From Marivirga atlantica (lineage in GTDB: Bacteria; Bacteroidota; Bacteroidia; Cytophagales; Cyclobacteriaceae): a DNA stretch of 64,000 bases. The notes below the pieces were generated by a model. The model searched no databases, was not told where the DNA came from, and saw only the letters and a list, made by a program, of their open reading frames with translations. A program made the position numbers and the translations under genes. The stretch covers positions 124,001 to 188,000 of the forward strand of contig NZ_JAERQG010000004.1 of assembly GCF_016734805.1 (NCBI RefSeq). Reading direction: 5' to 3'. Positions 1-64,000 of the stretch are shown in pieces. Each line of letters starts with the position of its first letter. The stretch's first letter is position 1.

Positions 1-3000
1 GTATCAAAGGTGATAGGAGAATCGCCAGCCACTAAATTGAAAACTTGCCCATTAGGATCATAAGTGACAGCAAAGACATCACTACCAGCTCCAACTGGTA
101 CTGTTAATAAATACCCTTCAGAACTATAAACTGTTGCTAGTGTTGAAGATAGTTCATCATCTCCAATGAAGATTCTGCTTATTTTTTCATTGGCCTCCTT
201 TGGTCCAAATTCTGGAGTTGATAGACTTAGCACCAATGAATCAGGAGTATCATTTATGTCAAGTACATTAATTGAGAAATCCTGACCGCTGGATTTACCT
301 CCAGCATCAGTTGCCCTCACATATAATGATAGAGGATTCGGTAAACTATTATCTTCAAAATTTAAAGCTCCATTTAAACCAATTACACCTCCGGTAACAA
401 TTTCAAAGTAGCTATTATTAAGGGTATCTGGCAAAGAGAGTGAATAAGTATCGCCAGCATCAGGATCCTCAACAGAAACTTCTCCTATCGTAGCATTAGC
501 GCTATTCTCTTCTACATCGAAACTGGACAATGAAATGGCACTCGGTGCCTCATTTTCATCTTTAATATAAATATTAATAACTGATTGAACTGTTTCTCCT
601 CCACTATCTTGTGATTCAACTCTAATAGAATACGTTGATTTACTTTCAAAATCGAAACCATCTGTTGCCTGTACAATTTCTCCGGTTGATGGGTTAATTG
701 TAAAAGATGCATTGTCTTCATCCCCAGTTCCGGCTACAAGGCTGTAACTGAATGTATCATTCTCATCCACATCAACTGTAGAAACCGTTCCTACGACCGT
801 ATTTTGTGCTTGATTTTCGCTAATTGAATCATTATCAATTGTTAGACTATCAGGTGCATCATTCGCATCAGTTACGTTGATAACAATCTCCTTCACGAAG
901 TTTGCTCCTTTAGGGTCTGTCGTTCTCAGCCTTATGCTTAATTCATTTACGGTTTCGAAATCAAAAACTTTGGCAGATTTGAGTAATGGAGGGTTTGTAG
1001 AATCATCAATAGTAAAATCGCTATTATTTTCTCCACCAGTACCATCCACTAACGCATAGTTAAAGTTGGTATCATCAGCATCAGGATCAACGGTAGATAT
1101 CTCACCAACAACTGTGGCAGAATCAGCGTTTTCTGCTATGGTGGAGCTACTAAGTACAATATCAGTTGGTGTTAAGTTAAAATCAGTGATACCGATAGTA
1201 AAGTTATCTTGAAAAGTTGCACCAGCGGCATCCTGAGTTTGGATGGTAATGGTATACTCTGATTGAACAGAATTATCATAAGTAGCATTAGTTAATAATT
1301 CACTATTGTTAATAGCGAATGCTCCCCCTGCGTCATCCACCAAAGAATAAATAAAAGTATCTCCAGAATCCTGATCTTCAGTAGTGATATCTGCAATTTT
1401 ATCACCAATGGAAGCATTTTCTCCAATTTTATCACTACTTAAACTTATACCTGTTGGTGCATCATTTGCATCAGCTACATTTATTGTAAATGCCTTTGTA
1501 TAGGTTAAACCATGAGGATCAACAACACCTAAACGGATAGATAATTCCTTCTTACTCTCAAAATCAAAACCACCACTAGTTCTTAAAGTATTACCAGATA
1601 TGCTGAATAAGTTATTATTTGCACTTCCTGTGCCGCTTACCAATCCATAAGTAAAGTCACTATTGTCGTCAGCATCTGCATTAGAAATTGTAGCTACATT
1701 AGTAAGTGAGTTAATATCTTCGTTAACGGTATTTGCTGAAATACTAATATTTGTTGGTTTCAAATTTAGCTTATAAAGAAAATTTGAGTTTTGAAAAGTT
1801 CCCGAAGCCACATGAGCCATAAAATATAGAGAACCATTTATTGAAGTGAGTTTTCTAGGATAGGTGGAATACTCCTCTAACACCTTCTCAACGTTCAACT
1901 CGTTTAAAGCAGTTTTGGCCGCGTCATCATTAGTTATTTCTTCAGCTATTAAATAACCTGATTGGGTTTTTGTGGAAAGAACATTTAACTCGAAGCCATT
2001 TTGTTCACTATTAAAAACTACATAATTACCGCTGGAGGTTGATCCAAATTCAGGTTCAAAAGCAAACCCCTGTGGGTCATAAGATGGAAATCTATCAAAT
2101 GCCAGCTTAGATTTTTCTGCCAGATTATAGTAAAACAGCGAGCCCTCGGCCCTCGAGCCATCGTTTACTTCAAAATGTATCCCTAAATATTTTTCACCAA
2201 ATACTTTGGCGCTGTTAGCAGGATACCTTGTAATCAGCTTCTCACCTTTGTTTAAAAAAGATCTTTCAGTATCAAATATTACAGTTTGGTATTCATCACC
2301 ATCTAAATTGGTTATGGTGACAAAATCATCACTTGGCTGAAGTATATTAGTCACATCATCTGAAAATGCAGAATTTTCAACTATTTCATTAAGACTATAT
2401 GGTTTAGGATTACCACTTGAAAAATCAACGAAATAAACGTCCTTTTTAGAGGCTTTTGTAGGATCAATATTATCACTGGACCAGAACCCAAACTGTTTAT
2501 CTCCTAATTTAAAAAACTTAAACCCGAAGCTTTCAACATCCTTAATTTCTTCTTTGTTACCTGAGGTGTTAGCAGCTATAATTTTACCACTCTCACTGAA
2601 TAAAATTAAATTTTGCGCGTAAGCAAAAGTACTATCAGGCGTTTGAGCAAAATTATTTAATTTTTGTGGTTCACCTGGCTGAATATTGTATAGTACACAG
2701 TTTTTAGAGTCAGTGTCCCACAAACTCATCCAGGCAATTCCTTTACTATTTACCTCAATCTTAAAATTTTCAACAACTCTATTTTCTGAAATAACTTTGG
2801 GAGCTTCCCTTATATCTGATGCATGTGCCAAGCGTTTGATACCTTCAGACTTTACCACAAAATAAAATGAAGATTCAACCGCGTAAATATCAAATAACTC
2901 CAAATCAAAAGGTGTAACAACGGAACCTTCCACCATATCAAAAATGGCAGATTCTTTAAAGTCTCCTGCACCATTGTAGAAATTAACAAGAGCAAATCTG

Positions 3001-3284
3001 TTATAGGTTGCCGCAAACTTAGCTATTTGATGACCATAGTCATCAAACTCTTTATATTCTTCAGTTTCTACATTATAGTAGCCCATTATACCATTAGAAT
3101 AGGTATAAAAACCCTTTTCAAAATTCACCATATCTGATATTGGTAAATCCTTACTAGGTGTAGCTTCATCAAAGTACAATCTGGATATTTTGTCCTTATC
3201 GTTATTATCAACGAAGCCACCCTCAAGCTGAGCTTGGGTTATAAATGGGAAAACAAATAATATGATTAGTAAAATATTTCTCAT
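1..3284 (-). CDS. Cadherin-repeat surface protein, 3' end outside the window
   Basis: The reading frame starts at the ATG at 3284 and stays open to the window edge, so about 1,094 codons are seen and the C-terminus is missing. Residues 1-19 form a signal peptide (start MRNILLIILFVF). Residues 20 to about 500 form a region without a domain I recognise that reads like a beta-propeller of status or value strands. From about residue 505 there are five cadherin-like repeats about 100 residues apart, with NDAP linkers, PTxIxLSxxxIxEN openings and DPDAGDT-type calcium motifs. A sixth, weaker unit (opening PDSLVLS) follows near the edge. Cadherin repeats are extracellular adhesion or scaffold modules. 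Many such Bacteroidota proteins end in a type IX sorting domain, but that end is not visible here. It starts 7 bases after the 254-residue gene and is probably co-transcribed with it. Confidence 0.85.
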   Translation of the reverse strand, partial: MRNILLIILFVFPFITQAQLEGGFVDNNDKDKISRLYFDEATPSKDLPISDMVNFEKGFYTYSNGIMGYYNVETEEYKEFDDYGHQIAKFAATYNRFALVNFYNGAGDFKESAIFDMVEGSVVTPFDLELFDIYAVESSFYFVVKSEGIKRLAHASDIREAPKVISENRVVENFKIEVNSKGIAWMSLWDTDSKNCVLYNIQPGEPQKLNNFAQTPDSTFAYAQNLILFSESGKIIAANTSGNKEEIKDVESFGFKFFKLGDKQFGFWSSDNIDPTKASKKDVYFVDFSSGNPKPYSLNEIVENSAFSDDVTNILQPSDDFVTITNLDGDEYQTVIFDTERSFLNKGEKLITRYPANSAKVFGEKYLGIHFEVNDGSRAEGSLFYYNLAEKSKLAFDRFPSYDPQGFAFEPEFGSTSSGNYVVFNSEQNGFELNVLSTKTQSGYLIAEEITNDDAAKTALNELNVEKVLEEYSTYPRKLTSINGSLYFMAHVASGTFQNSNFLYKLNLKPTNISISANTVNEDINSLTNVATISNADADDNSDFTYGLVSGTGSANNNLFSISGNTLRTSGGFDFESKKELSIRLGVVDPHGLTYTKAFTINVADANDAPTGISLSSDKIGENASIGDKIADITTEDQDSGDTFIYSLVDDAGGAFAINNSELLTNATYDNSVQSEYTITIQTQDAAGATFQDNFTIGITDFNLTPTDIVLSSSTIAENADSATVVGEISTVDPDADDTNFNYALVDGTGGENNSDFTIDDSTNPPLLKSAKVFDFETVNELSIRLRTTDPKGANFVKEIVINVTDANDAPDSLTIDNDSISENQAQNTVVGTVSTVDVDENDTFSYSLVAGTGDEDNASFTINPSTGEIVQATDGFDFESKSTYSIRVESQDSGGETVQSVINIYIKDENEAPSAISLSSFDVEENSANATIGEVSVEDPDAGDTYSLSLPDTLNNSYFEIVTGGVIGLNGALNFEDNSLPNPLSLYVRATDAGGKSSGQDFSINVLDINDTPDSLVLSLSTPEFGPKEANEKISRIFIGDDELSSTLATVYSSEGYLLTVPVGAGSDVFAVTYDPNGQVFNLVAGDSPITFD

Positions 3285-3291
3285 AATTAAA

Positions 3292-4056
3292 TTAATCTTC
3301 AGATTGAGGAGTTTGCGGAGCGCCTTCAATATCATTATTTGCAGGGCCAGCCTCATCGCCACCTAGTTGTGTAATTAGAAAATAAATACCACCTGCTACA
3401 ACAGCACCTGCTCCTATTTGCAATGCAAGAGGATACTTTCTTTTCACCTTGAATTCATCTGAGAAGACGATGTCGTCTTTATTGCTTTTATCAGATATGC
3501 GTAATCTATACCCTTTTCCAGGCTGAACATCTTTTGGTATGATCAGGTCATATTCCCCGACATTAGCAATATTGGAAAATAAGGCAACTTTATTATCACC
3601 TTTATATAATTCAATATTGAGGATATTGCTTGAACTACCACCAGTCCAGGTTAAATCATAGAGTTTACCTCGTTTGAGGCTGGTGTAATTAAAATCATCT
3701 AGTTTTACGAAAGGAATGTAAACTCGGCCTCGAATTTCCAAAGCGATTTCTTCATTGAAGTCATCACCATATTCAGCAAAAGGATCCCAAATAATTTCTT
3801 TGCTATCACCCGCGTAAATTTCAACACCTACATCGCCTGTTGTTTCCTTTAAAGGAGAGATGTAATTGTCCTTAGAACCATATAGTTGTATTTGATAACT
3901 TCTATCTTTTTTATCATCATGCAGTTTGTACTGCACATGAACTTTGGCATTTTTGAAAAATATCCTATCAATTTCTACTCTCTGACTGTAAACATTTGAA
4001 ACAGTCAGTAGAAAAAAAAGACTAAAAAGTATACTTCTGGTAAACTTTGCTTGCAT
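3292..4056 (-). CDS. Secreted beta-rich protein with C-terminal membrane segment
   Basis: This 254-residue protein has a signal peptide (residues 1-25, ending VYSQ). A beta-strand-rich region follows, including a stretch from about residue 115 with the motif YDLTWTGG and the later strands GEYDLIIP and GYRLRIS. This pattern resembles the Ser-Thr-rich glycosyl-phosphatidyl-inositol-anchored family (Kre9/KNH type), which binds or packs on cell-surface material. One hydrophobic segment lies at about residues 210-228 and is followed by a short acidic tail rich in Gly, Pro and Asn. The Lys-Arg-Lys just before the segment suggests that the tail is periplasmic or external and the segment an anchor. 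The gene lies 7 bases upstream of the cadherin-repeat gene, so the two probably act together at the cell surface. The family call is inference; the exact function is unknown. Confidence 0.75.
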   Translation of the reverse strand: MQAKFTRSILFSLFFLLTVSNVYSQRVEIDRIFFKNAKVHVQYKLHDDKKDRSYQIQLYGSKDNYISPLKETTGDVGVEIYAGDSKEIIWDPFAEYGDDFNEEIALEIRGRVYIPFVKLDDFNYTSLKRGKLYDLTWTGGSSSNILNIELYKGDNKVALFSNIANVGEYDLIIPKDVQPGKGYRLRISDKSNKDDIVFSDEFKVKRKYPLALQIGAGAVVAGGIYFLITQLGGDEAGPANNDIEGAPQTPQSED

Positions 4057-4172
4057 ACGGTTAAGTTTCTAATTCTCAATCATCTAACAACCAAAAATAT
4101 ACTAAAAATGTGAATAATCAAACTATTTTTTGAATTATTCTTATTTTAATTTGTACCTATGGAAGAGTCTGA

Positions 4173-4655
4173 CTAGAGAAAACTTTGTATATGAAGCATC
4201 AGCTCCTCTAGGTGTTTTTGATCAGTCTGATTGAAAGAATTGAGTTCATCACTATCAACATCCAATACAAGAGCTACTTCATTGTTTTTGAAGGCGGGCA
4301 ATACTATTTCAGATTTAGAAGCAGAACTGCACGCTATATGGCCAGGAAAAGCTTCAACATCTGGAACTATTAAAGTTTTACCTTCTTGCCAAACTGTTCC
4401 ACAAACGCCTTTTCCTTTCGCTATTCGCGTACAGGCAATTGGCCCCTGGAATGGTCCAAGCACCAACTGATCTCCCTTTACCAAATAAAAACCAACCCAA
4501 AAGAACCCTAATCCTTCTTTTAATGCAGCTGCAATATTGGCCAGATTGGCTGTCACATCATCCTCTCCCGTTGTCAAAGCCTTTATCTGAGGTATCAATG
4601 ATTTGTATATTTCTTCTTTCGGTGCTGTTCTATCTACTAATAAGCTTTCTGCCAT
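4173..4655 (-). CDS. msrC: Free methionine-(R)-sulfoxide reductase, GAF-domain type
   Basis: This 160-residue single GAF-domain protein has the length and cysteine signature of the fRMsr/YebR family, which reduces free methionine-R-sulfoxide using thioredoxin. The three expected cysteines are visible: IACTRIAKG, GVCGTVW and GHIACSSASKSE. The last motif, with EIVLP after it, is the family hallmark. It repairs oxidised free methionine in the cytoplasm. Its ATG shares one base with the ribD stop codon (TAATG), so it is translationally coupled to ribD. The pairing with riboflavin synthesis has no obvious metabolic reason and may simply be shared transcription. Confidence 0.92.
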   Translation of the reverse strand: MAESLLVDRTAPKEEIYKSLIPQIKALTTGEDDVTANLANIAAALKEGLGFFWVGFYLVKGDQLVLGPFQGPIACTRIAKGKGVCGTVWQEGKTLIVPDVEAFPGHIACSSASKSEIVLPAFKNNEVALVLDVDSDELNSFNQTDQKHLEELMLHIQSFL

Positions 4656-5689
4656 TATTCTATCTTTTTGAAGTAGTTTAAAATATCTGTTTCAATTTGT
4701 TGTGATCCAACGAGTAACCTATCATTAAGTTGAGGTGCTTTTACACCACCATCAAAAGTAGTTTGTGAGGTAAAAACTCTAGCTTCATTCCATAAGTCTT
4801 TGTCAATAAAATGCTTGAGCGTACTCGCGCCACCCTCCACAAACAATGTTCTAATGTTCCTTTTATCTAAATCAGCTAATAAATGATGAAAGAATTCTTT
4901 CTCTTCTAGCTTCACATACTTTACTGTTCCAATCTCTTTGTTCTCAAGTAAATTGTAAATTACTGTCGGCACAGAATTATCAAAAATATGCAAGTCGCTA
5001 TTTAATGCCAATTTATGATCAACTATTACCCTTAATGGATTTTTACCGGACCAGGCACGCGTTGTCAGTGATGGGTTGTCATAATGAGCAGTATTCTTCC
5101 CTACCAAAATAGCGTCTACCTCACTTCTCCATTTATGCACTATTTGCCTCGATTGTGTACTGCTAATCCATTTTGAATCAAAATTTTCTCTTGCCACATA
5201 ACCATCAGCAGTTTGCGCCCATTTTAATATAACATAAGGTTGTGCATACTTAATTGAGTGAAAGAAACCTTCATTTATAGATAAACATCTATCCTTTAAA
5301 CAATTAAGCACCACTTGTATCCCTGCTTCCTCAAGTTTAGCAATACCTTTGCCTGCAACCAGAGGGTTAGGGTCTGTACAACCTATCACTACCTTTTTTA
5401 CTTGTTTCTCAACTAGTAAATCTGCACATGGCGGGGTTTTCCCATAATGTGCACAAGGTTCCAAAGTGACATAGACTGTTGCGTCTTTTAAAAGGTCTTG
5501 GTTTTTAACCGAATTAACAGCATTTACTTCAGCATGTGGTAAGCCTGACTGCCGATGCCAACCTTCACCTATAATAAGGTCATCTCTGGTAATTACGCAG
5601 CCGACCACAGGATTAGGGCTGGTTGTGGCCTTACCTAGAAGAGCTAACTCAATAGCTCTTGACATAAATTTCTCATCAAGTTTATGCAT
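4655..5689 (-). CDS. ribD: Bifunctional riboflavin deaminase/reductase RibD
   Basis: RibD carries out the second and third steps of riboflavin synthesis: deamination of diaminohydroxyphosphoribosylaminopyrimidine, then NADPH-dependent reduction of the ribose side chain. The N-terminal deaminase (about residues 1-145) has the zinc site HAEVNA and PCAHYGKTPPCADL, and the substrate motif TSPNPVVGC. The C-terminal reductase (about 150-344) has ILKWAQTADGY, KWISS, LVGKNTA and the end motif LFVEGGAST. The length of 344 is normal. A TATTTTTG box ends five bases before the ATG, so the mRNA may have almost no leader. msrC follows with a one-base overlap. Confidence 0.95.
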   Translation of the reverse strand: MHKLDEKFMSRAIELALLGKATTSPNPVVGCVITRDDLIIGEGWHRQSGLPHAEVNAVNSVKNQDLLKDATVYVTLEPCAHYGKTPPCADLLVEKQVKKVVIGCTDPNPLVAGKGIAKLEEAGIQVVLNCLKDRCLSINEGFFHSIKYAQPYVILKWAQTADGYVARENFDSKWISSTQSRQIVHKWRSEVDAILVGKNTAHYDNPSLTTRAWSGKNPLRVIVDHKLALNSDLHIFDNSVPTVIYNLLENKEIGTVKYVKLEEKEFFHHLLADLDKRNIRTLFVEGGASTLKHFIDKDLWNEARVFTSQTTFDGGVKAPQLNDRLLVGSQQIETDILNYFKKIE

Positions 5690-5694
5690 GCCCG

Positions 5695-5702
5695 CAAAAA
5701 TA
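5695..5702 (-). promoter_or_regulatory. -7 promoter box (TATTTTTG) for ribD
   Basis: The minus strand reads TATTTTTG, a full match to the Bacteroidota -7 consensus TAnnTTTG. Nineteen bases upstream is TCTG (3 of 4 to TTTG). The start codon follows after only five bases, so the predicted transcription start lies at or within a few bases of the ATG. Confidence 0.55.
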
Positions 5703-5737
5703 CTTAATTTTAATTAGTCTTCAGAAAACAACTAAGT

Positions 5738-6586
5738 ATGCGTTCGAAAGAACTTTTTATTCATATTTCAGAAAAGCTTAAAACAGTCGAATCAAAAGAA
5801 GAAGCTAATAGCATCACCTACATAATTTTGGATGAATTATTTCATTCTTCCAGAACAGATGTTCTTATTGACAAAGAAGTGCCTGACTATAAAAATAAGG
5901 CAGATGGACTAGATCAAATTATTGAAAGATTACTTAACAAAGAGCCGGTTCAGCACATATTAGGTCATACAGAGTTTTATGGACGCAAGTTTCTTGTAAA
6001 TAAAAATGTACTGATACCCAGACCCGAGACTGAAGAATTAATCCACTTAATAATTACCGCTGATAAAAGTCTAAAAGAAGGTAAAATAGTTGATATAGGT
6101 ACTGGCTCAGGAATCATACCGATTACCCTTAAAAAAGAATTGCCTGAGAATAATGTTCTAGGAATTGATATTAGCCATGCGGCTCTGGCAACAGCCAAAC
6201 GGAATGCCCAATTAAACAATGTAGAAGTTGAGTTTATTGAAGATGATATTTTAAACTCAGAGAGCGATTATCTTGCTCATTCAGACATCATCGTTAGCAA
6301 CCCCCCTTATGTCACTAATTCTGAACGAAAAACAATGGATACCAAAGTTCTTGAGCACGATCCGGCATTAGCATTATTTGTAGAAGATGATGACCCCTTA
6401 CTTTTTTATAGAGTTATAGCAGAGAAAGCATATGACAAACTTAATGTTGGCGGTAAGCTTTATTTTGAAATTAATGAACAATTTGGGGATGAAGTGGTAC
6501 AGCTTCTAACAAAGTACAAGTATAAAAACATTACACTCATTAAAGATATGCAGGGGAAAAACAGGTTTACCTCTGCCATAAAGTAA
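5738..6586 (+). CDS. prmC: Release factor glutamine N5-methyltransferase PrmC
   Basis: PrmC methylates the glutamine of the GGQ motif in release factors RF1 and RF2, which improves peptide release. The protein has the N-terminal helical domain with EPVQHILGHTEFYG, the linker LIPRPETEEL, the SAM-binding loop IGTGSGIIPI (near residue 120) and the catalytic SNPPYV motif (near residue 187). Its 282 residues are typical. It is divergent from ribD with 48 bases between, and the SDR gene starts 9 bases after its stop, probably in the same transcript. Confidence 0.95.
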   Translation: MRSKELFIHISEKLKTVESKEEANSITYIILDELFHSSRTDVLIDKEVPDYKNKADGLDQIIERLLNKEPVQHILGHTEFYGRKFLVNKNVLIPRPETEELIHLIITADKSLKEGKIVDIGTGSGIIPITLKKELPENNVLGIDISHAALATAKRNAQLNNVEVEFIEDDILNSESDYLAHSDIIVSNPPYVTNSERKTMDTKVLEHDPALALFVEDDDPLLFYRVIAEKAYDKLNVGGKLYFEINEQFGDEVVQLLTKYKYKNITLIKDMQGKNRFTSAIK

Positions 6587-6595
6587 AGAACAGAA

Positions 6596-7348
6596 ATGAA
6601 AAAGACAGCATTTATAACAGGAGCAACATCAGGTATAGGGCAAGCTACGGCTCTTTTATTAGGTAAAAACAATTTTAGAATTATTGCAACCGGAAGACGA
6701 CAAGAACGCCTCGATGAATTAAAGGAAGCATTAAAAGATCATACTGACATTTATACGCTGACGTTCGATGTTCGCAATCAAGCAGATGTTATTAAAGCTA
6801 TACAATCTCTTCCTCCTGAATTTGAGCAAGTGGATTTACTAATAAATAATGCCGGAAACGCTCATGGTCTTGCCTCTTTTGAAGATGCCGATATGGACGA
6901 CTGGAATAATATGATTGATATTAATGTAAAAGGATTGCTCTATGTTAGTCAGCCAATTATTCAGCAGATGGTTCAGCGAAAAAGTGGACACATCATTAAC
7001 ATTGGCTCTGTGGCAGGAAAAGAAACATATCCAAATGGCAATGTTTATTGCGCCTCAAAACATGCCGTAGATGCCATTAACAGTTCTATGAGATTAGACC
7101 TCAATAAACATAATATAAAAGTATCTCAGGTTGCTCCCGGACTGGTAGAAACGGAGTTTTCATTAGTACGCTTTAAAGGAGATGAGGAAAGATCAAAAAA
7201 AGTATATGAACAATTTGATGCACTTCAGGCTGAAGATATTGCTGACCTAATCCACTATATGGCGACAAGACCAGCTCACGTTAATTTGGCTGATGTACTC
7301 ATATTCCCAACAGCACAAGCATCATCAACTATGGTCAAAAAAGATTAA
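6596..7348 (+). CDS. SDR-family NAD(P)-dependent oxidoreductase
   Basis: This 250-residue classical short-chain dehydrogenase has the Rossmann glycine motif TGATSGIGQA (residues 8-17), the NNAGNA motif near residue 85, a conserved Ser in NIGSVAG and the catalytic YxxxK in YCASKHAV near residue 150. The arrangement, with the GRR after the second beta strand, resembles the YdfG type (NADP-dependent 3-hydroxy acid or serine dehydrogenase), so NADP is the likely cofactor. The substrate cannot be read from the sequence. It follows prmC by 9 bases. Its TAA stop lies inside a palindromic TTAA that also holds the stop of the convergent permease gene. Confidence 0.88.
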   Translation: MKKTAFITGATSGIGQATALLLGKNNFRIIATGRRQERLDELKEALKDHTDIYTLTFDVRNQADVIKAIQSLPPEFEQVDLLINNAGNAHGLASFEDADMDDWNNMIDINVKGLLYVSQPIIQQMVQRKSGHIINIGSVAGKETYPNGNVYCASKHAVDAINSSMRLDLNKHNIKVSQVAPGLVETEFSLVRFKGDEERSKKVYEQFDALQAEDIADLIHYMATRPAHVNLADVLIFPTAQASSTMVKKD

Positions 7349-8562
7349 TCGAATCTGATAGCTTTTATCGGCTTTAATCTTGTCACTAAAAATGTTGGCA
7401 AGGTTAAAGCTACACCTACCAGGAGCAATACAGCTAAATTTATCAACAAAATCGATTTGACATCCCACAAGATTGGCACATAACTCATATAGTAATTCTC
7501 AGCATCTAATGGTATAATTTGAAAGTGATATTGTAATGCTGCCAAGCCTAACGCTAAAACATTACCATAGAGAAGCCCTTTCAGTGTTAACCTAATACCA
7601 CTAAAATAGAAAATTCTTCGAATGAGCCCATTATCGGCACCTACTGCTTTCAATAAGCCAATCATGTTAGTGCGTTCCATTATTAATATAAATAAAACAG
7701 CAGCCATATTAAAGCAGGCTACAAATAATATCAAGCCTAAAAATACTCTAACATTCTGATTAAGGAGATCCAACCACTCAAAGTACTGGTTATATTTTTG
7801 CTTCGAGTTATTAACGAATTGATCAGAGTTTACTTTATCAAATATTTCAGTTTCAGCTTCATCAATGTCAGTACCTTGTTTCAAGAATATTTCATATCCA
7901 CCTACCTGATCAGTTTCCCAATCATTTAGTCTTTGAATCATTCCCATATCTCCAATGATTATGCGCTCATCAAATTCCTCAAGACCTGTTTGGAAAATTC
8001 CAGTAATTGTAAGTTGTCTATACCTCGGAGGATTCTGAACAAAATACATCAAAAGCTTATCCTTTACCTTAATCTGAAGCAGCTTTGCTAATTTCTCACT
8101 TATTACAACATCTGTTGTGTATTCATCCTCAGTAAAATTAGGAAACGTACCTTCCACCATGTTTTTACTGAAACTTGCTGTATCAAAATCAACACCGACT
8201 CCTTTTATAATTACACCTTCTACAGCATCATTGGCCTTTAATAAACCTGCTTTGTAAGCAAAAGCCTGTACACTCTTAATGTAATCCAGGTCTTGCCAGT
8301 TATGGTAAAAATCAGTATTGGTAGTAGTAGGCGATGATTCAAGTGAATTACTTAAAGTATACTTCGAAACTTGAAGGTGACCTGTAAAGCTATATATCTT
8401 ATCAGCGATTTGCTGCTTGAAACCACCTAAAATTAAGATGGACATCAACATAATAGCAAGGCCTATGGCTACACTACTAATAGCAATCCGGTAGATGCTT
8501 CCTGAGAAAGCACCACCTTTGGCATTAATTGTACGCTTTGCTATAAAATCAGGTAGATTCAA
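7345..8562 (-). CDS. LolC/LolE-like ABC transporter permease
   Basis: This 405-residue protein has the MacB/FtsX layout. There is one membrane helix near residues 25-47, then a large periplasmic domain (about 50-270), then three C-terminal helices (about 275-300, 322-345 and 370-395) with the FtsX signature IMERTNMIGLLKAVGA between the first two. LolC/E permeases extract lipoproteins from the inner membrane for transfer to LolA. The reading frame begins at a TTG; the next Met is inside the first helix, and the N-terminus NLPDFIAKRT matches the family, so TTG is taken as the start. No ATPase is adjacent, but a LolD-like ATPase gene lies about 39 kb away at 47070-47735. The specific transporter assignment is inference. 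Confidence 0.82.
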   Translation of the reverse strand: MNLPDFIAKRTINAKGGAFSGSIYRIAISSVAIGLAIMLMSILILGGFKQQIADKIYSFTGHLQVSKYTLSNSLESSPTTTNTDFYHNWQDLDYIKSVQAFAYKAGLLKANDAVEGVIIKGVGVDFDTASFSKNMVEGTFPNFTEDEYTTDVVISEKLAKLLQIKVKDKLLMYFVQNPPRYRQLTITGIFQTGLEEFDERIIIGDMGMIQRLNDWETDQVGGYEIFLKQGTDIDEAETEIFDKVNSDQFVNNSKQKYNQYFEWLDLLNQNVRVFLGLILFVACFNMAAVLFILIMERTNMIGLLKAVGADNGLIRRIFYFSGIRLTLKGLLYGNVLALGLAALQYHFQIIPLDAENYYMSYVPILWDVKSILLINLAVLLLVGVALTLPTFLVTRLKPIKAIRFD

Positions 8563-8572
8563 GAATAACTGC

Positions 8573-8580
8573 TATTTTTG
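8573..8580 (+). promoter_or_regulatory. -7 promoter box (TATTTTTG) for namZ
   Basis: TATTTTTG matches TAnnTTTG exactly and is followed by four bases and then the ATG of the DUF1343 gene at 8585. No clear TTTG is present 19 bases upstream. If used, the transcript would start at about the ATG. The box lies in the 22-base gap between this gene and the divergent permease. Confidence 0.45.
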
Positions 8581-8584
8581 ACAA

Positions 8585-9778
8585 ATGCTTAAGTCTGCAA
8601 ATTACAATATCATTATTAAAGTCATCATTCTTATCCCCCTATTTTTTTCAGCGGTTTGTTGCGATGGATATTCTCAAACTGATGGAGAATCAATTATAGT
8701 AGGAGCTGAGAGAACCAATCAGTATTTACCACTTTTGAAAGATAAAAAAGTAGCTCTGGTTGTTAACCAAACATCAACCATTAAGGCGACCCATTTAGTG
8801 GATAGTCTTTTAAGATTAGGAGTGGATATTGAAAAAGTATTTGCTCCAGAGCATGGCTTTAGAGGCAAAGCTGATGCTGGTGCCATCGTGAAAAATGGGA
8901 TTGATGAAAAGAGCGGACTTCCAATCATATCGCTTTATGGAAGCAATAAAAAACCAACGAAGGATCAATTATCAGATATTGACATTGTAATTTTCGACAT
9001 CCAGGATGTAGGCGCCAGGTTTTATACCTACATAAGCACTATGCATTATGTAATGGAGGCATGTGCGGAAAATAATAAGCTACTTATCATACTTGACAGA
9101 CCTAACCCAAATGGGATGTATATTGAAGGTCCTGTATTAGATTTAGCACATCAATCATTTGTAGGAATGCATCCTATTCCAATTTTACACGGATTAACTG
9201 TTGGTGAGCTTGCGGGCATGATCAACAATGAAGGCTGGCTTAATGATAGTTTAAAGTGTCAACTTGAAGTGATTAAGGTAGCACACTACAACCATGGGAT
9301 GCATTATTCTTTACCTATAAAACCTTCTCCTAACTTACCAAACGACTTGAGCATCGCCTTGTATCCGTCTTTATGTCTATTCGAGGGAACAGTCATCAGC
9401 GTAGGTAGAGGAACAGCAATACCATTTCAGCAAATAGGTCATCCTAAACTCAATGATGATTATACTTATAGTTTTATTCCTACAAGCACTGAAGGAGCTA
9501 AATACCCGCCCTTTGAGGGTGAAGAATGCTTTGGGTTAAAGTTTGACAGCAAGCTCTATAATGAAGGCTTCACCTTACAATATTTGATAAACTTTTATCA
9601 GGCATTTGATGAAAAGGATAAGTTTTTCAATAATTTCTTCACAAAACTTGTAGGCAACCAATCGTTAAGAGAACAAATAGAAGCTGGATTTACAGAAGAG
9701 GAAATTAAATTAAGCTGGCAAACTGATCTCAATAATTATAAAAATATGAGAAAGAAGTACCTGCTATATGAAGATTAA
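8585..9778 (+). CDS. namZ: Exo-beta-N-acetylmuramidase NamZ (DUF1343, GH171)
   Basis: DUF1343 proteins of the NamZ type cut single N-acetylmuramic acid residues from the non-reducing ends of peptidoglycan fragments, a step in cell-wall recycling. The protein has a signal peptide (about residues 1-31, ending GYSQ) and then conserved motifs: LVVNQTS, FAPEHGFRG (its Glu is the likely catalytic acid), DIQDVGARFYTYI, LDRPNPNG and SVGRGTAIPFQQIG. The 397 residues are usual for the family. The signal peptide places it in the periplasm or outside the cell. It is transcribed alone, divergent from the permease. Related wall genes in this window (lytic transglycosylase, EnvC-like protein) are not adjacent. 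Confidence 0.88.
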   Translation: MLKSANYNIIIKVIILIPLFFSAVCCDGYSQTDGESIIVGAERTNQYLPLLKDKKVALVVNQTSTIKATHLVDSLLRLGVDIEKVFAPEHGFRGKADAGAIVKNGIDEKSGLPIISLYGSNKKPTKDQLSDIDIVIFDIQDVGARFYTYISTMHYVMEACAENNKLLIILDRPNPNGMYIEGPVLDLAHQSFVGMHPIPILHGLTVGELAGMINNEGWLNDSLKCQLEVIKVAHYNHGMHYSLPIKPSPNLPNDLSIALYPSLCLFEGTVISVGRGTAIPFQQIGHPKLNDDYTYSFIPTSTEGAKYPPFEGEECFGLKFDSKLYNEGFTLQYLINFYQAFDEKDKFFNNFFTKLVGNQSLREQIEAGFTEEEIKLSWQTDLNNYKNMRKKYLLYED

Positions 9779-9886
9779 TATTGCTTAATCCTTAATTATA
9801 GACCTTTCGTCTAACAAAAAGAAGCTTTCATAGAGTAAGTTTAAAATATTATAACCATATTTAACTAGAAATAAGCACCTTAGCTC

Positions 9887-11635
9887 ATGCAGCTCAAAGC
9901 TTTAGTTAAATATCAACAGGATTTTAAAATCCTTCTCGTAGCACTTGGCTATTTCTTTTTTGCCAGATTAGGCTATTTTCTGGTATTTCAAGACATCTAT
10001 ATTTTACCTACTTGGCCACCTTCAGGCTTAGCCTTAGCCTTTATTATTATACTAGGTAGAAGAGTTTGGCCTGGAATCACCATAGGCGCGCTGCTAGCCA
10101 ATATTTTAGCCTATTGGAATACAGGTGATTTGGCTTCTAATTCAGTTATTCTGCTTTCTTCCGTAATAGCTACAGGACATACTTTAGAAGCCTTACTAGG
10201 CTATTTTTTGGTAAATAAATGGGTCGGGAAAGAAAAGTATTTTACAAAAACCGTATTCGTTTTCCGGTTTCTGGGAATAAGCCTGTTAGTTTCACTGGTA
10301 AGTGCAGCAATAGGTACGAGTGTTCTTTATTATCAGGGTTTGTTTGAAGGCGGAGATTTTGTGAGCCGCTTTGTTTCATGGTGGGTTGGCAACCTAGTAG
10401 GAATATTACTTTTCACTCCATTTATACTCTCCTTTAAAGAGAAGATTATATTCAAGTTTAATAAAAATCATTTACTGGAAACAGTACTATTTTCAGTTGG
10501 TGTCACCATAGTTGCCTTTTTACTGAACAATGACTCATTAAGAGAGCCTGTCCAAATGGCTTTACCTTTTTTAATTTTACCGTTAATCTTGTGGTTAGCC
10601 TTTAGGTTTCATCTTTCAATAGCCATGTTTGCTACTATTTTGATTGCACTCATTTCAGTCTATATGACCATTCAGGAATTAGGCCCTTTTGTAATGGAAA
10701 CTTCGGACAATGCTATGCTGATACTTCAGATTTTCATCAGTGTGATAAGTATATCTACTGTAATACTATCAGCTACTGAACAGGAAAGAACAGATACTCA
10801 GCTTGAATTGAGGAACCTGAATGGCCAATTGGAAGAAAAAATAACGGAAAGAACTAAAGAGCTGGAGCAAGAAAACGCTGTTAGAAAGAAGGCTGAGGTT
10901 GAGCTACAATCTTCAAATATTGAATTAAGAAAGATTAATTCTGAGCTGGATAATTTTGTATATAGGGTGTCACACGACCTTCGTGCTCCAATAGCAAGTA
11001 TGCTAGGCCTCATTAGTTTGATCAGAAGTGATGAACAACCCGAGATGAACGAGTTGTACATATCTAAACTAGAAGATAGTGCTAAGCTACAAGATGAGTT
11101 TATTCAAGAGATTCTAGACCAGTCAAGAAACTCCAGATTAGAGCTAAAGCCTGCTAAAATCGATTTCAACGATTTAATAACTACCACCTTCGACCAGCTG
11201 AAGTTTAGCAATCCCAATGAAAGGGTAGAGAAAGATATTAAGATCAGCGGTAAAAAAGATTTTCAATCTGACCCATGGAGACTGAAAGTAATTCTTAATA
11301 ATATTTTATCTAATTCAATCCGCTACAGAAATGGAAAATCACCTAAAATAGAGGTTGATATTAAAATTGATGATAAAGAAGCCTTAATTAAAATTGCTGA
11401 TAATGGCAGAGGTATTGAAGAGCAGCACATAGGAAAGGTCTTTAATATGTTTTATCGTGCTACTGATGATAATGCAGGCTCCGGCTTAGGGCTTTACATT
11501 GTTAAAGAAACTGTTGATAAACTAAATGGAGAAGTGTCAATTGACTCAAAAGTTAGTGTAGGTACTACAGTCAATCTTAGAATTCCCAATATCAGTTCTG
11601 CCAAAAAAATAAAGACACAAAAAAAGCCGATTTGA
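9887..11635 (+). CDS. MASE1-domain sensor histidine kinase
   Basis: This 582-residue membrane kinase has eight or so membrane helices in residues 10-300, with the MASE1 features LPTWPPSGLALAF and WWVGNLVGILLF. A coiled coil follows (about 305-355), then a HisKA domain with YRVSHDLRAP (phospho-acceptor His near 362). The ATPase domain has NNILSNSIRY (N box, near 470), DNGRGI (G1, near 505) and GSGLGLYIV (G2, near 532). MASE1 is an integral-membrane sensor whose ligand is generally not known. No response regulator is next to it, so the partner is elsewhere. The stop codon lies inside the stem of a terminator hairpin. Confidence 0.9.
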   Translation: MQLKALVKYQQDFKILLVALGYFFFARLGYFLVFQDIYILPTWPPSGLALAFIIILGRRVWPGITIGALLANILAYWNTGDLASNSVILLSSVIATGHTLEALLGYFLVNKWVGKEKYFTKTVFVFRFLGISLLVSLVSAAIGTSVLYYQGLFEGGDFVSRFVSWWVGNLVGILLFTPFILSFKEKIIFKFNKNHLLETVLFSVGVTIVAFLLNNDSLREPVQMALPFLILPLILWLAFRFHLSIAMFATILIALISVYMTIQELGPFVMETSDNAMLILQIFISVISISTVILSATEQERTDTQLELRNLNGQLEEKITERTKELEQENAVRKKAEVELQSSNIELRKINSELDNFVYRVSHDLRAPIASMLGLISLIRSDEQPEMNELYISKLEDSAKLQDEFIQEILDQSRNSRLELKPAKIDFNDLITTTFDQLKFSNPNERVEKDIKISGKKDFQSDPWRLKVILNNILSNSIRYRNGKSPKIEVDIKIDDKEALIKIADNGRGIEEQHIGKVFNMFYRATDDNAGSGLGLYIVKETVDKLNGEVSIDSKVSVGTTVNLRIPNISSAKKIKTQKKPI

Positions 11636-11649
11636 TTAGTCAAATCGGC
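11626..11649. terminator. Bidirectional intrinsic terminator between histidine kinase and tonB
   Basis: A perfect 10-bp stem GCCGATTTGA/TCAAATCGGC surrounds a TTAG loop. On the minus strand it is followed by seven T, so it is a strong terminator for the tonB end of the long minus-strand run. On the plus strand the T-tract is broken by C (TTCTTC). The TGA stop of the kinase is part of the stem. Confidence 0.85.
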
Positions 11650-11676
11650 CTTCTTCTATAGTTAACCTAACTTTAA

Positions 11677-12357
11677 TTAGTTAAGAACGAATCTAATAGG
11701 AATTACACGCTGAGAACGTACAGCTCTACCCCTTTGCTTACCTGGTGTCCAAGCTGGTGCGTTTTTCACAACTTCCTCTGCTACTTCATCACATCCACCA
11801 CCGATACCTTTAACAGCTTTTACATCCGTTAAAGAACCATCTTTCTCGATTACGAACTGAACGTAAACAACACCTTCAATACCCATACGCTGTGCTTGAC
11901 GAGGATACTTATCAGAAAGCTCTCCAGCCACATAATCGTAGAATGCTTGAATACCACCTTTAGGTTCAGCTTGTTGCTCAACGATAGTAAATATCTGATC
12001 AACTTCCTCTTCACCCGGATCTTCTTCAAAGATGATATCTTCAATCTCAGTATCTTCTGACATATCTAGGTCAAGATCGATATCGATATCTTCTTCAATT
12101 TCTTCCTCATCAGGAATCTCCACGATTTCAGGAAGTTTCACCTTTGGTGGTGGTGGGGGCGGCTGCTGTGTTGGTGGAATGTCCATGATTTCTTCCATGT
12201 TATCTTCCACTTGACCTAAATCCATAGCTGGCCCTTCATCGTAAGACTTCCACTCAAATGCAAGGAAAGTCAAAGACAAAGAAACCACTAACCCTATATT
12301 TAAAAAAAGGGTAGATTTCTTATTTATGTCCGCTTTCGGATTTTTCTTAAGTTCCAT
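11677..12357 (-). CDS. tonB: TonB-family energy transducer
   Basis: TonB proteins pass proton-motive-force energy from ExbB/ExbD to outer-membrane receptors. This 226-residue protein has a cytoplasmic start rich in Lys, one membrane helix (about 14-34), a proline run (QQPPPPPPK, near 62-71), an unusually acidic stretch (EEEIEEDIDIDLDLD) and a C-terminal TonB domain (about 140-226) with KYPRQAQRMGIEGVVYVQF and PGKQRGRAVRS. No exbB or exbD is nearby. It is the last gene of the sprA-gcvH-vanZ run and has a terminator 27 bases downstream, but the 79-base gap before it could contain its own promoter. Confidence 0.9.
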   Translation of the reverse strand: MELKKNPKADINKKSTLFLNIGLVVSLSLTFLAFEWKSYDEGPAMDLGQVEDNMEEIMDIPPTQQPPPPPPKVKLPEIVEIPDEEEIEEDIDIDLDLDMSEDTEIEDIIFEEDPGEEEVDQIFTIVEQQAEPKGGIQAFYDYVAGELSDKYPRQAQRMGIEGVVYVQFVIEKDGSLTDVKAVKGIGGGCDEVAEEVVKNAPAWTPGKQRGRAVRSQRVIPIRFVLN

Positions 12358-12436
12358 AAATCACATTGTTTATAAAGTAAAACTATTACTTCTTAAAATA
12401 AATTCCAATTCTATAATCACTTTAGTATGGTAAATA

Positions 12437-12808
12437 TCAAATTTTATAAATCAGATAGAATACGCCCATACCAGCAAAAGCTCCTAAAGAGTTGGCTAAC
12501 ATGTCCCAAATTTCCAAACCCCTACCTGGTATAAAGGCCTGACTAATTTCAATAAACAGACCAACACCAAAGCTTATGAGCACTGCTAATTTAACAGCAT
12601 GGTAACGATAAAACAAGTAGGTATATTGCTTGGAAAAGCCTACGATTAACAGGAAGCTAAATATTGCAAATACTGCAAAATGAGCTGCTTTATCAAAGCT
12701 TAAAATCTCCCATAAATTAGTTAGAGGCATGGACTTGCCTGGTGTTAAACCAAGCAAAATAATAATCACTAACCAGATGATTCCAAACAGGTTATACCTG
12801 AAAAACAT
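12437..12808 (-). CDS. VanZ-family small membrane protein
   Basis: This 123-residue protein has four predicted membrane helices (about 7-20, 40-58, 71-90 and 104-121) and the VanZ-like features SFDKAAHFAVFA near residue 40, IEISQAFIPGRG near 88 and a WDMLANSLGA segment. VanZ-like proteins are widespread. The founding member gives low-level teicoplanin resistance, but most have no tested function. Its ATG shares one base with the gcvH stop (TAATG), so the two are coupled. Its place after gcvH is also recalled from other Bacteroidota, but no link between the functions is known. Confidence 0.85.
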   Translation of the reverse strand: MFFRYNLFGIIWLVIIILLGLTPGKSMPLTNLWEILSFDKAAHFAVFAIFSFLLIVGFSKQYTYLFYRYHAVKLAVLISFGVGLFIEISQAFIPGRGLEIWDMLANSLGAFAGMGVFYLIYKI

Positions 12809-13188
12809 TACTCCCCTATCAGGTCTTTATAAGCATCTGCTGAAAGTAGATTGTCAACTGATGACATATCTGCCGGCTTTATCTTGATCATCCACCCTTT
12901 ATCATAAGGATCTTCATTTACGGCTTCAGGCTCACTTTCCAAGTCTTCATTAAACTCAATTACCGTTCCTGAAATTGGCATAAAAAGATCTGAAACGGTT
13001 TTCACAGCTTCCACTGTTCCAAACACTTCTCCTTCTTCAATTTCTTCATCAACTGATTCAACTTCAACATAAACAATATCACCAAGTTCACGCTGTGCAA
13101 AATCTGTGATACCTACAATCACCATATCACCATCAACTTTAATCCATTCGTGATCCTTAGTATATTTTAAATCGGCAGGAATATTCAT
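12808..13188 (-). CDS. gcvH: Glycine cleavage system H protein
   Basis: GcvH carries the aminomethyl group on a lipoyl arm between the P, T and L proteins of glycine cleavage. The start is placed at the ATG at 13188, giving [15 protein letters not shown] and the usual 126 residues. A longer frame from 13254 would add 22 residues without family similarity. The lipoyl-lysine motif is [10 protein letters not shown], preceded by GDIVYVEV and followed by GWMIKIK. The other glycine cleavage genes are not in the window. A TATTTTTG box lies about 56 bases upstream, so gcvH-vanZ may be transcribed separately from sprA. Confidence 0.95.
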
Positions 13189-13243
13189 TTGTAACTTATT
13201 AATTAGTTTAAAATATGATTTTAGAGTTACCTGAAAAGGTACC

Positions 13244-13251
13244 CAAAAATA
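13244..13251 (-). promoter_or_regulatory. -7 promoter box (TATTTTTG) for gcvH
   Basis: The minus strand carries TATTTTTG, with TTTT (3 of 4 to TTTG) exactly 19 bases upstream. This would give a leader of about 50 bases before the gcvH ATG at 13188. The position after the sprA stop codon suggests an internal promoter within the sprA-gcvH run. Confidence 0.5.
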
Positions 13252-13276
13252 CATTCATTTTTGTTACAGAAAAATA

Positions 13277-16200
13277 TTATTGTAACCCAAATCTAATTTG
13301 TACACCAAAAGCTGTATTTGTGGTAGGAAACGAATTAGTCAACTTAGGCTCATTAAAGTTTCGTTGGTAGTACAAATTAAGATTAAGACGCTCATTAACA
13401 GTATAGTTAACTGTTGGCCGGAGTTGGAAATTCAAATTTCCATCAACAGTTTCACTATCACCATCACCAACTGAACGTTGAATAGTTTCCGTATCCCTGA
13501 CTGTTACGCTCAACTGCATTGTTAAATCATTTTTGAGAGAAACAACTCTACCTTTCACTTTAAAAGGCAATTTGAAGCTAGGGTCGGTAAAGCCTATATC
13601 AAGCACAAAGTCGTTACTACGCTGATCGGTTAATTGAGATGTTGATGTACTAAGAGCCAGGTTTCTTTCTTTTCTGTATTCTACTTTAGCGGTTAACCTG
13701 CCTTTTGTTCTAAGATTAACCCCTATCAGTGGTGAGAATTTTTCAGATATTAATACCTGACCAATATTATAAACTGGTAAGTAATAACCGCTATCAGCAG
13801 GTTCTGATGGAAAAGGATAGTTGGTAATACTATTATTTAAGTTAATTAGACCCTCATTATCATAGGTCGTATTATTCACATAATTACTAACGTTGAAGGT
13901 AGAAACATACGAATGGCTCAGCGTTACTGAAGGGAACACTTCTTTTATAGCTTTAATATTACTCAAACCTTTATAGTCCACTCGCCAGTTCGGCAGAGGA
14001 ATCTGAGGAAAAGGATTCAAATCAACCTCATTAGCACTTTTACCTCTATAGGCTGCCAGAAATGCTGGAATTAAAACATCTTGTTGGTTAAGTAAATAGA
14101 ATGCACCTTCAGAATCATTAGGGTTTGCCTGTTCTAATCTTTGCCTGATTATCTCTCTGTTTTCTCTGAATTGTTCGAAGATTGGTGCATCATCTTCCGT
14201 AGATTTTGTGAAGGCTGTATTGATAATGCTATAACTCAACACATAGTTACCACTTCTGGATGGTGTTAGGTTATCAAATCGATCAAGAGATTCCACATAC
14301 CTGAAATTCTCCTGATAATTATCATTAATTACTCTGTTAAAATCTAACTGAACGTTTAAGTCTTTAGCTGGCTCCAGTATTGCCTTCAGATTAATACTTT
14401 CGACCGTAGACTGAGTGAAAAAAGCATTCTGAGACTCTGATTTGGTTAACCAATCATTATCTGCCGCTCTAAAGCGAATATCAGCATCCTGATTACCAAA
14501 AATGAAGGGTAAGCCCGGAGCATTAAAAGAAGAATCTAAACCAAACAGATATGGCCTATACCTATAACCTGGTAATAATGTTCCTCCTCTTAAAGAATAT
14601 GAACCAGTAACATTTTTTACAGACATTAATAACTTTAAAAGCCCTTTCGTCAATTTACCTCCCGGTGATTGAAAAGTGGTGTCCTTCTGACCAGCACGTA
14701 ACCTAGGAGGATTATTAATTTGATTAAGTATTTTCACCTTATTATAAAGCTTATTCATATTAAGGCCAGCATTAATACCGTATTCCGAACTGTTTTGTAT
14801 TACATGACCCAATGAATCTATCTGACCTAATGAGCCTGAAGTCCAGTTGAAGTCAACTTTATATCTTAAATCTGCCGTAATCCAGTCTGTAAAAGGTATT
14901 TTATTTAAAGGAACCGTATATCCGGTCACAACACTTTGATCGAAAGACTTCATCCTACCTAAATTACTCAGGTTATTCAATATGGAATCATTTTTAGCTT
15001 CTGTGTTTATTTCTCCGGCAGGCTCATCAATAATAGCAAAAGCTCTGGCTGTATAATTCACATTCAAATTTTGCATTAAATTCCAGTTCAGGTTGTAAGA
15101 CCTCGCCATTGTAAAACTCTTTTCAAATTGAGGTTCTATACCATCAATAGTAAGTCTATCATTTCTTAACTGGGTCTTAATATAGCTTCTATCCAAATCT
15201 GCCCTAAAGCCAAAACTTGCCGGTAAAGGATTGATGTTGATATCTTTTATGATTTTAAGATAAGGTGATTTAAGCTTCTCTGAAGTCTCGAATGGTGCCA
15301 TACTTCCATTAGGGAAGGTATAATTATAGCCAACGGCTCCTTTATAATTTCTATTTTCATATGATGCCGTTTGCAGGTTACTTCTAGTTTGTTCGCTGTA
15401 AGCATAAGTGAAGTCGAAATTAGAAATGGCAATTGGCCACGCTAGTTTTTCAGTGTTCTTTCTCTCCTTTCTAACATTAGTAAAGTTGATACTTCGCCTT
15501 CTCTCCTGATCTATAACAATGTTGCGGTAATTCTCTCTTTCTTCAGCATCTTCAATACCCTGCAGAGCGGCAGTCAGCGGTATATCCGGGTCTGTGGGAT
15601 CAAAAAATGGAACTGCTGTGAAAGTTTGATAGCCTAAATACATCGGTATTTTAATGCCGCTTTCTTCCTTAAAGAACTTACCCAGACTAATATTGGCTGA
15701 AACATCAAAACCAGTTGAACGCTCTCTGGTACGCTCAGATATATTTTGCTCAATACCACCAAAACCAACAGATGTATACTGAGTACTAGTAGTGATATTA
15801 GCGAAATCGGCCAACTGTGTATTAAGAGTCGCATTTGCTGCCCAACCTGATGTTTGATCAAAGTCAGTAACACGCATCTCATTTGCCCAAATACAAATAT
15901 CTTTTGGTGCGGAGCCTCCTCCTCTAGGATTTCTTAGACCAATCATAATCGTTTGCAGAGAACTCATATCAGGCCTACCTCTTACTGTTAAGGTATACTT
16001 ACCGAACTCTTCTGAATAAGGAAGCAGCACATTATTGATGCCTAAAGATCTATTTCTTCTTGACTTTAATTGATAAAGCTGATCAAACGCCAGGTTTATT
16101 TCATTCTGTTCTGGCCATATTACTGCCGGATCTATTGACTGATAAGGAGTTATTTTTAACGGAAGTTCTATTTCGTAATAGTTGTCATCAAAGTCAGTAC

Positions 16201-19200
16201 CCAGCCTTACAAAAGCAACTACTTCATCATCCGTTGCATTAGGACTTTGCGCATGTAAAAACATCTTAAGTCTGCCATAATTTACCAAATCAAAATTCAC
16301 ATTCTTGAAAGCTGCTACGGCCTCGCCATCTTCAAAATCATCAACACATAATTGAATGGATTGCTCATTTTGTCTTACCTGATTGGCAGCGGCTGAAATG
16401 TCCTGATCTCTCTGAATACCAGGTGGAAGAACATAAGGCACTTTACCTTCTCCGGTTTCAGAATTAGCTTCTATACTAACAACTGATACGGTTAAGTTAG
16501 CATCCTTATTCTCTGGTGTTTCCGAAATGCCACTTTTGGCAAGAGAACCCTGATACTCTCGCCACTGAGAGCCCACTAATCTAAAATCAGCCATTCTTAA
16601 CACGGCAGGCTGCTGAAAATCTGTTAAAATAGTTCTGATGTACCTGATAGACTTATAACCATTTATACCGCCAAAAGAAGCCGAAGGTTCACGTATAGGA
16701 ATCCTGAATAAATACCACTTAACACCTTCATCCTCTGAAGTTGCTTCATCAACGATAAGTGGATTGTCTGCAACACTTAACTGATCTTTACTTAGTGCCA
16801 CTTCATATTCGTAATATTCTTCTAGTGTTGCTACAGTTCTGTCATTATTTAGATCTTCACTATCAGGTGTTCTAGAGCCTGATGGATTGAATTCTTGATT
16901 ATTGGTTGCTATTGGTGTGTTATTCTCGTAGTTGTTGAAATTCTTGTATCGTTCAAGAATTGAAGCTTGTCTTGCATCAAAATCATCACCTAAGAAATAT
17001 CGGAAGTTGTCAGCCGAAGGGTCATTAATAATGGCTTCCTTGGCTTCAGCAGAGATACCGGCATTACCATTGATCTCGTCAATAAATTCTTGAAAAAAAG
17101 CTGCTTCTTCATCATTTCTCACACCATCTAAACCCACATCCTGATTCTCTCTGGCACCTGCTTGATTGGAAAAAGCCTCATTAATAGGCGCATCTCCAGG
17201 TACTCTGGCAAAATCCGTTATCACCACATCCGCTCCATTGTTGTCCTCAGGCAGACCATTTTCATATGATAGCTTATTATCCGGAAGTAAATCTTCGGAA
17301 ACACTTCCTAAGTGAAAAATCAATTTTCCACCCGTTGTATTTGAGGTAGGATTTGTAGAACCATCATCGATTACACCACGAGGCGTGTCAATGAAAGGAT
17401 CAAGCATCCAGAACTCAATATATTCAATGTTAGCCTTATCAAAATCAACTTCTGAAGTTACTGCCCTGGTAATACCTCCCCAGTTTTCTCTTGGGTTCTT
17501 GAGCATTCCATCAGTTGTTAAGTCGGAAGTGTAATTGTACATACCTCTCTCAGAAGGATAATAAGCTAAATTGAAGACTGGAAGCGCATTAATACCAATA
17601 TTTCTATCTCTGTTTTTATATATCTCCTGTGGAGCAATGAAACGAGAATAATGGTTTTGCAAAGAAGCTTCAGAGATTTCAGGAACATTCGCTCCGTTGG
17701 TATTATATATAATCTGTTCAATTTGATACCACGCCAGCTTTGCTCTCTTCTTATTGGCTGCATATTTTCCCGATCCTACATATCGGTTGTCGTTTGTCTC
17801 AGGCGTTGAGGCTATATTCCAGCTAGTTACATCTGATCCCAAATTATTAATGGTAACCGATTGCTCAAAGTCATCTATATAAGAAGCCCCCTCACCATTT
17901 ACTTGATTTGACGTTCCAGGAATCATCTGAGCAAATTCACCTCTAAAAGTTACGGTTGATGGCGCCTTGGTATCAATAAATGGAATAGCGTCTACAGCTT
18001 TTGTTAGGAATGGTGCTTCACTACTGTAGTTAATATCAAGTCCCCATTTAGTATTATTTGTTGGTTCTGAACCGATAGAATATCTCGACACACCTAAAGG
18101 ACGTTGTGTATGTCTTAAAACGGTAGCTCCAAAGTTAATTTTATCACTAATGATGTAATCGAAGCGGGTACCGATTAAAGATTTTGATTGAAAGTTGAAT
18201 AAATCTTCTCGTTCAAAGCTGATGGTGATGTCTCTTCCCGAATTTAAAATACCTTGATTAAGTATGGTTACCCTTCCCAGATTAGGATCAACACGATAAT
18301 CAATGTTAGGTGTTAGTTGCGTTCCACCAGAGCTTACCACTACCGATTCTGGTGAAATATTAATTCCTGGAAGTGCAATTTCTGTTGATGAGCCACTTGC
18401 ATATTGCCCTTTAATGAAGAATTTATCTTTGGAGGTAAGCTGTTGCGCATCGTTTTTGGTTGATTCATATAGCGTATTAAATACATACTTACCTTTAAAC
18501 GACTGTTCTTCCTGCAAAAAGAGCTCATTTAGGCTCATTCCGAAAGGTTCAAGCACTGGAAATATAATTCTACCATTAGATTCATCTATGGTCACATCAG
18601 GTATGTAGTCAAAATTACCATCAGGCTGTGGATCACCATTTTGGTTAAGACTATCAAGATTGAAAAGTCTTAATAATGGAATATCCTTCAAAGAGCTTTC
18701 GTGCAAACTTGGGTTATCCTGACCTGTTCTATCATCTCTGTAAATGATTCTTAGCTGAAAATTATCTTGAGTGATCTGATTACCTGGTAAGTTGTAAATA
18801 TTCTTCATCATCAAATCCCAGGTAGGCGCATCAATATTTACCTTTGAAGGTCTTAGTAATTTTAGAATAGCCACTTCATTATCAGCCCTAACACCATAAG
18901 TTTCTGATAATTCACCGACAACAAATCTTTGTCCATTATAAGAGTATTCATAAGACACAGCCAACATCTCATCGTTCTGTAATTGTCTTTGTAGACTAAC
19001 ATAGCCGAGCCGGGCATCAAAAGTATATTCAGAAGCTTCCAGTTTTCTGGCCACATTAATCGCCTCATAATCTTCCGTTCTTGTGAGATCCGGATCAGCG
19101 CTAACAGCATCAACAAATGAATCATAATCCTTAGGATATGACTGCACCTGTGACCACAAGCTGTTAATTTGATTATCTGTAGGAAGATTTCCTTGTTGGT

Positions 19201-20410
19201 TCTCCAAATAATCTGTGTTACCCATATTAACTGGGTTTGCCTCACCTATATCCATGAAAGCAGCGATTCTTCTTTGGCTATTGGTGTTTTGCGTTCGGTT
19301 AATTACAAAAACCTCTACACGTGTTACATTAACACCTGAGTTTAAGCGAGGTAAGCCATTAAGCCACCTTTCGTAATTATCTCTAAAGAAATGACCTAAG
19401 AAGAAATGCCTGTTTTCATCATAATCAGATGAGCGCACTTCAAACTCTTGTCGTTGACCCTGACCACCAGAAACTGTAATAGTCTCGGCTGTACCTCTTT
19501 GGGTTGAGGCAACACTTGTCACATATAAGTGTCCGAATTGGAGTTGCGTTTTTACTCCAAATAAGTTCTGAGCACCAGTTATCAAAGAGTTATTAACCGG
19601 CATGCTCACATTACCAATTTCAATTTTCTTGATAATTTCTTCCTCGTAGCCTGTGTATTCTACCTTAAGGTCGTTTTGGTAATCGAATGAGTTATTATTA
19701 GCAAAATTTGCCGTTACAGCGAGCTTCTCTCCAACCTTACCAACGGCATTCATGTTTATCTGAGGCTCAAATTCAAAGCTTGAATATCGTTGGGATCTTA
19801 CCGGTATATTAGGATCCTTATTTCTGGTAAAGCGTGCTCCGAAGTCAAGTGTAACAAAGCCATTAGGAATAATTTCAACAAAACTACCACCAAACAATCT
19901 GTCAAATGCAGGACTCACATAAAGTGGTGGAATTAAAGACCTTCCGCTTACCGCACTTTCTCCATCAAGCCCTAATGATCGCTCACGCCAATAATCATTG
20001 AGAATCTTCTCGTTTTGGTATTGATTAAACTCTTCAAAGCTCATGGAACTGGTTGGCCTGTAATTGATGTCACCTATCTTTTCGTAGATGGTGTAGTTCA
20101 AACCGGTATCAATTTCCACATCCAGGCTTAATGCAGCAGGGTCACCTAATAAAAGAGGACTTTGACTTAGATTGGAAGAGAAGGGGTCTCCATATCTATC
20201 TTGTGCCTGGTAGGTAGGCCTTTTGGTCGGTTGGTAATTTCTTACCGAGTCAGTTTTTGTGCTGTCACTAGCAACAGAATCCTGTTGTTGCGCAACCTGT
20301 TGAAACAATAATAAATTGTTTTCGTTAGTTTCTCCGTATAGATGTGGTCCACATAAAAAGGAAAAAACAGAAATAACCCATAAAAGAAGATTAATCCTTT
20401 TACTCTGCAA
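13277..20410 (-). CDS. sprA: Type IX secretion outer-membrane translocon SprA (Sov)
   Basis: SprA/Sov is the very large beta-barrel (36 strands in the solved Flavobacterium structure) through which type IX cargo crosses the outer membrane; it is also needed for gliding. At 2,377 residues this one has the family length. It has an N-terminal signal-like segment (residues about 8-25), a Ser/Asp/Gln-rich linker, the early barrel motifs SPAFDRLFGG and PNGFVTLDFGARF, repeated Tyr/Asn-rich strands, and a final strand ending FGVQIRFGLQ with a C-terminal aromatic pattern. The first codon is TTG at 20410; no ATG lies before the mature region. It sits 13 bases after ruvA and before gcvH, an arrangement recalled from other Bacteroidota. 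Confidence 0.96.
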   Translation of the reverse strand: MQSKRINLLLWVISVFSFLCGPHLYGETNENNLLLFQQVAQQQDSVASDSTKTDSVRNYQPTKRPTYQAQDRYGDPFSSNLSQSPLLLGDPAALSLDVEIDTGLNYTIYEKIGDINYRPTSSMSFEEFNQYQNEKILNDYWRERSLGLDGESAVSGRSLIPPLYVSPAFDRLFGGSFVEIIPNGFVTLDFGARFTRNKDPNIPVRSQRYSSFEFEPQINMNAVGKVGEKLAVTANFANNNSFDYQNDLKVEYTGYEEEIIKKIEIGNVSMPVNNSLITGAQNLFGVKTQLQFGHLYVTSVASTQRGTAETITVSGGQGQRQEFEVRSSDYDENRHFFLGHFFRDNYERWLNGLPRLNSGVNVTRVEVFVINRTQNTNSQRRIAAFMDIGEANPVNMGNTDYLENQQGNLPTDNQINSLWSQVQSYPKDYDSFVDAVSADPDLTRTEDYEAINVARKLEASEYTFDARLGYVSLQRQLQNDEMLAVSYEYSYNGQRFVVGELSETYGVRADNEVAILKLLRPSKVNIDAPTWDLMMKNIYNLPGNQITQDNFQLRIIYRDDRTGQDNPSLHESSLKDIPLLRLFNLDSLNQNGDPQPDGNFDYIPDVTIDESNGRIIFPVLEPFGMSLNELFLQEEQSFKGKYVFNTLYESTKNDAQQLTSKDKFFIKGQYASGSSTEIALPGINISPESVVVSSGGTQLTPNIDYRVDPNLGRVTILNQGILNSGRDITISFEREDLFNFQSKSLIGTRFDYIISDKINFGATVLRHTQRPLGVSRYSIGSEPTNNTKWGLDINYSSEAPFLTKAVDAIPFIDTKAPSTVTFRGEFAQMIPGTSNQVNGEGASYIDDFEQSVTINNLGSDVTSWNIASTPETNDNRYVGSGKYAANKKRAKLAWYQIEQIIYNTNGANVPEISEASLQNHYSRFIAPQEIYKNRDRNIGINALPVFNLAYYPSERGMYNYTSDLTTDGMLKNPRENWGGITRAVTSEVDFDKANIEYIEFWMLDPFIDTPRGVIDDGSTNPTSNTTGGKLIFHLGSVSEDLLPDNKLSYENGLPEDNNGADVVITDFARVPGDAPINEAFSNQAGARENQDVGLDGVRNDEEAAFFQEFIDEINGNAGISAEAKEAIINDPSADNFRYFLGDDFDARQASILERYKNFNNYENNTPIATNNQEFNPSGSRTPDSEDLNNDRTVATLEEYYEYEVALSKDQLSVADNPLIVDEATSEDEGVKWYLFRIPIREPSASFGGINGYKSIRYIRTILTDFQQPAVLRMADFRLVGSQWREYQGSLAKSGISETPENKDANLTVSVVSIEANSETGEGKVPYVLPPGIQRDQDISAAANQVRQNEQSIQLCVDDFEDGEAVAAFKNVNFDLVNYGRLKMFLHAQSPNATDDEVVAFVRLGTDFDDNYYEIELPLKITPYQSIDPAVIWPEQNEINLAFDQLYQLKSRRNRSLGINNVLLPYSEEFGKYTLTVRGRPDMSSLQTIMIGLRNPRGGGSAPKDICIWANEMRVTDFDQTSGWAANATLNTQLADFANITTSTQYTSVGFGGIEQNISERTRERSTGFDVSANISLGKFFKEESGIKIPMYLGYQTFTAVPFFDPTDPDIPLTAALQGIEDAEERENYRNIVIDQERRRSINFTNVRKERKNTEKLAWPIAISNFDFTYAYSEQTRSNLQTASYENRNYKGAVGYNYTFPNGSMAPFETSEKLKSPYLKIIKDININPLPASFGFRADLDRSYIKTQLRNDRLTIDGIEPQFEKSFTMARSYNLNWNLMQNLNVNYTARAFAIIDEPAGEINTEAKNDSILNNLSNLGRMKSFDQSVVTGYTVPLNKIPFTDWITADLRYKVDFNWTSGSLGQIDSLGHVIQNSSEYGINAGLNMNKLYNKVKILNQINNPPRLRAGQKDTTFQSPGGKLTKGLLKLLMSVKNVTGSYSLRGGTLLPGYRYRPYLFGLDSSFNAPGLPFIFGNQDADIRFRAADNDWLTKSESQNAFFTQSTVESINLKAILEPAKDLNVQLDFNRVINDNYQENFRYVESLDRFDNLTPSRSGNYVLSYSIINTAFTKSTEDDAPIFEQFRENREIIRQRLEQANPNDSEGAFYLLNQQDVLIPAFLAAYRGKSANEVDLNPFPQIPLPNWRVDYKGLSNIKAIKEVFPSVTLSHSYVSTFNVSNYVNNTTYDNEGLINLNNSITNYPFPSEPADSGYYLPVYNIGQVLISEKFSPLIGVNLRTKGRLTAKVEYRKERNLALSTSTSQLTDQRSNDFVLDIGFTDPSFKLPFKVKGRVVSLKNDLTMQLSVTVRDTETIQRSVGDGDSETVDGNLNFQLRPTVNYTVNERLNLNLYYQRNFNEPKLTNSFPTTNTAFGVQIRFGLQ

Positions 20411-20423
20411 AATAATTAATGGT

Positions 20424-21017
20424 TTAGGCTGATTTTAAGGCTTGCTTTATCAATTCCTCCAAAGATAATTTTTCACCCTGCTTTTGCAAAATCTTATCAA
20501 TTACTTTTTCGGCTGAGTTTTTAGCAAATCCTAAATTAATTAATGCAGATAACGCTTCTTTTTTCACGCTATTGTTTGAAATTACTGAAGAAGGTGAAGA
20601 TTCTTCAAGAAGATCTTCCTTCCTGAACTTATCTTTAAGTTCGAGGATTACTCTTTGAGCTGTTTTAGCTCCAATACCTTTTATTGATTGTATCTGCTTT
20701 ACATTTTCAGCTGCTATTGCACCCTTAATTTCATTAGGATTCATGGCAGACAACATGCCCAGAGCTGTTGAAGGCCCTATTCCAGATATCCCAATTAAAT
20801 CTAAGAAAACAGCTTTCTCTACTGCAGATTGAAAACCATACAGTGTATGTGCATCTTCTTTAATATGAAGATGCGTTAACACTGTAGCCGTTTTTTGTCC
20901 TTTAAAAGCATCAAATGCTGATAATGGAATATTTACATGATAACCTACTCCGGCAACATCAATTATTAAATAGGTTGCTTCCAGAGACTGGATTTCTCCT
21001 TTTAAGTATGCTATCAT
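20424..21017 (-). CDS. ruvA: Holliday junction DNA helicase subunit RuvA
   Basis: RuvA binds four-way DNA junctions and loads the RuvB motor for branch migration. The protein shows the N-terminal OB fold ([17 protein letters not shown]), the two helix-hairpin-helix motifs (LIGISGIGPSTALGML and IQSIKGIGAKTAQRVILEL) and a C-terminal three-helix domain that contacts RuvB (about 150-197). The 197 residues are typical. Its ATG overlaps the maeB stop by four bases (ATGA), and sprA begins 13 bases downstream. Confidence 0.97.
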   Translation of the reverse strand: MIAYLKGEIQSLEATYLIIDVAGVGYHVNIPLSAFDAFKGQKTATVLTHLHIKEDAHTLYGFQSAVEKAVFLDLIGISGIGPSTALGMLSAMNPNEIKGAIAAENVKQIQSIKGIGAKTAQRVILELKDKFRKEDLLEESSPSSVISNNSVKKEALSALINLGFAKNSAEKVIDKILQKQGEKLSLEELIKQALKSA

Positions 21018-23296
21018 ATACTAATCTGATTATTTTGGATTTGGGCGTCTACCACAGCAATAGCCACCATATTTACAATTTCTCTTATAGAACTACCTAA
21101 TTGGAGAATATGAACAGGCTTATTCATACCCATCAAAATTGGCCCGATGGCTTCTGCATTCCCGAGCTCCATTAATAGTTTATAAGCAATATTACCAGAC
21201 TCCAGATTAGGAAATATAAAAGTATTAGCACCTTTTTCAGCTAACTCGCTAAAAGGATAAGTCTCTGTTAACAACTCCTTATTTACGGCAATATTAGCTT
21301 GAATATCTCCATCGATAACAAGGTTTGGCCAGCGCTCTTTTGCAATTTCTCTCGCTTTGGAAACCTTATAAGGTATATCACCTTTACTTGACCCAAAATT
21401 AGAGTAAGACAGCATTGCCATGCGCGGATCTATACCAAAAAATTTAGCACCTCTTGCTGTTAATCCTATAATATCAACTAATTGATCTACCGTAGGATTA
21501 GTATTAACAGTGGTATCTGAAAAGAAGAAAGTACCTTTTGATGTAAATAGAATGTACATACCTGCCACACGTTTTCCTGGTTCAGGCCCTATAATTTCCA
21601 ATGCTGGTCTTACTGTTTTCGGATAATCTTTTGTTAATCCTGAAATCATAGCATCAGCTTCACCCACTTCTACCATCATACTACCAAAGTAGTTTCTGTC
21701 ACGCATCAACTTGACTGCTTCATATTCAGTAACACCTTTACGCTTTCTCTTCTCGTAAAACATCTTACCGAATTCTTCTCTCTTCTTATCTTGCTGGAAG
21801 GTATCGATGATTTCGCAACCTTCAATATCCAATTGATGCTCATTTATAAGTTCATCAATTTTAGTTTTATTCCCCAGAAGGATTGGTTTGGCAATGCCTT
21901 CATCTATCACCATCTGAGCAGCTTTCAATATCTTAACATTGTCTGCTTCAGCAAAAACAACACGTTTAGGATCTTTCTTAGCCTTTGAAAGAATTCGGTT
22001 CATCAATTTATGATCAACTCCTATTCTTTTTTGTAATTCAACTTCGTAGGCTGCCCAATCCGTAATTTTTGTTTTGGCTACTCCTGATTCAATTGCTGCT
22101 TTGGCAACAGCTGGAGAAATAGTGGTGATTAAACGTGGATCAAGTGGTTTTGGAATTAAATATTCTTCTCCGAAAACAATTTTTTGGTCATCGTAAGCCT
22201 TGTTTACCAATTCAGGTACTGGCTGCTTGGCCAAATCAGCAATAGCATAAGCCGCAGCTAATTTCATTTCTTCATTAATAGCTGTCGCCCTAACATCTAA
22301 AGCTCCTCTAAAAATATAAGGGAAACCCAATACATTGTTTACCTGATTAGGATGGTCTGAACGGCCTGTGGCCATAATGATATCCTTTCTGGCAGCCATT
22401 GCATCATCATAAGGGATTTCAGGGTCCGGATTGGCTAAAGCAAATACTATTGGTTTATCAGCCATTGCTTTGATGTGTTCTTTACCTATCACATTTCCGG
22501 CTGAAAGGCCCAGAAACACATCTGCACCTTTCATGGCATCCAGAATATTATCGATACCCTTAGCATTATCCTGCGCAAAAAATGCCCTATTCTCATCAAG
22601 ATCATCACGCTCTTTATTGATAAGGCCAGATCTATCGAACATGTAAATATTCTCTTTCTTTAAGCCTAAAGAGTGATATAGCTTTGTACATGAAATAGCT
22701 GATGCTCCCGCACCACTTACAACGAGCTTCACATCCTCAATCTTTTTCCCTGCAAGCTCTAAAGCATTTATAAGTGCTGCACTGGATATAATGGCAGTTC
22801 CATGTTGATCATCATGCATTACAGGAATGTTCATTTGCTTTTTCAATTCCTGCTCAACCTCAAAACACTCGGGTGCTTTTATATCTTCAAGGTTGATCCC
22901 TCCAAAAGTAGGCTCAAGAGATTTTATGATCTCAATAAGCTTTTTAGGGTCTCTCTCCTCAATTTCGATGTCAAACACATCTATACCTGCAAATTTCTTA
23001 AATAAAACTCCCTTACCTTCCATTACGGGTTTTGAGGCTTCTGGGCCAATATCTCCCAATCCTAGAACAGCTGTACCATTGGAAATAACACCTACGAGAT
23101 TTCCTTTGGCAGTATATTTATAAGAGTTTTCTTTGTCTTTCTCTATCTCCTTACACGGCTCAGCTACTCCGGGAGAGTACGCCAAAGCTAAATCATTTTG
23201 TGAACTAAGTAATTTAGTAGGTACTACCTCTATTTTACCAGGGGTACCTTGCATGTGATAATTTAATGCATCTATTCTTCTTATCTTCTTAGACAT
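21014..23296 (-). CDS. maeB: NADP-dependent malic enzyme with phosphotransacetylase-like domain
   Basis: MaeB decarboxylates malate to pyruvate with formation of NADPH. The N-terminal malic enzyme part (about 1-430) has [37 protein letters not shown]-like catalytic Asp residues ([10 protein letters not shown]) and the NAD(P) fold [12 protein letters not shown]. The C-terminal part (about 435-760) is a phosphotransacetylase homolog ([24 protein letters not shown]-like FFSDTTVN). In this family that domain is regarded as regulatory, not catalytic. The 760 residues are usual. It overlaps ruvA by four bases. Confidence 0.95.
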
Positions 23297-23340
23297 AAGT
23301 GCTAATCAAAAATTTTTAAGTTTAACCAGAATACTGGCTA

Positions 23341-24441
23341 TTAGTCATTAATCGTATCTGGAATATCAGTTGTACCTAATACAGTTTCCAGAATTCTTAA
23401 AGGCTCGCGTTTATCTTTTCCGGGGTTGTCAAGATAGCCTTCTACATAATACGCTTTTCCAGTTTCTTCATTAGCCAGTAAATAACTAATAAATGCGCCT
23501 CCTCTGCTGTTGTCAGAATATTTCCATAAACCTCTGGCCTGTAATGCATAATTACCATTTAGGTTTACAGTGTCTATGGTTAATGGTAATTCATCTTGAG
23601 TTGTTAAATACAAGGAGTCATCATCAATATCGGTGATATATCTTTTGCCTAATGTATTTCTGATTTTCTTCATATTAGCAGGATCGAACATATCTTCACT
23701 GCTGTAAGGCATTTCAGCCACCCACAGATTAAATTCTTCCTGATTATCAAGCAACCTTGCCCATAAGAAATTCTCCTGCTTTTTGGCTATATCATAGCCA
23801 TAAGGAACAAGCATCTCAAGACCAATGGTGTCAGATAAAAATTTCATAATACCAGTTGAAGCAGACTTTTTTAAATCGACTAAAAGCCTTTCTTGTTCCT
23901 TAGCATTAAAGAATTCCGAGATTTGCTTCTCGTGTTCATTTAAATTATTTAAAAGCTCTTTTTCACTTCTACCAAATAAATAAAGTACTTCTTGACCAGC
24001 TGCATAAACATCTTTTTGATTAAAAGAGAATAGGTTAGGGTTATTTTCTATTTGTTGAATGGAATTATCAGTGAAATACTTTTTCATGTAATTGCCTTCT
24101 GATGTATTATTATCTGTAGTTGCTACAAAAAGCAAATTTTTTGAAGCTTTGAGCACACTATTCAATTTGCTAGGATCTGCCTTCTTTAGATTATATTTTG
24201 GTTCATCTTGAGGAACTCCTTTTATGGACTGATTGAATATTTCTCGAACCTTTTCTCCAACAGGTCCTTCCCAGTGGTTTGGTGCAATTACCAATATGAT
24301 CTCACCATTTTCGCCTCTGGCTTTTTGCATCGTTGAAACACTAGAAGAACTACCATCTTCTTTATTTCCTCCACAAGCTACTGTGAAAATTGAAATCAAT
24401 AATAAAAGCAATAGATTGTTATAAAATCTTTGTGAGTTCAT
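23341..24441 (-). CDS. DUF4837-family lipoprotein
   Basis: This 366-residue lipoprotein has a lipobox TVACGG, giving lipidation at Cys 23, followed by a charged Ser-rich linker. The body (about 45-360) begins with EIILVIAPNHWEGPVGEKV and matches the DUF4837 family of Bacteroidota, whose function is not known. It contains several regions with hydrophobic-aromatic patterning but no catalytic motif I can identify. It sits between the lytic transglycosylase gene (31-base gap) and maeB (44-base gap), so it may belong to the same transcript as the cell-wall gene. Envelope location is supported; any role in wall turnover is only suggested by position. Confidence 0.85.
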   Translation of the reverse strand: MNSQRFYNNLLLLLLISIFTVACGGNKEDGSSSSVSTMQKARGENGEIILVIAPNHWEGPVGEKVREIFNQSIKGVPQDEPKYNLKKADPSKLNSVLKASKNLLFVATTDNNTSEGNYMKKYFTDNSIQQIENNPNLFSFNQKDVYAAGQEVLYLFGRSEKELLNNLNEHEKQISEFFNAKEQERLLVDLKKSASTGIMKFLSDTIGLEMLVPYGYDIAKKQENFLWARLLDNQEEFNLWVAEMPYSSEDMFDPANMKKIRNTLGKRYITDIDDDSLYLTTQDELPLTIDTVNLNGNYALQARGLWKYSDNSRGGAFISYLLANEETGKAYYVEGYLDNPGKDKREPLRILETVLGTTDIPDTIND

Positions 24442-24471
24442 AGAGCTGGTTTTAGTGTTCTTATAACTGAT

Positions 24472-25839
24472 TTAGCTCACTTTGAGCTTTTGGCCAGGTT
24501 TTATGGCGTTACCTTCCAAATTATTAAGTTTTTTCAACTTCTCCACAGTTAATCCTTCAAATTTACGTGAGATATCCCATAAGGTGTCACCTGGCTGAAC
24601 TTTGTAATAGCCATTTTCAGCTTTATAAACTTTGGATTTATTCGTGTATTCCTCTATAGACTTGTTAACCTCATCGTAAAATCCATCTGCTATCCATATA
24701 TCAAGACGTTGACCAATACGGATTGTATTTGATCGTAGATTATTCCAACTCCTAATGTCAGCAATGCGCACATTATAGGTGTTGGCAATTTTACCCAAAA
24801 CATCGCCTGACTTTACCGTATATTTTAACTTTTGGCGACCATAAGTACTACCTGCCTCGTTTCGCGCTAATTTGTCCCAATGCTCTGCTCCTTGCTCAGC
24901 TATAGCCAGTATCTCATTCCTATTAGCATCTATTATTTCCTTTTGCTGCTTGGGTATTCGTAAAGCGTATTTGTTACTATGCGTTGACAGAGCACCTTTC
25001 TTTATAGCCGGATTAAGCATTTCTAAGGTAGGATGACAAATACCAGTATGTTCAGCAAACAGTTTAAGGTTTAAAAACTGTGAAACCTGAATAGTATCAT
25101 ACTCTGGTAAATAATCCATTTCATCTAAGAACATATTATGCTCTTCCATAAAATTCATGGCATAAGTAATTGCTATGAATTGAGGTACATATGAACGTGT
25201 TTCTCTGTATAGATAAGGGTATATTTCCCAAAACGATTTTTTATAGCCGCTTCTGCGGATTGCCTTTCTTATATTTCCTGGCCCAGTATTATAGGCTGCC
25301 AGGGCCAAATGCCAGTCCTGATCGAAATAATTATATAGAAATGATAAATAACGACAGGCTGCAATGGTTGATTTCTCAAAATCCATCTTATCATCATTGT
25401 ACCAGTTTTCGTAAAGGTCATAATCTAACCTTCCTGTGAGCGGCATAAACTGCCATAAACCTACGGCACCAGCCCTTGATTGCGCAACGGGATTTAGGCC
25501 AGATTCTACTATTGCTAAATATTTCAACTCATCAGGAAGACCGTATTCCTCTAAATATTTTTCTATGAGCGGAAAGTAACGAGATTGCAATTTGGCAACC
25601 CCCTTAGTGTATGCCCTATCTTTAATGACAAAATAGTTTATGAAGCCTAAAACCTTATTATTGAAAGTTAATGGGATTTCATTTTCAATAGCTGCTAACC
25701 TGGCTTGAACAGTATCTTCTACTACGTCAGGAACATATTCGTAGCTATTATAGACAGTATCTACATCATTATACTGAGCGCTCAAGTTTAGCGTACCCAA
25801 AATCAGTAAAGCGGCAATATGATACTTTATTAAGTTCAT
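24472..25839 (-). CDS. MltD-like lytic transglycosylase with two LysM domains
   Basis: The start is taken at the ATG at 25839 (MNLIKYHIAALLIL); two codons upstream is a TTG that could also start the frame. After a signal peptide (about 1-21, ending LSAQ) comes an SLT domain (about 90-220) with the catalytic Glu in LAIVESGLNP, then AVGLWQFMP and LALAAYNTGPG. Two LysM peptidoglycan-binding domains follow: about 335-385 (YTVKSGDVLGKIANTY) and about 410-455 (YKVQPGDTLWDISRKF). The enzyme cleaves glycan strands to 1,6-anhydro-muramic acid ends. It starts 8 bases after gatA. Confidence 0.93.
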   Translation of the reverse strand: MNLIKYHIAALLILGTLNLSAQYNDVDTVYNSYEYVPDVVEDTVQARLAAIENEIPLTFNNKVLGFINYFVIKDRAYTKGVAKLQSRYFPLIEKYLEEYGLPDELKYLAIVESGLNPVAQSRAGAVGLWQFMPLTGRLDYDLYENWYNDDKMDFEKSTIAACRYLSFLYNYFDQDWHLALAAYNTGPGNIRKAIRRSGYKKSFWEIYPYLYRETRSYVPQFIAITYAMNFMEEHNMFLDEMDYLPEYDTIQVSQFLNLKLFAEHTGICHPTLEMLNPAIKKGALSTHSNKYALRIPKQQKEIIDANRNEILAIAEQGAEHWDKLARNEAGSTYGRQKLKYTVKSGDVLGKIANTYNVRIADIRSWNNLRSNTIRIGQRLDIWIADGFYDEVNKSIEEYTNKSKVYKAENGYYKVQPGDTLWDISRKFEGLTVEKLKKLNNLEGNAIKPGQKLKVS

Positions 25840-25847
25840 AGTCAATA

Positions 25848-27272
25848 TTAAGCTTTCATAAGGTAGTCAGCAAATGCAAATAACTGATCTTCTTTAAACA
25901 CATCAGCCATTAATTGAATACCAATTGGCATGTTTTCATTATCAACGCCTGCAGGAATAGATATTGCAGGAATGCCTGTAACATTTGCCTGAACTGTAAA
26001 AACATCCGCTAAATACATCTCCGCAGGATTCTCGGTCTGTGAATTCATTGGTAATGCTGTTGTGGGTGTTGTAGGTAAGATAATAAAATCGTAATTATTG
26101 AGCACTTCTCTGGTTTCATCACGAATGATTCTTCTTACTTTTTGTGCTTTTGTATAGTAAGCATCATAATAGCTTGCGCTCAGCACAAAAGTGCCAAGCA
26201 TGATTCTACGTTTAACCTCTTCACCAAAACCTTGTGTTCTGGTCAGCTTATACATACTTTCCAGATTATGGGCTTCGGGTGCTCTGTACCCATATCTTAC
26301 GCCATCAAACCTTGAAAGATTTGCACTAGCTTCCGCTGTAGTGAGTATATAATATGTGGGTAATAAATATTCTAAATGGGGAAGCGTAACTTCTTCAACC
26401 TGATGACCATTGCGCTTCAAAAGGTCGATTTTGTGCATTAAAGCCTCTTTTATTTCCCTTTGCAGCCCTTCATTTTCAATAGTTTCTTTGATGTAGGCCA
26501 CCTTATAATTTTCTCTAGGTTGAAGGTGTTTTTGGTATTCAGGTACTTCTTCGGAAGAAACTGTACTATCAAATTCATCTTTCCCTGCAATTACAGAAAG
26601 AATTAGCGCATTATCTTCTATGTTGTTGGTGAAAATACCAATGCAGTCAAAAGAAGAGGCATATGCTATAAGTCCATTTCTGGAAACTCTCGAGTAAGTA
26701 GGTTTTAAACCCACTACCCCACAAAATGCAGCTGGCTGCCTAACAGAACCTCCTGTATCAGTTCCTAAAGCAGCCATACATAAGCCTGCCTGCACAGATA
26801 CTGCCGAAGCTCCTGAAGATCCTCCCGGCACCTTATTATGATCGGCAGCATTTAAAGTTGCTCCATATGCCGAGTTTTCATTAGTGGAACCCATTGCGAA
26901 TTCATCGCAATTTTGCATACCAATAATGATGGCATCTTCCTCTAAAAGTCGTTGTACTGCGGTTGCGGTGAACTGTGATTCAAAGCCTTCAAGAATTTTA
27001 CTCCCTGCTCTTACGCTATGGTTTTTATAAACCAAAACATCCTTTATGCCAATCACAAGACCGAAAAGCCTTCCCAGCTTATCTCCCTTATCTAATTTTT
27101 GTTGAAGCATTTTGGCTCTTTCGAGTGCCTCATCAGCATAAACATCTAAAAAAACATTTAGCTGTTTATTAGCTTCAATAGCATTTAAGTAATGATTTAC
27201 TGCAGATGTAAGATCAATATTCTTTTGTTTCAGGGCTTCCTGAAAAAGCGACAGGCTTTGATATCTCACCAA
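25848..27272 (-). CDS. gatA: Asp-tRNA(Asn)/Glu-tRNA(Gln) amidotransferase subunit GatA
   Basis: GatA is the glutaminase/amidase subunit that supplies ammonia for amidating misacylated tRNAs. The 474-residue protein has the amidase signature GGSSGASAVSVQAG with GTDTGGSVRQPAAFCG, the catalytic Lys in VIGIKDVLVYK and the nucleophile Ser in the GTDTGGSVRQP loop. It ends with an ordinary GatA C-terminus. gatB and gatC are not adjacent, which is common in this phylum. The start is TTG at 27272 or the next codon, GTG at 27269; no ATG is available. It follows tatA by 9 bases. Confidence 0.95.
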   Translation of the reverse strand: MVRYQSLSLFQEALKQKNIDLTSAVNHYLNAIEANKQLNVFLDVYADEALERAKMLQQKLDKGDKLGRLFGLVIGIKDVLVYKNHSVRAGSKILEGFESQFTATAVQRLLEEDAIIIGMQNCDEFAMGSTNENSAYGATLNAADHNKVPGGSSGASAVSVQAGLCMAALGTDTGGSVRQPAAFCGVVGLKPTYSRVSRNGLIAYASSFDCIGIFTNNIEDNALILSVIAGKDEFDSTVSSEEVPEYQKHLQPRENYKVAYIKETIENEGLQREIKEALMHKIDLLKRNGHQVEEVTLPHLEYLLPTYYILTTAEASANLSRFDGVRYGYRAPEAHNLESMYKLTRTQGFGEEVKRRIMLGTFVLSASYYDAYYTKAQKVRRIIRDETREVLNNYDFIILPTTPTTALPMNSQTENPAEMYLADVFTVQANVTGIPAISIPAGVDNENMPIGIQLMADVFKEDQLFAFADYLMKA

Positions 27273-27281
27273 GGTGTGTGC

Positions 27282-27491
27282 TTATTTATCGTCTGATTTT
27301 AACTTTTTATCGTTATCCTCAATTTCGTCTTTTATTTCGTTGGTAGCATCTTTAAACTCTCTAATGCCTCTACCTAATCCTCTGGCTAATTCAGGTATTC
27401 TCTTAGCTCCAAAGAATATCAAAATCACAAGGATGATCAGCATAATTTCCCAACCACCTAAACCACCTAGAAATGCAAATACTGTATTCAT
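27282..27491 (-). CDS. tatA: Sec-independent translocase subunit TatA/E
   Basis: This 69-residue protein has one N-terminal membrane helix (about 14-27: WEIMLIILVILIFFG), the hinge FGAKRIPELARG and an amphipathic helix, then a charged tail. This is the TatA/E pattern; TatA oligomers form the pore for folded twin-arginine substrates. tatC is not in the window. It is the first gene of a run with gatA (9-base gap) and the lytic transglycosylase. Confidence 0.93.
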   Translation of the reverse strand: MNTVFAFLGGLGGWEIMLIILVILIFFGAKRIPELARGLGRGIREFKDATNEIKDEIEDNDKKLKSDDK

Positions 27492-27604
27492 TGCTTTGTT
27501 TTTAAATTTGGTGTAAAGTTAATTAATAATATTAGTCCTAACCAATTGCACATTACAAAAAGAGGACTGATGATGTAAGATAAAATGAATGAAATAAGTT
27601 CCTG

Positions 27605-28807
27605 CTACTTTTTAAATAACCAGCTTTCAGGATTTAACTTTTGATTATTTCGCCACACCTGGAATTGAATCTCAGAAGTACCATCTTTATCAGTATATAC
27701 CGTACCTAGCACTTGCTTGGCTTCAAGTTTATCACCTTTTTTTACTTTTACGTCCTTCAGTTTGGCGTATACAGTAAAATACTCACCATGCTGTACCATC
27801 ACCACATTATTCATTGAAGGCACAAAGGCTACATATTTTACTTCTCCAGCAAAAACAGCTCTTATCTCTTCATTTTGATTAGTCTGAATATCAATTCCAT
27901 CATTATTAACAGTGATGTTTTTATAAACAGGATGTGGGTGCTGGCCAAACTTTTGTGAAATAAAGCCGGCACTTACAGGCCAATAGAGCTTACTTTTATT
28001 GCCCGCGAAAGAATCAGACAATTCTTTTGCTTCTGGTGTTAGCGCAAACTTAGTTGATGATTTGCCTGCTGAACTCTTTTCAATTTCTTTCTTGATGAGT
28101 TCTGCAATAACCTTCTCTAAATTTTCAACAGCCTTTTTTCGTTTATTTATTTCACTTTTAACTTCTTTCTCTCTTTGGCTTAATTGAGCGACCAATTTAT
28201 TTTGATCTACTTTAAGTTTATCCAGTTCCTTTACTCTGAAAATCTGCTCTTGTAAAAGTGTACTTTTTTCTAATCTGATCTTCTCGGCTTCAGCTTGCTG
28301 ATCAATTAGTAAATCTTTCATGACCTCAATCTGCTCAGCTTGGTTTCTGCGCACTTTTGCATAATACTGCATATACTGCATACGCATAAGCATTTGATAG
28401 AAAGAAGATGCCGCAAACACATAAGCCAACTTACTCAATGATTGATCGCTTTTCTGTGCCGAATACAACATTGCAGCATACTCCTTTTTCATTTTATCAA
28501 CATCACGTTGCATGGCATTAATGATTCCACCTATTTCATTTATTTCTGCATTTAAGAGATTAATCTCTTCTGAAATTGATTTAGTAAGCGACTGCTGTAC
28601 TTCAATTTTGAAGTTTAAAGCGTTAAGTTGACCAATAGTGGCTTTTTTCTTTGAGGTGGTTTGATTCAGTATTTTTTCAGCCTGCTCAATCCGTTGTAGG
28701 TTCTCTTTCTTTTCTTTCTCTAATTCAGATCTGGATTTCTGTGCAAGGAGCTCAGGAATACAAATTAGAAGGCATATGCATAAAAGAAAAAGATACTTCT
28801 TATTCAT
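27605..28807 (-). CDS. EnvC-like amidase activator with degenerate LytM domain
   Basis: The start is placed at the ATG at 28807 (MNKKYLFLLC), which gives a clean signal peptide. A frame from 28822 would put extra residues in front. A long coiled coil (about residues 22-255) rich in Glu, Lys and Gln is followed by a LytM/M23 fold (about 285-400). The zinc site is not intact: the His of the HxGIDI motif is Asn (NNDGIDI), and the His of the YxHL motif is Lys (VYAKLKD). EnvC and NlpD activate amidases with such degenerate LytM domains, so this is more likely an activator than a hydrolase. It overlaps the DUF4292 stop by 8 bases. Confidence 0.88.
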   Translation of the reverse strand: MNKKYLFLLCICLLICIPELLAQKSRSELEKEKKENLQRIEQAEKILNQTTSKKKATIGQLNALNFKIEVQQSLTKSISEEINLLNAEINEIGGIINAMQRDVDKMKKEYAAMLYSAQKSDQSLSKLAYVFAASSFYQMLMRMQYMQYYAKVRRNQAEQIEVMKDLLIDQQAEAEKIRLEKSTLLQEQIFRVKELDKLKVDQNKLVAQLSQREKEVKSEINKRKKAVENLEKVIAELIKKEIEKSSAGKSSTKFALTPEAKELSDSFAGNKSKLYWPVSAGFISQKFGQHPHPVYKNITVNNDGIDIQTNQNEEIRAVFAGEVKYVAFVPSMNNVVMVQHGEYFTVYAKLKDVKVKKGDKLEAKQVLGTVYTDKDGTSEIQFQVWRNNQKLNPESWLFKK

Positions 28808-29540
28808 ACTTCGAAGGTACACTAAATAGGAATGAAATAGCCTCAGAACCTACATCAACTTTTGAATGGTTAATTTCTACTTCTGTATTTTCTATTTTAC
28901 CTGCAGTTTTACTCTTAATTAGAACAAGCGCCTGATATGGTAAGGCCTGATTTTCAACAGTATTGAAATCCGTAAAAGTGATAAACATTTCATTACCATC
29001 CGGCTCTTCCTTCACGTTAATGTTAGTTACTTTACGAGAGTTTTTGTCGGCCAGTGTGGTCACGTTAAATCGTTGCCTTAGCTGATTAATTTTCAACTCA
29101 TTCGTGCTTTTGGAATATTTATCCTCAGGTAAGAATTTAAAAACCTGATTACCTAAAAGCACTGATTGAAGGATGTCATAGTTCACCTCAAAGTTGACCA
29201 TGCTGCTTAATGACTTATAATTATATCGGTAAACATCTTTATTTACCCTGTCGATAAAAACCACCGTATCTCGAGTGATCATTCCTCTGGCTGCTTCAAG
29301 ACCGAATACCGGAGTAAGCGATATCCAGATGATACTATCTTTTTTCATTCTGATAGTAGCTGAAGAAGTCAAAGACCTATCTTCAGAATCATACTTGATT
29401 TTTGATTTAGCTTGTAAATACTCAAAATCAAAATTTTCCAATCCATATTCACGCTCGATGGTGGATACAGGAATCGCTTTTTTAGAGCATGCTGAAAGCA
29501 GTATAAACACTGAAAAAAGTACTATTGAAAGTTTATTCAT
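28800..29540 (-). CDS. DUF4292 lipoprotein, LolB-like
   Basis: This 246-residue lipoprotein has the lipobox LLSACS (Cys 18). The body reads like DUF4292: FDFEYLQAKSKIKYD, TIRMKKDSIIWISLTPVFG, LGLEAARGMITRD-like text (GLEAARGMITRDTV) and later strands ending ISFLFSVPSKYE. The first half of this pattern is shared with the LolA/LolB half-barrel fold, which carries or inserts lipoproteins at the outer membrane, so a LolB-type role is plausible but not proven. It overlaps the TPR gene upstream by 8 bases and the EnvC-like gene downstream, which suggests a tightly coupled envelope operon. Confidence 0.85.
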   Translation of the reverse strand: MNKLSIVLFSVFILLSACSKKAIPVSTIEREYGLENFDFEYLQAKSKIKYDSEDRSLTSSATIRMKKDSIIWISLTPVFGLEAARGMITRDTVVFIDRVNKDVYRYNYKSLSSMVNFEVNYDILQSVLLGNQVFKFLPEDKYSKSTNELKINQLRQRFNVTTLADKNSRKVTNINVKEEPDGNEMFITFTDFNTVENQALPYQALVLIKSKTAGKIENTEVEINHSKVDVGSEAISFLFSVPSKYE

Positions 29541-31272
29541 AAAACTGTTTATCTTGAATTTTTTTATCGATTCGATCAGAAGCTCCTCCTATTTCCTTAG
29601 CCTTTTGCCATTGAGTAAGTGCCTCTTTAGTATTCCCTAATTTGAATAACACATCACCATAGTGCTCAACAATTGTACCTGAAGGATTAATTTCAGCTGC
29701 TTTCTTTAACTGTTTCTCAGCCACATCATATTCTTCCATTTGAAATAGCACCCACCCATAAGTGTCTAAAAAGGTAGCATTTTCGGGGTTAGCCTCTATC
29801 ATTCTTTTTGAAAGTTTCTTGACTCTTTCCAGATTTTGCTTTTTTAGAGAGGAATAATAAGCGTAATTATTAATGGCAAAATAGTTATTAGGATTTGCTT
29901 TAATGGCTTCCTCATAAGCTTCGAATGCTTCTTTGTATTGTTTGCTGGCGTGTAGTGCATCAGCCATTTGTGCAGAAAACGTACTTTTTAACTGGTCATT
30001 TCCAAACACCATGTTTTTTCCTTGTTTCCACATATTAATAGCCTGCTGATACTTCTTCATTGAAAAATATGCTGTTCCTCCAAAAAGATAAATAACTGGT
30101 TGGTTTGGGAAATAAGTCAAAGCTTCTTCGGCATAATTAGCTACTTTTTCATAGTTCTTAGCTTCTAGTTCAAGGTTGAGAATGTTTTGCCACAATTGCA
30201 TATTTGAGGCATTAAACTCAACAGCTTTTCTGTAGAAAAACAAAGCACTATCCTTTTGATCTAATGAGAAGTACAAGTCACCATTGGCAGCATAGGCATT
30301 TGAATTCTGAGCGTGAACTTCTACTAAAATCTTACCCAGCTCTTTAATAAGTGCTTCCCTGTCGTTAAGTTGTTTTACTAGCGGTACAAAGTTATTGAGC
30401 TTATCCTGTAAAGAAATCTCTTCCGACTCAAAAGCTTTTCTCAAATGAATAGAGGCTTGATCATACAGATTTCTTTGAATCAGTAATTCAGCTAATTCCA
30501 AATGAGCTACCGGCTGGTTATTATTTTCGTCCAAATAGTTAGTCAAATATTCTACTGCATCGTCCGCCTTATCATTAGAAATCATGATTTGGGCTAAGTC
30601 AACGGCATAGTTGCCAACATGGGGAAATGCCTTCACTAACTTATCACCTTCAGCAATTGCTTCCTTTAGCTTATTTTGCTTGAGCAGGATCTTTTGCTTC
30701 TGAATACTTACTTCCTCTAATATCCCTAATCTGTTTTCAATCCTATCATAAGTTTTTAAGGCTTTTGATGGTTGATTATTATAGATGTATAAAGCTGCTA
30801 ACTCCAACAAATAATCATCCGGGGCATCATCAGAATTCTCATAAAGTTCTTCATAAGTATTAATCGCTCCGGATAAATCTCCCGTTTCCGTTTGAATATT
30901 CGCTAATAGAGCTGCGTAGAAGTGGTTTTCAGGTGCCTGCTGATTGGCATTAACTGCGTAAAAAAGTGCATTATCATATTCTTCCGACTGCTGATATATT
31001 TCTGCAATCTTGCTGTTTACGGCAGCGTTTTCCGGCATTAGCTCATGCGCCTTTAAAAAGCTATTCAATGCCTTCGTTTGGTTTTCGATTGAAAGAAAGT
31101 GCATGCCTTCCGTAATCAAAAACTCAACATTTGTTCTCTCAAGTTCGAGCGAATCAATAATAGGAGTCATTTGCTCGTCCTGAATTGGCTCAGGCCTTTG
31201 AGCAAATAATGATCCTATTGAACCAATTGCAAATAGAGAAATCGTAAAGAAGTATGTAATGCTTCTACCCAC
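29533..31272 (-). CDS. Periplasmic tetratricopeptide-repeat protein
   Basis: This 579-residue protein has a signal peptide (about 1-24, ending SLFAQ) and then about a dozen TPR units across residues 55-560, for example ALNSFLKAHELMPENAAVNS, AFEAYEEAIKANPNNYFAIN and AEKQLKKAAEINPSGTIVEH. TPR arrays are scaffolds for protein complexes, and the signal peptide puts this one in the envelope. It starts with GTG five bases after the nucleotidyltransferase stop and overlaps the DUF4292 lipoprotein by 8 bases. The partner is probably one of these neighbours or part of outer-membrane assembly; this is inference from position. Confidence 0.88.
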   Translation of the reverse strand: MGRSITYFFTISLFAIGSIGSLFAQRPEPIQDEQMTPIIDSLELERTNVEFLITEGMHFLSIENQTKALNSFLKAHELMPENAAVNSKIAEIYQQSEEYDNALFYAVNANQQAPENHFYAALLANIQTETGDLSGAINTYEELYENSDDAPDDYLLELAALYIYNNQPSKALKTYDRIENRLGILEEVSIQKQKILLKQNKLKEAIAEGDKLVKAFPHVGNYAVDLAQIMISNDKADDAVEYLTNYLDENNNQPVAHLELAELLIQRNLYDQASIHLRKAFESEEISLQDKLNNFVPLVKQLNDREALIKELGKILVEVHAQNSNAYAANGDLYFSLDQKDSALFFYRKAVEFNASNMQLWQNILNLELEAKNYEKVANYAEEALTYFPNQPVIYLFGGTAYFSMKKYQQAINMWKQGKNMVFGNDQLKSTFSAQMADALHASKQYKEAFEAYEEAIKANPNNYFAINNYAYYSSLKKQNLERVKKLSKRMIEANPENATFLDTYGWVLFQMEEYDVAEKQLKKAAEINPSGTIVEHYGDVLFKLGNTKEALTQWQKAKEIGGASDRIDKKIQDKQFYE

Positions 31273-31277
31273 TAATG

Positions 31278-32288
31278 TTAACCGATAATTTTATTGTAAT
31301 CTCCTACACTTAAATCCTTTGCAACGCCATCATAAAGTGCATGGTTGCCCAGCATACTGTTTGTTAACCTTGAATTTGTCACTTTAGTATGAGTTTGGAT
31401 GATGCTATTGTCAATTCTTGAATCCTCAACCTCAGTATTATCTCCGATAGAAACGTGAGGACCGATGACTGAATTGATGATTTTCACATTTTCACCTATA
31501 TAAACTGGCTCAATAATTACAGAATTATTGATGCTAGCACTTTTAGCAACAAGATTTGAATCTTTGATAAACTCCAGATAACGTTGGTTAGTGTAAACGG
31601 TAGCGTCCTTATTACCACAGTCAAGCCATTCAGTTACTGTGCCAGGCTTAAGTTTCACACCTTTGCTTTTCATATTTTCAAGCGCCACAGTGATTTGAAA
31701 CTCACCACCAGCATCTTTGATATCATTATCAAGCAAATACTGAAGCTCCTTGCGTAAATCCTCTCCCTTCTGGAAATAATAAATTCCGATAATCGCCAGA
31801 TTGGAAACAGGCTCACTTGGCTTTTCAATAAAGTCAGTAATTACATTATCCTTATCTACTTTAACCACACCAAAGGCTGAAGGGTCATCAACTTCCTGAG
31901 TCCAGATAATTCCTTCTTCTGAAGTATCTAACTTGAAGTCTGCCTTGAAAAGTGTATCGGCAAAGGCCACAACAGTATTACCGTCTAACAATTCTTTTGC
32001 ACACATAATAGCATGAGCAGTGCCCAGTGCTTCTTCCTGATAATGAATGGAACCTTTAGCCCCAATCTGATCTGCAATAGCTAAAAGCATCTCTTCAATT
32101 TCCTTACCAAAACTCTCTTTAATAATGAAACCTACTTTATCAACTTTGCTATCACAAACCTTAGCAATATCTTCTACCAATCTATGAACAATCGGCTTGC
32201 CAGCTATAGGTACTAATGGTTTAGGAACAGTTAATGTATGTGGCCTCATTCTTTTACCCATGCCGGCCATAGGAATGATGATATTCAT
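31278..32288 (-). CDS. Sugar nucleotidyltransferase with left-handed beta-helix
   Basis: This 336-residue enzyme transfers a nucleotide to a sugar phosphate. The N-terminal domain (about 1-235) has the GT-A signature IPMAGMGKRMRPHTL and KPLVPIAGKPI, the metal site AFADTLF and the motif FIEKPSEPVSN. Residues 240-335 form a hexapeptide beta-helix (IGENVKIINSVIGPHVSIGD). The sequence is closest in pattern to glucose-1-phosphate thymidylyl- or uridylyltransferases, but the exact sugar is not certain. It is followed by the TPR gene (5 bases) and preceded by dut (41 bases), with the flippase gene upstream, consistent with surface polysaccharide synthesis. Confidence 0.88.
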   Translation of the reverse strand: MNIIIPMAGMGKRMRPHTLTVPKPLVPIAGKPIVHRLVEDIAKVCDSKVDKVGFIIKESFGKEIEEMLLAIADQIGAKGSIHYQEEALGTAHAIMCAKELLDGNTVVAFADTLFKADFKLDTSEEGIIWTQEVDDPSAFGVVKVDKDNVITDFIEKPSEPVSNLAIIGIYYFQKGEDLRKELQYLLDNDIKDAGGEFQITVALENMKSKGVKLKPGTVTEWLDCGNKDATVYTNQRYLEFIKDSNLVAKSASINNSVIIEPVYIGENVKIINSVIGPHVSIGDNTEVEDSRIDNSIIQTHTKVTNSRLTNSMLGNHALYDGVAKDLSVGDYNKIIG

Positions 32289-32329
32289 CTGTATATCTTT
32301 AAAGGTTTTAAGTCTATTTAATAATCAGC

Positions 32330-32764
32330 TTATTTCTTCCCAGTACTACCAAACCCACCAGCACTTCTGGTGGAATCTTCTAAGGTATCAACTGGTAGCC
32401 ATTGTATCTGCTCATGTTTGGCAATAACCATTTGAGCTACTCTTTCGCCATCTTCAATGACAAATTCTTCCTCTGAAAGGTTTACTAAAAGTATCTTTAT
32501 TTCTCCACGATAATCAGCATCAATGGTACCTGGGCTATTCAAAACAGTAATACCGTGCTTGTAAGCTAGTCCACTTCTTGGTCTTATCTGTGCCTCATGT
32601 CCTTGTGCTAATTCCATAAACAAACCTGTTGGCACCAAGGCCCTTTGAAGGGGTTTCAAAGTTATCTTATCTTCTATATTGGCTCTAAGATCAAGCCCCG
32701 CAGAGCTTTCTGTCTGGTATTCAGGTAATTGATGCTTAGATTTATTAACTACTTTTACAATCAT
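32330..32764 (-). CDS. dut: dUTP diphosphatase
   Basis: Dut hydrolyses dUTP to dUMP and keeps uracil out of DNA. The 144-residue protein has the five dUTPase motifs: [42 protein letters not shown] and the C-terminal [11 protein letters not shown]. It acts as a homotrimer in the cytoplasm. The gene sits between a flippase gene and a sugar nucleotidyltransferase, so it is probably read from a common transcript. Confidence 0.97.
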
Positions 32765-32793
32765 GATTCTATTCTTTCTTCAAAAGTAAAGGT

Positions 32794-34272
32794 TTATAAT
32801 TTATCTGAAAATATTCTGCTACGTTCAAAAAAGTAAACGAACGCTGTAAATATAAAAGTTATTATAAGTCCTAGTACATAGTTTAAGATATCATTGGCCG
32901 GCTTCAGATAATAGTAGGCTGTTATCAATAACCCAGCAACAACAATATTTCTAATAATTTTTAAAACAGGATAGGGAATGTAGAAATATTTCTGACCTGT
33001 AAAATAGCAATATATAACCATTGCCAGATATGCCAGTACAGAGGCAATAGCACAGCCAAGATAACCGAGTAAAGGAATTAAGAGTATATTACCCCCAATA
33101 ATCACCACAGAACCAAGCACACTAATGAGTATTCCGTAGTAAGTCTTATCCGTTAGTTTGAACCAAATGCTTAAATTGATATAAATACCAAAAAGAAGTT
33201 TTGCAAATAATAAGATAGGAACCAAAAATAAAGCCTCTTTATAAGATTCTCCCTTTAAGAATATGTCTCCTATTAAATCTGTATTGAGGCTAACACCTAC
33301 CCAAATAATGATAGATAACCAGACAAAATAATATAGCACCTTGGCAAATAATTCTGGAGACTCTTTGTCTTCAGCTCTGCTAAAGAAAAACGGTTCACCT
33401 GCATATCGAAACGCCTGAATAGCTAATGCCATAAATACACTAAGCTTAAAAGTGGCACTATATATACCAAAAGCTTCCTCAGAATTATAACCATCATAAA
33501 AGCCGGCCGGTAGTAGGTATTCAAAGATCCCGGTTTTATCAAAACTTTCAACCAGCATACCAGCAATACCCATGATAAAAATTGGTGAACTGTAACTCAA
33601 AAGCTCTTTAGAGATTGAAATATTGAATTTTATTCTAACCCCTAAAAACTCTTTAACCAAAATGATTAGCATCACTGAATTGGCAATAAGATTGGCCAGA
33701 AACACAAACTCAATATCCATGGGTTTTTGAGACGGCCAGTTAATCATGCCTTCCTTAGAGAAGTAAGGTAATACCTTGAGAAAAATATAATTAAGGCCTA
33801 CTGTAAGTACAATGCTTGAAATTCTGGCTAATGCAAATTTCTTAGCTTTTGACTCTAAACGCAACTTAGCTAAAGGAATAGCTACTAGTGCATCAACAAG
33901 CATGATAACACTTAAGTATTTTATAATATTGGTATCAGCGTCTAAATCGAAAAAATGAATAATAGCATCATTATTCATAAAAATCAGGGTACTAGACACA
34001 ACAGAGATTAACAATACTATAGAGAAACTATAATGATAATAGGCCGCAGATTTATTTTTAGTAGTGAAACGAAAGTAGGCAGTCTCCATTCCAAACGTAT
34101 AAGTAATATTTAGAAAGGCCACATAAGCATAAAGAATGGTAATATCTCCAAACTGATCAGGAAAGAAAACAGCTGTATGTAATGGAACCAATAAATAATT
34201 AAGCAACCGACCGAGTATACTCGGTAGTCCATATAAACCTGCTTCGCTTGCTAACTTTTTTAATGGGTTCAT
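32794..34272 (-). CDS. Polysaccharide flippase (MATE/Wzx-like)
   Basis: This 492-residue protein has twelve to fourteen hydrophobic helices spread from residue 15 to 485 and the family start MNPLKKLASEAGLYGLPSI, typical of oligosaccharide flippases of the MurJ/Wzx superfamily. These move lipid-linked saccharide units across the inner membrane. A short loop with FSRAEDKESP (near 304) is cytoplasmic. The ATG directly abuts the T-tract of the terminator of echA, eight bases after the hairpin. A promoter was not seen, so read-through or an unrecognised promoter must supply its transcription. Confidence 0.9.
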   Translation of the reverse strand: MNPLKKLASEAGLYGLPSILGRLLNYLLVPLHTAVFFPDQFGDITILYAYVAFLNITYTFGMETAYFRFTTKNKSAAYYHYSFSIVLLISVVSSTLIFMNNDAIIHFFDLDADTNIIKYLSVIMLVDALVAIPLAKLRLESKAKKFALARISSIVLTVGLNYIFLKVLPYFSKEGMINWPSQKPMDIEFVFLANLIANSVMLIILVKEFLGVRIKFNISISKELLSYSSPIFIMGIAGMLVESFDKTGIFEYLLPAGFYDGYNSEEAFGIYSATFKLSVFMALAIQAFRYAGEPFFFSRAEDKESPELFAKVLYYFVWLSIIIWVGVSLNTDLIGDIFLKGESYKEALFLVPILLFAKLLFGIYINLSIWFKLTDKTYYGILISVLGSVVIIGGNILLIPLLGYLGCAIASVLAYLAMVIYCYFTGQKYFYIPYPVLKIIRNIVVAGLLITAYYYLKPANDILNYVLGLIITFIFTAFVYFFERSRIFSDKL

Positions 34273-34279
34273 AAAAAAA

Positions 34280-34308
34280 ATGCTTCAGTCTATTACTAGC
34301 TGAAGCAT
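34280..34308 (-). terminator. Intrinsic terminator after the enoyl-CoA hydratase gene
   Basis: A 9-bp stem ATGCTTCAG/CTGAAGCAT with an 11-base loop is followed on the minus strand by a run of eight T, ending at the flippase start codon. It is the only clear terminator between echA and the flippase. Confidence 0.85.
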
Positions 34309-34331
34309 ACTAATTCAATTATAATATTTTA

Positions 34332-35120
34332 TTACTCACCTTTAAATTCTGCTGCTCTTTTTTCTAAAAAGGCTTTTGTTCCTTCTTTAAAATCCTCTGA
34401 CTTACAGCACGATGCAAAACTATTAGCTTCTGTCTGGAAGCCGTTTTCTTCTTTTGCATAGTAAGCATTTACGCTTTCTATTACCATACCTATGGCTAAA
34501 GGAGCTTTGCTATTAATTTTTTGAAGCAAATTATTGGCCATTTCTATCAAGCCTTCTTGTGTTTCAGCAATATGATTTATTAATCCTAAAGCCTTAGCTT
34601 CTTCAGAAGAAATAAAATCCGCAGTCATCATTAACTCTAGGGCCTTACCCTTACCAATCAACTGTGGGAGTCTTTGAGTACCGCCATAACCTGGAATAAT
34701 TCCTAAATTCACCTCCGGCTGACCAAACTTAGCATTTGGTGTTGCAATTCTAAAATGGCAAGCCATAGCTAATTCGCAACCTCCTCCTAAAGCAAATCCA
34801 TTTACTGCAGCAATGACAGGTTTATGACATTTTTCAATCATACTGAAAACTTCCTGACCACTCTCGGCAAACTTTCTCCCGTTCATTTCATTTAGCTCGG
34901 CAATCTCACTTATATCAGCACCGGCTACAAAAGCCTTTTCACCTGCCCCAGTTAGAATAACTGATTTAACACTATCATCATCATATACAACTTCCTGAAA
35001 AACAACTCTTAACTCTTCAATTGTTTCTAAGTTAAGTGCATTTAGTTTATCAGGCCTGTTAATTGTAATGGTTAAGACACCATTCTCGTTAACTACTTTT
35101 AAATTGTTATAATCAGCCAT
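34332..35120 (-). CDS. Enoyl-CoA hydratase/isomerase family protein
   Basis: This 262-residue crotonase-family enzyme adds water to trans-2-enoyl-CoA in beta-oxidation. The oxyanion-hole motifs are AFVAGADISE and GFALGGGCELAMACH. The two catalytic glutamates sit in GGGCELAM and GQPEVNLGII. PGYGGTQRLP follows, as usual for enoyl-CoA hydratase 1. The C-terminus ends with LEKRAAEFKGE. The gene has the best promoter in the window (TTTG-N19-TATATTTG) 29 bases upstream and a terminator just after the stop, so it is monocistronic. Confidence 0.93.
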   Translation of the reverse strand: MADYNNLKVVNENGVLTITINRPDKLNALNLETIEELRVVFQEVVYDDDSVKSVILTGAGEKAFVAGADISEIAELNEMNGRKFAESGQEVFSMIEKCHKPVIAAVNGFALGGGCELAMACHFRIATPNAKFGQPEVNLGIIPGYGGTQRLPQLIGKGKALELMMTADFISSEEAKALGLINHIAETQEGLIEMANNLLQKINSKAPLAIGMVIESVNAYYAKEENGFQTEANSFASCCKSEDFKEGTKAFLEKRAAEFKGE

Positions 35121-35148
35121 GTAAGAAAATTTATGGTTGTTGAAGAAG

Positions 35149-35179
35149 CAAATATAACTGATGCAGGTGCAATAGCAAA
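35149..35179 (-). promoter_or_regulatory. Bacteroidota promoter for enoyl-CoA hydratase (TTTG-N19-TATATTTG)
   Basis: On the minus strand TTTG (35179-35176) is separated by exactly 19 bases from TATATTTG (35156-35149), matching both boxes of the Bacteroidota consensus. The predicted start is near 35143, giving a leader of about 22 bases. Confidence 0.8.
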
Positions 35180-35374
35180 GTAGATATATTTATATATCGT
35201 TTAAGGGGTAAACCACATCATGAAATACCTTATTTGTCGAGCAAATTAAATCATACATAGTAAAACATGCCAGATTGAAAGAAAATAGGCATGATTTGAA
35301 TCCAATAAGTCTCTGAATGTAAGAATTTTAAGTGTATTAAGCGAATAATAAATCCAAGTATGAGGTTATACCCG

Positions 35375-35382
35375 TATATTTG
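35375..35382 (+). promoter_or_regulatory. -7 promoter box (TATATTTG) for the first cargo gene
   Basis: TATATTTG lies four bases before the ATG at 35387. No TTTG is found at the expected -33 position. If used, the mRNA has nearly no leader. The 265 bases between echA and this gene hold no other recognisable signal apart from the echA promoter. Confidence 0.5.
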
Positions 35383-35386
35383 TATT

Positions 35387-36478
35387 ATGAAAAAGTCTAT
35401 AACTTCTTTACTAGTAATCTTTACACTATCTATAGGAAGCGTTTTTGCCCAATGTACTGATAACGGTACTCTTAAAAATAGTGGAGCATCTGATGTTTTC
35501 TTATTTTCTGATATCATTAACTGTCCTAATGGAGATGTTACTATTACAGATGCAGGTGGTAATGGTGTATTAAGGTTTGCTTCAGACGTTACCTTAAATA
35601 GTTTAAACATAGTCTTTCAGAATGGTAATAAGCCAATTACTATTGAAATACCAAGTGGAGTAACTGTAACAATTACACAAGGACTTACTTTTGGCGGTCA
35701 GCCAGATAAGGATAAGTTTTTGGTTGTTGAAGGCAACTTAAATGTTGGCGAAACTCTTGACTTCGGAAGCATTCAATTTGAAATAGATGGCACAGGTACA
35801 ATAAGTGCTAAAACCATTACTGGTGGTGGAGATACTACTTGTTCTCCAGGTTCTGGTGGTTCAGGCACTTGCCCTACTATGACTGCTGAATCATGCTCAG
35901 GAGGTGGAGTATGTAATGATGGTAACTTCACGTTACCAATAGTACTTAAATCATTTGAAGGTGAAGTAAAATTTGAAAGAGTAGTGCTTAGTTGGGTTAC
36001 AGCCAAAGAAGAGAATTTCTCACATTTTGAGATTGAAAGAACAACCGATAAAGAAATTTATGATCCCATTGGATTTGTTCAAGGTTTAGGTGAAAGCCTT
36101 TCAGACGTTTCATACGACTTTACAGATAACAATCCTCCTTATGGCAATATTAACTATAGGCTAAAGTCAGTTGATATTGATGGATCATTTGAATATTCTC
36201 CTATTATTCAGGTAATAAATAGCTTTGAGGGCAAAGTAAATCTTTCACCTAATCCTGCTAACTCTATTTCAAACATCAGAATTAACCTACCATCTTCTTT
36301 TAATGATAAGGTTGATTTGGTATCGATATATGACTTAAATGGTACTCTAATATCTCAACTAATGAATGTAGATGCTTCTTCTGATTTAAAGTTTGATAGA
36401 CCTTTAAAAGCTGGGATGTACATCATAAAAGTACAGCATAACGGAGCGGAAGAGAATTTAAGGTTATTAGTTCAGTGA
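35387..36478 (+). CDS. Type IX secreted protein with sorting domain, copy 1
   Basis: The start is the ATG at 35387 (MKKSITSLLVIFTLSIGS), which gives a clean signal peptide ending FAQ; an upstream start at 35360 would put 9 residues in front of it. Residues about 24-165 are a Gly/Asn/Thr-rich beta-roll-like region with a cysteine-rich loop (TTCSPGSGG, TCPT, ESCSGGG, VCND). Residues about 182-275 begin LPIVLKSFEGE and end in SFEYSPIIQV, a common linker-type beta domain. The C-terminal 75 residues are a type A sorting domain: KVNLSPNPAN, VSIYDLNG, LKAGMYIIKVQHNG. This domain directs export through SprA and attachment to the surface. Passenger function is unknown. Confidence 0.9.
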   Translation: MKKSITSLLVIFTLSIGSVFAQCTDNGTLKNSGASDVFLFSDIINCPNGDVTITDAGGNGVLRFASDVTLNSLNIVFQNGNKPITIEIPSGVTVTITQGLTFGGQPDKDKFLVVEGNLNVGETLDFGSIQFEIDGTGTISAKTITGGGDTTCSPGSGGSGTCPTMTAESCSGGGVCNDGNFTLPIVLKSFEGEVKFERVVLSWVTAKEENFSHFEIERTTDKEIYDPIGFVQGLGESLSDVSYDFTDNNPPYGNINYRLKSVDIDGSFEYSPIIQVINSFEGKVNLSPNPANSISNIRINLPSSFNDKVDLVSIYDLNGTLISQLMNVDASSDLKFDRPLKAGMYIIKVQHNGAEENLRLLVQ

Positions 36479-36500
36479 TCTGAACATTAGCTCTTTAAAT

Positions 36501-36531
36501 AAAAAATGCAGCCCAATGGACTGCATTTTTT
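36501..36531 (+). terminator. Intrinsic terminator after cargo copy 1
   Basis: An 11-bp stem AAAAAATGCAG/CTGCATTTTTT surrounds a 9-base loop, with T-tracts at both ends. It separates the two cargo genes, so each is probably transcribed alone. Confidence 0.85.
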
Positions 36532-36676
36532 ATTTGTTTTAACGAACGATATCTGAGAAACATGTTGTTACACGTATGCTTTATCGAATATCATTAATTC
36601 AAGCAAACGAATACAAATGTTAAACGTTAACTTAGTGTAATAAAGACACTTATATATTGATCTGATTAAATTCAAA

Positions 36677-37849
36677 ATGAAATCAAATTTATACACAATA
36701 GTATTATTTATCTTTTACTCGACAACCGTTCTTGGTCAAGGTCCTTTTACCTATACATCTAGCAGCAATAGTGGTATTCAAGATTGGACTCAAGACGCAA
36801 CCTGGAGCAGAAGTAGTCCGGGACTTGCTTGGCCGCCAAATACTCCAGGCCAGCCAAATACCCACGGTAATTTCGGTCAGGCTAACATTAATGGTTATGT
36901 AGCCATCAATTCTGGAGGTCTTAACGTGGCAAGTGCCAGTCCTTTGATAAGAGTGATAGATACCCTCTTTATCAAGGGAAATGTGACTTTGGCTTCAAGT
37001 GCAAGTATGTCAGTTGAATCAGGAGGTTTATTAGTTGTCGATGGTGATTTAGAACTCAATGGTTCTTTTGATATGGACAATACAGGAACTGTAGTCGTTA
37101 CAGGAGATTTAGACGTACTTAATGGCAACATGACCAATAGTAGCAAAGTATATACTTTCGGAAATACTAATGTGACTGGCGGAGGTGATATCAATGGCTG
37201 TGATGGCTATTCTGCATGTGACTTTACAAGTTCAATTAGTTCACAAAGTGACCTAGCCAATGAAAATGAAAACCTTTACAATTTTGTGTCTTCAGGAGGT
37301 ACTTTACCTATTGTACTTAAATCATTTAATGGTGAATTAAGATTTGAAGAAGTAGCACTTAATTGGGTTACAGCTAAAGAAGAAAACTTTTCACATTTTG
37401 AGGTTGAGCGATCAACAGAACAAAAGAAATTTGACCCAATAGGTTTTGTACAAGGCTTAGGTGAGAGCCTTTCAGATGTAGCTTACGATTTCACGGATAA
37501 CAATCCGCCATTTGGTAAAATATATTACAGATTAAAGTCCGTTGATATCGATGGATCGTTTGAATATTCTCCTATTATTCAGGTAAAAAATAGCTTTGAA
37601 GGCAAGGTGAAACTTTCACCTAATCCAGCTAACTATAGTTCAGACATCAGAATTGACCTACCATCTTCTTTTAATGATAAGGTTGATATGGTATCGATCT
37701 ATGACTTAAATGGTACGCTAATATCTCAACTAATGAATGTTGATGCTTCTTCTGGTTTACAGTTTGATGAACCTGTGAAAGCTGGTATGTATATTATTAA
37801 AGTGCAGCACAACGGAGTGGAAGAGAATTTAAGATTATTGATACAGTAA
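36677..37849 (+). CDS. Type IX secreted protein with sorting domain, copy 2
   Basis: This 390-residue protein has a signal peptide (about 1-20, ending VLGQ). The passenger (21-210) is unlike that of copy 1 by eye: it begins FTYTSSSNSGIQDWTQDATW, has a hexad-like beta-helix pattern (IDTLFIKGNVTLASSASMSV, GTVVVTGDLDV) and only two cysteines (GCDGYSAC). The last ~180 residues, from LPIVLKSFNGE, are highly similar to copy 1 and end in the same sorting domain (KLSPNPAN, VSIYDLNG, KAGMYIIKVQHNG). The passenger is therefore variable and the export module conserved. Function unknown; secretion by the type IX route is well supported. Confidence 0.9.
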   Translation: MKSNLYTIVLFIFYSTTVLGQGPFTYTSSSNSGIQDWTQDATWSRSSPGLAWPPNTPGQPNTHGNFGQANINGYVAINSGGLNVASASPLIRVIDTLFIKGNVTLASSASMSVESGGLLVVDGDLELNGSFDMDNTGTVVVTGDLDVLNGNMTNSSKVYTFGNTNVTGGGDINGCDGYSACDFTSSISSQSDLANENENLYNFVSSGGTLPIVLKSFNGELRFEEVALNWVTAKEENFSHFEVERSTEQKKFDPIGFVQGLGESLSDVAYDFTDNNPPFGKIYYRLKSVDIDGSFEYSPIIQVKNSFEGKVKLSPNPANYSSDIRIDLPSSFNDKVDMVSIYDLNGTLISQLMNVDASSGLQFDEPVKAGMYIIKVQHNGVEENLRLLIQ

Positions 37850-37872
37850 GTTTAATTATTGAAAGGTATTTT

Positions 37873-37902
37873 AAAGCAGTCTATTTAGGTTTAGGCTGCT
37901 TT
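37873..37902 (+). terminator. Intrinsic terminator after cargo copy 2
   Basis: An 11-bp stem AAAGCAGTCTA/TAGGCTGCTTT with one G-U pair and an 8-base loop is followed by seven T in all. Confidence 0.82.
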
Positions 37903-38011
37903 TTTTATGCCCTTATCTGATGGTTTAATTATTTCATGATTTATTTAGATTAAAACATAGTGTTTGTTTAATAGTTAGTGTTGGTATCAATCAAACATTT
38001 AAACAATAATT

Positions 38012-38629
38012 ATGAAAACTAAATTTTTTGGAGTAGTACTACTAATGGTCATTTTTTCAATTGACGCGACTGCACAAGATAGTCATGCAGGTATCAGAGG
38101 TTCTTTAAACCTTTCAAACTGGTATACGGGTGATGATGTAAACGATGAAAACTTAAAAGTAGGTTTTGCCATTGGAGGTTTTTACAGGTCATATTTAACT
38201 GAGAACCTAAGTTTACAGCCAGGACTAGAGTTTAGTCAAAAAGGCTCAACATTTACCTATAACAATATATTCGGTGATGGTGAAATAAGAGGTATTCTGA
38301 ATTACATAGAATTACCAGTTCTTTTAAACTTTCACTTAACAGAGACCTTACACGTTGGTGCCGGACCTTATGCAGCACTATTAATTGGTGCTAAACAAAA
38401 AACTGTTGATGATGACGGCTCTACTCAGGATGTAGAAGAATATGATCGTGATGACTTTACTACATTAGATTACGGTTTATCTTTTGATGGCGGAATTGAC
38501 TTAGAAGGTATTTCTGCAGGCTTAAGATATAATTTAGGAATGAATGACGTGATTTGGGAAAACAGTTTAGAAGATACCAATTTAGGTAAGAATTCAGTTT
38601 TACAGGTATATCTTCAGCTGAACTTCTAA
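38012..38629 (+). CDS. Outer-membrane beta-barrel (porin-like) protein
   Basis: This 205-residue protein has a signal peptide (about 1-21, ending ATAQ) and then alternating beta strands of the small eight-strand porin-like type seen across Bacteroidota: SHAGIRGSLNLSNW, LKVGFAIGGFYRSYL, LSLQPGLEFSQKGS, YIELPVLLNF and a last strand SVLQVYLQLNF ending in Phe, as outer-membrane barrels do. A long acidic surface loop lies near residues 130-150. No substrate can be inferred. A terminator follows, and the 160-base gap before it holds no other gene. Confidence 0.82.
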   Translation: MKTKFFGVVLLMVIFSIDATAQDSHAGIRGSLNLSNWYTGDDVNDENLKVGFAIGGFYRSYLTENLSLQPGLEFSQKGSTFTYNNIFGDGEIRGILNYIELPVLLNFHLTETLHVGAGPYAALLIGAKQKTVDDDGSTQDVEEYDRDDFTTLDYGLSFDGGIDLEGISAGLRYNLGMNDVIWENSLEDTNLGKNSVLQVYLQLNF

Positions 38630-38653
38630 GAAAAATACATTAAACCTTTAACG

Positions 38654-38681
38654 AAAAGAGCTTCAAAATTGAAGCTCTTTT
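38654..38681. terminator. Bidirectional terminator between barrel and PorE-like genes
   Basis: A perfect stem AAAAGAGCTTCA/TGAAGCTCTTTT is followed by eight T on the plus strand. It also has a T-rich end on the minus strand, where it lies just after the stop of the PorE-like gene. Confidence 0.85.
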
Positions 38682-38686
38682 TTTTA

Positions 38687-40726
38687 TTAGTTGAAATCAA
38701 ATTCATCATCCTTTACAGGAGTTTCTTTTTCATTTACAATCTCAACTTCTAAAGTGTTTCTTTTAAAGAGTGCATCTTCTGCTTCTCTTATTTGACGGGC
38801 AATTTCTTTATCATATTCCGTCACTTTAAATTCAGTTCTCCTATTCGTTTCATGCTCCTCTTCCGTTTTAGCATCTTTAATAATCAATCTACTTTCACCA
38901 TAACCTTTGGCTTTTATTCTGGTCGGATCAATCCCCTGACTAATAATATAAGCCACTGCTGATTCTGCTCTTCTCTTCGAGAGATCCAGGTTATAAGACG
39001 GTTCTCCGCGGCTATCAGTATGGGAACTCAATTCAATTTTAATTGGAGGATTATCTGCTAATATGGTTACCAACTTATCCAACTCCTTTGCTGCATCAAC
39101 TCTAATGTTTGCTGAATCGAAATCGTAGTAAATATTTTCAAGCTCAAAGGCTTTATCAAGAATGATTTCTTCCAACAGAATATTAGTTTCGAAGGTTTTA
39201 TTAGTAACAAGCTCACTCAATTTACTTTTATCTAAACTTTTGCCTTTAGTAGAGAATAATTTTCTGGTAGTGAAGTAGTCTGCTTTATCAGCTATAATAA
39301 AATAGTCTTCCTCCTCACTAACTCTAAAATTAAATTTACCATCTTGTCCCGTTAGCACCTCTCCTATCAGTACACTATCTGACGAATAAAAACGAACCTG
39401 AGCACCTGGCAATATCACCTCCTTATCATCTTGATTATGCGTAGTAGTTGTACCTGCAAGGAAATAGTTGACGATTTTCAGGTTAGGATCTTCATTTTTG
39501 AATGTGTAGATATCATCTCTTCCAACTCCACCTTCTCTGTCTGAAGAAAAGAAGCCTCTATCTGGTGCATAAAGAAAAAGTGCGAAGTCATCTTTATTAG
39601 AATTCATAGGAGCGCCCAAATGGGTAATATTAATTTTCCCTCCTTTTCTTTCTGCAGTGAATAAATCAAGTTTACCTAATCCGGGATGACCGTTTGAACT
39701 GAAATATAGTTTGCCATCTTGTGAAGTGGAAGGAAACATTTCATCTTCAGCTGTATTAATTTTCGGCCCTAAGTTTCTCACATTACCCCATCTTCCTCGA
39801 CTGTTCGCTGTGGCAGAGTATATATCAGCTCCACCGAAACCTCCTTCACGAGTTGAGGAGAAATACAATGTTCTATTATCGGAGCTAAAGGCGGGAGTAG
39901 AATTCCATGCATTTGGATCATTGATAGCCATTAACTGAGGTTCTGACCATCGCTTATTTCTGTACCTTGTTATGTAAAGATTTACATCATTGGCTCCTTT
40001 TCTTTTACCAGTGTTTCCTTTGGCAAAAACCATTGTTCTACCATCAGAACTTATAGCAACAGAACCTTCATTAGCATTAGGCCAGTTAATAACGGCAGGG
40101 AGTTTTTCTGTTGTTGTAGTATCAACGCGAGCTCCTTGAGTTTTTATTTTGTATATATCTGAAAAGCCATCACCTGTAGCCTTATAAATTCTGTCATTAT
40201 TTCTGGTTGAAGTAAAATACAAAAAGCCATCATGATAAAATGGGGCATACTCGGCAGCTTTAGTATTCAGCGCTCTAAGGTTATTTGCTGTGTATAGTGA
40301 GCTATCTTCAAGAATTTCATTGATGTTATCCAGGTTTTCAAGCTCATCGCGCATTAAATCTCTTATTTCATCTTGCGCAACATCCAACATGTTAACCTCT
40401 AAAACCCTTCTGGCTTCATCATAATTACCATTGGCTTTTAAAGAACGAGCATAGTAATAATACACTTCCTGAGTTGTCATTCCTGCATCAATTGCTGACT
40501 TGTAGTATGGAGCTGCAATTTCTAATCTGTTCGATAAGCGATAAGATTCAGCTGTATAAAAGAGTGCCTGAGCTCTGTGCTCATCATCTTCATCAATAGC
40601 TTTTTTGTAGAAGTCAATAGCTACATCATATTCACCTTTTTCAAACTTCTTTTCAGCCTTCTTATAAACTGAACAAGCGTTTAGCGTAATTAAAAAAAGA
40701 AATAAAAAAAATAACCTAAGGCTCAT
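38687..40726 (-). CDS. porE: PorE-like OmpA-family lipoprotein of the type IX system
   Basis: The start is the ATG at 40726 (MSLRLFFLFLF); the frame could extend only to a TTG at 40744. The lipobox LNACS puts a lipid on Cys 18. Domains in order: a TPR region (about 22-135, KFEKGEYDVAIDFYKKAI), a PD40/WD40-like beta-propeller (about 150-430, with repeated FSSDNRTLYFSSTREGG-type strands), a carboxypeptidase-regulatory-like domain (about 435-525) and an OmpA domain (about 540-655) with IELSSHTDSRGEPSYNLDLS and RIKAKGYGES. This is the order described for Porphyromonas PorE, which links the type IX system to peptidoglycan. The assignment rests on architecture. Confidence 0.82.
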   Translation of the reverse strand: MSLRLFFLFLFLITLNACSVYKKAEKKFEKGEYDVAIDFYKKAIDEDDEHRAQALFYTAESYRLSNRLEIAAPYYKSAIDAGMTTQEVYYYYARSLKANGNYDEARRVLEVNMLDVAQDEIRDLMRDELENLDNINEILEDSSLYTANNLRALNTKAAEYAPFYHDGFLYFTSTRNNDRIYKATGDGFSDIYKIKTQGARVDTTTTEKLPAVINWPNANEGSVAISSDGRTMVFAKGNTGKRKGANDVNLYITRYRNKRWSEPQLMAINDPNAWNSTPAFSSDNRTLYFSSTREGGFGGADIYSATANSRGRWGNVRNLGPKINTAEDEMFPSTSQDGKLYFSSNGHPGLGKLDLFTAERKGGKINITHLGAPMNSNKDDFALFLYAPDRGFFSSDREGGVGRDDIYTFKNEDPNLKIVNYFLAGTTTTHNQDDKEVILPGAQVRFYSSDSVLIGEVLTGQDGKFNFRVSEEEDYFIIADKADYFTTRKLFSTKGKSLDKSKLSELVTNKTFETNILLEEIILDKAFELENIYYDFDSANIRVDAAKELDKLVTILADNPPIKIELSSHTDSRGEPSYNLDLSKRRAESAVAYIISQGIDPTRIKAKGYGESRLIIKDAKTEEEHETNRRTEFKVTEYDKEIARQIREAEDALFKRNTLEVEIVNEKETPVKDDEFDFN

Positions 40727-40741
40727 AAAATATATTTTACT

Positions 40742-40749
40742 CAAAAGTA
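40742..40749 (-). promoter_or_regulatory. -7 promoter box (TACTTTTG) for the PorE-like gene
   Basis: The minus strand reads TACTTTTG, a full match to TAnnTTTG, ending 15 bases before the ATG. The -33 position is poor (no TTTG). A short leader is predicted. Confidence 0.5.
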
Positions 40750-40787
40750 CTGCAGCTTATAAACGTTTACTTCAGCTAAAACTTATA

Positions 40788-41270
40788 CTAAAAGTATCTG
40801 CTCATCCACGAATCTTTAGCTGGTATTTTCCACTGAGATTTAAAGCTACCCAAGTCTGTCACCATATTATTAAATATAATGCTTTCCTTATTTAAAGTAC
40901 CATCATTTACTTTCTCTTTAATAGCTGGAAAAGGAACCTGCTTTATGGCATCTCCATCAACATATGCTACCCTTGATTTATCTAACAACTGAACTCCTAG
41001 TTGATTTTCAAGTGCCTGCACAAAATGAACTGATTTATCAATTGAGCAGCCTGTTGCAGCCGCTGCGCTTTCATCTACTGAAAGTACGATAAATTGATTA
41101 TAAAATATCTCTATTGATGATTTCAGGGCTTTGCTATGGGCAGTCCAGCTAGTGACAAAATTGACACCCTCTTTATTAATAAAATCTACCTCCGAATCCG
41201 TAAGTTTTCTATCTGCTTGATACACCCACACTCTTGCGTTGGGATTTAGTTCATCAAATGGAATATACAT
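40788..41270 (-). CDS. Conserved Bacteroidota protein of unknown function
   Basis: This 160-residue soluble protein, start MYIPFDELNPNARVWVYQ, has no signal peptide or membrane helix. The conserved-looking parts are ARVWVYQADRKLTDSEVDFI, FVTSWTAHSKALKSSIEIFY and AAATGCSIDKSVHFVQALE. Related proteins are often labelled 'ABC transporter ATPase', but there is no Walker A, Walker B or signature motif here, so that label is not supported. It is transcribed from the same strand as the PorE-like gene, 43 bases upstream of the TACTTTTG box, and could be cotranscribed. The role is unknown. Confidence 0.8.
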   Translation of the reverse strand: MYIPFDELNPNARVWVYQADRKLTDSEVDFINKEGVNFVTSWTAHSKALKSSIEIFYNQFIVLSVDESAAAATGCSIDKSVHFVQALENQLGVQLLDKSRVAYVDGDAIKQVPFPAIKEKVNDGTLNKESIIFNNMVTDLGSFKSQWKIPAKDSWMSRYF

Positions 41271-41317
41271 AGTTGATTTTTTTTGCTAAAACGAGGCTTA
41301 AAGGTAATAAGTTCTTG

Positions 41318-41400
41318 GAGAAGTAGGAAGAAAGTAGTTTGAAGAAGGGAGATAGAAGTTTAAAGGTAGAAGTTGGAAGATTGAGGTTGGAAGTTGAAAA
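41318..41400. repeat. Low-complexity GAAGTT-rich intergenic tract
   Basis: A purine-rich stretch on the plus strand built from degenerate units such as GAAGTT and GGAAG. Similar tracts occur between genes in many Bacteroidota. It lies between two minus-strand genes and is not translated. Confidence 0.6.
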
Positions 41401-41441
41401 GGTTTAATAAGAATACGATGATTGAAAGTTTTGAGATGTGA

Positions 41442-41465
41442 GCTTCGAGAAAATATACTCGAAGC
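41442..41465 (-). terminator. Hairpin after the vWA gene
   Basis: A perfect 8-bp stem GCTTCGAG/CTCGAAGC with an 8-base AT loop lies 20 bases after the vWA stop codon. The T-tract on the minus strand is weak, so termination is likely but not certain. Confidence 0.5.
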
Positions 41466-41484
41466 CCGCAACTCATTGTTTATA

Positions 41485-43350
41485 TCAATTCTTACTCATG
41501 AACTGGCTAGTTTCTACCATTTTGATGAATTCAATTCTGTAACCATTTTCATCTTTTCCCCTAGCACTCTTAGCCCATTTTAGAACTGTTTTAAAGTCTG
41601 CATCCTCTATATAATCTGAATTCTTAATAAGCATACCAAATGTTGCTACTGCAGCTGACCACCTTAAGTTATCCGAAGATTTGTCCAACGAAATAGTTTC
41701 ATTATCAACTGTTTTCACAATCAGCTTACTTACATCACCATCAGGCCTTTTATATCTGAACTTTACGGTAAGCAGCTCATCACCAAAATTGCTTTTGGGT
41801 TTTTCATCCTTCTTGTCCTGATATTTCAGGTCATCAATTGGTTTGAACCAGCTATCTACTCCTTTAGGAATTATTTCATATAAAGCTGTAACAGTATGAC
41901 CTGAGCCTAATTCGCCTGCATCTTTTTTATCGTTATTGAAGTCTTCGGCATTCATCACCCTATTCTCATAGCCAATCAGTCTGTATGCAGCAACATTGGC
42001 AGGATTAAACTCTACCTGTATTTTCACATCTTTGGCAATGGTAAACAAGGTGCCTCCGAATTCATTAACCAATACTTTCTTTGCTTCGAGTAAATTATCG
42101 ATATAGGCGTAGTTTCCATTTCCTTTATCTGCTAATATCTCCATTTTGGAATCTTTATAATTACCCATGCCAAAGCCTAAGACTGTTAAAAACACACCTT
42201 CTTTTCTTTTTTGCTCTATCAAGTCTTCCATAGCTTCATTGCTGCTGGCGCCTACATTGAAGTCACCATCGGTAGCAAGAATAATTCTGTTGTTGCCTTC
42301 CTTCACAAAGTTGTCTTTAGCAATTTTATAAGCCAGGTTAATACCTGCACCACCTGCGGTAGAACCACCAGCCTGTAAATTAGAGAGTGCCTCAATAATT
42401 TTATCCTTTTCATCACCGGAGGTAGAAGGAAGTACACATCCGGCAGCTCCGGCATACACTACAATTGATACTTTATCCTCAGGTCTTAATTGCTCTACCA
42501 GCATTTTAAAAGCTGATTTCAACAATGGTAATTTATTCACATCAGACATGGAACCTGAAACATCTATCAGAAATACGAGATTAGATGCAGGTAAATTTTC
42601 AGTAGGAATATTTTTCCCTTGCAAACCTATATGCACTAACTGATGCTTTTCATTCCAGGGCGCCTGAGAAACTTCAGTATTGATTGAAAAAGGATCATTT
42701 CCTTTTGGCTGCTCATAGTTGTAATCAAAATAATTGATCATTTCTTCTATTCTGACAGCATCAGCTGGTGGTAATTGGCCACCATTTATAAACCTTCTGA
42801 GGTTGGCATAAGAAGCCGCATCCACATCTATTGAGAAAGTAGAATGAGGTTCTTTGGTAGGCTCCTTAAAAGTGTTTTCATCAAGACCTTCATATTCTTC
42901 AGTATTTGGTCTTTCATTCGGCATTGGATAAGGAATCATTTCCATATCAGCCATTTCATAACTGGCTTTTTTGGAGAAGACATTTCTAATGGCTGAGCCC
43001 AAGCTTCTGTCTTGTACAACAACTTCCGAAAGCTGTTTCACATCAGGAGCTAGTGATACGTCAATAACAGTTTGTCCGTTTACTGCTACTTCTTTCTGCT
43101 GCATGCCGATATACGAAAAAACCAGCACTGCATTCTTTTTATTGAAGCTAATTGAGTATTCGCCATCCATATCTGTGGTAACTCCTATACTAGTTCCTTT
43201 TAGGTTAACGTTGACACCTGGTAGCGCATCTCCCGTTGTGGCATCTGTTACCACTCCACTTACTGTTTGCGCCTCTACGGCTACTAACTGGCTGGCAGTT
43301 ATCAGCAACCCGAAGAAAAAATAAATCATTGTTAGCTTTTTCATCATCAT
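41485..43350 (-). CDS. Secreted vWA-domain protein with CarboxypepD_reg module
   Basis: This 621-residue protein has a signal peptide (about 1-28, ending VEAQ), a CarboxypepD_reg-like beta-sandwich (about 30-112: VSGVVTDATTGDALPGVNV), a vWF N-terminal region (about 155-250: FSIDVDAASYANLRRFI), a von Willebrand A domain (about 258-430) and a DUF3520-like C-terminal region. The MIDAS metal site is complete: DVSGSMS, the Thr in GGSTAGGAG and the Asp in ATDGDFN. The YfbK-type vWA family has been linked to secreted or envelope assemblies, but function is unclear. It is divergent from an ECF sigma factor gene and shares its first domain with the anti-sigma fusion next to it. Confidence 0.88.
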   Translation of the reverse strand: MMMKKLTMIYFFFGLLITASQLVAVEAQTVSGVVTDATTGDALPGVNVNLKGTSIGVTTDMDGEYSISFNKKNAVLVFSYIGMQQKEVAVNGQTVIDVSLAPDVKQLSEVVVQDRSLGSAIRNVFSKKASYEMADMEMIPYPMPNERPNTEEYEGLDENTFKEPTKEPHSTFSIDVDAASYANLRRFINGGQLPPADAVRIEEMINYFDYNYEQPKGNDPFSINTEVSQAPWNEKHQLVHIGLQGKNIPTENLPASNLVFLIDVSGSMSDVNKLPLLKSAFKMLVEQLRPEDKVSIVVYAGAAGCVLPSTSGDEKDKIIEALSNLQAGGSTAGGAGINLAYKIAKDNFVKEGNNRIILATDGDFNVGASSNEAMEDLIEQKRKEGVFLTVLGFGMGNYKDSKMEILADKGNGNYAYIDNLLEAKKVLVNEFGGTLFTIAKDVKIQVEFNPANVAAYRLIGYENRVMNAEDFNNDKKDAGELGSGHTVTALYEIIPKGVDSWFKPIDDLKYQDKKDEKPKSNFGDELLTVKFRYKRPDGDVSKLIVKTVDNETISLDKSSDNLRWSAAVATFGMLIKNSDYIEDADFKTVLKWAKSARGKDENGYRIEFIKMVETSQFMSKN

Positions 43351-43387
43351 AAATTTTAGTGAGACATTTTTCCTTTAGGATGCAGCG

Positions 43388-43417
43388 GTTGAAAAGATTC
43401 CATAAAAGTTTTTCAAC
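43388..43417. other. Hairpin in the divergent vWA/sigma intergenic region
   Basis: An inverted repeat GTTGAAAA/TTTTCAAC (8 bp, 14-base spacer) is followed on the plus strand by six T. It lies between the vWA start and the sigma gene promoter, where no plus-strand gene needs a terminator, so it could be an operator or a leader structure for the vWA gene. Confidence 0.45.
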
Positions 43418-43444
43418 TTTTTTATAAAATGGCTTAAATATCCC

Positions 43445-43476
43445 TTTGAAGTGGATTAAAAATGGGCTTATCTTAT
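43445..43476 (+). promoter_or_regulatory. Candidate promoter for the ECF sigma gene
   Basis: TTTG (43445-43448) is followed after 20 bases by TATCTTAT, which matches TAnnTT of the -7 consensus but lacks the final TG. The predicted start lies a few bases before the TTG start codon at 43494. Confidence 0.35.
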
Positions 43477-43493
43477 GATTTAGTCTTTACTAG

Positions 43494-44066
43494 TTGAAGA
43501 AAGATTCAGACATATCGAAGGAACAATCTTTGCTGATCGCCTATCAGGAGAGTGGAGAGTTATCCAAATTAGGAGAGCTCTACAAGCCCTATATGCCACT
43601 TGTGTACGGACTTTGCCTTAAGTATTTAAAGGATAAAGAAAAGGCTCGAGATGCCGTAATGGAAATATTTGAAGAGCTTGTAGTGAAGTTGAAAAAATTC
43701 GAAGTAGACAATTTTAAAAGTTGGCTTTATGTATTGGCTAAAAATCACTGCTTAATGTTATTAAGGAGCGAAAAGAAACGGAATAGTGAATCTCTTTCAG
43801 AAAATCACTTAAGTTTTATGGAAAGTGAGGCTGCCAGGCATCATACAAGTGAAGATAAACTTGAAAAAGAAACGGAGCTTGAAAAGCTTGAGTCATGCAT
43901 AGCTCAACTAAAAGAAGAACAAAAGCTGTGTGTTAAGCTGTTTTATCTTCAACAAAAGAGTTATAAACAAATAGAAGAACAGACGAAGCTTGAACTAAAA
44001 AAAGTGAAAAGCTTTATACAAAATGGAAAAAGAAATTTAAAGATTTGCATGGAAGCAGGTGAGTGA
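43494..44066 (+). CDS. ECF-type RNA polymerase sigma factor
   Basis: This 190-residue sigma-70 family protein has region 2 (about 20-95: LGELYKPYMPLVYGLCLKYL, FKSWLYVLAKNHCLML) and region 4 (about 130-185: QLKEEQKLCVKLFYLQQKSY, with the helix-turn-helix QIEEQTKLELKKVKSFI). It lacks region 3, as expected for ECF factors. The start is TTG at 43494; the next Met is residue 29 and would remove part of region 2. It overlaps the anti-sigma fusion gene by 8 bases, a clear sign of coupled expression. It most likely controls this locus and/or a surface-protein regulon. Confidence 0.88.
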   Translation: MKKDSDISKEQSLLIAYQESGELSKLGELYKPYMPLVYGLCLKYLKDKEKARDAVMEIFEELVVKLKKFEVDNFKSWLYVLAKNHCLMLLRSEKKRNSESLSENHLSFMESEAARHHTSEDKLEKETELEKLESCIAQLKEEQKLCVKLFYLQQKSYKQIEEQTKLELKKVKSFIQNGKRNLKICMEAGE

Positions 44067-45444
44067 TAAAAACAACCATATTGAACCTCTTAAAAGTCTA
44101 AGTCCTGAAATGATGGAAGCTTATTTAAATAATAAGCTTAATGCACAAGATCAGTACAGGGTGGAAAAATACCTATTAGATCATCCTTTCGAGGCAGAAG
44201 CCATGGATGGTTTCGAAACTTTTCCGGAAGCTATTCAAGACATTCCTATGCTTGAACAACATATTGATAAGAGAATTAATCAAGAAGAAGAGAAAAGAAC
44301 TAAAGTGATTCCATTATGGAAGAGAGCTTTACCTTATGCAGCAACATTGATAATATTGCTTACAGCCACTATTATTGTATTAAAATATGCTTCAGAAGAT
44401 AAAGAAATAAACCCAATTTCAATAAAAGATAGTGATGAGATTGATTTAGATTTATTCACCTATGAACTACCTGTTAAACCTTCTAAAGAATCTGTAAATC
44501 AAACAGTTGATAATTATGCTTCGGAGCAAATTGCAAAAACTCAACCAACCAAAACCACTCAAACCAAGACATTAGCCGATAATAAGCCAGTTAAAATGGA
44601 AATTCAGGAACAATCAGACTTAGAGGAAATAGTATTCGAGGATTCAGATATGATTGCAGCCACTCCTAATAAAACAGAAGTAGTATTTGATTCTCCTAAA
44701 GTAGCTGCCATAAACGTTCAGGTAGAACCTATTCAAATTGATATACCGGCAGAATTAGAAATAGCTATGGCCGATGAAGTAAAAGAAGAAGAGCCTTCTC
44801 TCTCAAAAAGCGCAGGAATGGCCACTGAAAGAAGTATGGCAAAGAAAAAAAGTAGCCAGAGTAAAACTATTTCGGGTTATGTGACTGATGCAGAAACTGG
44901 TGAAGCTTTACCAGGCGTGAATGTATTAGTGCAAGGCTCCACTCAGGGAACAAATACTAACCTTGATGGCTATTTTGAAATTGAAGCCTCTCCTAATGAT
45001 ATTTTACAAATCGCTTTTATTGGCATGCAAACCAAAGAAGTGAGCGTAGGCAACAATAGTACTATTGATGTAGAATTAGAAACTGATGTTCAGCAATTAA
45101 GTGAAGTAGTGGTAACCTCACATGGAGAAGAAAAAGAGCAAACTGAAGTTTATATAAGTGCCAAACCTGAAAACGGAAAAAGAGCTTTCAAAAACTATGT
45201 GGAAGAAAACATACGGCTTCCTGAAGAAGTGAAAAGTGGAGAAGTATCTGGAAAAGTAAAACTACAATTTACAGTAACGTCCAGAGGTGAGATTATTGAC
45301 ATTAAAGTTATTAAATCTCTTTCTCAGGCATGTAACCAAGAAGCTATTCGCTTACTCAAAAGCGGCCCAAAATGGCAACCTGCTACCAGAAATGGCATAC
45401 CAGAAAGTGATGTAGCGAAAGTGAGTATTAAGTTTAGGCAATAG
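44059..45444 (+). CDS. Anti-sigma-like membrane protein fused to CarboxypepD_reg and TonB domains
   Basis: The GTG start at 44059 overlaps the sigma gene by 8 bases. Residues 1-95 are a cytoplasmic helical region with MMEAYLNNKLNAQDQYRVEKYLLDHP, as in anti-sigma factors of the RskA/FecR type but without the zinc motif HxxxCxxC. One membrane helix follows at about 91-110 (ALPYAATLIILLTATIIVL). A long Thr/Lys/Glu-rich spacer reaches about residue 270, then a CarboxypepD_reg module (about 270-355: ISGYVTDAETGEALPGVNV, ending LSEVVVTSHG), and a TonB C-terminal domain (about 370-461: VKLQFTVTSRGEI, GPKWQPATRNGI). This would let an outer-surface signal reach the sigma factor directly. The fusion is seen; the signalling role is inferred. 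Confidence 0.86.
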   Translation: MSDKNNHIEPLKSLSPEMMEAYLNNKLNAQDQYRVEKYLLDHPFEAEAMDGFETFPEAIQDIPMLEQHIDKRINQEEEKRTKVIPLWKRALPYAATLIILLTATIIVLKYASEDKEINPISIKDSDEIDLDLFTYELPVKPSKESVNQTVDNYASEQIAKTQPTKTTQTKTLADNKPVKMEIQEQSDLEEIVFEDSDMIAATPNKTEVVFDSPKVAAINVQVEPIQIDIPAELEIAMADEVKEEEPSLSKSAGMATERSMAKKKSSQSKTISGYVTDAETGEALPGVNVLVQGSTQGTNTNLDGYFEIEASPNDILQIAFIGMQTKEVSVGNNSTIDVELETDVQQLSEVVVTSHGEEKEQTEVYISAKPENGKRAFKNYVEENIRLPEEVKSGEVSGKVKLQFTVTSRGEIIDIKVIKSLSQACNQEAIRLLKSGPKWQPATRNGIPESDVAKVSIKFRQ

Positions 45445-45825
45445 TTAGTTATTGCTATGAAGTGCTATTCTATTGCCTTCTGTATCATTTATAACAGCCA
45501 TATAGCCTCTCTCTTCCGTAATCATCCTCTTGGGAAGGACATGCTTACCACCAGACGCTTCTACCCTATCCAAAGCCTTTTGTAAATCCGGATTAGCATT
45601 TAAATAAATTAAAGGACCTTGTTCTCCTGAAAAGTAGAATCTGGGGTAGTGCACCAATGCACCTCCAATCCCAGAGCCATTTTCATCTACAGGAAACAAA
45701 GCCATAGTAGGTCCATTAGGGATTTCAAATAACTCTAGCTCTATTTGAAGCAGGGTTTCGTAGAACTTCTTCGCTCTCTCAAAATCCTGAACGGGGATTT
45801 CAAACCAGTTGATAGCATTTTCCAT
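45445..45825 (-). CDS. VOC-family (glyoxalase-like) protein
   Basis: This 126-residue protein has the paired beta-alpha-beta-beta-beta units of the vicinal oxygen chelate superfamily: AINWFEIPVQDFERAKKFYETLL at the start (first 20 residues of the motif shown in part) and a final TEGNRIALHSN. No metal-binding pattern is complete enough to name a substrate. The stop codon is immediately next to that of the convergent anti-sigma fusion gene, with no bases between. Possible roles are glyoxalase/bleomycin resistance-like or dioxygenase-like; substrate unknown. Confidence 0.8.
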   Translation of the reverse strand: MENAINWFEIPVQDFERAKKFYETLLQIELELFEIPNGPTMALFPVDENGSGIGGALVHYPRFYFSGEQGPLIYLNANPDLQKALDRVEASGGKHVLPKRMITEERGYMAVINDTEGNRIALHSNN

Positions 45826-45894
45826 AATTCGTTGTAGTTTTTAATGAACAGATTAAAAAAGGCAGCTGTCTTACATTGAATTTAACAATAATAT

Positions 45895-46386
45895 TTAATC
45901 CAATTCACTCATTAAGTCATTAATATCCAGTCTTCTGGTATACATATCAATCTCTCCATCTTCTGTTTTTGGCCATTCGTCCTTAGGCCTATCAACATAA
46001 AGTTCAACTCCATTTCCATCAGGATCATCCAAATATAGCGCTTCAGAAACACCATGATCAGCAGCACCCGTAAAAGGATAATTTGCCTCCTGCAATCTTT
46101 TGAAAATTTGAGCCAAAGACTTCCTGTCAGGGTAAACGATAGCAGTATGAAACAAACCAGTGCTGTGTTTAGGTGCAGGCGGTGCTCCTTTACTTTGCCA
46201 GGTGTTTAAACCAATATGATGATGGTAACCTCCTGCTGAAATAAAAGCGGCCTGATCACCTAATCTTTGTATTATTTCGAAACCTAATAAGCCATGATAA
46301 AAATCAAGCGACTTATCCAAATCTGAAACCTTCAGGTGCACGTGACCTATTCTAGTTTTTTCGGGGACTTTATAATTATCTTCCAT
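45895..46386 (-). CDS. VOC-family protein, catechol 2,3-dioxygenase-like
   Basis: This 163-residue protein has the start RIGHVHLKVSDLDKSLDFYH and then a mid-domain with AAFISAGGYHHHIGLNTW, FHTAIVYPDRKSL and the end LYLDDPDGNGVELYVDRP. The His and Glu ligands (HVHL, HHHI and VELY) fit the metal site of extradiol dioxygenases of the CatE type. CatE enzymes need two such units (about 280 residues), but this one is a single unit, so full activity is uncertain. It lies 9 bases after the nitroreductase gene, so the two are probably transcribed together, as in some detoxification operons. Confidence 0.83.
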   Translation of the reverse strand: MEDNYKVPEKTRIGHVHLKVSDLDKSLDFYHGLLGFEIIQRLGDQAAFISAGGYHHHIGLNTWQSKGAPPAPKHSTGLFHTAIVYPDRKSLAQIFKRLQEANYPFTGAADHGVSEALYLDDPDGNGVELYVDRPKDEWPKTEDGEIDMYTRRLDINDLMSELD

Positions 46387-46395
46387 GAATTCATT

Positions 46396-47004
46396 TTAAA
46401 ATTTCCCTTCCCCCCAACTTGTACCAAAGACAAATTCATCAAGGGGTTTTCTGACTCTCTCCTTATTTTCTCGAGCTTCAAACCTTGGATCAAGCTTATC
46501 CTCATCACCCAAATAACCTAAAGCAATAGCACTCACTACTTCAAACTCTTCCGGAATGTCAAATGTGTTGTAAATTTCTTTTGGTAAAATACCTCCCATT
46601 TGATGAAGATAGATGTCCATGGCAGTTGCCTGTGCGCTCATATTGCCAATAGCCAGACCTACATCGTGCCAGCTGTGGTTATTTGGCATACTGGTCTCAG
46701 CAACATTGCTTTTGGCAAAAGTTAAGATGAGAACAGGAGCATTGTGAGCCCATACCCTATTATGTTCATTTATACCATTAAGAATTTTTTGATAAGCTTC
46801 CGGTTGATTTTTAGTAGCTACAATGAAGCGCCAGGGCTGCTCATTTCTGGAAGAAGCCGACCATCGTGCTGCTTCGAAAAGCATTTTCAACTCTTCTTCC
46901 TGCACACTTTTTTCAGAGAAATTAACAGTACTTCTACGTTTTTTAAGCAGTACTAATTGTTTTTCAGCTTGTTCAGTTATTGTATTTGTAGGTATATTTT
47001 CCAT
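46396..47004 (-). CDS. Nitroreductase-family flavoprotein
   Basis: This 202-residue FMN-dependent enzyme has the family motifs KRRSTVNFSEKSV, ARWSASSRNEQPWRFIV, NNHSWHDVGLAIGNMSAQAT and VVSAIALGYLGDEDK. It reduces nitro or quinone compounds with NAD(P)H. The CatE-like VOC gene follows at 9 bases. An 18-bp dyad upstream (47029-47046) may bind a regulator that senses electrophiles or oxidants. Confidence 0.9.
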   Translation of the reverse strand: MENIPTNTITEQAEKQLVLLKKRRSTVNFSEKSVQEEELKMLFEAARWSASSRNEQPWRFIVATKNQPEAYQKILNGINEHNRVWAHNAPVLILTFAKSNVAETSMPNNHSWHDVGLAIGNMSAQATAMDIYLHQMGGILPKEIYNTFDIPEEFEVVSAIALGYLGDEDKLDPRFEARENKERVRKPLDEFVFGTSWGEGKF

Positions 47005-47028
47005 AAGATTATTTACGGAAACATTTAT

Positions 47029-47046
47029 TACATGTTGCTACATGTA
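47029..47046. promoter_or_regulatory. Dyad operator candidate upstream of the nitroreductase gene
   Basis: TACATGT and ACATGTA are perfect inverted repeats separated by TGCT. The dyad begins 25 bases upstream of the nitroreductase start codon, a place where a repressor would block the promoter. No regulator gene is adjacent, so the binder is not known. Confidence 0.45.
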
Positions 47047-47069
47047 TTATAAATTAGAACTTTATGAGA

Positions 47070-47735
47070 TTATAATTGGTGTGTTAACTTTCCATCACGC
47101 ATTTCATGACGCTCATCAGCCATTTGGGCCAGTTCCTTATTGTGGGTGACTATGACAAAAGCCTGACCTAATTCATTACGCAGTTTAAGAAACAGTTGAT
47201 GAAGGTCTTCAGCATTTTTAGAATCCAGGTTACCGCTAGGTTCATCGGCAAAAACAATTCCCGGTGAATTAATTAAGGCCCGAGCTACTGCTACTCTTTG
47301 TTGTTCCCCTCCACTTAATTGGGCTGGCTTATGAGTAGCTCTGTCTTTTATATCAAGCAGGTTTAAAAGTTCGTCAACATTTTGATCGATGTCGGCTTGC
47401 TTTCTACCAGCCACATATGCAGGAATAGCAATATTCTCAGCCGCTGTAAATTCAGGCAACAGGTTGTGGAATTGGAATACAAAGCCTATTTCTTTATTTC
47501 TAAAACCAGAAAGCGTTTTCTTATTCAACCCTTTAATAGATTGGTTATTGATAACTAACTCTCCAGTATCGGCATCATCAAGCGTTCCTAAAATATGTAG
47601 CAAGGTACTTTTACCCGCACCACTAGGACCAACAATTGCTTTTATCTGCGCTTTATCAATTTCAAAATCAATCCCATTTAGCACGGTTAAATCGTCATAT
47701 TGCTTAACAATATTTTTAGCAGCCAGTATACTCAT
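47070..47735 (-). CDS. LolD-like ABC transporter ATP-binding protein
   Basis: This 221-residue ATPase has Walker [11 protein letters not shown]-loop [15 protein letters not shown], the signature [15 protein letters not shown], Walker [13 protein letters not shown] and the H-loop VTHNKEL. It belongs to the LolD/MacB-FtsE subfamily, so it would power a permease such as the LolC/E-like one at 7345-8562. No permease gene is adjacent. A partner pairing with the 7-8.5 kb permease is only inference. Confidence 0.9.
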
Positions 47736-47859
47736 ACTGTAAAGATAATAATCAAAAAGACTTTGAAGGTATAATTAAAAATCAATCCTTTATTCAAACT
47801 AAATTGAAGTTGAATAATTACTATTATTGCCGTACATTCGCACAAAAATTTATCCAAGA

Positions 47860-49071
47860 ATGAACATACACGAATATCAAGCCAAGGGAATACTTGAAAA
47901 GCATGGAGTAACCATTCAGAAAGGAATAGTTGCCGAAACTGGAGAAGAAGCCAGAAAAGCTGCTGAACAACTGAATAAAGAAACAGGTACGGAATGGTAC
48001 GTGGTAAAAGCTCAGATACATGCTGGTGGAAGAGGAAAAGGTAAAGTAAAAGAAACTGACTCTAACGGTGTAGTTTTAGCAAAAAGCTTGGATGAAGTTT
48101 CTCCAAAGTCAGAAGCTATTTTGGGTGGAACTTTAGTTACTCACCAAACCGGCCCTGAAGGCAAAAAAGTAAACAAGGTACTTATTGCTCAAGATGTTTA
48201 CTACCCTGGTGAAAACGAGCCAAAAGAGTATTATATAGGTATATTATTAGACAGAGCTACAGGAAGCAATGTAATTATGGCCTCTACAGAAGGTGGTATG
48301 GACATTGAAGAGGTTGCTGAAAATACTCCCGAGAAAATTATTAAAGAGTGGATTGATCCTGCTTTAGGACTACAAGGTTTTCAAGCAAGAAAAGTAGCTT
48401 TTAAACTTGGTTTAGAAGGTGATGCTTTCAAAGGAATGGTAAAGTTTATCTATTCTTTATACAGCGCATATGAGGCTACAGACGCTTCTATGTTTGAGAT
48501 TAACCCGGTATTAAAAACATCTGATAACAAAATTTTAGCGGTTGATGCTAAAGTAAACATTGATGACTCTGCATTGTACCGTCAGAAAGATATTGCTGAA
48601 ATGCGTGATATCACAGAGGAAGATCCTGCTGAAGTTGAAGCTGGTGAATCTGGCCTTAACTATGTGAAGCTTGATGGTAATGTAGGTTGTATGGTAAATG
48701 GTGCCGGATTAGCAATGGCTACAATGGATATCATTAAGTTATCTGGCGGTGAGCCTGCTAACTTCCTTGATGTAGGAGGTAGTGCCAATGCACAAACTGT
48801 GGAAGCTGGTTTCAGAATTATCACTAAAGACCCTAATGTAAAGGCTATCTTGATTAACATCTTCGGTGGTATTGTTAGATGTGACAGAGTAGCTAAAGGT
48901 GTGGTTGAAGCTTATAAAAACATTGAAGGACTTGATTTACCAATTATCGTTAGACTGCAAGGTACTAATGCTGAAGAAGGTGCTAAAATCATTCAAGAGT
49001 CTGGCTTAAAAGTAACTTCTGCAATAGTGTTGAAAGATGCCGCAGAAAGAGTAAAAGAAGCAATAGGATAA
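47860..49071 (+). CDS. sucC: Succinate-CoA ligase [ADP-forming] beta subunit
   Basis: SucC binds nucleotide and, with SucD, makes ATP (or GTP) from succinyl-CoA. The start is the ATG at 47860 ([16 protein letters not shown], the family N-terminus); an extension from a TTG at 47827 would add 11 unrelated residues. The ATP-grasp fold is seen ([20 protein letters not shown]), and the SucC-specific [24 protein letters not shown] and [11 protein letters not shown] motifs follow. sucD is not adjacent. A candidate TACATTCG promoter box at 47833-47840 is close to, but not a full match to, the consensus. Confidence 0.95.
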
Positions 49072-49087
49072 ATTCCAAATTAGATTT

Positions 49088-49109
49088 AAGATTGACGAAA
49101 GTCGATTTT
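49088..49109 (+). terminator. Candidate terminator after sucC
   Basis: A 9-bp stem with two G-U pairs closes on a GAAA tetraloop and ends in four T. A second, longer stem AAGAAGCTAG/CTAGCTTCTT (49130-49173) follows just before the tRNA. Confidence 0.55.
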
Positions 49110-49183
49110 AAATTTCAGATAGTATGTTAAAGAAGCTAGGAGGAAGACGTAATCGTTTTAATTCTAGCTTCTTCTTTCTAAAT

Positions 49184-49260
49184 GCACCCGTAGCTCAACT
49201 GGATAGAGTATCGGATTTCGGCTCCGAGGGTTGGGGGTTCGACTCCCTCCGGGTGTACCA
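49184..49260 (+). tRNA. tRNA-Arg (anticodon TCG)
   Basis: A complete cloverleaf can be folded: acceptor GCACCCG/CGGGTGT with one G-U pair, D arm GCTC/GAGT, anticodon stem TCGGA/TCCGA with loop TTTCGGC (anticodon TCG, reading CGA), T arm GGGGG-TTCGACT-CCCTC, discriminator A and an encoded CCA. Confidence 0.9.
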
Positions 49261-49263
49261 CCT

Positions 49264-49289
49264 AAAAGCCATCATATTTGATGGCTTTT
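49264..49289 (+). terminator. Terminator after tRNA-Arg
   Basis: A perfect stem AAAAGCCATCA/TGATGGCTTTT with a TATT loop and a T-tract follows the tRNA by three bases. Confidence 0.85.
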
Positions 49290-49306
49290 TCTTTTAATTT
49301 TCAAAT

Positions 49307-50014
49307 ATGAAGCATACAATACTCATTCTATTAATACTTTTTTCGTTTTCACTTCATGGTCAATTTTATTCCCCTATTAAGGTCGAATTAAACTCAGGTG
49401 AAGTAATCGGAACAAACTATGCTTATTTGTATTATGCTAGTTTTAAAGGTGCCGTTGTAAGAATACATGATGAGAATGGACCAGTTCTAAAGGCTAAAGA
49501 TGTAAAAAAGATAGAAGGAATAAATCAAGATGGTGATAGTCTTTATTTTGAGACAACTGATTTTAGAGCTTCCAAGATATGGCTACGGAGAACCTTTAAA
49601 TCTGAAAGAATTGAAATATTTACTGAATCAATGACTCAGCAGAATATTGGCACTGGAGCTTCTTTCACATGGAAACTGGATTACTATAGAAAAGATGATG
49701 GAGAGATAAAGCCTGCAAAATATCAATTCATGAAACATGATTTGCAAGATAATGCTGAATCAATGAAGTTTTTGAAAAAAGCCAACACTGCCAAGATTGC
49801 TCAACTAATTCTATATGGAGCAGGAGTTGGTTTCTTAATAAATGGCATTGCCCAATTTGCTAACGAAGATCCGCCACCGCCAGGAGGATCAACTTCTTCC
49901 TCACCAAGCGTATCGCCTTCTCTAATTTTAGGTCTGGGATGCTTTTTAGTACCGCTGATCATAAACCCTTCAAAACAGGATAATTTTATTAAAGCGCTTG
50001 AATCTTATCAGTAA
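49307..50014 (+). CDS. Hypothetical exported protein with C-terminal hydrophobic segments
   Basis: This 235-residue protein has a signal peptide (about 1-19, ending LHGQ). The middle (about 20-160) is a beta-rich region with charged surface and no motif I recognise. Two hydrophobic stretches (about 165-183, LILYGAGVGFLINGIAQFA, and about 206-222, ILGLGCFLVPLI) flank a Pro/Ser-rich linker (PPPPGGSTSSSPS). The first may be a membrane helix and the second a strand-like end. I do not recognise a family. It sits alone between a tRNA and a terminator. Confidence 0.65.
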   Translation: MKHTILILLILFSFSLHGQFYSPIKVELNSGEVIGTNYAYLYYASFKGAVVRIHDENGPVLKAKDVKKIEGINQDGDSLYFETTDFRASKIWLRRTFKSERIEIFTESMTQQNIGTGASFTWKLDYYRKDDGEIKPAKYQFMKHDLQDNAESMKFLKKANTAKIAQLILYGAGVGFLINGIAQFANEDPPPPGGSTSSSPSVSPSLILGLGCFLVPLIINPSKQDNFIKALESYQ

Positions 50015-50021
50015 GAAACAA

Positions 50022-50053
50022 AAAAAGCATTCTTGTTTCCAAGAATGCTTTTT
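50022..50053 (+). terminator. Terminator after the hypothetical exported protein
   Basis: A perfect 14-bp stem AAAAAGCATTCTTG/CAAGAATGCTTTTT closes on TTTC and ends in five T. It also separates the gene from the convergent tRNA. Confidence 0.88.
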
Positions 50054-50058
50054 CGTTG

Positions 50059-50132
50059 TGGGCCCACCTGGGCTCGAACCAGGGACCCCTTGATTATGAG
50101 TCAAGTGCTCTAACCAGCTGAGCTATAGGCCC
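50059..50132 (-). tRNA. tRNA with CAT anticodon (Ile2 or elongator Met)
   Basis: The minus strand folds with acceptor GGGCCTA/TGGGCCC, D arm GCTC/GAGC, anticodon stem CTTGA/TCAAG with loop CTCATAA (anticodon CAT), T arm CCTGG/CCAGG and discriminator A. No CCA is encoded. C4-G69 and C5-G68 in the acceptor stem resemble the Ile2 tRNA that TilS modifies to lysidine, so Ile2 is favoured, but elongator Met cannot be excluded. Confidence 0.75.
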
Positions 50133-50269
50133 TTTTTTCAATTAGTAATTAACAATTCTTAATCATTAATTACCTCTTTGAAAAAATCAAATCAAAAAAA
50201 CCGCTAACGACTCATTGATTTTGGGAGTGCAATACTAGCTATTTAGTTAAAATTGCACAAGTATATAGG

Positions 50270-51553
50270 CTACTTTATTTCCTTTGCAGGTAAAATTTCA
50301 CTTCGCACCTCTCCGAAGCCAATGCGAACGCCTTCTTTCTCACCATAACCTCTCATGATTACTGTATCGTGATCATGGATAAATTTACGATCACTACCAT
50401 CACTCATAGCAACAGGCTTAGTACCTTTCCAGGCTACTTCCAACATAGAACCATAAGTACCTTCCTCAGGTCCAGAGATAGTACCTGATGCATAAACATC
50501 ACCAGTTTTAATGTTACAGCCATTAATGGTTTGATGAGCCAGCTGCTGCACCACATTCCAATACATATATTTGAAGTTGGAATTAGTTACCACCTTCTCC
50601 TCAGCACCTTTTGGTTGCACAGCTACTTCTAAATTCACATCAAAGTGATAGTTACCATCAAATTTTAAGTAAGGGAAAACTTCAGGGTCTGGCTTGGGTC
50701 CGGCAACTTTGAATGGCTCTAATGCTTCCATAGTTACTATCCATGGCGACATGGATGAACCGAAATTTTTTGCTAAGAATGGACCTAGTGGCACATACTC
50801 CCAAACTTGAATATCTCTGGCTGACCAATCGTTAAAAATAGTAAAACCAAAAATATGATCTGGAGCATCTTTAGTTGAAATCGGCTCTCCCAACTCATTC
50901 TTGCCACAAGTAATAAACGCCATTTCTAATTCAAAATCCACTCTCTTGGATGGACCGAAAGATGGCGCATCTGCATCGGGTGCTTTGGTCTGTCCATTTG
51001 GTCTACGCAGTGGAGTTCCTGAAATCACGATAGAAGATGCTCTGCCATGATAACCTACCGGTATGTGTTTCCAGTTAGGAAGCAGGGCATTATCAGGATC
51101 ACGAAACATGGTACCTACGTTGGTAGCGTGAGATTCAGAAGAATAAAAATCTGTATAATCGCCCACCTGAATCGGCAGGTGCATAGTAGCCTCCTCCTGA
51201 TCGATTAGTGCCTTATCTTTTAACTGGTCATTATCCTGTAGTTCGGAATTATCTTCTCTTAAAAGTTCTGAAATTCTTTCTCTCACAGGAACTGTCACAC
51301 TTTTGCCCAAATCCATAAAGGCATTAAGCGTTGGTTGATCAAAGATCCTTTCAGGTAGTTCTAATTCTTTGAATAATTGTGCAGACTGTATTTCAACCAA
51401 ATCAAGAATAAAATTACCGATTGCCACACCTGCTCTGGGTGATTTCTTATCGGTTGAAAATATTCCGTATGGTAAATTCTGAATAGGAAAGTCAGAATCC
51501 TTTGGAACATTAATCCATGATTTTAGTGAAGGGTCGTTTGCTTTATAAGTCAT
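50270..51553 (-). CDS. fahA: Fumarylacetoacetase
   Basis: FahA hydrolyses fumarylacetoacetate to fumarate and acetoacetate, the last step of tyrosine breakdown. The 427-residue protein has the N-terminal SH3-like domain (about 1-120) and the C-terminal catalytic fold with DYTDFYSSESHATNVGTMFR (metal and catalytic His), YHGRASSIVISGTPLRRPNG, MAFITCGKNELGEPIS and GTISGPEEGTYGSMLE. It lies 14 bases after a DPP-IV peptidase gene, with a thiolase gene further upstream, so an amino-acid catabolic operon is likely. Confidence 0.96.
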   Translation of the reverse strand: MTYKANDPSLKSWINVPKDSDFPIQNLPYGIFSTDKKSPRAGVAIGNFILDLVEIQSAQLFKELELPERIFDQPTLNAFMDLGKSVTVPVRERISELLREDNSELQDNDQLKDKALIDQEEATMHLPIQVGDYTDFYSSESHATNVGTMFRDPDNALLPNWKHIPVGYHGRASSIVISGTPLRRPNGQTKAPDADAPSFGPSKRVDFELEMAFITCGKNELGEPISTKDAPDHIFGFTIFNDWSARDIQVWEYVPLGPFLAKNFGSSMSPWIVTMEALEPFKVAGPKPDPEVFPYLKFDGNYHFDVNLEVAVQPKGAEEKVVTNSNFKYMYWNVVQQLAHQTINGCNIKTGDVYASGTISGPEEGTYGSMLEVAWKGTKPVAMSDGSDRKFIHDHDTVIMRGYGEKEGVRIGFGEVRSEILPAKEIK

Positions 51554-51567
51554 AATATATTTTTACT

Positions 51568-53736
51568 TTATAAATTCTCTAACCAGAAATTGGTCATCAT
51601 GTTAAATAAATGTGGTCTTGCGCCATCTTCATAGATACCATGTGTTCTATCAGGATAGTAAAAAAGCTCAAACTGTTTTCCAGCTTCTAAAAGCGCATCT
51701 TGGTATACGATGGAATTCTGAACATGTACATTGTCATCACCGGTACCATGAATCACTAAGTATTTTCCTTTTAGCTTATCAACTTTGCTTAGAGGAGAAT
51801 TTTTATCATATCCTTCAGGATTATTCTGTGGAGTATCCATGTAGCGCTCAGTATAAATGGTGTCATAAAAGCGCCAGTTTGAAACCATTGCAACAGATAC
51901 TGCGGCATTGAAAACTTCATTACCATCTAAAATGGCATTACCTGCCATATAGCCTCCATAACTCCAACCCCAGATACCTATTCTATTATCATCAACATAA
52001 TCGAGATCAGCCAGATATTTAGCTGCCGATATCAAATCAAGTGTTTCAAACTTACCAAGGTTTCGGTAGGTCATCTTTTTAAATCGTTCACCACGACCTC
52101 CTGTACCTCGGGTATCCACTACTAATACTAAATAGCCTTTTTGAACCATCATTTGGTGCCAATAATAATGGCTACCTCCCCATGCATGCTCCACATCCTG
52201 GCTACCTGGACCACTATATTGGTAAACTATTACCGGATATTCTTTGTCTTCATCAAAATCGGCCGGCTTCAGAAAATATGCATTTAATTCTGTTCCATCC
52301 TCAATAGCAAATTGAAAAAACTCTTTATCAACCAAACCATATTCCTTTGCTGTTTCAGCTAAGGCCGCATTATCCTTTAAAACTTTAATTTCTTTATTAC
52401 CTTTTGTTTTATGTAAGCTTACTTTCAAAGGTTTATTCTGATTGTGGTAATATTTTAGGTAATAACTAAAATCAGGACTCATATTAATTCTCGTAGTACC
52501 TTCCGTTTCGGCTAAAGCCACTTTACCTTTTCCATTTAGCCCAATTTTGTAAAAAGTTCTGTCAAGCGGAGAAACCTCCGTGCTAATGTAATACACTTGA
52601 TCAGTCTCTTGATCAATACCCACAATATTCACAGCTTCCCACTTACCATTAGTAATCTGGCGTACTTTATCACCATTCATTTTATAGAGATAAAGGTGCT
52701 TATAACCATCTTCTTCTGATGAATAAACAAAATGCTTACCGTCATTTAAATAGGTTAAATCATCACAATAATTTAAAGCTACATAGGTATCAGACTCTTC
52801 TTTTAGTACCACTTTTGATTCACCTGTACTAGCATTAGCATGTAGAATTTCAAGAATGTTCTGCCTTCTGTTCATTCTGATGATGCTTAACAAATTTGAA
52901 TCCTGCGTCCATTGAACGCGCGGCAAATACTGATCTTCTTCCTCGCCAGTATCCATTTTAATGGTCTTCTTTGAGTTGAGATCATATACTGATACCCAAA
53001 CGATGCTATTTCTTTCTCCAGCTTTCGGATACTTATACACATAGTTTTCCGGGTAAAGGTGACCGTCATTCCACTTTTGCAAGGTATATTCTTTCACATG
53101 GCTTTCATCCATTGAGTGGAAGGCTAGCTTTTTGCTATCTGGTGACCAATAGAATGTCTTGGTGATATAGAATTCTTCTTCATACACCCAATCTGATCCA
53201 CCATGGATAATTTCATTGATTTTACCATCTTTGGTTACCTGTGTATTTTTGCCCGAAGCTAGATCAACTATGTAGATATTATTTTCAAATACGTAAGCTA
53301 CTTTCTTGGCATCAGGCGAGAAGGTTGCATACATCTGCTCTCCTTCGGCTAATGGCTTAAGCTCTTTTGTACTCAAATTATATACATAATACTTTGCAGT
53401 ATAGGAACGTCTGTAGATGTAGTTGATATCGGTCGCTAGTAAAAGTTTACTTTCATCATCGCTGAATGAATAGCTTCTAATATTCAACTTTGGCTCCAAT
53501 TCATCACCATCAACCAGCACTTCTGTGGTTTCACCTGAGGTTACATCAATTTTACGAATCTGGTTGTCTTCTAATGCTGAATAGTATTTACCATCATTCA
53601 TCCAGTTAACATTGTAAACAGACTCTTGTCTGAATACACCTTTTTGGTAAATATCATCTACCGTAATCATTTTCTGGGCTGAAACTGATAGCGCAGCAAA
53701 AAATGACAGTATTAACAGAAAGCTATATTTTTTCAT
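51568..53736 (-). CDS. S9-family dipeptidyl peptidase (DPP-IV type)
   Basis: This 722-residue enzyme has a signal peptide (about 1-21, ending VSAQ), an eight-bladed beta-propeller (about 40-480) and a C-terminal alpha/beta-hydrolase domain. The catalytic triad is visible: Ser in GIWGWSYGGYM, Asp in GTGDDNVHVQN and His in PDRTHGIYEDG. The double-Glu motif VYEEEF of DPP-IV enzymes, which binds the peptide amino end, is also present. It removes dipeptides (often X-Pro) from the N-terminus of peptides in the periplasm or outside. It sits between a small membrane protein gene and fahA. Confidence 0.93.
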   Translation of the reverse strand: MKKYSFLLILSFFAALSVSAQKMITVDDIYQKGVFRQESVYNVNWMNDGKYYSALEDNQIRKIDVTSGETTEVLVDGDELEPKLNIRSYSFSDDESKLLLATDINYIYRRSYTAKYYVYNLSTKELKPLAEGEQMYATFSPDAKKVAYVFENNIYIVDLASGKNTQVTKDGKINEIIHGGSDWVYEEEFYITKTFYWSPDSKKLAFHSMDESHVKEYTLQKWNDGHLYPENYVYKYPKAGERNSIVWVSVYDLNSKKTIKMDTGEEEDQYLPRVQWTQDSNLLSIIRMNRRQNILEILHANASTGESKVVLKEESDTYVALNYCDDLTYLNDGKHFVYSSEEDGYKHLYLYKMNGDKVRQITNGKWEAVNIVGIDQETDQVYYISTEVSPLDRTFYKIGLNGKGKVALAETEGTTRINMSPDFSYYLKYYHNQNKPLKVSLHKTKGNKEIKVLKDNAALAETAKEYGLVDKEFFQFAIEDGTELNAYFLKPADFDEDKEYPVIVYQYSGPGSQDVEHAWGGSHYYWHQMMVQKGYLVLVVDTRGTGGRGERFKKMTYRNLGKFETLDLISAAKYLADLDYVDDNRIGIWGWSYGGYMAGNAILDGNEVFNAAVSVAMVSNWRFYDTIYTERYMDTPQNNPEGYDKNSPLSKVDKLKGKYLVIHGTGDDNVHVQNSIVYQDALLEAGKQFELFYYPDRTHGIYEDGARPHLFNMMTNFWLENL

Positions 53737-53763
53737 TGATTTGGTGTTTAGTGAATATTATAA

Positions 53764-54009
53764 TTACCTCCAGAACATTAATGTATAGAGTACTAAATGT
53801 ATGATTGTTAGAAATACTAATCTAAAATAGTCGATGTTGCTCCGCTCCTCTTTAGGTGTTTTGTTGATCAGGTAATAAGACACTGCGTAATAAGGAATGA
53901 TAATCGCAAGGAAAAAATAATGAGGAATAAGTACCCTGAATCCAACAACTATGATAGTTGGTATATAGTATAAAAAAGGAGCAATCCTTTTTGCTTTTTG
54001 AATATCCAT
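53764..54009 (-). CDS. Small membrane protein of unknown function
   Basis: The start is taken at the ATG at 54009 (MDIQKAKRIAPFLYY), which avoids overlap with the thiolase and leaves a 4-base gap; an upstream ATG at 54042 would overlap the thiolase gene. The 81 residues contain three hydrophobic segments (about 11-25, 28-45 and 61-79) and a basic turn (NKTPKEERSN). I recognise no family. It is probably co-transcribed with the thiolase and the DPP-IV peptidase. Confidence 0.7.
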   Translation of the reverse strand: MDIQKAKRIAPFLYYIPTIIVVGFRVLIPHYFFLAIIIPYYAVSYYLINKTPKEERSNIDYFRLVFLTIIHLVLYTLMFWR

Positions 54010-54013
54010 GAGC

Positions 54014-55216
54014 TTAAAGTTTCTCGTAAATAACTGCTGCACCTTGGCCTACACCTACACACATGGTTGCCAATCCATATTTTACATTTTCTCTTTTTTG
54101 CATTTCATGAAGTAGCGTAGCAGAAATACGGGCACCGCTCGCTCCTAATGGATGACCTATGGCAATGGAACCACCGTTTACATTGACGATTTCAGGATTT
54201 AGCTCTAAATCGCGCATGCAAGCTATAGATTGGCTAGCAAATGCTTCATTGAGCTCAATTAAATCAAGATCACTTATTTTTAAGCCTGCCCTTTTAAGTG
54301 CTTTTTGTGTAGCAGGCACAGGCCCTATTCCCATACAATCTGGCGTTACACCAGCCACGGCCATTGAAACCACTCTGGCAATAGGCTTTAGGTTGTATTT
54401 CTTCATAGTTGCTTCTGAAACAACCAGAGCAGCTGCTGAACCATCGTTAACGCCACTAGCATTTCCAGCAGTAACAGTTCCATCCTTTTTGAAGGCTGGT
54501 TTTAGAGAAGCCAGCTTTTCTACTGATGATAAACGAGGGTGCTCATCTTTATCGAAAACAATATCATCTGTCTTTCTTTGAGGAATACTTACCGAAATGA
54601 GTTCACTTTGAAATTTACCAGCTTTATGAGCTGCATCATATTTTAGTTGAGAGCCATGGGCAAATTCATCTTGCTCTTCTCTACTTATTTTCCATTTTTC
54701 AGCTACATTTTCAGCCGTTTCACCCATAGCAAAGGGATAATGCATAGCTGATAGTTTAGGGTTTGGGAATCTCCAACCAATGGTAGTATCGTAAATCTCA
54801 GCATTTCTTGAAAACGGAGTTTCAGCCTTCGCCATTACAAAAGGTGCACGTGTCATGCTTTCAACACCGCCCGCTATATAGGCTCCTCCTTCATTAAGCA
54901 TGGTAGCTCTACTAGCATCCATAATAGCTTGCAAACCAGAGGCGCATAAGCGGTTAACAGTAAGTCCTGCAGTTTCAATTGGCAACCCAGCCATTAGTCC
55001 GGCCATGCGTGCTACGTTTCTGTTATCCTCGCCTGCCTGATTGGCTGCTCCAAAAATAATATCCTCAACTTCTGACAAATCAAGTTGAGGATTTCTTTCA
55101 ATGAGTGCTTTAATAATATGTGCGGCTAAGTCATCTGGCCTTACTGAACTTAAAGTCCCACCAAATTTCCCCACCGGGGTTCTAACTATATCTATTATAT
55201 ATGCTGCTTGTGACAT
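54014..55216 (-). CDS. Thiolase, probably 3-oxoadipyl-CoA or acetyl-CoA thiolase
   Basis: The start is the ATG at 55216 (MSQAAYIIDIVRTPVGKF); a longer frame from 55261 has no thiolase similarity. The first catalytic Cys is in VNRLCASGLQAI, the His in AIGHPLGASGAR and the second Cys in TMCVGVGQGAAV. The segment FGAANQAGEDNRNVARM is characteristic of the PcaF/PaaJ 3-oxoadipyl-CoA thiolases, so that substrate is more likely than acetoacetyl-CoA, but the family is broad. It is the first gene of a run with a small membrane protein, a DPP-IV peptidase and fahA. Confidence 0.9.
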   Translation of the reverse strand: MSQAAYIIDIVRTPVGKFGGTLSSVRPDDLAAHIIKALIERNPQLDLSEVEDIIFGAANQAGEDNRNVARMAGLMAGLPIETAGLTVNRLCASGLQAIMDASRATMLNEGGAYIAGGVESMTRAPFVMAKAETPFSRNAEIYDTTIGWRFPNPKLSAMHYPFAMGETAENVAEKWKISREEQDEFAHGSQLKYDAAHKAGKFQSELISVSIPQRKTDDIVFDKDEHPRLSSVEKLASLKPAFKKDGTVTAGNASGVNDGSAAALVVSEATMKKYNLKPIARVVSMAVAGVTPDCMGIGPVPATQKALKRAGLKISDLDLIELNEAFASQSIACMRDLELNPEIVNVNGGSIAIGHPLGASGARISATLLHEMQKRENVKYGLATMCVGVGQGAAVIYEKL

Positions 55217-55315
55217 AATGCTTAAAATGATGTGTAGCGAAATTACATCATTTGGCAGCAAAGAAAAATTATAGACACAATCTTCCGATGAATATTTATA
55301 TGTTCGGACACATCC

Positions 55316-56290
55316 TTATTTTAGTTGCTTATAGATATCAGGACATTTACCTAAATACTTACGTTTCTCCTTTTGCTTGAAACTGAAGGTGTAGCTCAAG
55401 GTAAACTCATTTGTAGCACCAAAATTTGTGTTCGCCTCTGACAAGAAATAGTCGTAGCTGTACCCAAGACCTAACTGATTAAAGGATAAACCGGCAGTAA
55501 AAACCATCGCCTGGTTCACTCTGTACCAACTACCTAAAGTAAGTATATCGTTGCTCCAATAGGCACCAACATTCAAATAGTCGGAAGCACCTTGCTTTTC
55601 ATAAATCACGCTAGGCGTAATATTGAAGCTTTTTCTTCCGAAAAAATATTGTTGAAAGGTATAGGCTGCATGTAGGGTATAACGCACGGGAACTGCATTT
55701 TGTGATTCCGGATTAAATCTTTCTTTTGGTCTGTTAATATGATTAATATTAATTCCTGCTAATAAATTGTTTGAGGAAAATATAGCACCAACTCCTAAAT
55801 CAAACAAGCTATTATTGGCATTACCAAAACGCTCCTCTGTCGGATAAGTATTATTGCTTCCTGATCGCATCTGGTCTTCAAATACCAGGTTACTCCAGTC
55901 AAAACGCTTCTGGAAATAATTAGCTGAAAGACCAAAACCTATCATTTGATTTCTGTTTAATACCAATCTGTGAGATAAAGAAATACCGGCTTTAGCATTT
56001 TTAATTACACCATCCATTTGAATGTCATTCAATGCCTGCAAAGCCATACCCGAACTTTCACCCAAAGGCATATCATATGAAAAGGAGGTAGTAGTGTAAG
56101 CACTAAGTTGAGCCCATTGCCTTCTATGCGCAATTACCGCTCTTGATTGGCCTGTTGAACCAGCAAAAGCAGGGTTCAGAAATACAGGGTTAGCGTAAAA
56201 CTGTGAGAAATAGGCATCCTGCGCCTGAAGATGGCGTGGCAGAATCACCATTAATAAATAAAGGATTAATAATTTAAGTAGAGTCTTCAT
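55316..56290 (-). CDS. PorP/SprF-family type IX secretion membrane protein
   Basis: This 324-residue protein has a signal peptide (about 1-24, ending LQAQ) and the family start DAYFSQFYANPVFLNPAFAG with SRAVIAHRRQWAQLSAYTT. PorP/SprF proteins are outer-membrane barrels that help deliver type B cargo, and each is often paired with a large surface adhesin. Here the large cadherin-repeat gene is 52 kb away and no type B cargo is adjacent. It is followed by the thiolase operon and preceded by a lipoprotein gene. A near-consensus TACTATTG box lies 22 bases upstream. Confidence 0.92.
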   Translation of the reverse strand: MKTLLKLLILYLLMVILPRHLQAQDAYFSQFYANPVFLNPAFAGSTGQSRAVIAHRRQWAQLSAYTTTSFSYDMPLGESSGMALQALNDIQMDGVIKNAKAGISLSHRLVLNRNQMIGFGLSANYFQKRFDWSNLVFEDQMRSGSNNTYPTEERFGNANNSLFDLGVGAIFSSNNLLAGININHINRPKERFNPESQNAVPVRYTLHAAYTFQQYFFGRKSFNITPSVIYEKQGASDYLNVGAYWSNDILTLGSWYRVNQAMVFTAGLSFNQLGLGYSYDYFLSEANTNFGATNEFTLSYTFSFKQKEKRKYLGKCPDIYKQLK

Positions 56291-56403
56291 CGGTTTTTAT
56301 TTTACAATAGTAAAATTGATGAATAACCCACTTCTAAACATCAGGATATAACTTAAACCAAAATTTAGGTAAATCCCTTAGCCTCAATCAGCTATAAATA
56401 AAA

Positions 56404-56429
56404 AAGTCCTGACGCTCGCGCCAGGACTT
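56404..56429 (-). terminator. Terminator after the lipoprotein gene
   Basis: On the minus strand a 9-bp stem (GTCCTGGCG/CGTCAGGAC, one G-U) closes on a CGAG tetraloop and is followed by six T. It lies 33 bases after the lipoprotein stop. Confidence 0.88.
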
Positions 56430-56462
56430 AACAAACCAAAATTTAAACAAACAAATTCTCTT

Positions 56463-57233
56463 TTATGAAGTCCAGTTGATTGTTTCAACTGCTACTCCAT
56501 CACTATAAGTAATGTATGTACCTTCTGTACCAGCCGCATTCCAGATAATTTGAGAAGTTATTATAGATTGACTTGAGCTATTGATTTCATATATACCCAA
56601 AGATCCTGAACCATCTGAAGCTATATTAAAAATCACCTTTTCATTGCTAGAACTCCATGTCATATTAAATGACCCATCTACAAATTCCTCCCAATTGTAT
56701 GAAAATAAAACACCACTATTTTCTTCTAAACCGTACCAGCTTAGGCTACCTACTCTTAAATCGCCTTTGCTTTCTCTTCCCTCCAATAGTTTGTAATAAT
56801 TATCTGAATTGTATTTGTAGAATATCTCAAATACATAATCATCATTATCTTCACTTAGTTGATAGGCATAAGTGACTGAATTAACACCGTCACTCGCTGT
56901 CCATGTATATACACGGAATGAAGCTGCAGTTCTTTCATTAACTCCTGTGATGGGTGTAGTGCTATACTCGGCACCTTCAGGAACTTGAAAATAGCCATTA
57001 TAAGTAGTTAAAGCATTTACAGATGCCGCAAAACCGTTTACAATTGCTGTATATTGATTTGATGAGTTTTGCATAGCTGATGGCAACTCAACTGGCGGAT
57101 TTTGCGCGTCAAACTCTAAAGCTTCAATTGGATCTTCCTCTTCCGGAGCTACTTCATCATCTGATTTACAAGCAAAAAGTGCTATAAAAATTAAGCTTAA
57201 CAGGCTTAGTCTGAGTGATTTTAATTTTAACAT
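56463..57233 (-). CDS. Hypothetical lipoprotein
   Basis: This 256-residue lipoprotein has the lipobox LFACKS (Cys 22), followed by a very acidic spacer (DDEVAPEEEDPIEALEFD). The body is a beta-sandwich-like region with several Ser/Asn/Tyr-rich strands and ends in VETINWTS. No family is recognised. It is monocistronic, with its own promoter and terminator, and is expected on the outer-membrane surface or inner leaflet; Bacteroidota lipoproteins with an acidic +2 region are often surface exposed. Confidence 0.75.
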   Translation of the reverse strand: MLKLKSLRLSLLSLIFIALFACKSDDEVAPEEEDPIEALEFDAQNPPVELPSAMQNSSNQYTAIVNGFAASVNALTTYNGYFQVPEGAEYSTTPITGVNERTAASFRVYTWTASDGVNSVTYAYQLSEDNDDYVFEIFYKYNSDNYYKLLEGRESKGDLRVGSLSWYGLEENSGVLFSYNWEEFVDGSFNMTWSSSNEKVIFNIASDGSGSLGIYEINSSSQSIITSQIIWNAAGTEGTYITYSDGVAVETINWTS

Positions 57234-57258
57234 ATCTTGAATTTCTAAATTGATGAAT

Positions 57259-57266
57259 CAAATATA
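57259..57266 (-). promoter_or_regulatory. -7 promoter box (TATATTTG) for the lipoprotein gene
   Basis: The minus strand reads TATATTTG with TTTA (3 of 4 to TTTG) exactly 19 bases upstream. The predicted leader is about 20 bases. Confidence 0.65.
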
Positions 57267-57333
57267 ACAGAAAGAAATTTTACATTAAAATAATTACAAT
57301 TTTTATTTTAATTTTTATGTTTTACCTATCTAA

Positions 57334-58032
57334 TTATTTAAGCTTATACCTAAAGCCAAATCCAATATTCAGATAACCTCCTTTATCAATTATGGTATTA
57401 CTTTGCATACGTTGAAAATCTTGGTATTCACTAATTCTTGTTCTTTCAAGCTCTTTTAATCCATGCATTAAGCCAATTGTGTTATAAATTGACCATTTAT
57501 TAGTTAGATTGAATTCTAGTCCTATGGCTGTTTCTAACAAACCATAGCTCTTATTGTAACGCTTCTCTATAGTGTAACCATCACCAGTGCTTCCTATAAA
57601 TTCTAACGCTTTGTAAGAATTAGGATTAAACCCAATATGATAGCCTAAGGTGGTATTAAGGAACAGTTTATCTTTAAGCAAGGCAATTTTTGAATTGATC
57701 CGCAAAGGAATTTGAAACCTACTTAAAATGGATAAATTGGTGCCTGATGTATTATTTTCATCAATTCTGATAATATAACCGGTTGAAAATGGCTTGTAGG
57801 TAAAACCTGTTTCAATTGAGATCAAACTATTTAATTGATAGCCTATATTAAAGGTGGTAGCTGGTTCAACAAAATGTGGGTAAGGCGGTTCTATTGAGCT
57901 CTCCGGATTACTTAAGGTGTACTGATCTTGTACTATAGAAGCTTCTAACCCTATATAAAGCTTATTCTGTGCTTTTACAGCGTACTTTACTACAAAGACA
58001 CTAATGAATAATATAAATAATTTGGTTCTCAT
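57334..58032 (-). CDS. Outer-membrane barrel paralog, copy 1
   Basis: This 232-residue protein has a signal peptide (about 1-22, ending KAQN) and repeated amphipathic strands: KLYIGLEASIVQDQY, LISIETGFTYKPFSTGY, FQIPLRINSKIAL and the last strand YLNIGFGFRYKLK. It belongs to the same family as the two proteins encoded downstream (58052-59576), with about 30% identity by eye. The gene starts 19 bases after copy 2, so they are probably cotranscribed. The role is unknown. Confidence 0.78.
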   Translation of the reverse strand: MRTKLFILFISVFVVKYAVKAQNKLYIGLEASIVQDQYTLSNPESSIEPPYPHFVEPATTFNIGYQLNSLISIETGFTYKPFSTGYIIRIDENNTSGTNLSILSRFQIPLRINSKIALLKDKLFLNTTLGYHIGFNPNSYKALEFIGSTGDGYTIEKRYNKSYGLLETAIGLEFNLTNKWSIYNTIGLMHGLKELERTRISEYQDFQRMQSNTIIDKGGYLNIGFGFRYKLK

Positions 58033-58051
58033 TTTAGTTGATTCGTTTAGG

Positions 58052-58783
58052 TTAAACTTTCTGGTTCTTTGATTTTCCTAAATTCATCTTCAAACCAAAG
58101 GTGAAAGCATTATAACTACCATTATTAATTACAGTATTTGATTCGGATACACCATTACTATTTTCATACTGCACATTATGCCTGCTAATCGTTTGTTGTC
58201 CCATTAATAAAGCAAAATTCCCATAAACTGACCATCTTTTATCGATTGAATAATTAAGCCCAAGACCTGCCTCAACTAAATCGTAGATGTTCGTGTAAAC
58301 TTGCCTAAAGGCAGATACATTTTCATTATATCCTGAAGAATTACCTTGACTGCCATAAGAAAATTCGGTTAATGGTTGTATAATTTCTCCTGACTCACCA
58401 TAATGATAAGCTACACTCGGCTGTAGAAAAAGCTTTCTTTTAATAATTGCAATATTTGATTTTATTCTAATTGGTATTTGAATTCTATTTCCTGAAGTAT
58501 AACCTCCTGCATGTTTAGAGGTAGAGTAACCATCATAAAAAGATTTAGATATCAATCCTGTTTCCAGATGTAACCAGTTAAATACTTCATAACCTAGCAA
58601 TAAACTCACTGCCGGTGCCTCGATATAAGATAAATCAGGCCCTTTGATTCGGTTTGAATACGAAGTTATGGCTTTGTCTTTGGTAGCCATAAACTCAAAA
58701 GCCGTATAAAACTTACCCTGTGCATTAAGTCTAGAAAAAGATAATAGACCGATGAGCACAAATACTAATGCTTTAATTTTCAT
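58052..58783 (-). CDS. Outer-membrane barrel paralog, copy 2
   Basis: This 243-residue protein begins MKIKALVFVLIGLLSFS, with a signal peptide ending LNAQ (about residue 21). The barrel pattern matches its neighbours: FNWLHLETGLISKSFYDGY, IQIPIRIKSNIAIIKRKLFL, GLGLNYSIDKRWSVYGNFAL and a last strand FTFGLKMNLG. A 92-bp leader including the first eight codons is almost identical to that of copy 3. It is followed by copy 1 after 19 bases. Confidence 0.78.
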   Translation of the reverse strand: MKIKALVFVLIGLLSFSRLNAQGKFYTAFEFMATKDKAITSYSNRIKGPDLSYIEAPAVSLLLGYEVFNWLHLETGLISKSFYDGYSTSKHAGGYTSGNRIQIPIRIKSNIAIIKRKLFLQPSVAYHYGESGEIIQPLTEFSYGSQGNSSGYNENVSAFRQVYTNIYDLVEAGLGLNYSIDKRWSVYGNFALLMGQQTISRHNVQYENSNGVSESNTVINNGSYNAFTFGLKMNLGKSKNQKV

Positions 58784-58852
58784 AGTGGTTGATAGTTAAG
58801 TGTGAATGTTTTTTTTAACTATCTATTAACTGATCGGATAATTGATAAATTG
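58761..58852 (-). repeat. Duplicated leader, copy A (in front of barrel paralog 2)
   Basis: These 92 bases include the first 23 coding bases of copy 2. They are identical to the copy at 59554-59646 except for one base change and one extra T in a T-tract. The leader contains a hairpin GATAGTTAA/TTAACTATC (58791-58823) that ends seven bases before the ATG. Confidence 0.9.
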
Positions 58853-58868
58853 TACTCCCTATGGAAAT

Positions 58869-59576
58869 TTAAATCAATTTCTTTAAATTATTAAGGCGAT
58901 AGCAGAAACCGAGTGCCATATTTATGTAGTTACCTTTATCTATAAAGACATTGCTATCAACTTTCTCATTCCCTTCATATTCACTAATAGATGTGCGTTC
59001 TACTTGGCTAAAGCCCTGCATCAAAGAAATGGCACAGTAAAGAGACCAATCATCAGCAATTTGATAACTGATACCTGTTCTGATTTCAACAAGATGGTAG
59101 TTTGTATTACTGTCTCTATTGATAACAAAAGTCTTTTCCCCTGCCGAAATCCTTTCACTTCTAATATTATCGTTAGGATTAAAGCCTAAATGGTATGCCA
59201 GGGAGGCATCAAAAAATAATTTTTCATTATTCAGATTTGTATGGATGTTTAATCTAATTGGAATCTGATATCTATTTATCACCTCCTCATTGGTAGCCTG
59301 AATTGTTCTTTCATCTATAATCACTCTAAATCCATTGGTATAGGGCTTATGTATAATACCTGATTCTACAGATAAATAAGGCTTAAATTGATGGCCAAAG
59401 TATAAAGAGGTTGAAATGTTTGAGTAGGCCGTAGGTTGTGTAATATTACTATCGAAATTTTTAGTTTCTACCCGGTCGATTACGTGTGATAGATCTGCTT
59501 TTAAATAAAGATTGCTCTGAGCATTTAAGCGTATGCAGGCAAACAGGCTAACGAATACTAATGCTTTAATTTTCAT
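58869..59576 (-). CDS. Outer-membrane barrel paralog, copy 3
   Basis: This 235-residue protein has the start MKIKALVFVSLFACIRLNAQ (signal peptide ending at about residue 20) and barrel strands LYLKADLSHVIDRVE, LSVESGIIHKPYTNGF, QIPIRLNIHTNLNNEKLFF, LVEIRTGISYQIADDWSLY and the last strand INMALGFCYRLN. It is the most upstream member of the three-gene array. It is separated from copy 2 by 85 bases that hold the duplicated leader, so it is probably transcribed separately. Confidence 0.78.
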   Translation of the reverse strand: MKIKALVFVSLFACIRLNAQSNLYLKADLSHVIDRVETKNFDSNITQPTAYSNISTSLYFGHQFKPYLSVESGIIHKPYTNGFRVIIDERTIQATNEEVINRYQIPIRLNIHTNLNNEKLFFDASLAYHLGFNPNDNIRSERISAGEKTFVINRDSNTNYHLVEIRTGISYQIADDWSLYCAISLMQGFSQVERTSISEYEGNEKVDSNVFIDKGNYINMALGFCYRLNNLKKLI

Positions 59577-59646
59577 AGTGGTTGATAGTTAAGTGTGGAT
59601 GTTTTTTTTTAACTATCTATTAACTGATCGGATAATTGATAAATTG
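59554..59646 (-). repeat. Duplicated leader, copy B (in front of barrel paralog 3)
   Basis: The second copy of the leader described at 58761-58852, with the same hairpin (GATAGTTAA 59584-59592, TTAACTATC 59609-59617) and the same first eight codons. Confidence 0.9.
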
Positions 59647-59699
59647 CCTAACCCTATAAAAATAGATTAAATATTTTTCAACCTCTGGTTGAAATAAAA

Positions 59700-59724
59700 G
59701 ATCCCCGCTTTCGCGAGGATGACG
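59700..59724. repeat. Palindromic REP-like repeat, unit 1
   Basis: ATCCCCGC/GCGAGGAT forms an 8-bp stem with one mismatch and a TTTC loop, followed by GACG. The GATTCCCGCnnnnGCGGGAATGACG type of unit is a common interspersed repeat in Bacteroidota. Confidence 0.65.
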
Positions 59725-59753
59725 TTCTAAGGGAATTAAGATATGCGTTTTGA

Positions 59754-59780
59754 CGTCATTCCCTTGAAAAAGGGAATCTC
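59754..59780. repeat. Palindromic REP-like repeat, unit 2, inverted
   Basis: CGTCATTCCCTT and AAGGGAAT form a stem; the CGTCA end shows that this unit faces unit 1 in the opposite direction, 30 bases away, as in paired palindromic elements. Confidence 0.6.
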
Positions 59781-59813
59781 AGAAAATCTGATTGAAAATT
59801 TCTTTATGAGGTA

Positions 59814-59993
59814 CTAATCTCTCTTACTATTTTCAGATAATAGATAAACACCGAGACCACCGTTAAATAGCGGACCAATTAAACCGAAAATTGAAAAGGG
59901 ACTAATTTCTGCTTGCCACTCATAGATGTTTACTGCCAACCATATGAAGTTGATTAAAATAAGTAAATAAGCTAAGGTTCTTTTCCCAAACAT
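59814..59993 (-). CDS. Small membrane protein of 59 residues
   Basis: An open frame from the ATG at 59993 (MFGKRTLAYLLILI) to a TAG encodes 59 residues with two hydrophobic segments (about 7-22 and 34-52) joined by a short polar turn (YEWQAEIS). The pattern of a two-helix hairpin with basic N-terminus and a charged C-terminal tail (SENSKRD) looks like a real small membrane protein, but there is no family I know. It lies alone between repeats and the nrdA terminator. Confidence 0.55.
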   Translation of the reverse strand: MFGKRTLAYLLILINFIWLAVNIYEWQAEISPFSIFGLIGPLFNGGLGVYLLSENSKRD

Positions 59994-60034
59994 GATAATT
60001 CTGTAATTAAGTTTTAAATTTTATTAGCATGAAA

Positions 60035-60060
60035 AAGCCACCCAATTTCTCAGGTGGCTT
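60035..60060 (-). terminator. Terminator after nrdA
   Basis: A perfect 8-bp stem AAGCCACC/GGTGGCTT with a 10-base loop, followed on the minus strand by TTTTT, lies 31 bases after the nrdA stop. Confidence 0.85.
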
Positions 60061-60090
60061 CAGGATATGAATAAATAAACGTGTATTAAA

Positions 60091-62586
60091 TTAAGATCCG
60101 CACATTTCGCAATTGTCAGGATCATCAAGTGAGCAGGCTACTTGCGCTGCCTTTAAAGCTGCTAAATCGTCTTCCGCAGTTTGTGCCTGAGGCGCATTAC
60201 CTGATGCAGGAGTGTTGCCCTGATTAGGAGCCGGACGATTCACTTTTGTTGCAGTATTAGTATTAATATCCTGCTGCGTATTCTCTTCCGGCTTTGGCTC
60301 TCCTAATTGTGATTTATCAACCGTGAACTGAATAGCACTTGTAGCAGCCTTCGATCTCAAGTAGTACATACCTGTTTTCAAGCCTTTCTTCCATGCGTAG
60401 AAATGCATTGAAGTCAACTTACCAAAGTTAGGATCTTGCATGAACAAGTTCATACTCTGCGACTGACAGATATAAGCTCCTCTATCTGCCGCCATATCAA
60501 TTACTGACTTCTGAGAAATCTCCCAAACAGTTTTGTATAGCTCCTTAATATGAGCAGGAATTTCAGGTATATCCTGAACAGAACCATTAGCTGCAATCAG
60601 CTTATTCTTCATGTTATCATTCCAGATACCAAGCTCAATTAAATCATGCATTAGGTGCTTATTCACTACTACAAACTCGCCAGACAAAGTTCTTCTGGTA
60701 TAGATGTTTGAAGTATAAGGCTCAAAACATTCGTTATTACCTAAAATCTGTGAAGTAGAAGCTGTTGGCATTGGCGCCACTAATAAGGAGTTACGCACAC
60801 CATGTTTCTTCACTTCTTGCTTCAGGCTAGTCCAATCCCATCTTTCAGTTGGCGTTACATTCCACATATCAAACTGGAAAATACCTTTTGATACCGGAGA
60901 GCCTTTATACGTTTGATAAGGACCTTCAGCAATAGCCAAATCCTTAGATGCTGACATAGCTGCAAAGTAGATCGTTTCAAATATCTCTTTATTCAGCTTG
61001 CGTGATTCTTCCGAATCAAACGGGAAACGCATCAATATAAAAGCATCAGCTAAGCCTTGAACACCTAAACCAATTGGTCTGTGGCGCATGTTTGAATTCT
61101 CAGCCTCTTTTACTGGATAATAGTTTACATCAATTACCTTATTCAGGTTTTTAGTTGCTGTATAGGTAATATCATATAACTTCTGGTGATCAAAATAAGG
61201 TGCTCCTTGCTCATCTTTATCAACAAACATTGGTAGCGCTATTGAGGCCAGGTTACAAACTGCCACTTCATCTTTAGAGGTATACTCCATAATCTCCGTA
61301 CATAGGTTTGAAGATTTGATAGTACCCAGATTCTTCTGATTAGATTTATTGTTTGCCGAGTCTTTATACAACATATAAGGCGTACCAGTCTCTATTTGAG
61401 ATTCTAACACCTCAAACCATAAATCCTGCGCTTTAATGGTTTTTCTACCTCTACCTTCACGCTCATATTTCTCGTAAAGCTTAGTGAAATCTTCACCGTA
61501 AGCCTCATCTAAACCTGGGGCTTCATTCGGATCGAATAGTGTCCAGTCTGCATTAGATTCAACTCTTTGCATGAACAAATCAGAAACCCAAAGGGCATAG
61601 AACAAATCTCTTGCTCTCATTTCTTCTTTACCATGATTCTTTTTCAAGTCAAGGAAATCGAAGATATCAGCATGCCAAGGCTCAAGATAAATCGCGAAAG
61701 AACCTTTACGTTTTCCACCACCTTGATCTACATAACGAGCAGTCATGTCGAAGTTTCTTAGCATAGGAACTATACCATTAGACACACCACCTGTCCCTTT
61801 GATATATGATCCTGTTGCTCTTACATTATGAATGCTTAAACCTATACCACCGGCTGACTGCGAGATTTTTGCTGTTTGTTTAAGTGTATCGTAAATACCA
61901 TCGATACTATCTTCCTGAATTGTTAACAAGAAGCATGAAGAGAGTTGAGGTTTAGGAGTACCCGCATTAAATAATGTTGGTGTAGCATGTGTAAACCATT
62001 TTTCTGACATTAAATTATAGGTGTTGATAGCTGCATCAATATCTTCACCATGGATACCAATTGCTACACGCATCAACATATGCTGCGGACGCTCAACAAT
62101 TTTACCATCAACCTTCATCAGGTAAGAACGCTCCAAAGTTTTGAATCCGAAGTAGTCGTATCCAAAATCTCTATCGTAAATAATAGCAGAATCTAACTGT
62201 GCAGCATGCTTTTTAATAATGCCGTAAGTTTCTTTCGAAAGTAGAGGAGCATTTTGCTCAGTTTTAGCATCTACATAAGTGTATAAACGCTTCATTGTAC
62301 TTGAAAAAGACTTTGAAGTAGTTTTATGTAGGTTTGATATAGCTATTCTGGCTGCAAGCTTAGCATAATCAGGGTGCTTTACCGTCATGGAAGCAGCTGT
62401 TTCAGCAGCCAGGTTATCAAGCTCCTGCGTGCTTACGCCATCGTAAATACCATTGATTACTTTACGAGCAACATCAATTGGTTGAATGTAATTTAAGTCC
62501 AGCCCATAGCATAGCTTTTCTATGCGGCTGGTAATTTTATCAAATTTAACGGACTCTCTTCTTCCGTCTCTTTTTAATACTAACAT
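60091..62586 (-). CDS. nrdA: Class Ia ribonucleotide reductase large subunit
   Basis: NrdA reduces ribonucleoside diphosphates to deoxyribonucleotides. The N-terminal ATP-cone (about 1-90, [16 protein letters not shown]) binds the activity effector. The catalytic domain holds the active-site cysteines in LSSCFLLTI and [11 protein letters not shown], the ACPTASTS-like [11 protein letters not shown] and the DPNFGKLTS segment. The C-terminal CEMCGS tail reduces the active site with thioredoxin or glutaredoxin. A long Asn/Pro/Thr-rich linker (about 770-815) lies before the tail. It follows nrdB by 109 bases. Confidence 0.97.
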
Positions 62587-62695
62587 GCTATTGTGGTGTT
62601 AATGGTTATTATAATTAGTATCGAGTATGGAGTAACTGGTATTGAGGTTACTTACACCCAATTTTGGTTCTTGACTTTTATTTCTAAAGTCTAGA

Positions 62696-63688
62696 TTAAA
62701 AATCTTCATCTAAAGAGAAGCGTGCTGTAGAATCATCATCCTTTTTCATCACTCCTGCTTTTTGATAATCTCCAACCCTCTTCTCAAAGAAGTTTGTTTT
62801 TCCCTGAAGGGAAATCATTTCCATGAAATCGAAAGGATTAGTCGCATTGTACACTTTTTTGCAACCCAGCTCTGAAAGCAATCTGTCGGCTACAAATTCA
62901 ATGTACTGTCTCATTAATTCAGCATTCATTCCAATAAGGTTTACAGGTAATGAATCTGTTACAAATTCCTGCTCAATTTTTACAGCATCAATAATGATAT
63001 CCGTTATAGTTTGCTCAGGAAGTTTATTTACAAGGTGGTTGTTGTATAACAAACATGCAAAATCACAATGAAGGCCTTCATCTCTTGAGATTAACTCATT
63101 TGAAAAAGTAAGCCCTGGCATAAGGCCCCTCTTCTTTAACCAGAAAATAGAACAGAAGCTACCTGAAAAGAAAATACCTTCAACTGCCGCAAAAGCGATC
63201 AATCTTTCCGCATAAGAACCTTCATCAATCCAACGTAAAGCCCAATCTGCTTTCTTCTTCACACAGTCCATCGTGTCTATCGCATTAAAAAGGCCACTCT
63301 TCTCTTTATTATCCTTTACATAAGTGTCTATTAATAAAGAGTAAGTTTCTGAGTGTACATTTTCCATCGCTATCTGGAAACCATAGAAAAATTTAGCTTC
63401 CGTATATTGTACTTCAGCTACAAAGTTTTCCGCTAAATTTTCATTAACAATACCATCGCTAGCTGCAAAGAAGGCCAAAACATGCTTAATAAAATGACGC
63501 TCATTATCAGTCATGTTATCCCAGTCCTTCATATCCTGGCTAAGATCAATTTCCTCCGCAGTCCAGAAGCTCGCTTCCGCCTTTTTATAGAAGTCCCAAA
63601 TATCAGGGTGTTGAATGGGAAAAAGTACAAAACGATTTTTGTTCTCTTTTAAAATTGGTTCTTCCTGATTGGCTAATACCTCACTCAT
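62696..63688 (-). CDS. nrdB: Class Ia ribonucleotide reductase small subunit
   Basis: NrdB makes the tyrosyl radical at a di-iron centre. The 330-residue protein has the ligand motifs [55 protein letters not shown] and [16 protein letters not shown]. The C-terminal FSLDEDF is the peptide that docks on NrdA. Unlike E. coli, the small subunit gene comes first. A TTTG-N19-AATATTTG promoter lies 141 bases upstream and a DnaA box is next to it. Confidence 0.96.
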
Positions 63689-63828
63689 CTCTATAATTTT
63701 TTTTGATCGTTAAAACTTTACAAAAAACCGAGGAGATAATTTCACTAATAATTTCTGTACAAGACAGTTAGCAAAAATTACAGGCTGGGACACGCTGAAA
63801 AACTCCCCCTATTTGTTTTCTGTGTTTA

Positions 63829-63859
63829 CAAATATTAAGAATGAGTGACTAAATTCAAA
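63829..63859 (-). promoter_or_regulatory. Promoter of nrdB (TTTG-N19-AATATTTG)
   Basis: On the minus strand TTTG (63859-63856) and AATATTTG (63836-63829) are separated by exactly 19 bases; only the first T of TAnnTTTG is changed. The predicted start near 63822 gives a leader of about 134 bases. The 312 bases upstream of nrdB hold this promoter and the DnaA boxes and no gene. Confidence 0.65.
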
Positions 63860-63884
63860 GCCCAAAAAGTTACGTACACAAGTA

Positions 63885-63893
63885 TGTGGATAA
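63885..63893 (-). promoter_or_regulatory. DnaA box (TTATCCACA) upstream of nrdB
   Basis: The minus strand reads TTATCCACA, a perfect match to the DnaA box. It lies 26 bases upstream of the -33 element of nrdB. A one-mismatch box TTTTCCAC(A) starts at 63993 and runs off the window edge in the opposite direction. Confidence 0.6.
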
Positions 63894-64000
63894 GTCCTTA
63901 AGTGTCTAAAATACAATGATTTATATGTATTTATTTCAAGATAACTTCGGCTCTCAGAAAGTATATTTAGGGTTGCAATTATTTTTTAAAAGTTTTCCAC

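Follow-up and report, generated by a model that had tools for sequence, protein, structure and literature searches.

Two neighbouring, diverged genes for secreted barrel-like proteins in Marivirga atlantica, here called A and B, share a tract of about 92 bp, made up of the leader and the first 7-8 codons, that was probably copied recently from one gene to the other, most likely by gene conversion. The two genes lie within the 64,000-nucleotide stretch of DNA analyzed here (the window), and the features on which the argument draws are collected in Table 1. The near-identity of the two copies is best explained by recency, and we set out below why descent from a common ancestor would not be expected to leave such a pattern, and what the relatives of these genes suggest about the leader itself.

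Table 1. Positions within the window of the genes, shared block copies, inverted repeats, and terminator-like sites around the barrel array.
Feature	Positions	Strand	Description	Basis
Gene C	57334..58032	-	232-aa barrel protein	ORF
Gene A	58052..58783	-	243-aa secreted barrel-like protein	ORF
Shared block, copy A	58761..58852	-	92 nt = 69 nt leader + 23 nt coding sequence	
9-bp perfect inverted repeat, copy A	58791..58823	-	loop 15 nt	
Gene B	58869..59576	-	235-aa secreted barrel-like protein	ORF and homology to C and A
Shared block, copy B	59554..59646	-	93 nt = 70 nt leader + 23 nt coding sequence	
9-bp perfect inverted repeat, copy B	59584..59617	-	loop 16 nt	
Two terminator-like hairpins	59676..59720	-	upstream of the B leader	consensus scan
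nrdA (presumed)	60091..62586	-	ribonucleotide reductase large subunit; nearest large gene on the upstream side	ORF

The array is read from the minus strand, where two genes that by their sequences appear to be nrdB and nrdA are followed by a small ORF and then by barrel-like genes B, A, and C. The small ORF, read by eye between nrdA and the array, has about 59 codons (59814-59993), and the intergenic stretch at 59690-59790 is palindromic, with the look by eye of a REP-type repeat and with two terminator-like sites in or beside it. The three barrel proteins are homologous, at pairwise identities of 30% (A-B), 35% (B-C), and 28% (A-C). C scores just at the curated cut-off for OMP_b-brl (PF13505, 28.7 bits) and A falls below threshold for the same Pfam family (17.3 bits), while B has no Pfam match above a cut-off and is not listed for OMP_b-brl. 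C follows 19 nt behind A and is without the shared leader.

The initial annotation had described a nearly identical leader in front of two diverged genes, and its coordinates are exact. On the minus strand, the copies differ by one C/T substitution and by a run of eight or nine A (A8/A9), the only homopolymer difference between them, which sits in the leader; the proteins behind them share 30% of their residues. Downstream, the identity ends after 23 nt of coding sequence, that is, 7 codons plus 2 nt, and codons 8 and 9 are different codons for the same residues. Upstream, it ends at 58852/59646, and the next 30 nt are weakly alike in A and B (22 of 500 shuffles score as well). In both genes, the block runs into the reading frame in register, and the two copies are direct repeats that enclose B at a spacing of 793-794 bp. 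Our search of the whole genome (4,189,030 bases) for the unit elsewhere, a check that the initial annotation had proposed, returned these two places only, both in the barrel array. Within the window, it is the only near-identical direct repeat of at least 30 nt listed by the repeat search, and in a 384-kb sample of the contig, with the window in it, the 40 longest close direct repeats, this block apart, all fall in a 2199-codon frame, a 1358-codon frame, or one tandem gene array. A 25-base piece of the block has no exact match in the genome_contigs or viral_contigs sets, from which this organism's own records were possibly left out.

What sets the block against simple descent is the history of the rest of these genes. 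In a protein tree built after A, B, and C had been trimmed of their signal-peptide ends (20-22 residues each), B pairs with C with support of 97/93, and A lies outside. A and B sit on long branches (1.85 and 1.65), which makes their placement less certain than the support value says. If B pairs with C and A lies outside, then A and B should not share a leader by descent alone; C is without it. The codons point the same way. Past the first ten aligned codons, A and B use the same codon at 28 of the 62 positions where they encode the same residue, as against 7 of 7 inside the block. Identity in the tract thus greatly exceeds that in the remainder of A and B and stops at bounded edges, and the sharing of the tract disagrees with the tree built from the rest of the proteins.

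The genus-mates add a third line of evidence. A homologue of the barrel gene is present in eight of the nine, one in each, with none found in G004; in G003, the nearest genus-mate by nrdB (91%), it is the ORF listed directly after nrdA, in the same place as the array described here. Among 295 family genomes, this one (G000) alone has three copies of the barrel gene, and neither a three-gene array nor a state that would precede the copying was found in the other genomes of that set of 295, which includes our own. With the best 3 candidates scored per genome, the block matched none of the nine genus-mates; across the 295 family genomes, again by the best 3 candidates in each, 18 others match, over no more than 51 bases at a time and at E values above 1e-4. 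If the whole leader had been held at 98% identity since the genes split, then relatives should keep it, and the nine genus-mates do not match. Non-sister genes that share a leader and identical synonymous positions, together with this absence from the genus-mates, argue that the leader was copied after the genes had diverged. The initial annotation had left two readings side by side, and these three observations favor its suggestion of copying by gene conversion, whereas long selection on the whole 92-bp leader fares poorly.

The mechanism we infer is most likely gene conversion or another form of local recombination. In homologous recombination within the tandem array, a short conversion tract would have allowed the leader and start of one gene to overwrite those of the other. 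Counting against conversion, the flanking similarity that would help it is now borderline, as the shuffles given above indicate. The direction of copying, from B to A, is a guess, made because the B copy lies behind the terminator-like hairpins, where a promoter would be needed. The consensus scan found four such sites in 57200-60100 against a mean of 1.1 in shuffles, a count that is not evidence of function. Judging from the two sites upstream of its leader, B is probably transcribed from a promoter of its own, located inside the shared block or immediately ahead of it, within about 100 nt that are mostly block. If that promoter had been copied in front of A, then A, and after it the closely following C, would be placed under the same start signals, and both would now be governed by those of B. 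Matches to sigma-70-type promoters are no more frequent than chance would give (13, with 14.1 expected), and TAnnTTTG, which is enriched in front of the sampled genes (39 of 155; 18 in shuffles), does not occur in the 110 nt upstream of A and B.

An unlikely alternative is that a whole unit was gained. A leader-gene unit of about 793 bp may have undergone recent tandem duplication, after which a diverged allele took the place of one of the two bodies; or recombination at the leader may have inserted a leader-B unit. Either event would explain the same direct repeats as conversion does and is only less simple. The repeats flank B in such a way that a deletion between them would leave leader-A-C, and the presence of one homologue or none in the genus-mates implies that this lineage acquired units or that others lost them. 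On the other hand, duplication followed by replacement takes two events, and the pairing of B with C is what long membership of the array would give, although a B imported from a strain that has this array would look no different.

The other explanation offered in the initial annotation, that selection kept the leader as a regulatory element, either an RNA hairpin or a protein-binding inverted repeat, while the genes diverged around it, seems to us unlikely, although the hairpin itself is a real feature of the sequence. It was said to end seven bases before the ATG, and a perfect 9-bp inverted repeat, GATAGTTAA/TTAACTATC, does end 7 nt before the ATG in both A and B. No such repeat arose in 300 dinucleotide shuffles of either 70-nt leader, and the A and B leaders fold better than shuffles over those 70 nt (z -4.5 and -4.8; -2.5 and -2.7 with coding bases included), which speaks for selection, as does the restriction of the full inverted repeat to these two leaders within this genome. 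Perfect 9-bp repeats are nevertheless found upstream of 9 of 153 other sampled genes (11 of 155 with A and B, against 2.0 in shuffles), in a sample that relies on crude gene calls and in which some repeats may be terminators of the preceding gene. Nor would selection on the leader by itself explain the identical synonymous codons that follow it. As to a described RNA family, a search of 57200-60200 gave three weak matches, none at the gathering score and none on the leader. The hairpin as the operator of a regulon was considered and rejected: the full repeat is nowhere else in the genome and occurs in 3 of the 295 family genomes (our own, G160, and G226), a number equaled by the reversed control. 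The shorter repeat TAGTTAA-N13..20-TTAACTA was likewise rejected: it is present in 5 of 10 genus genomes, counting this one, but in the relatives it lies away from the barrel gene, and it is rarer than its control.

Conservation of the hairpin in orthologs is partial at best. G001 and G002, whose proteins are 99% identical and which are therefore counted as one lineage, have an 8-bp stem with a loop of 10 that ends 5 nt before the ATG and has the core ATAGTT/AACTAT in common with A and B; 12 and 6 of 300 shuffles reach a stem as good. Beside this core, as read by eye, the pair is G-C in A and B and A-T in G001 and G002, a change on both sides of the stem. This is the one stem-keeping change that came of looking for compensating substitutions; A and B have identical arms, so that no such change can be counted between them. 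In favor of selection, this one lineage has a stem with the same core, as would be expected if a regulatory leader were partly old, and some of the leader may thus be ancient and under constraint. The other six of the eight homologues have nothing comparable, with no perfect stem longer than 6 bp before the start and with 28 to 299 of 300 shuffles as good near the ATG. Over 70 nt, the leaders of G001 and G002 fold no better than shuffles (z -0.48 and -0.36), and all eight homologues range from +0.13 to -1.67. The homologue in G002 and G001 (L007 and L008) has an in-frame stop at codon 6, within the signal peptide, in both of these near-identical copies; the gene is possibly inactive or started elsewhere, and the stop weighs against selection for its leader.

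Shorter elements may have a longer history. AGTT(A) aligns upstream of several other homologues, a point in favor of some selection. TATACT-N16-AGTTAA, with exact spacing, precedes the barrel gene in four of the eight (L004, L005, L009, and L011) and is the sole match in each of those four genomes, where the reversed control gives 1 to 4 each; by eye, G009 has it with one mismatch, and A and B have just the AGTTAA part. This could be a promoter or operator. An AACT-N4-AGTT dyad lies 27-38 nt before the start in four of the eight homologues (G001, G002, G006, and G008; loci L005, L007, L008, and L011), representing three lineages, and is absent before A and B. To judge from these matches, an inverted AGTT element may have belonged to the promoter or operator of these barrel genes for a long time. 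The same age does not hold for the complete 92-bp block. Long-term selection over the entire leader is accordingly disfavored, while a role for the inverted repeat itself is possible.

The leader could act as a promoter, through its inverted repeat as a binding site for a protein, or as an RNA hairpin damping initiation. Both starts have A at -3 and -6. In Flavobacterium johnsoniae, A at -3 helps initiation and structure near the start tends to hinder it (PMC6847099). The A and B leaders resemble Bacteroidota starts without a Shine-Dalgarno sequence in having A at -3, and a hairpin so near the start could in principle tune initiation; by this analogy, the leader hairpin might damp translation.

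A more speculative possibility, which we regard as improbable, is that the leader and first codons act as a recombination handle in an array of surface-protein genes, with direct repeats through which whole leader-gene units could enter, leave, or replace one another without breaking the frame. If this were true, strains would vary in the first barrel gene behind a common start region bearing the hairpin.

It is hardly credible that a small mobile element or interspersed repeat accounts for the block: two near-identical copies of mostly non-coding DNA would suit such an element, but no third copy was found in the genome, the block enters both frames in register, and its 25-base piece is without an exact match in the contig sets. 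An interspersed repeat was rejected on the ground that the copies number only two, both in the barrel array and none at unrelated positions. The initial annotation had held that an unconserved hairpin together with a unit at random places would undo its proposal; this combination is not what we see as a whole, for the hairpin is mostly unconserved, but the unit is no interspersed repeat. A phage or plasmid origin was also rejected, as the B region has no match in phages and the B protein none in plasmids, with none confirmed in viral contigs. Relatives of gene B were likewise not confirmed in genome_contigs.

Copying of a short tract between neighbors, the reading we prefer, may have a parallel in the same contig. 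At L079:13050-17845 (contig C9:201050-205845) lies a tandem array in which a small gene comes after every larger one and which looks by eye toxin/partner-like. Two of the small genes (14667-15140 and 16098-16577) have a common 125-bp 3' patch that is 99% identical, and their first 60 codons are poorly alike. We count this coding-sequence patch in favor of conversion; one of its edges fades gradually, which we count against. Elsewhere in the window, a 300-nt direct repeat (35930-36229 and 37301-37600), 81% identical with copies 1371 bases apart, lies in neighboring frames of 389 and 401 codons.

If the copied tract carries a promoter, such an event would be a quick way to put a diverged paralogue under the start signals of its neighbor. 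The A/B pair is also a clean small example of how recent copying can make near-identity in a non-coding leader suggest more conservation than exists. The mechanism proposed is an ordinary one, gene conversion between paralogues. The opa loci of Neisseria, one of the systems that invite comparison, are dispersed. As here, opa genes are multi-copy surface-protein genes that swap tracts within one genome, but they carry coding repeats that switch the frame, whereas the A8/A9 homopolymer difference between A and B lies in the leader (PMC13183285). Paralogue conversion in bacteria has been documented for RF1/RF2 (PMC4530459) and measured for Salmonella tuf (PMC5485169). A contiguous tract was copied between paralogues in both systems, as we propose for A and B, but within coding sequence, whereas the A/B tract is mostly leader. 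Comparable too are babA/babB of Helicobacter pylori, paralogous outer-membrane genes that, like A and B, have nearly identical terminal sequences and undergo conversion between loci (PMC3444412). In that pair, the N- and C-terminal sequences are both common and exchange is seen among isolates (PMC3444412), whereas A and B have in common the leader and 7-8 codons only, in one genome.
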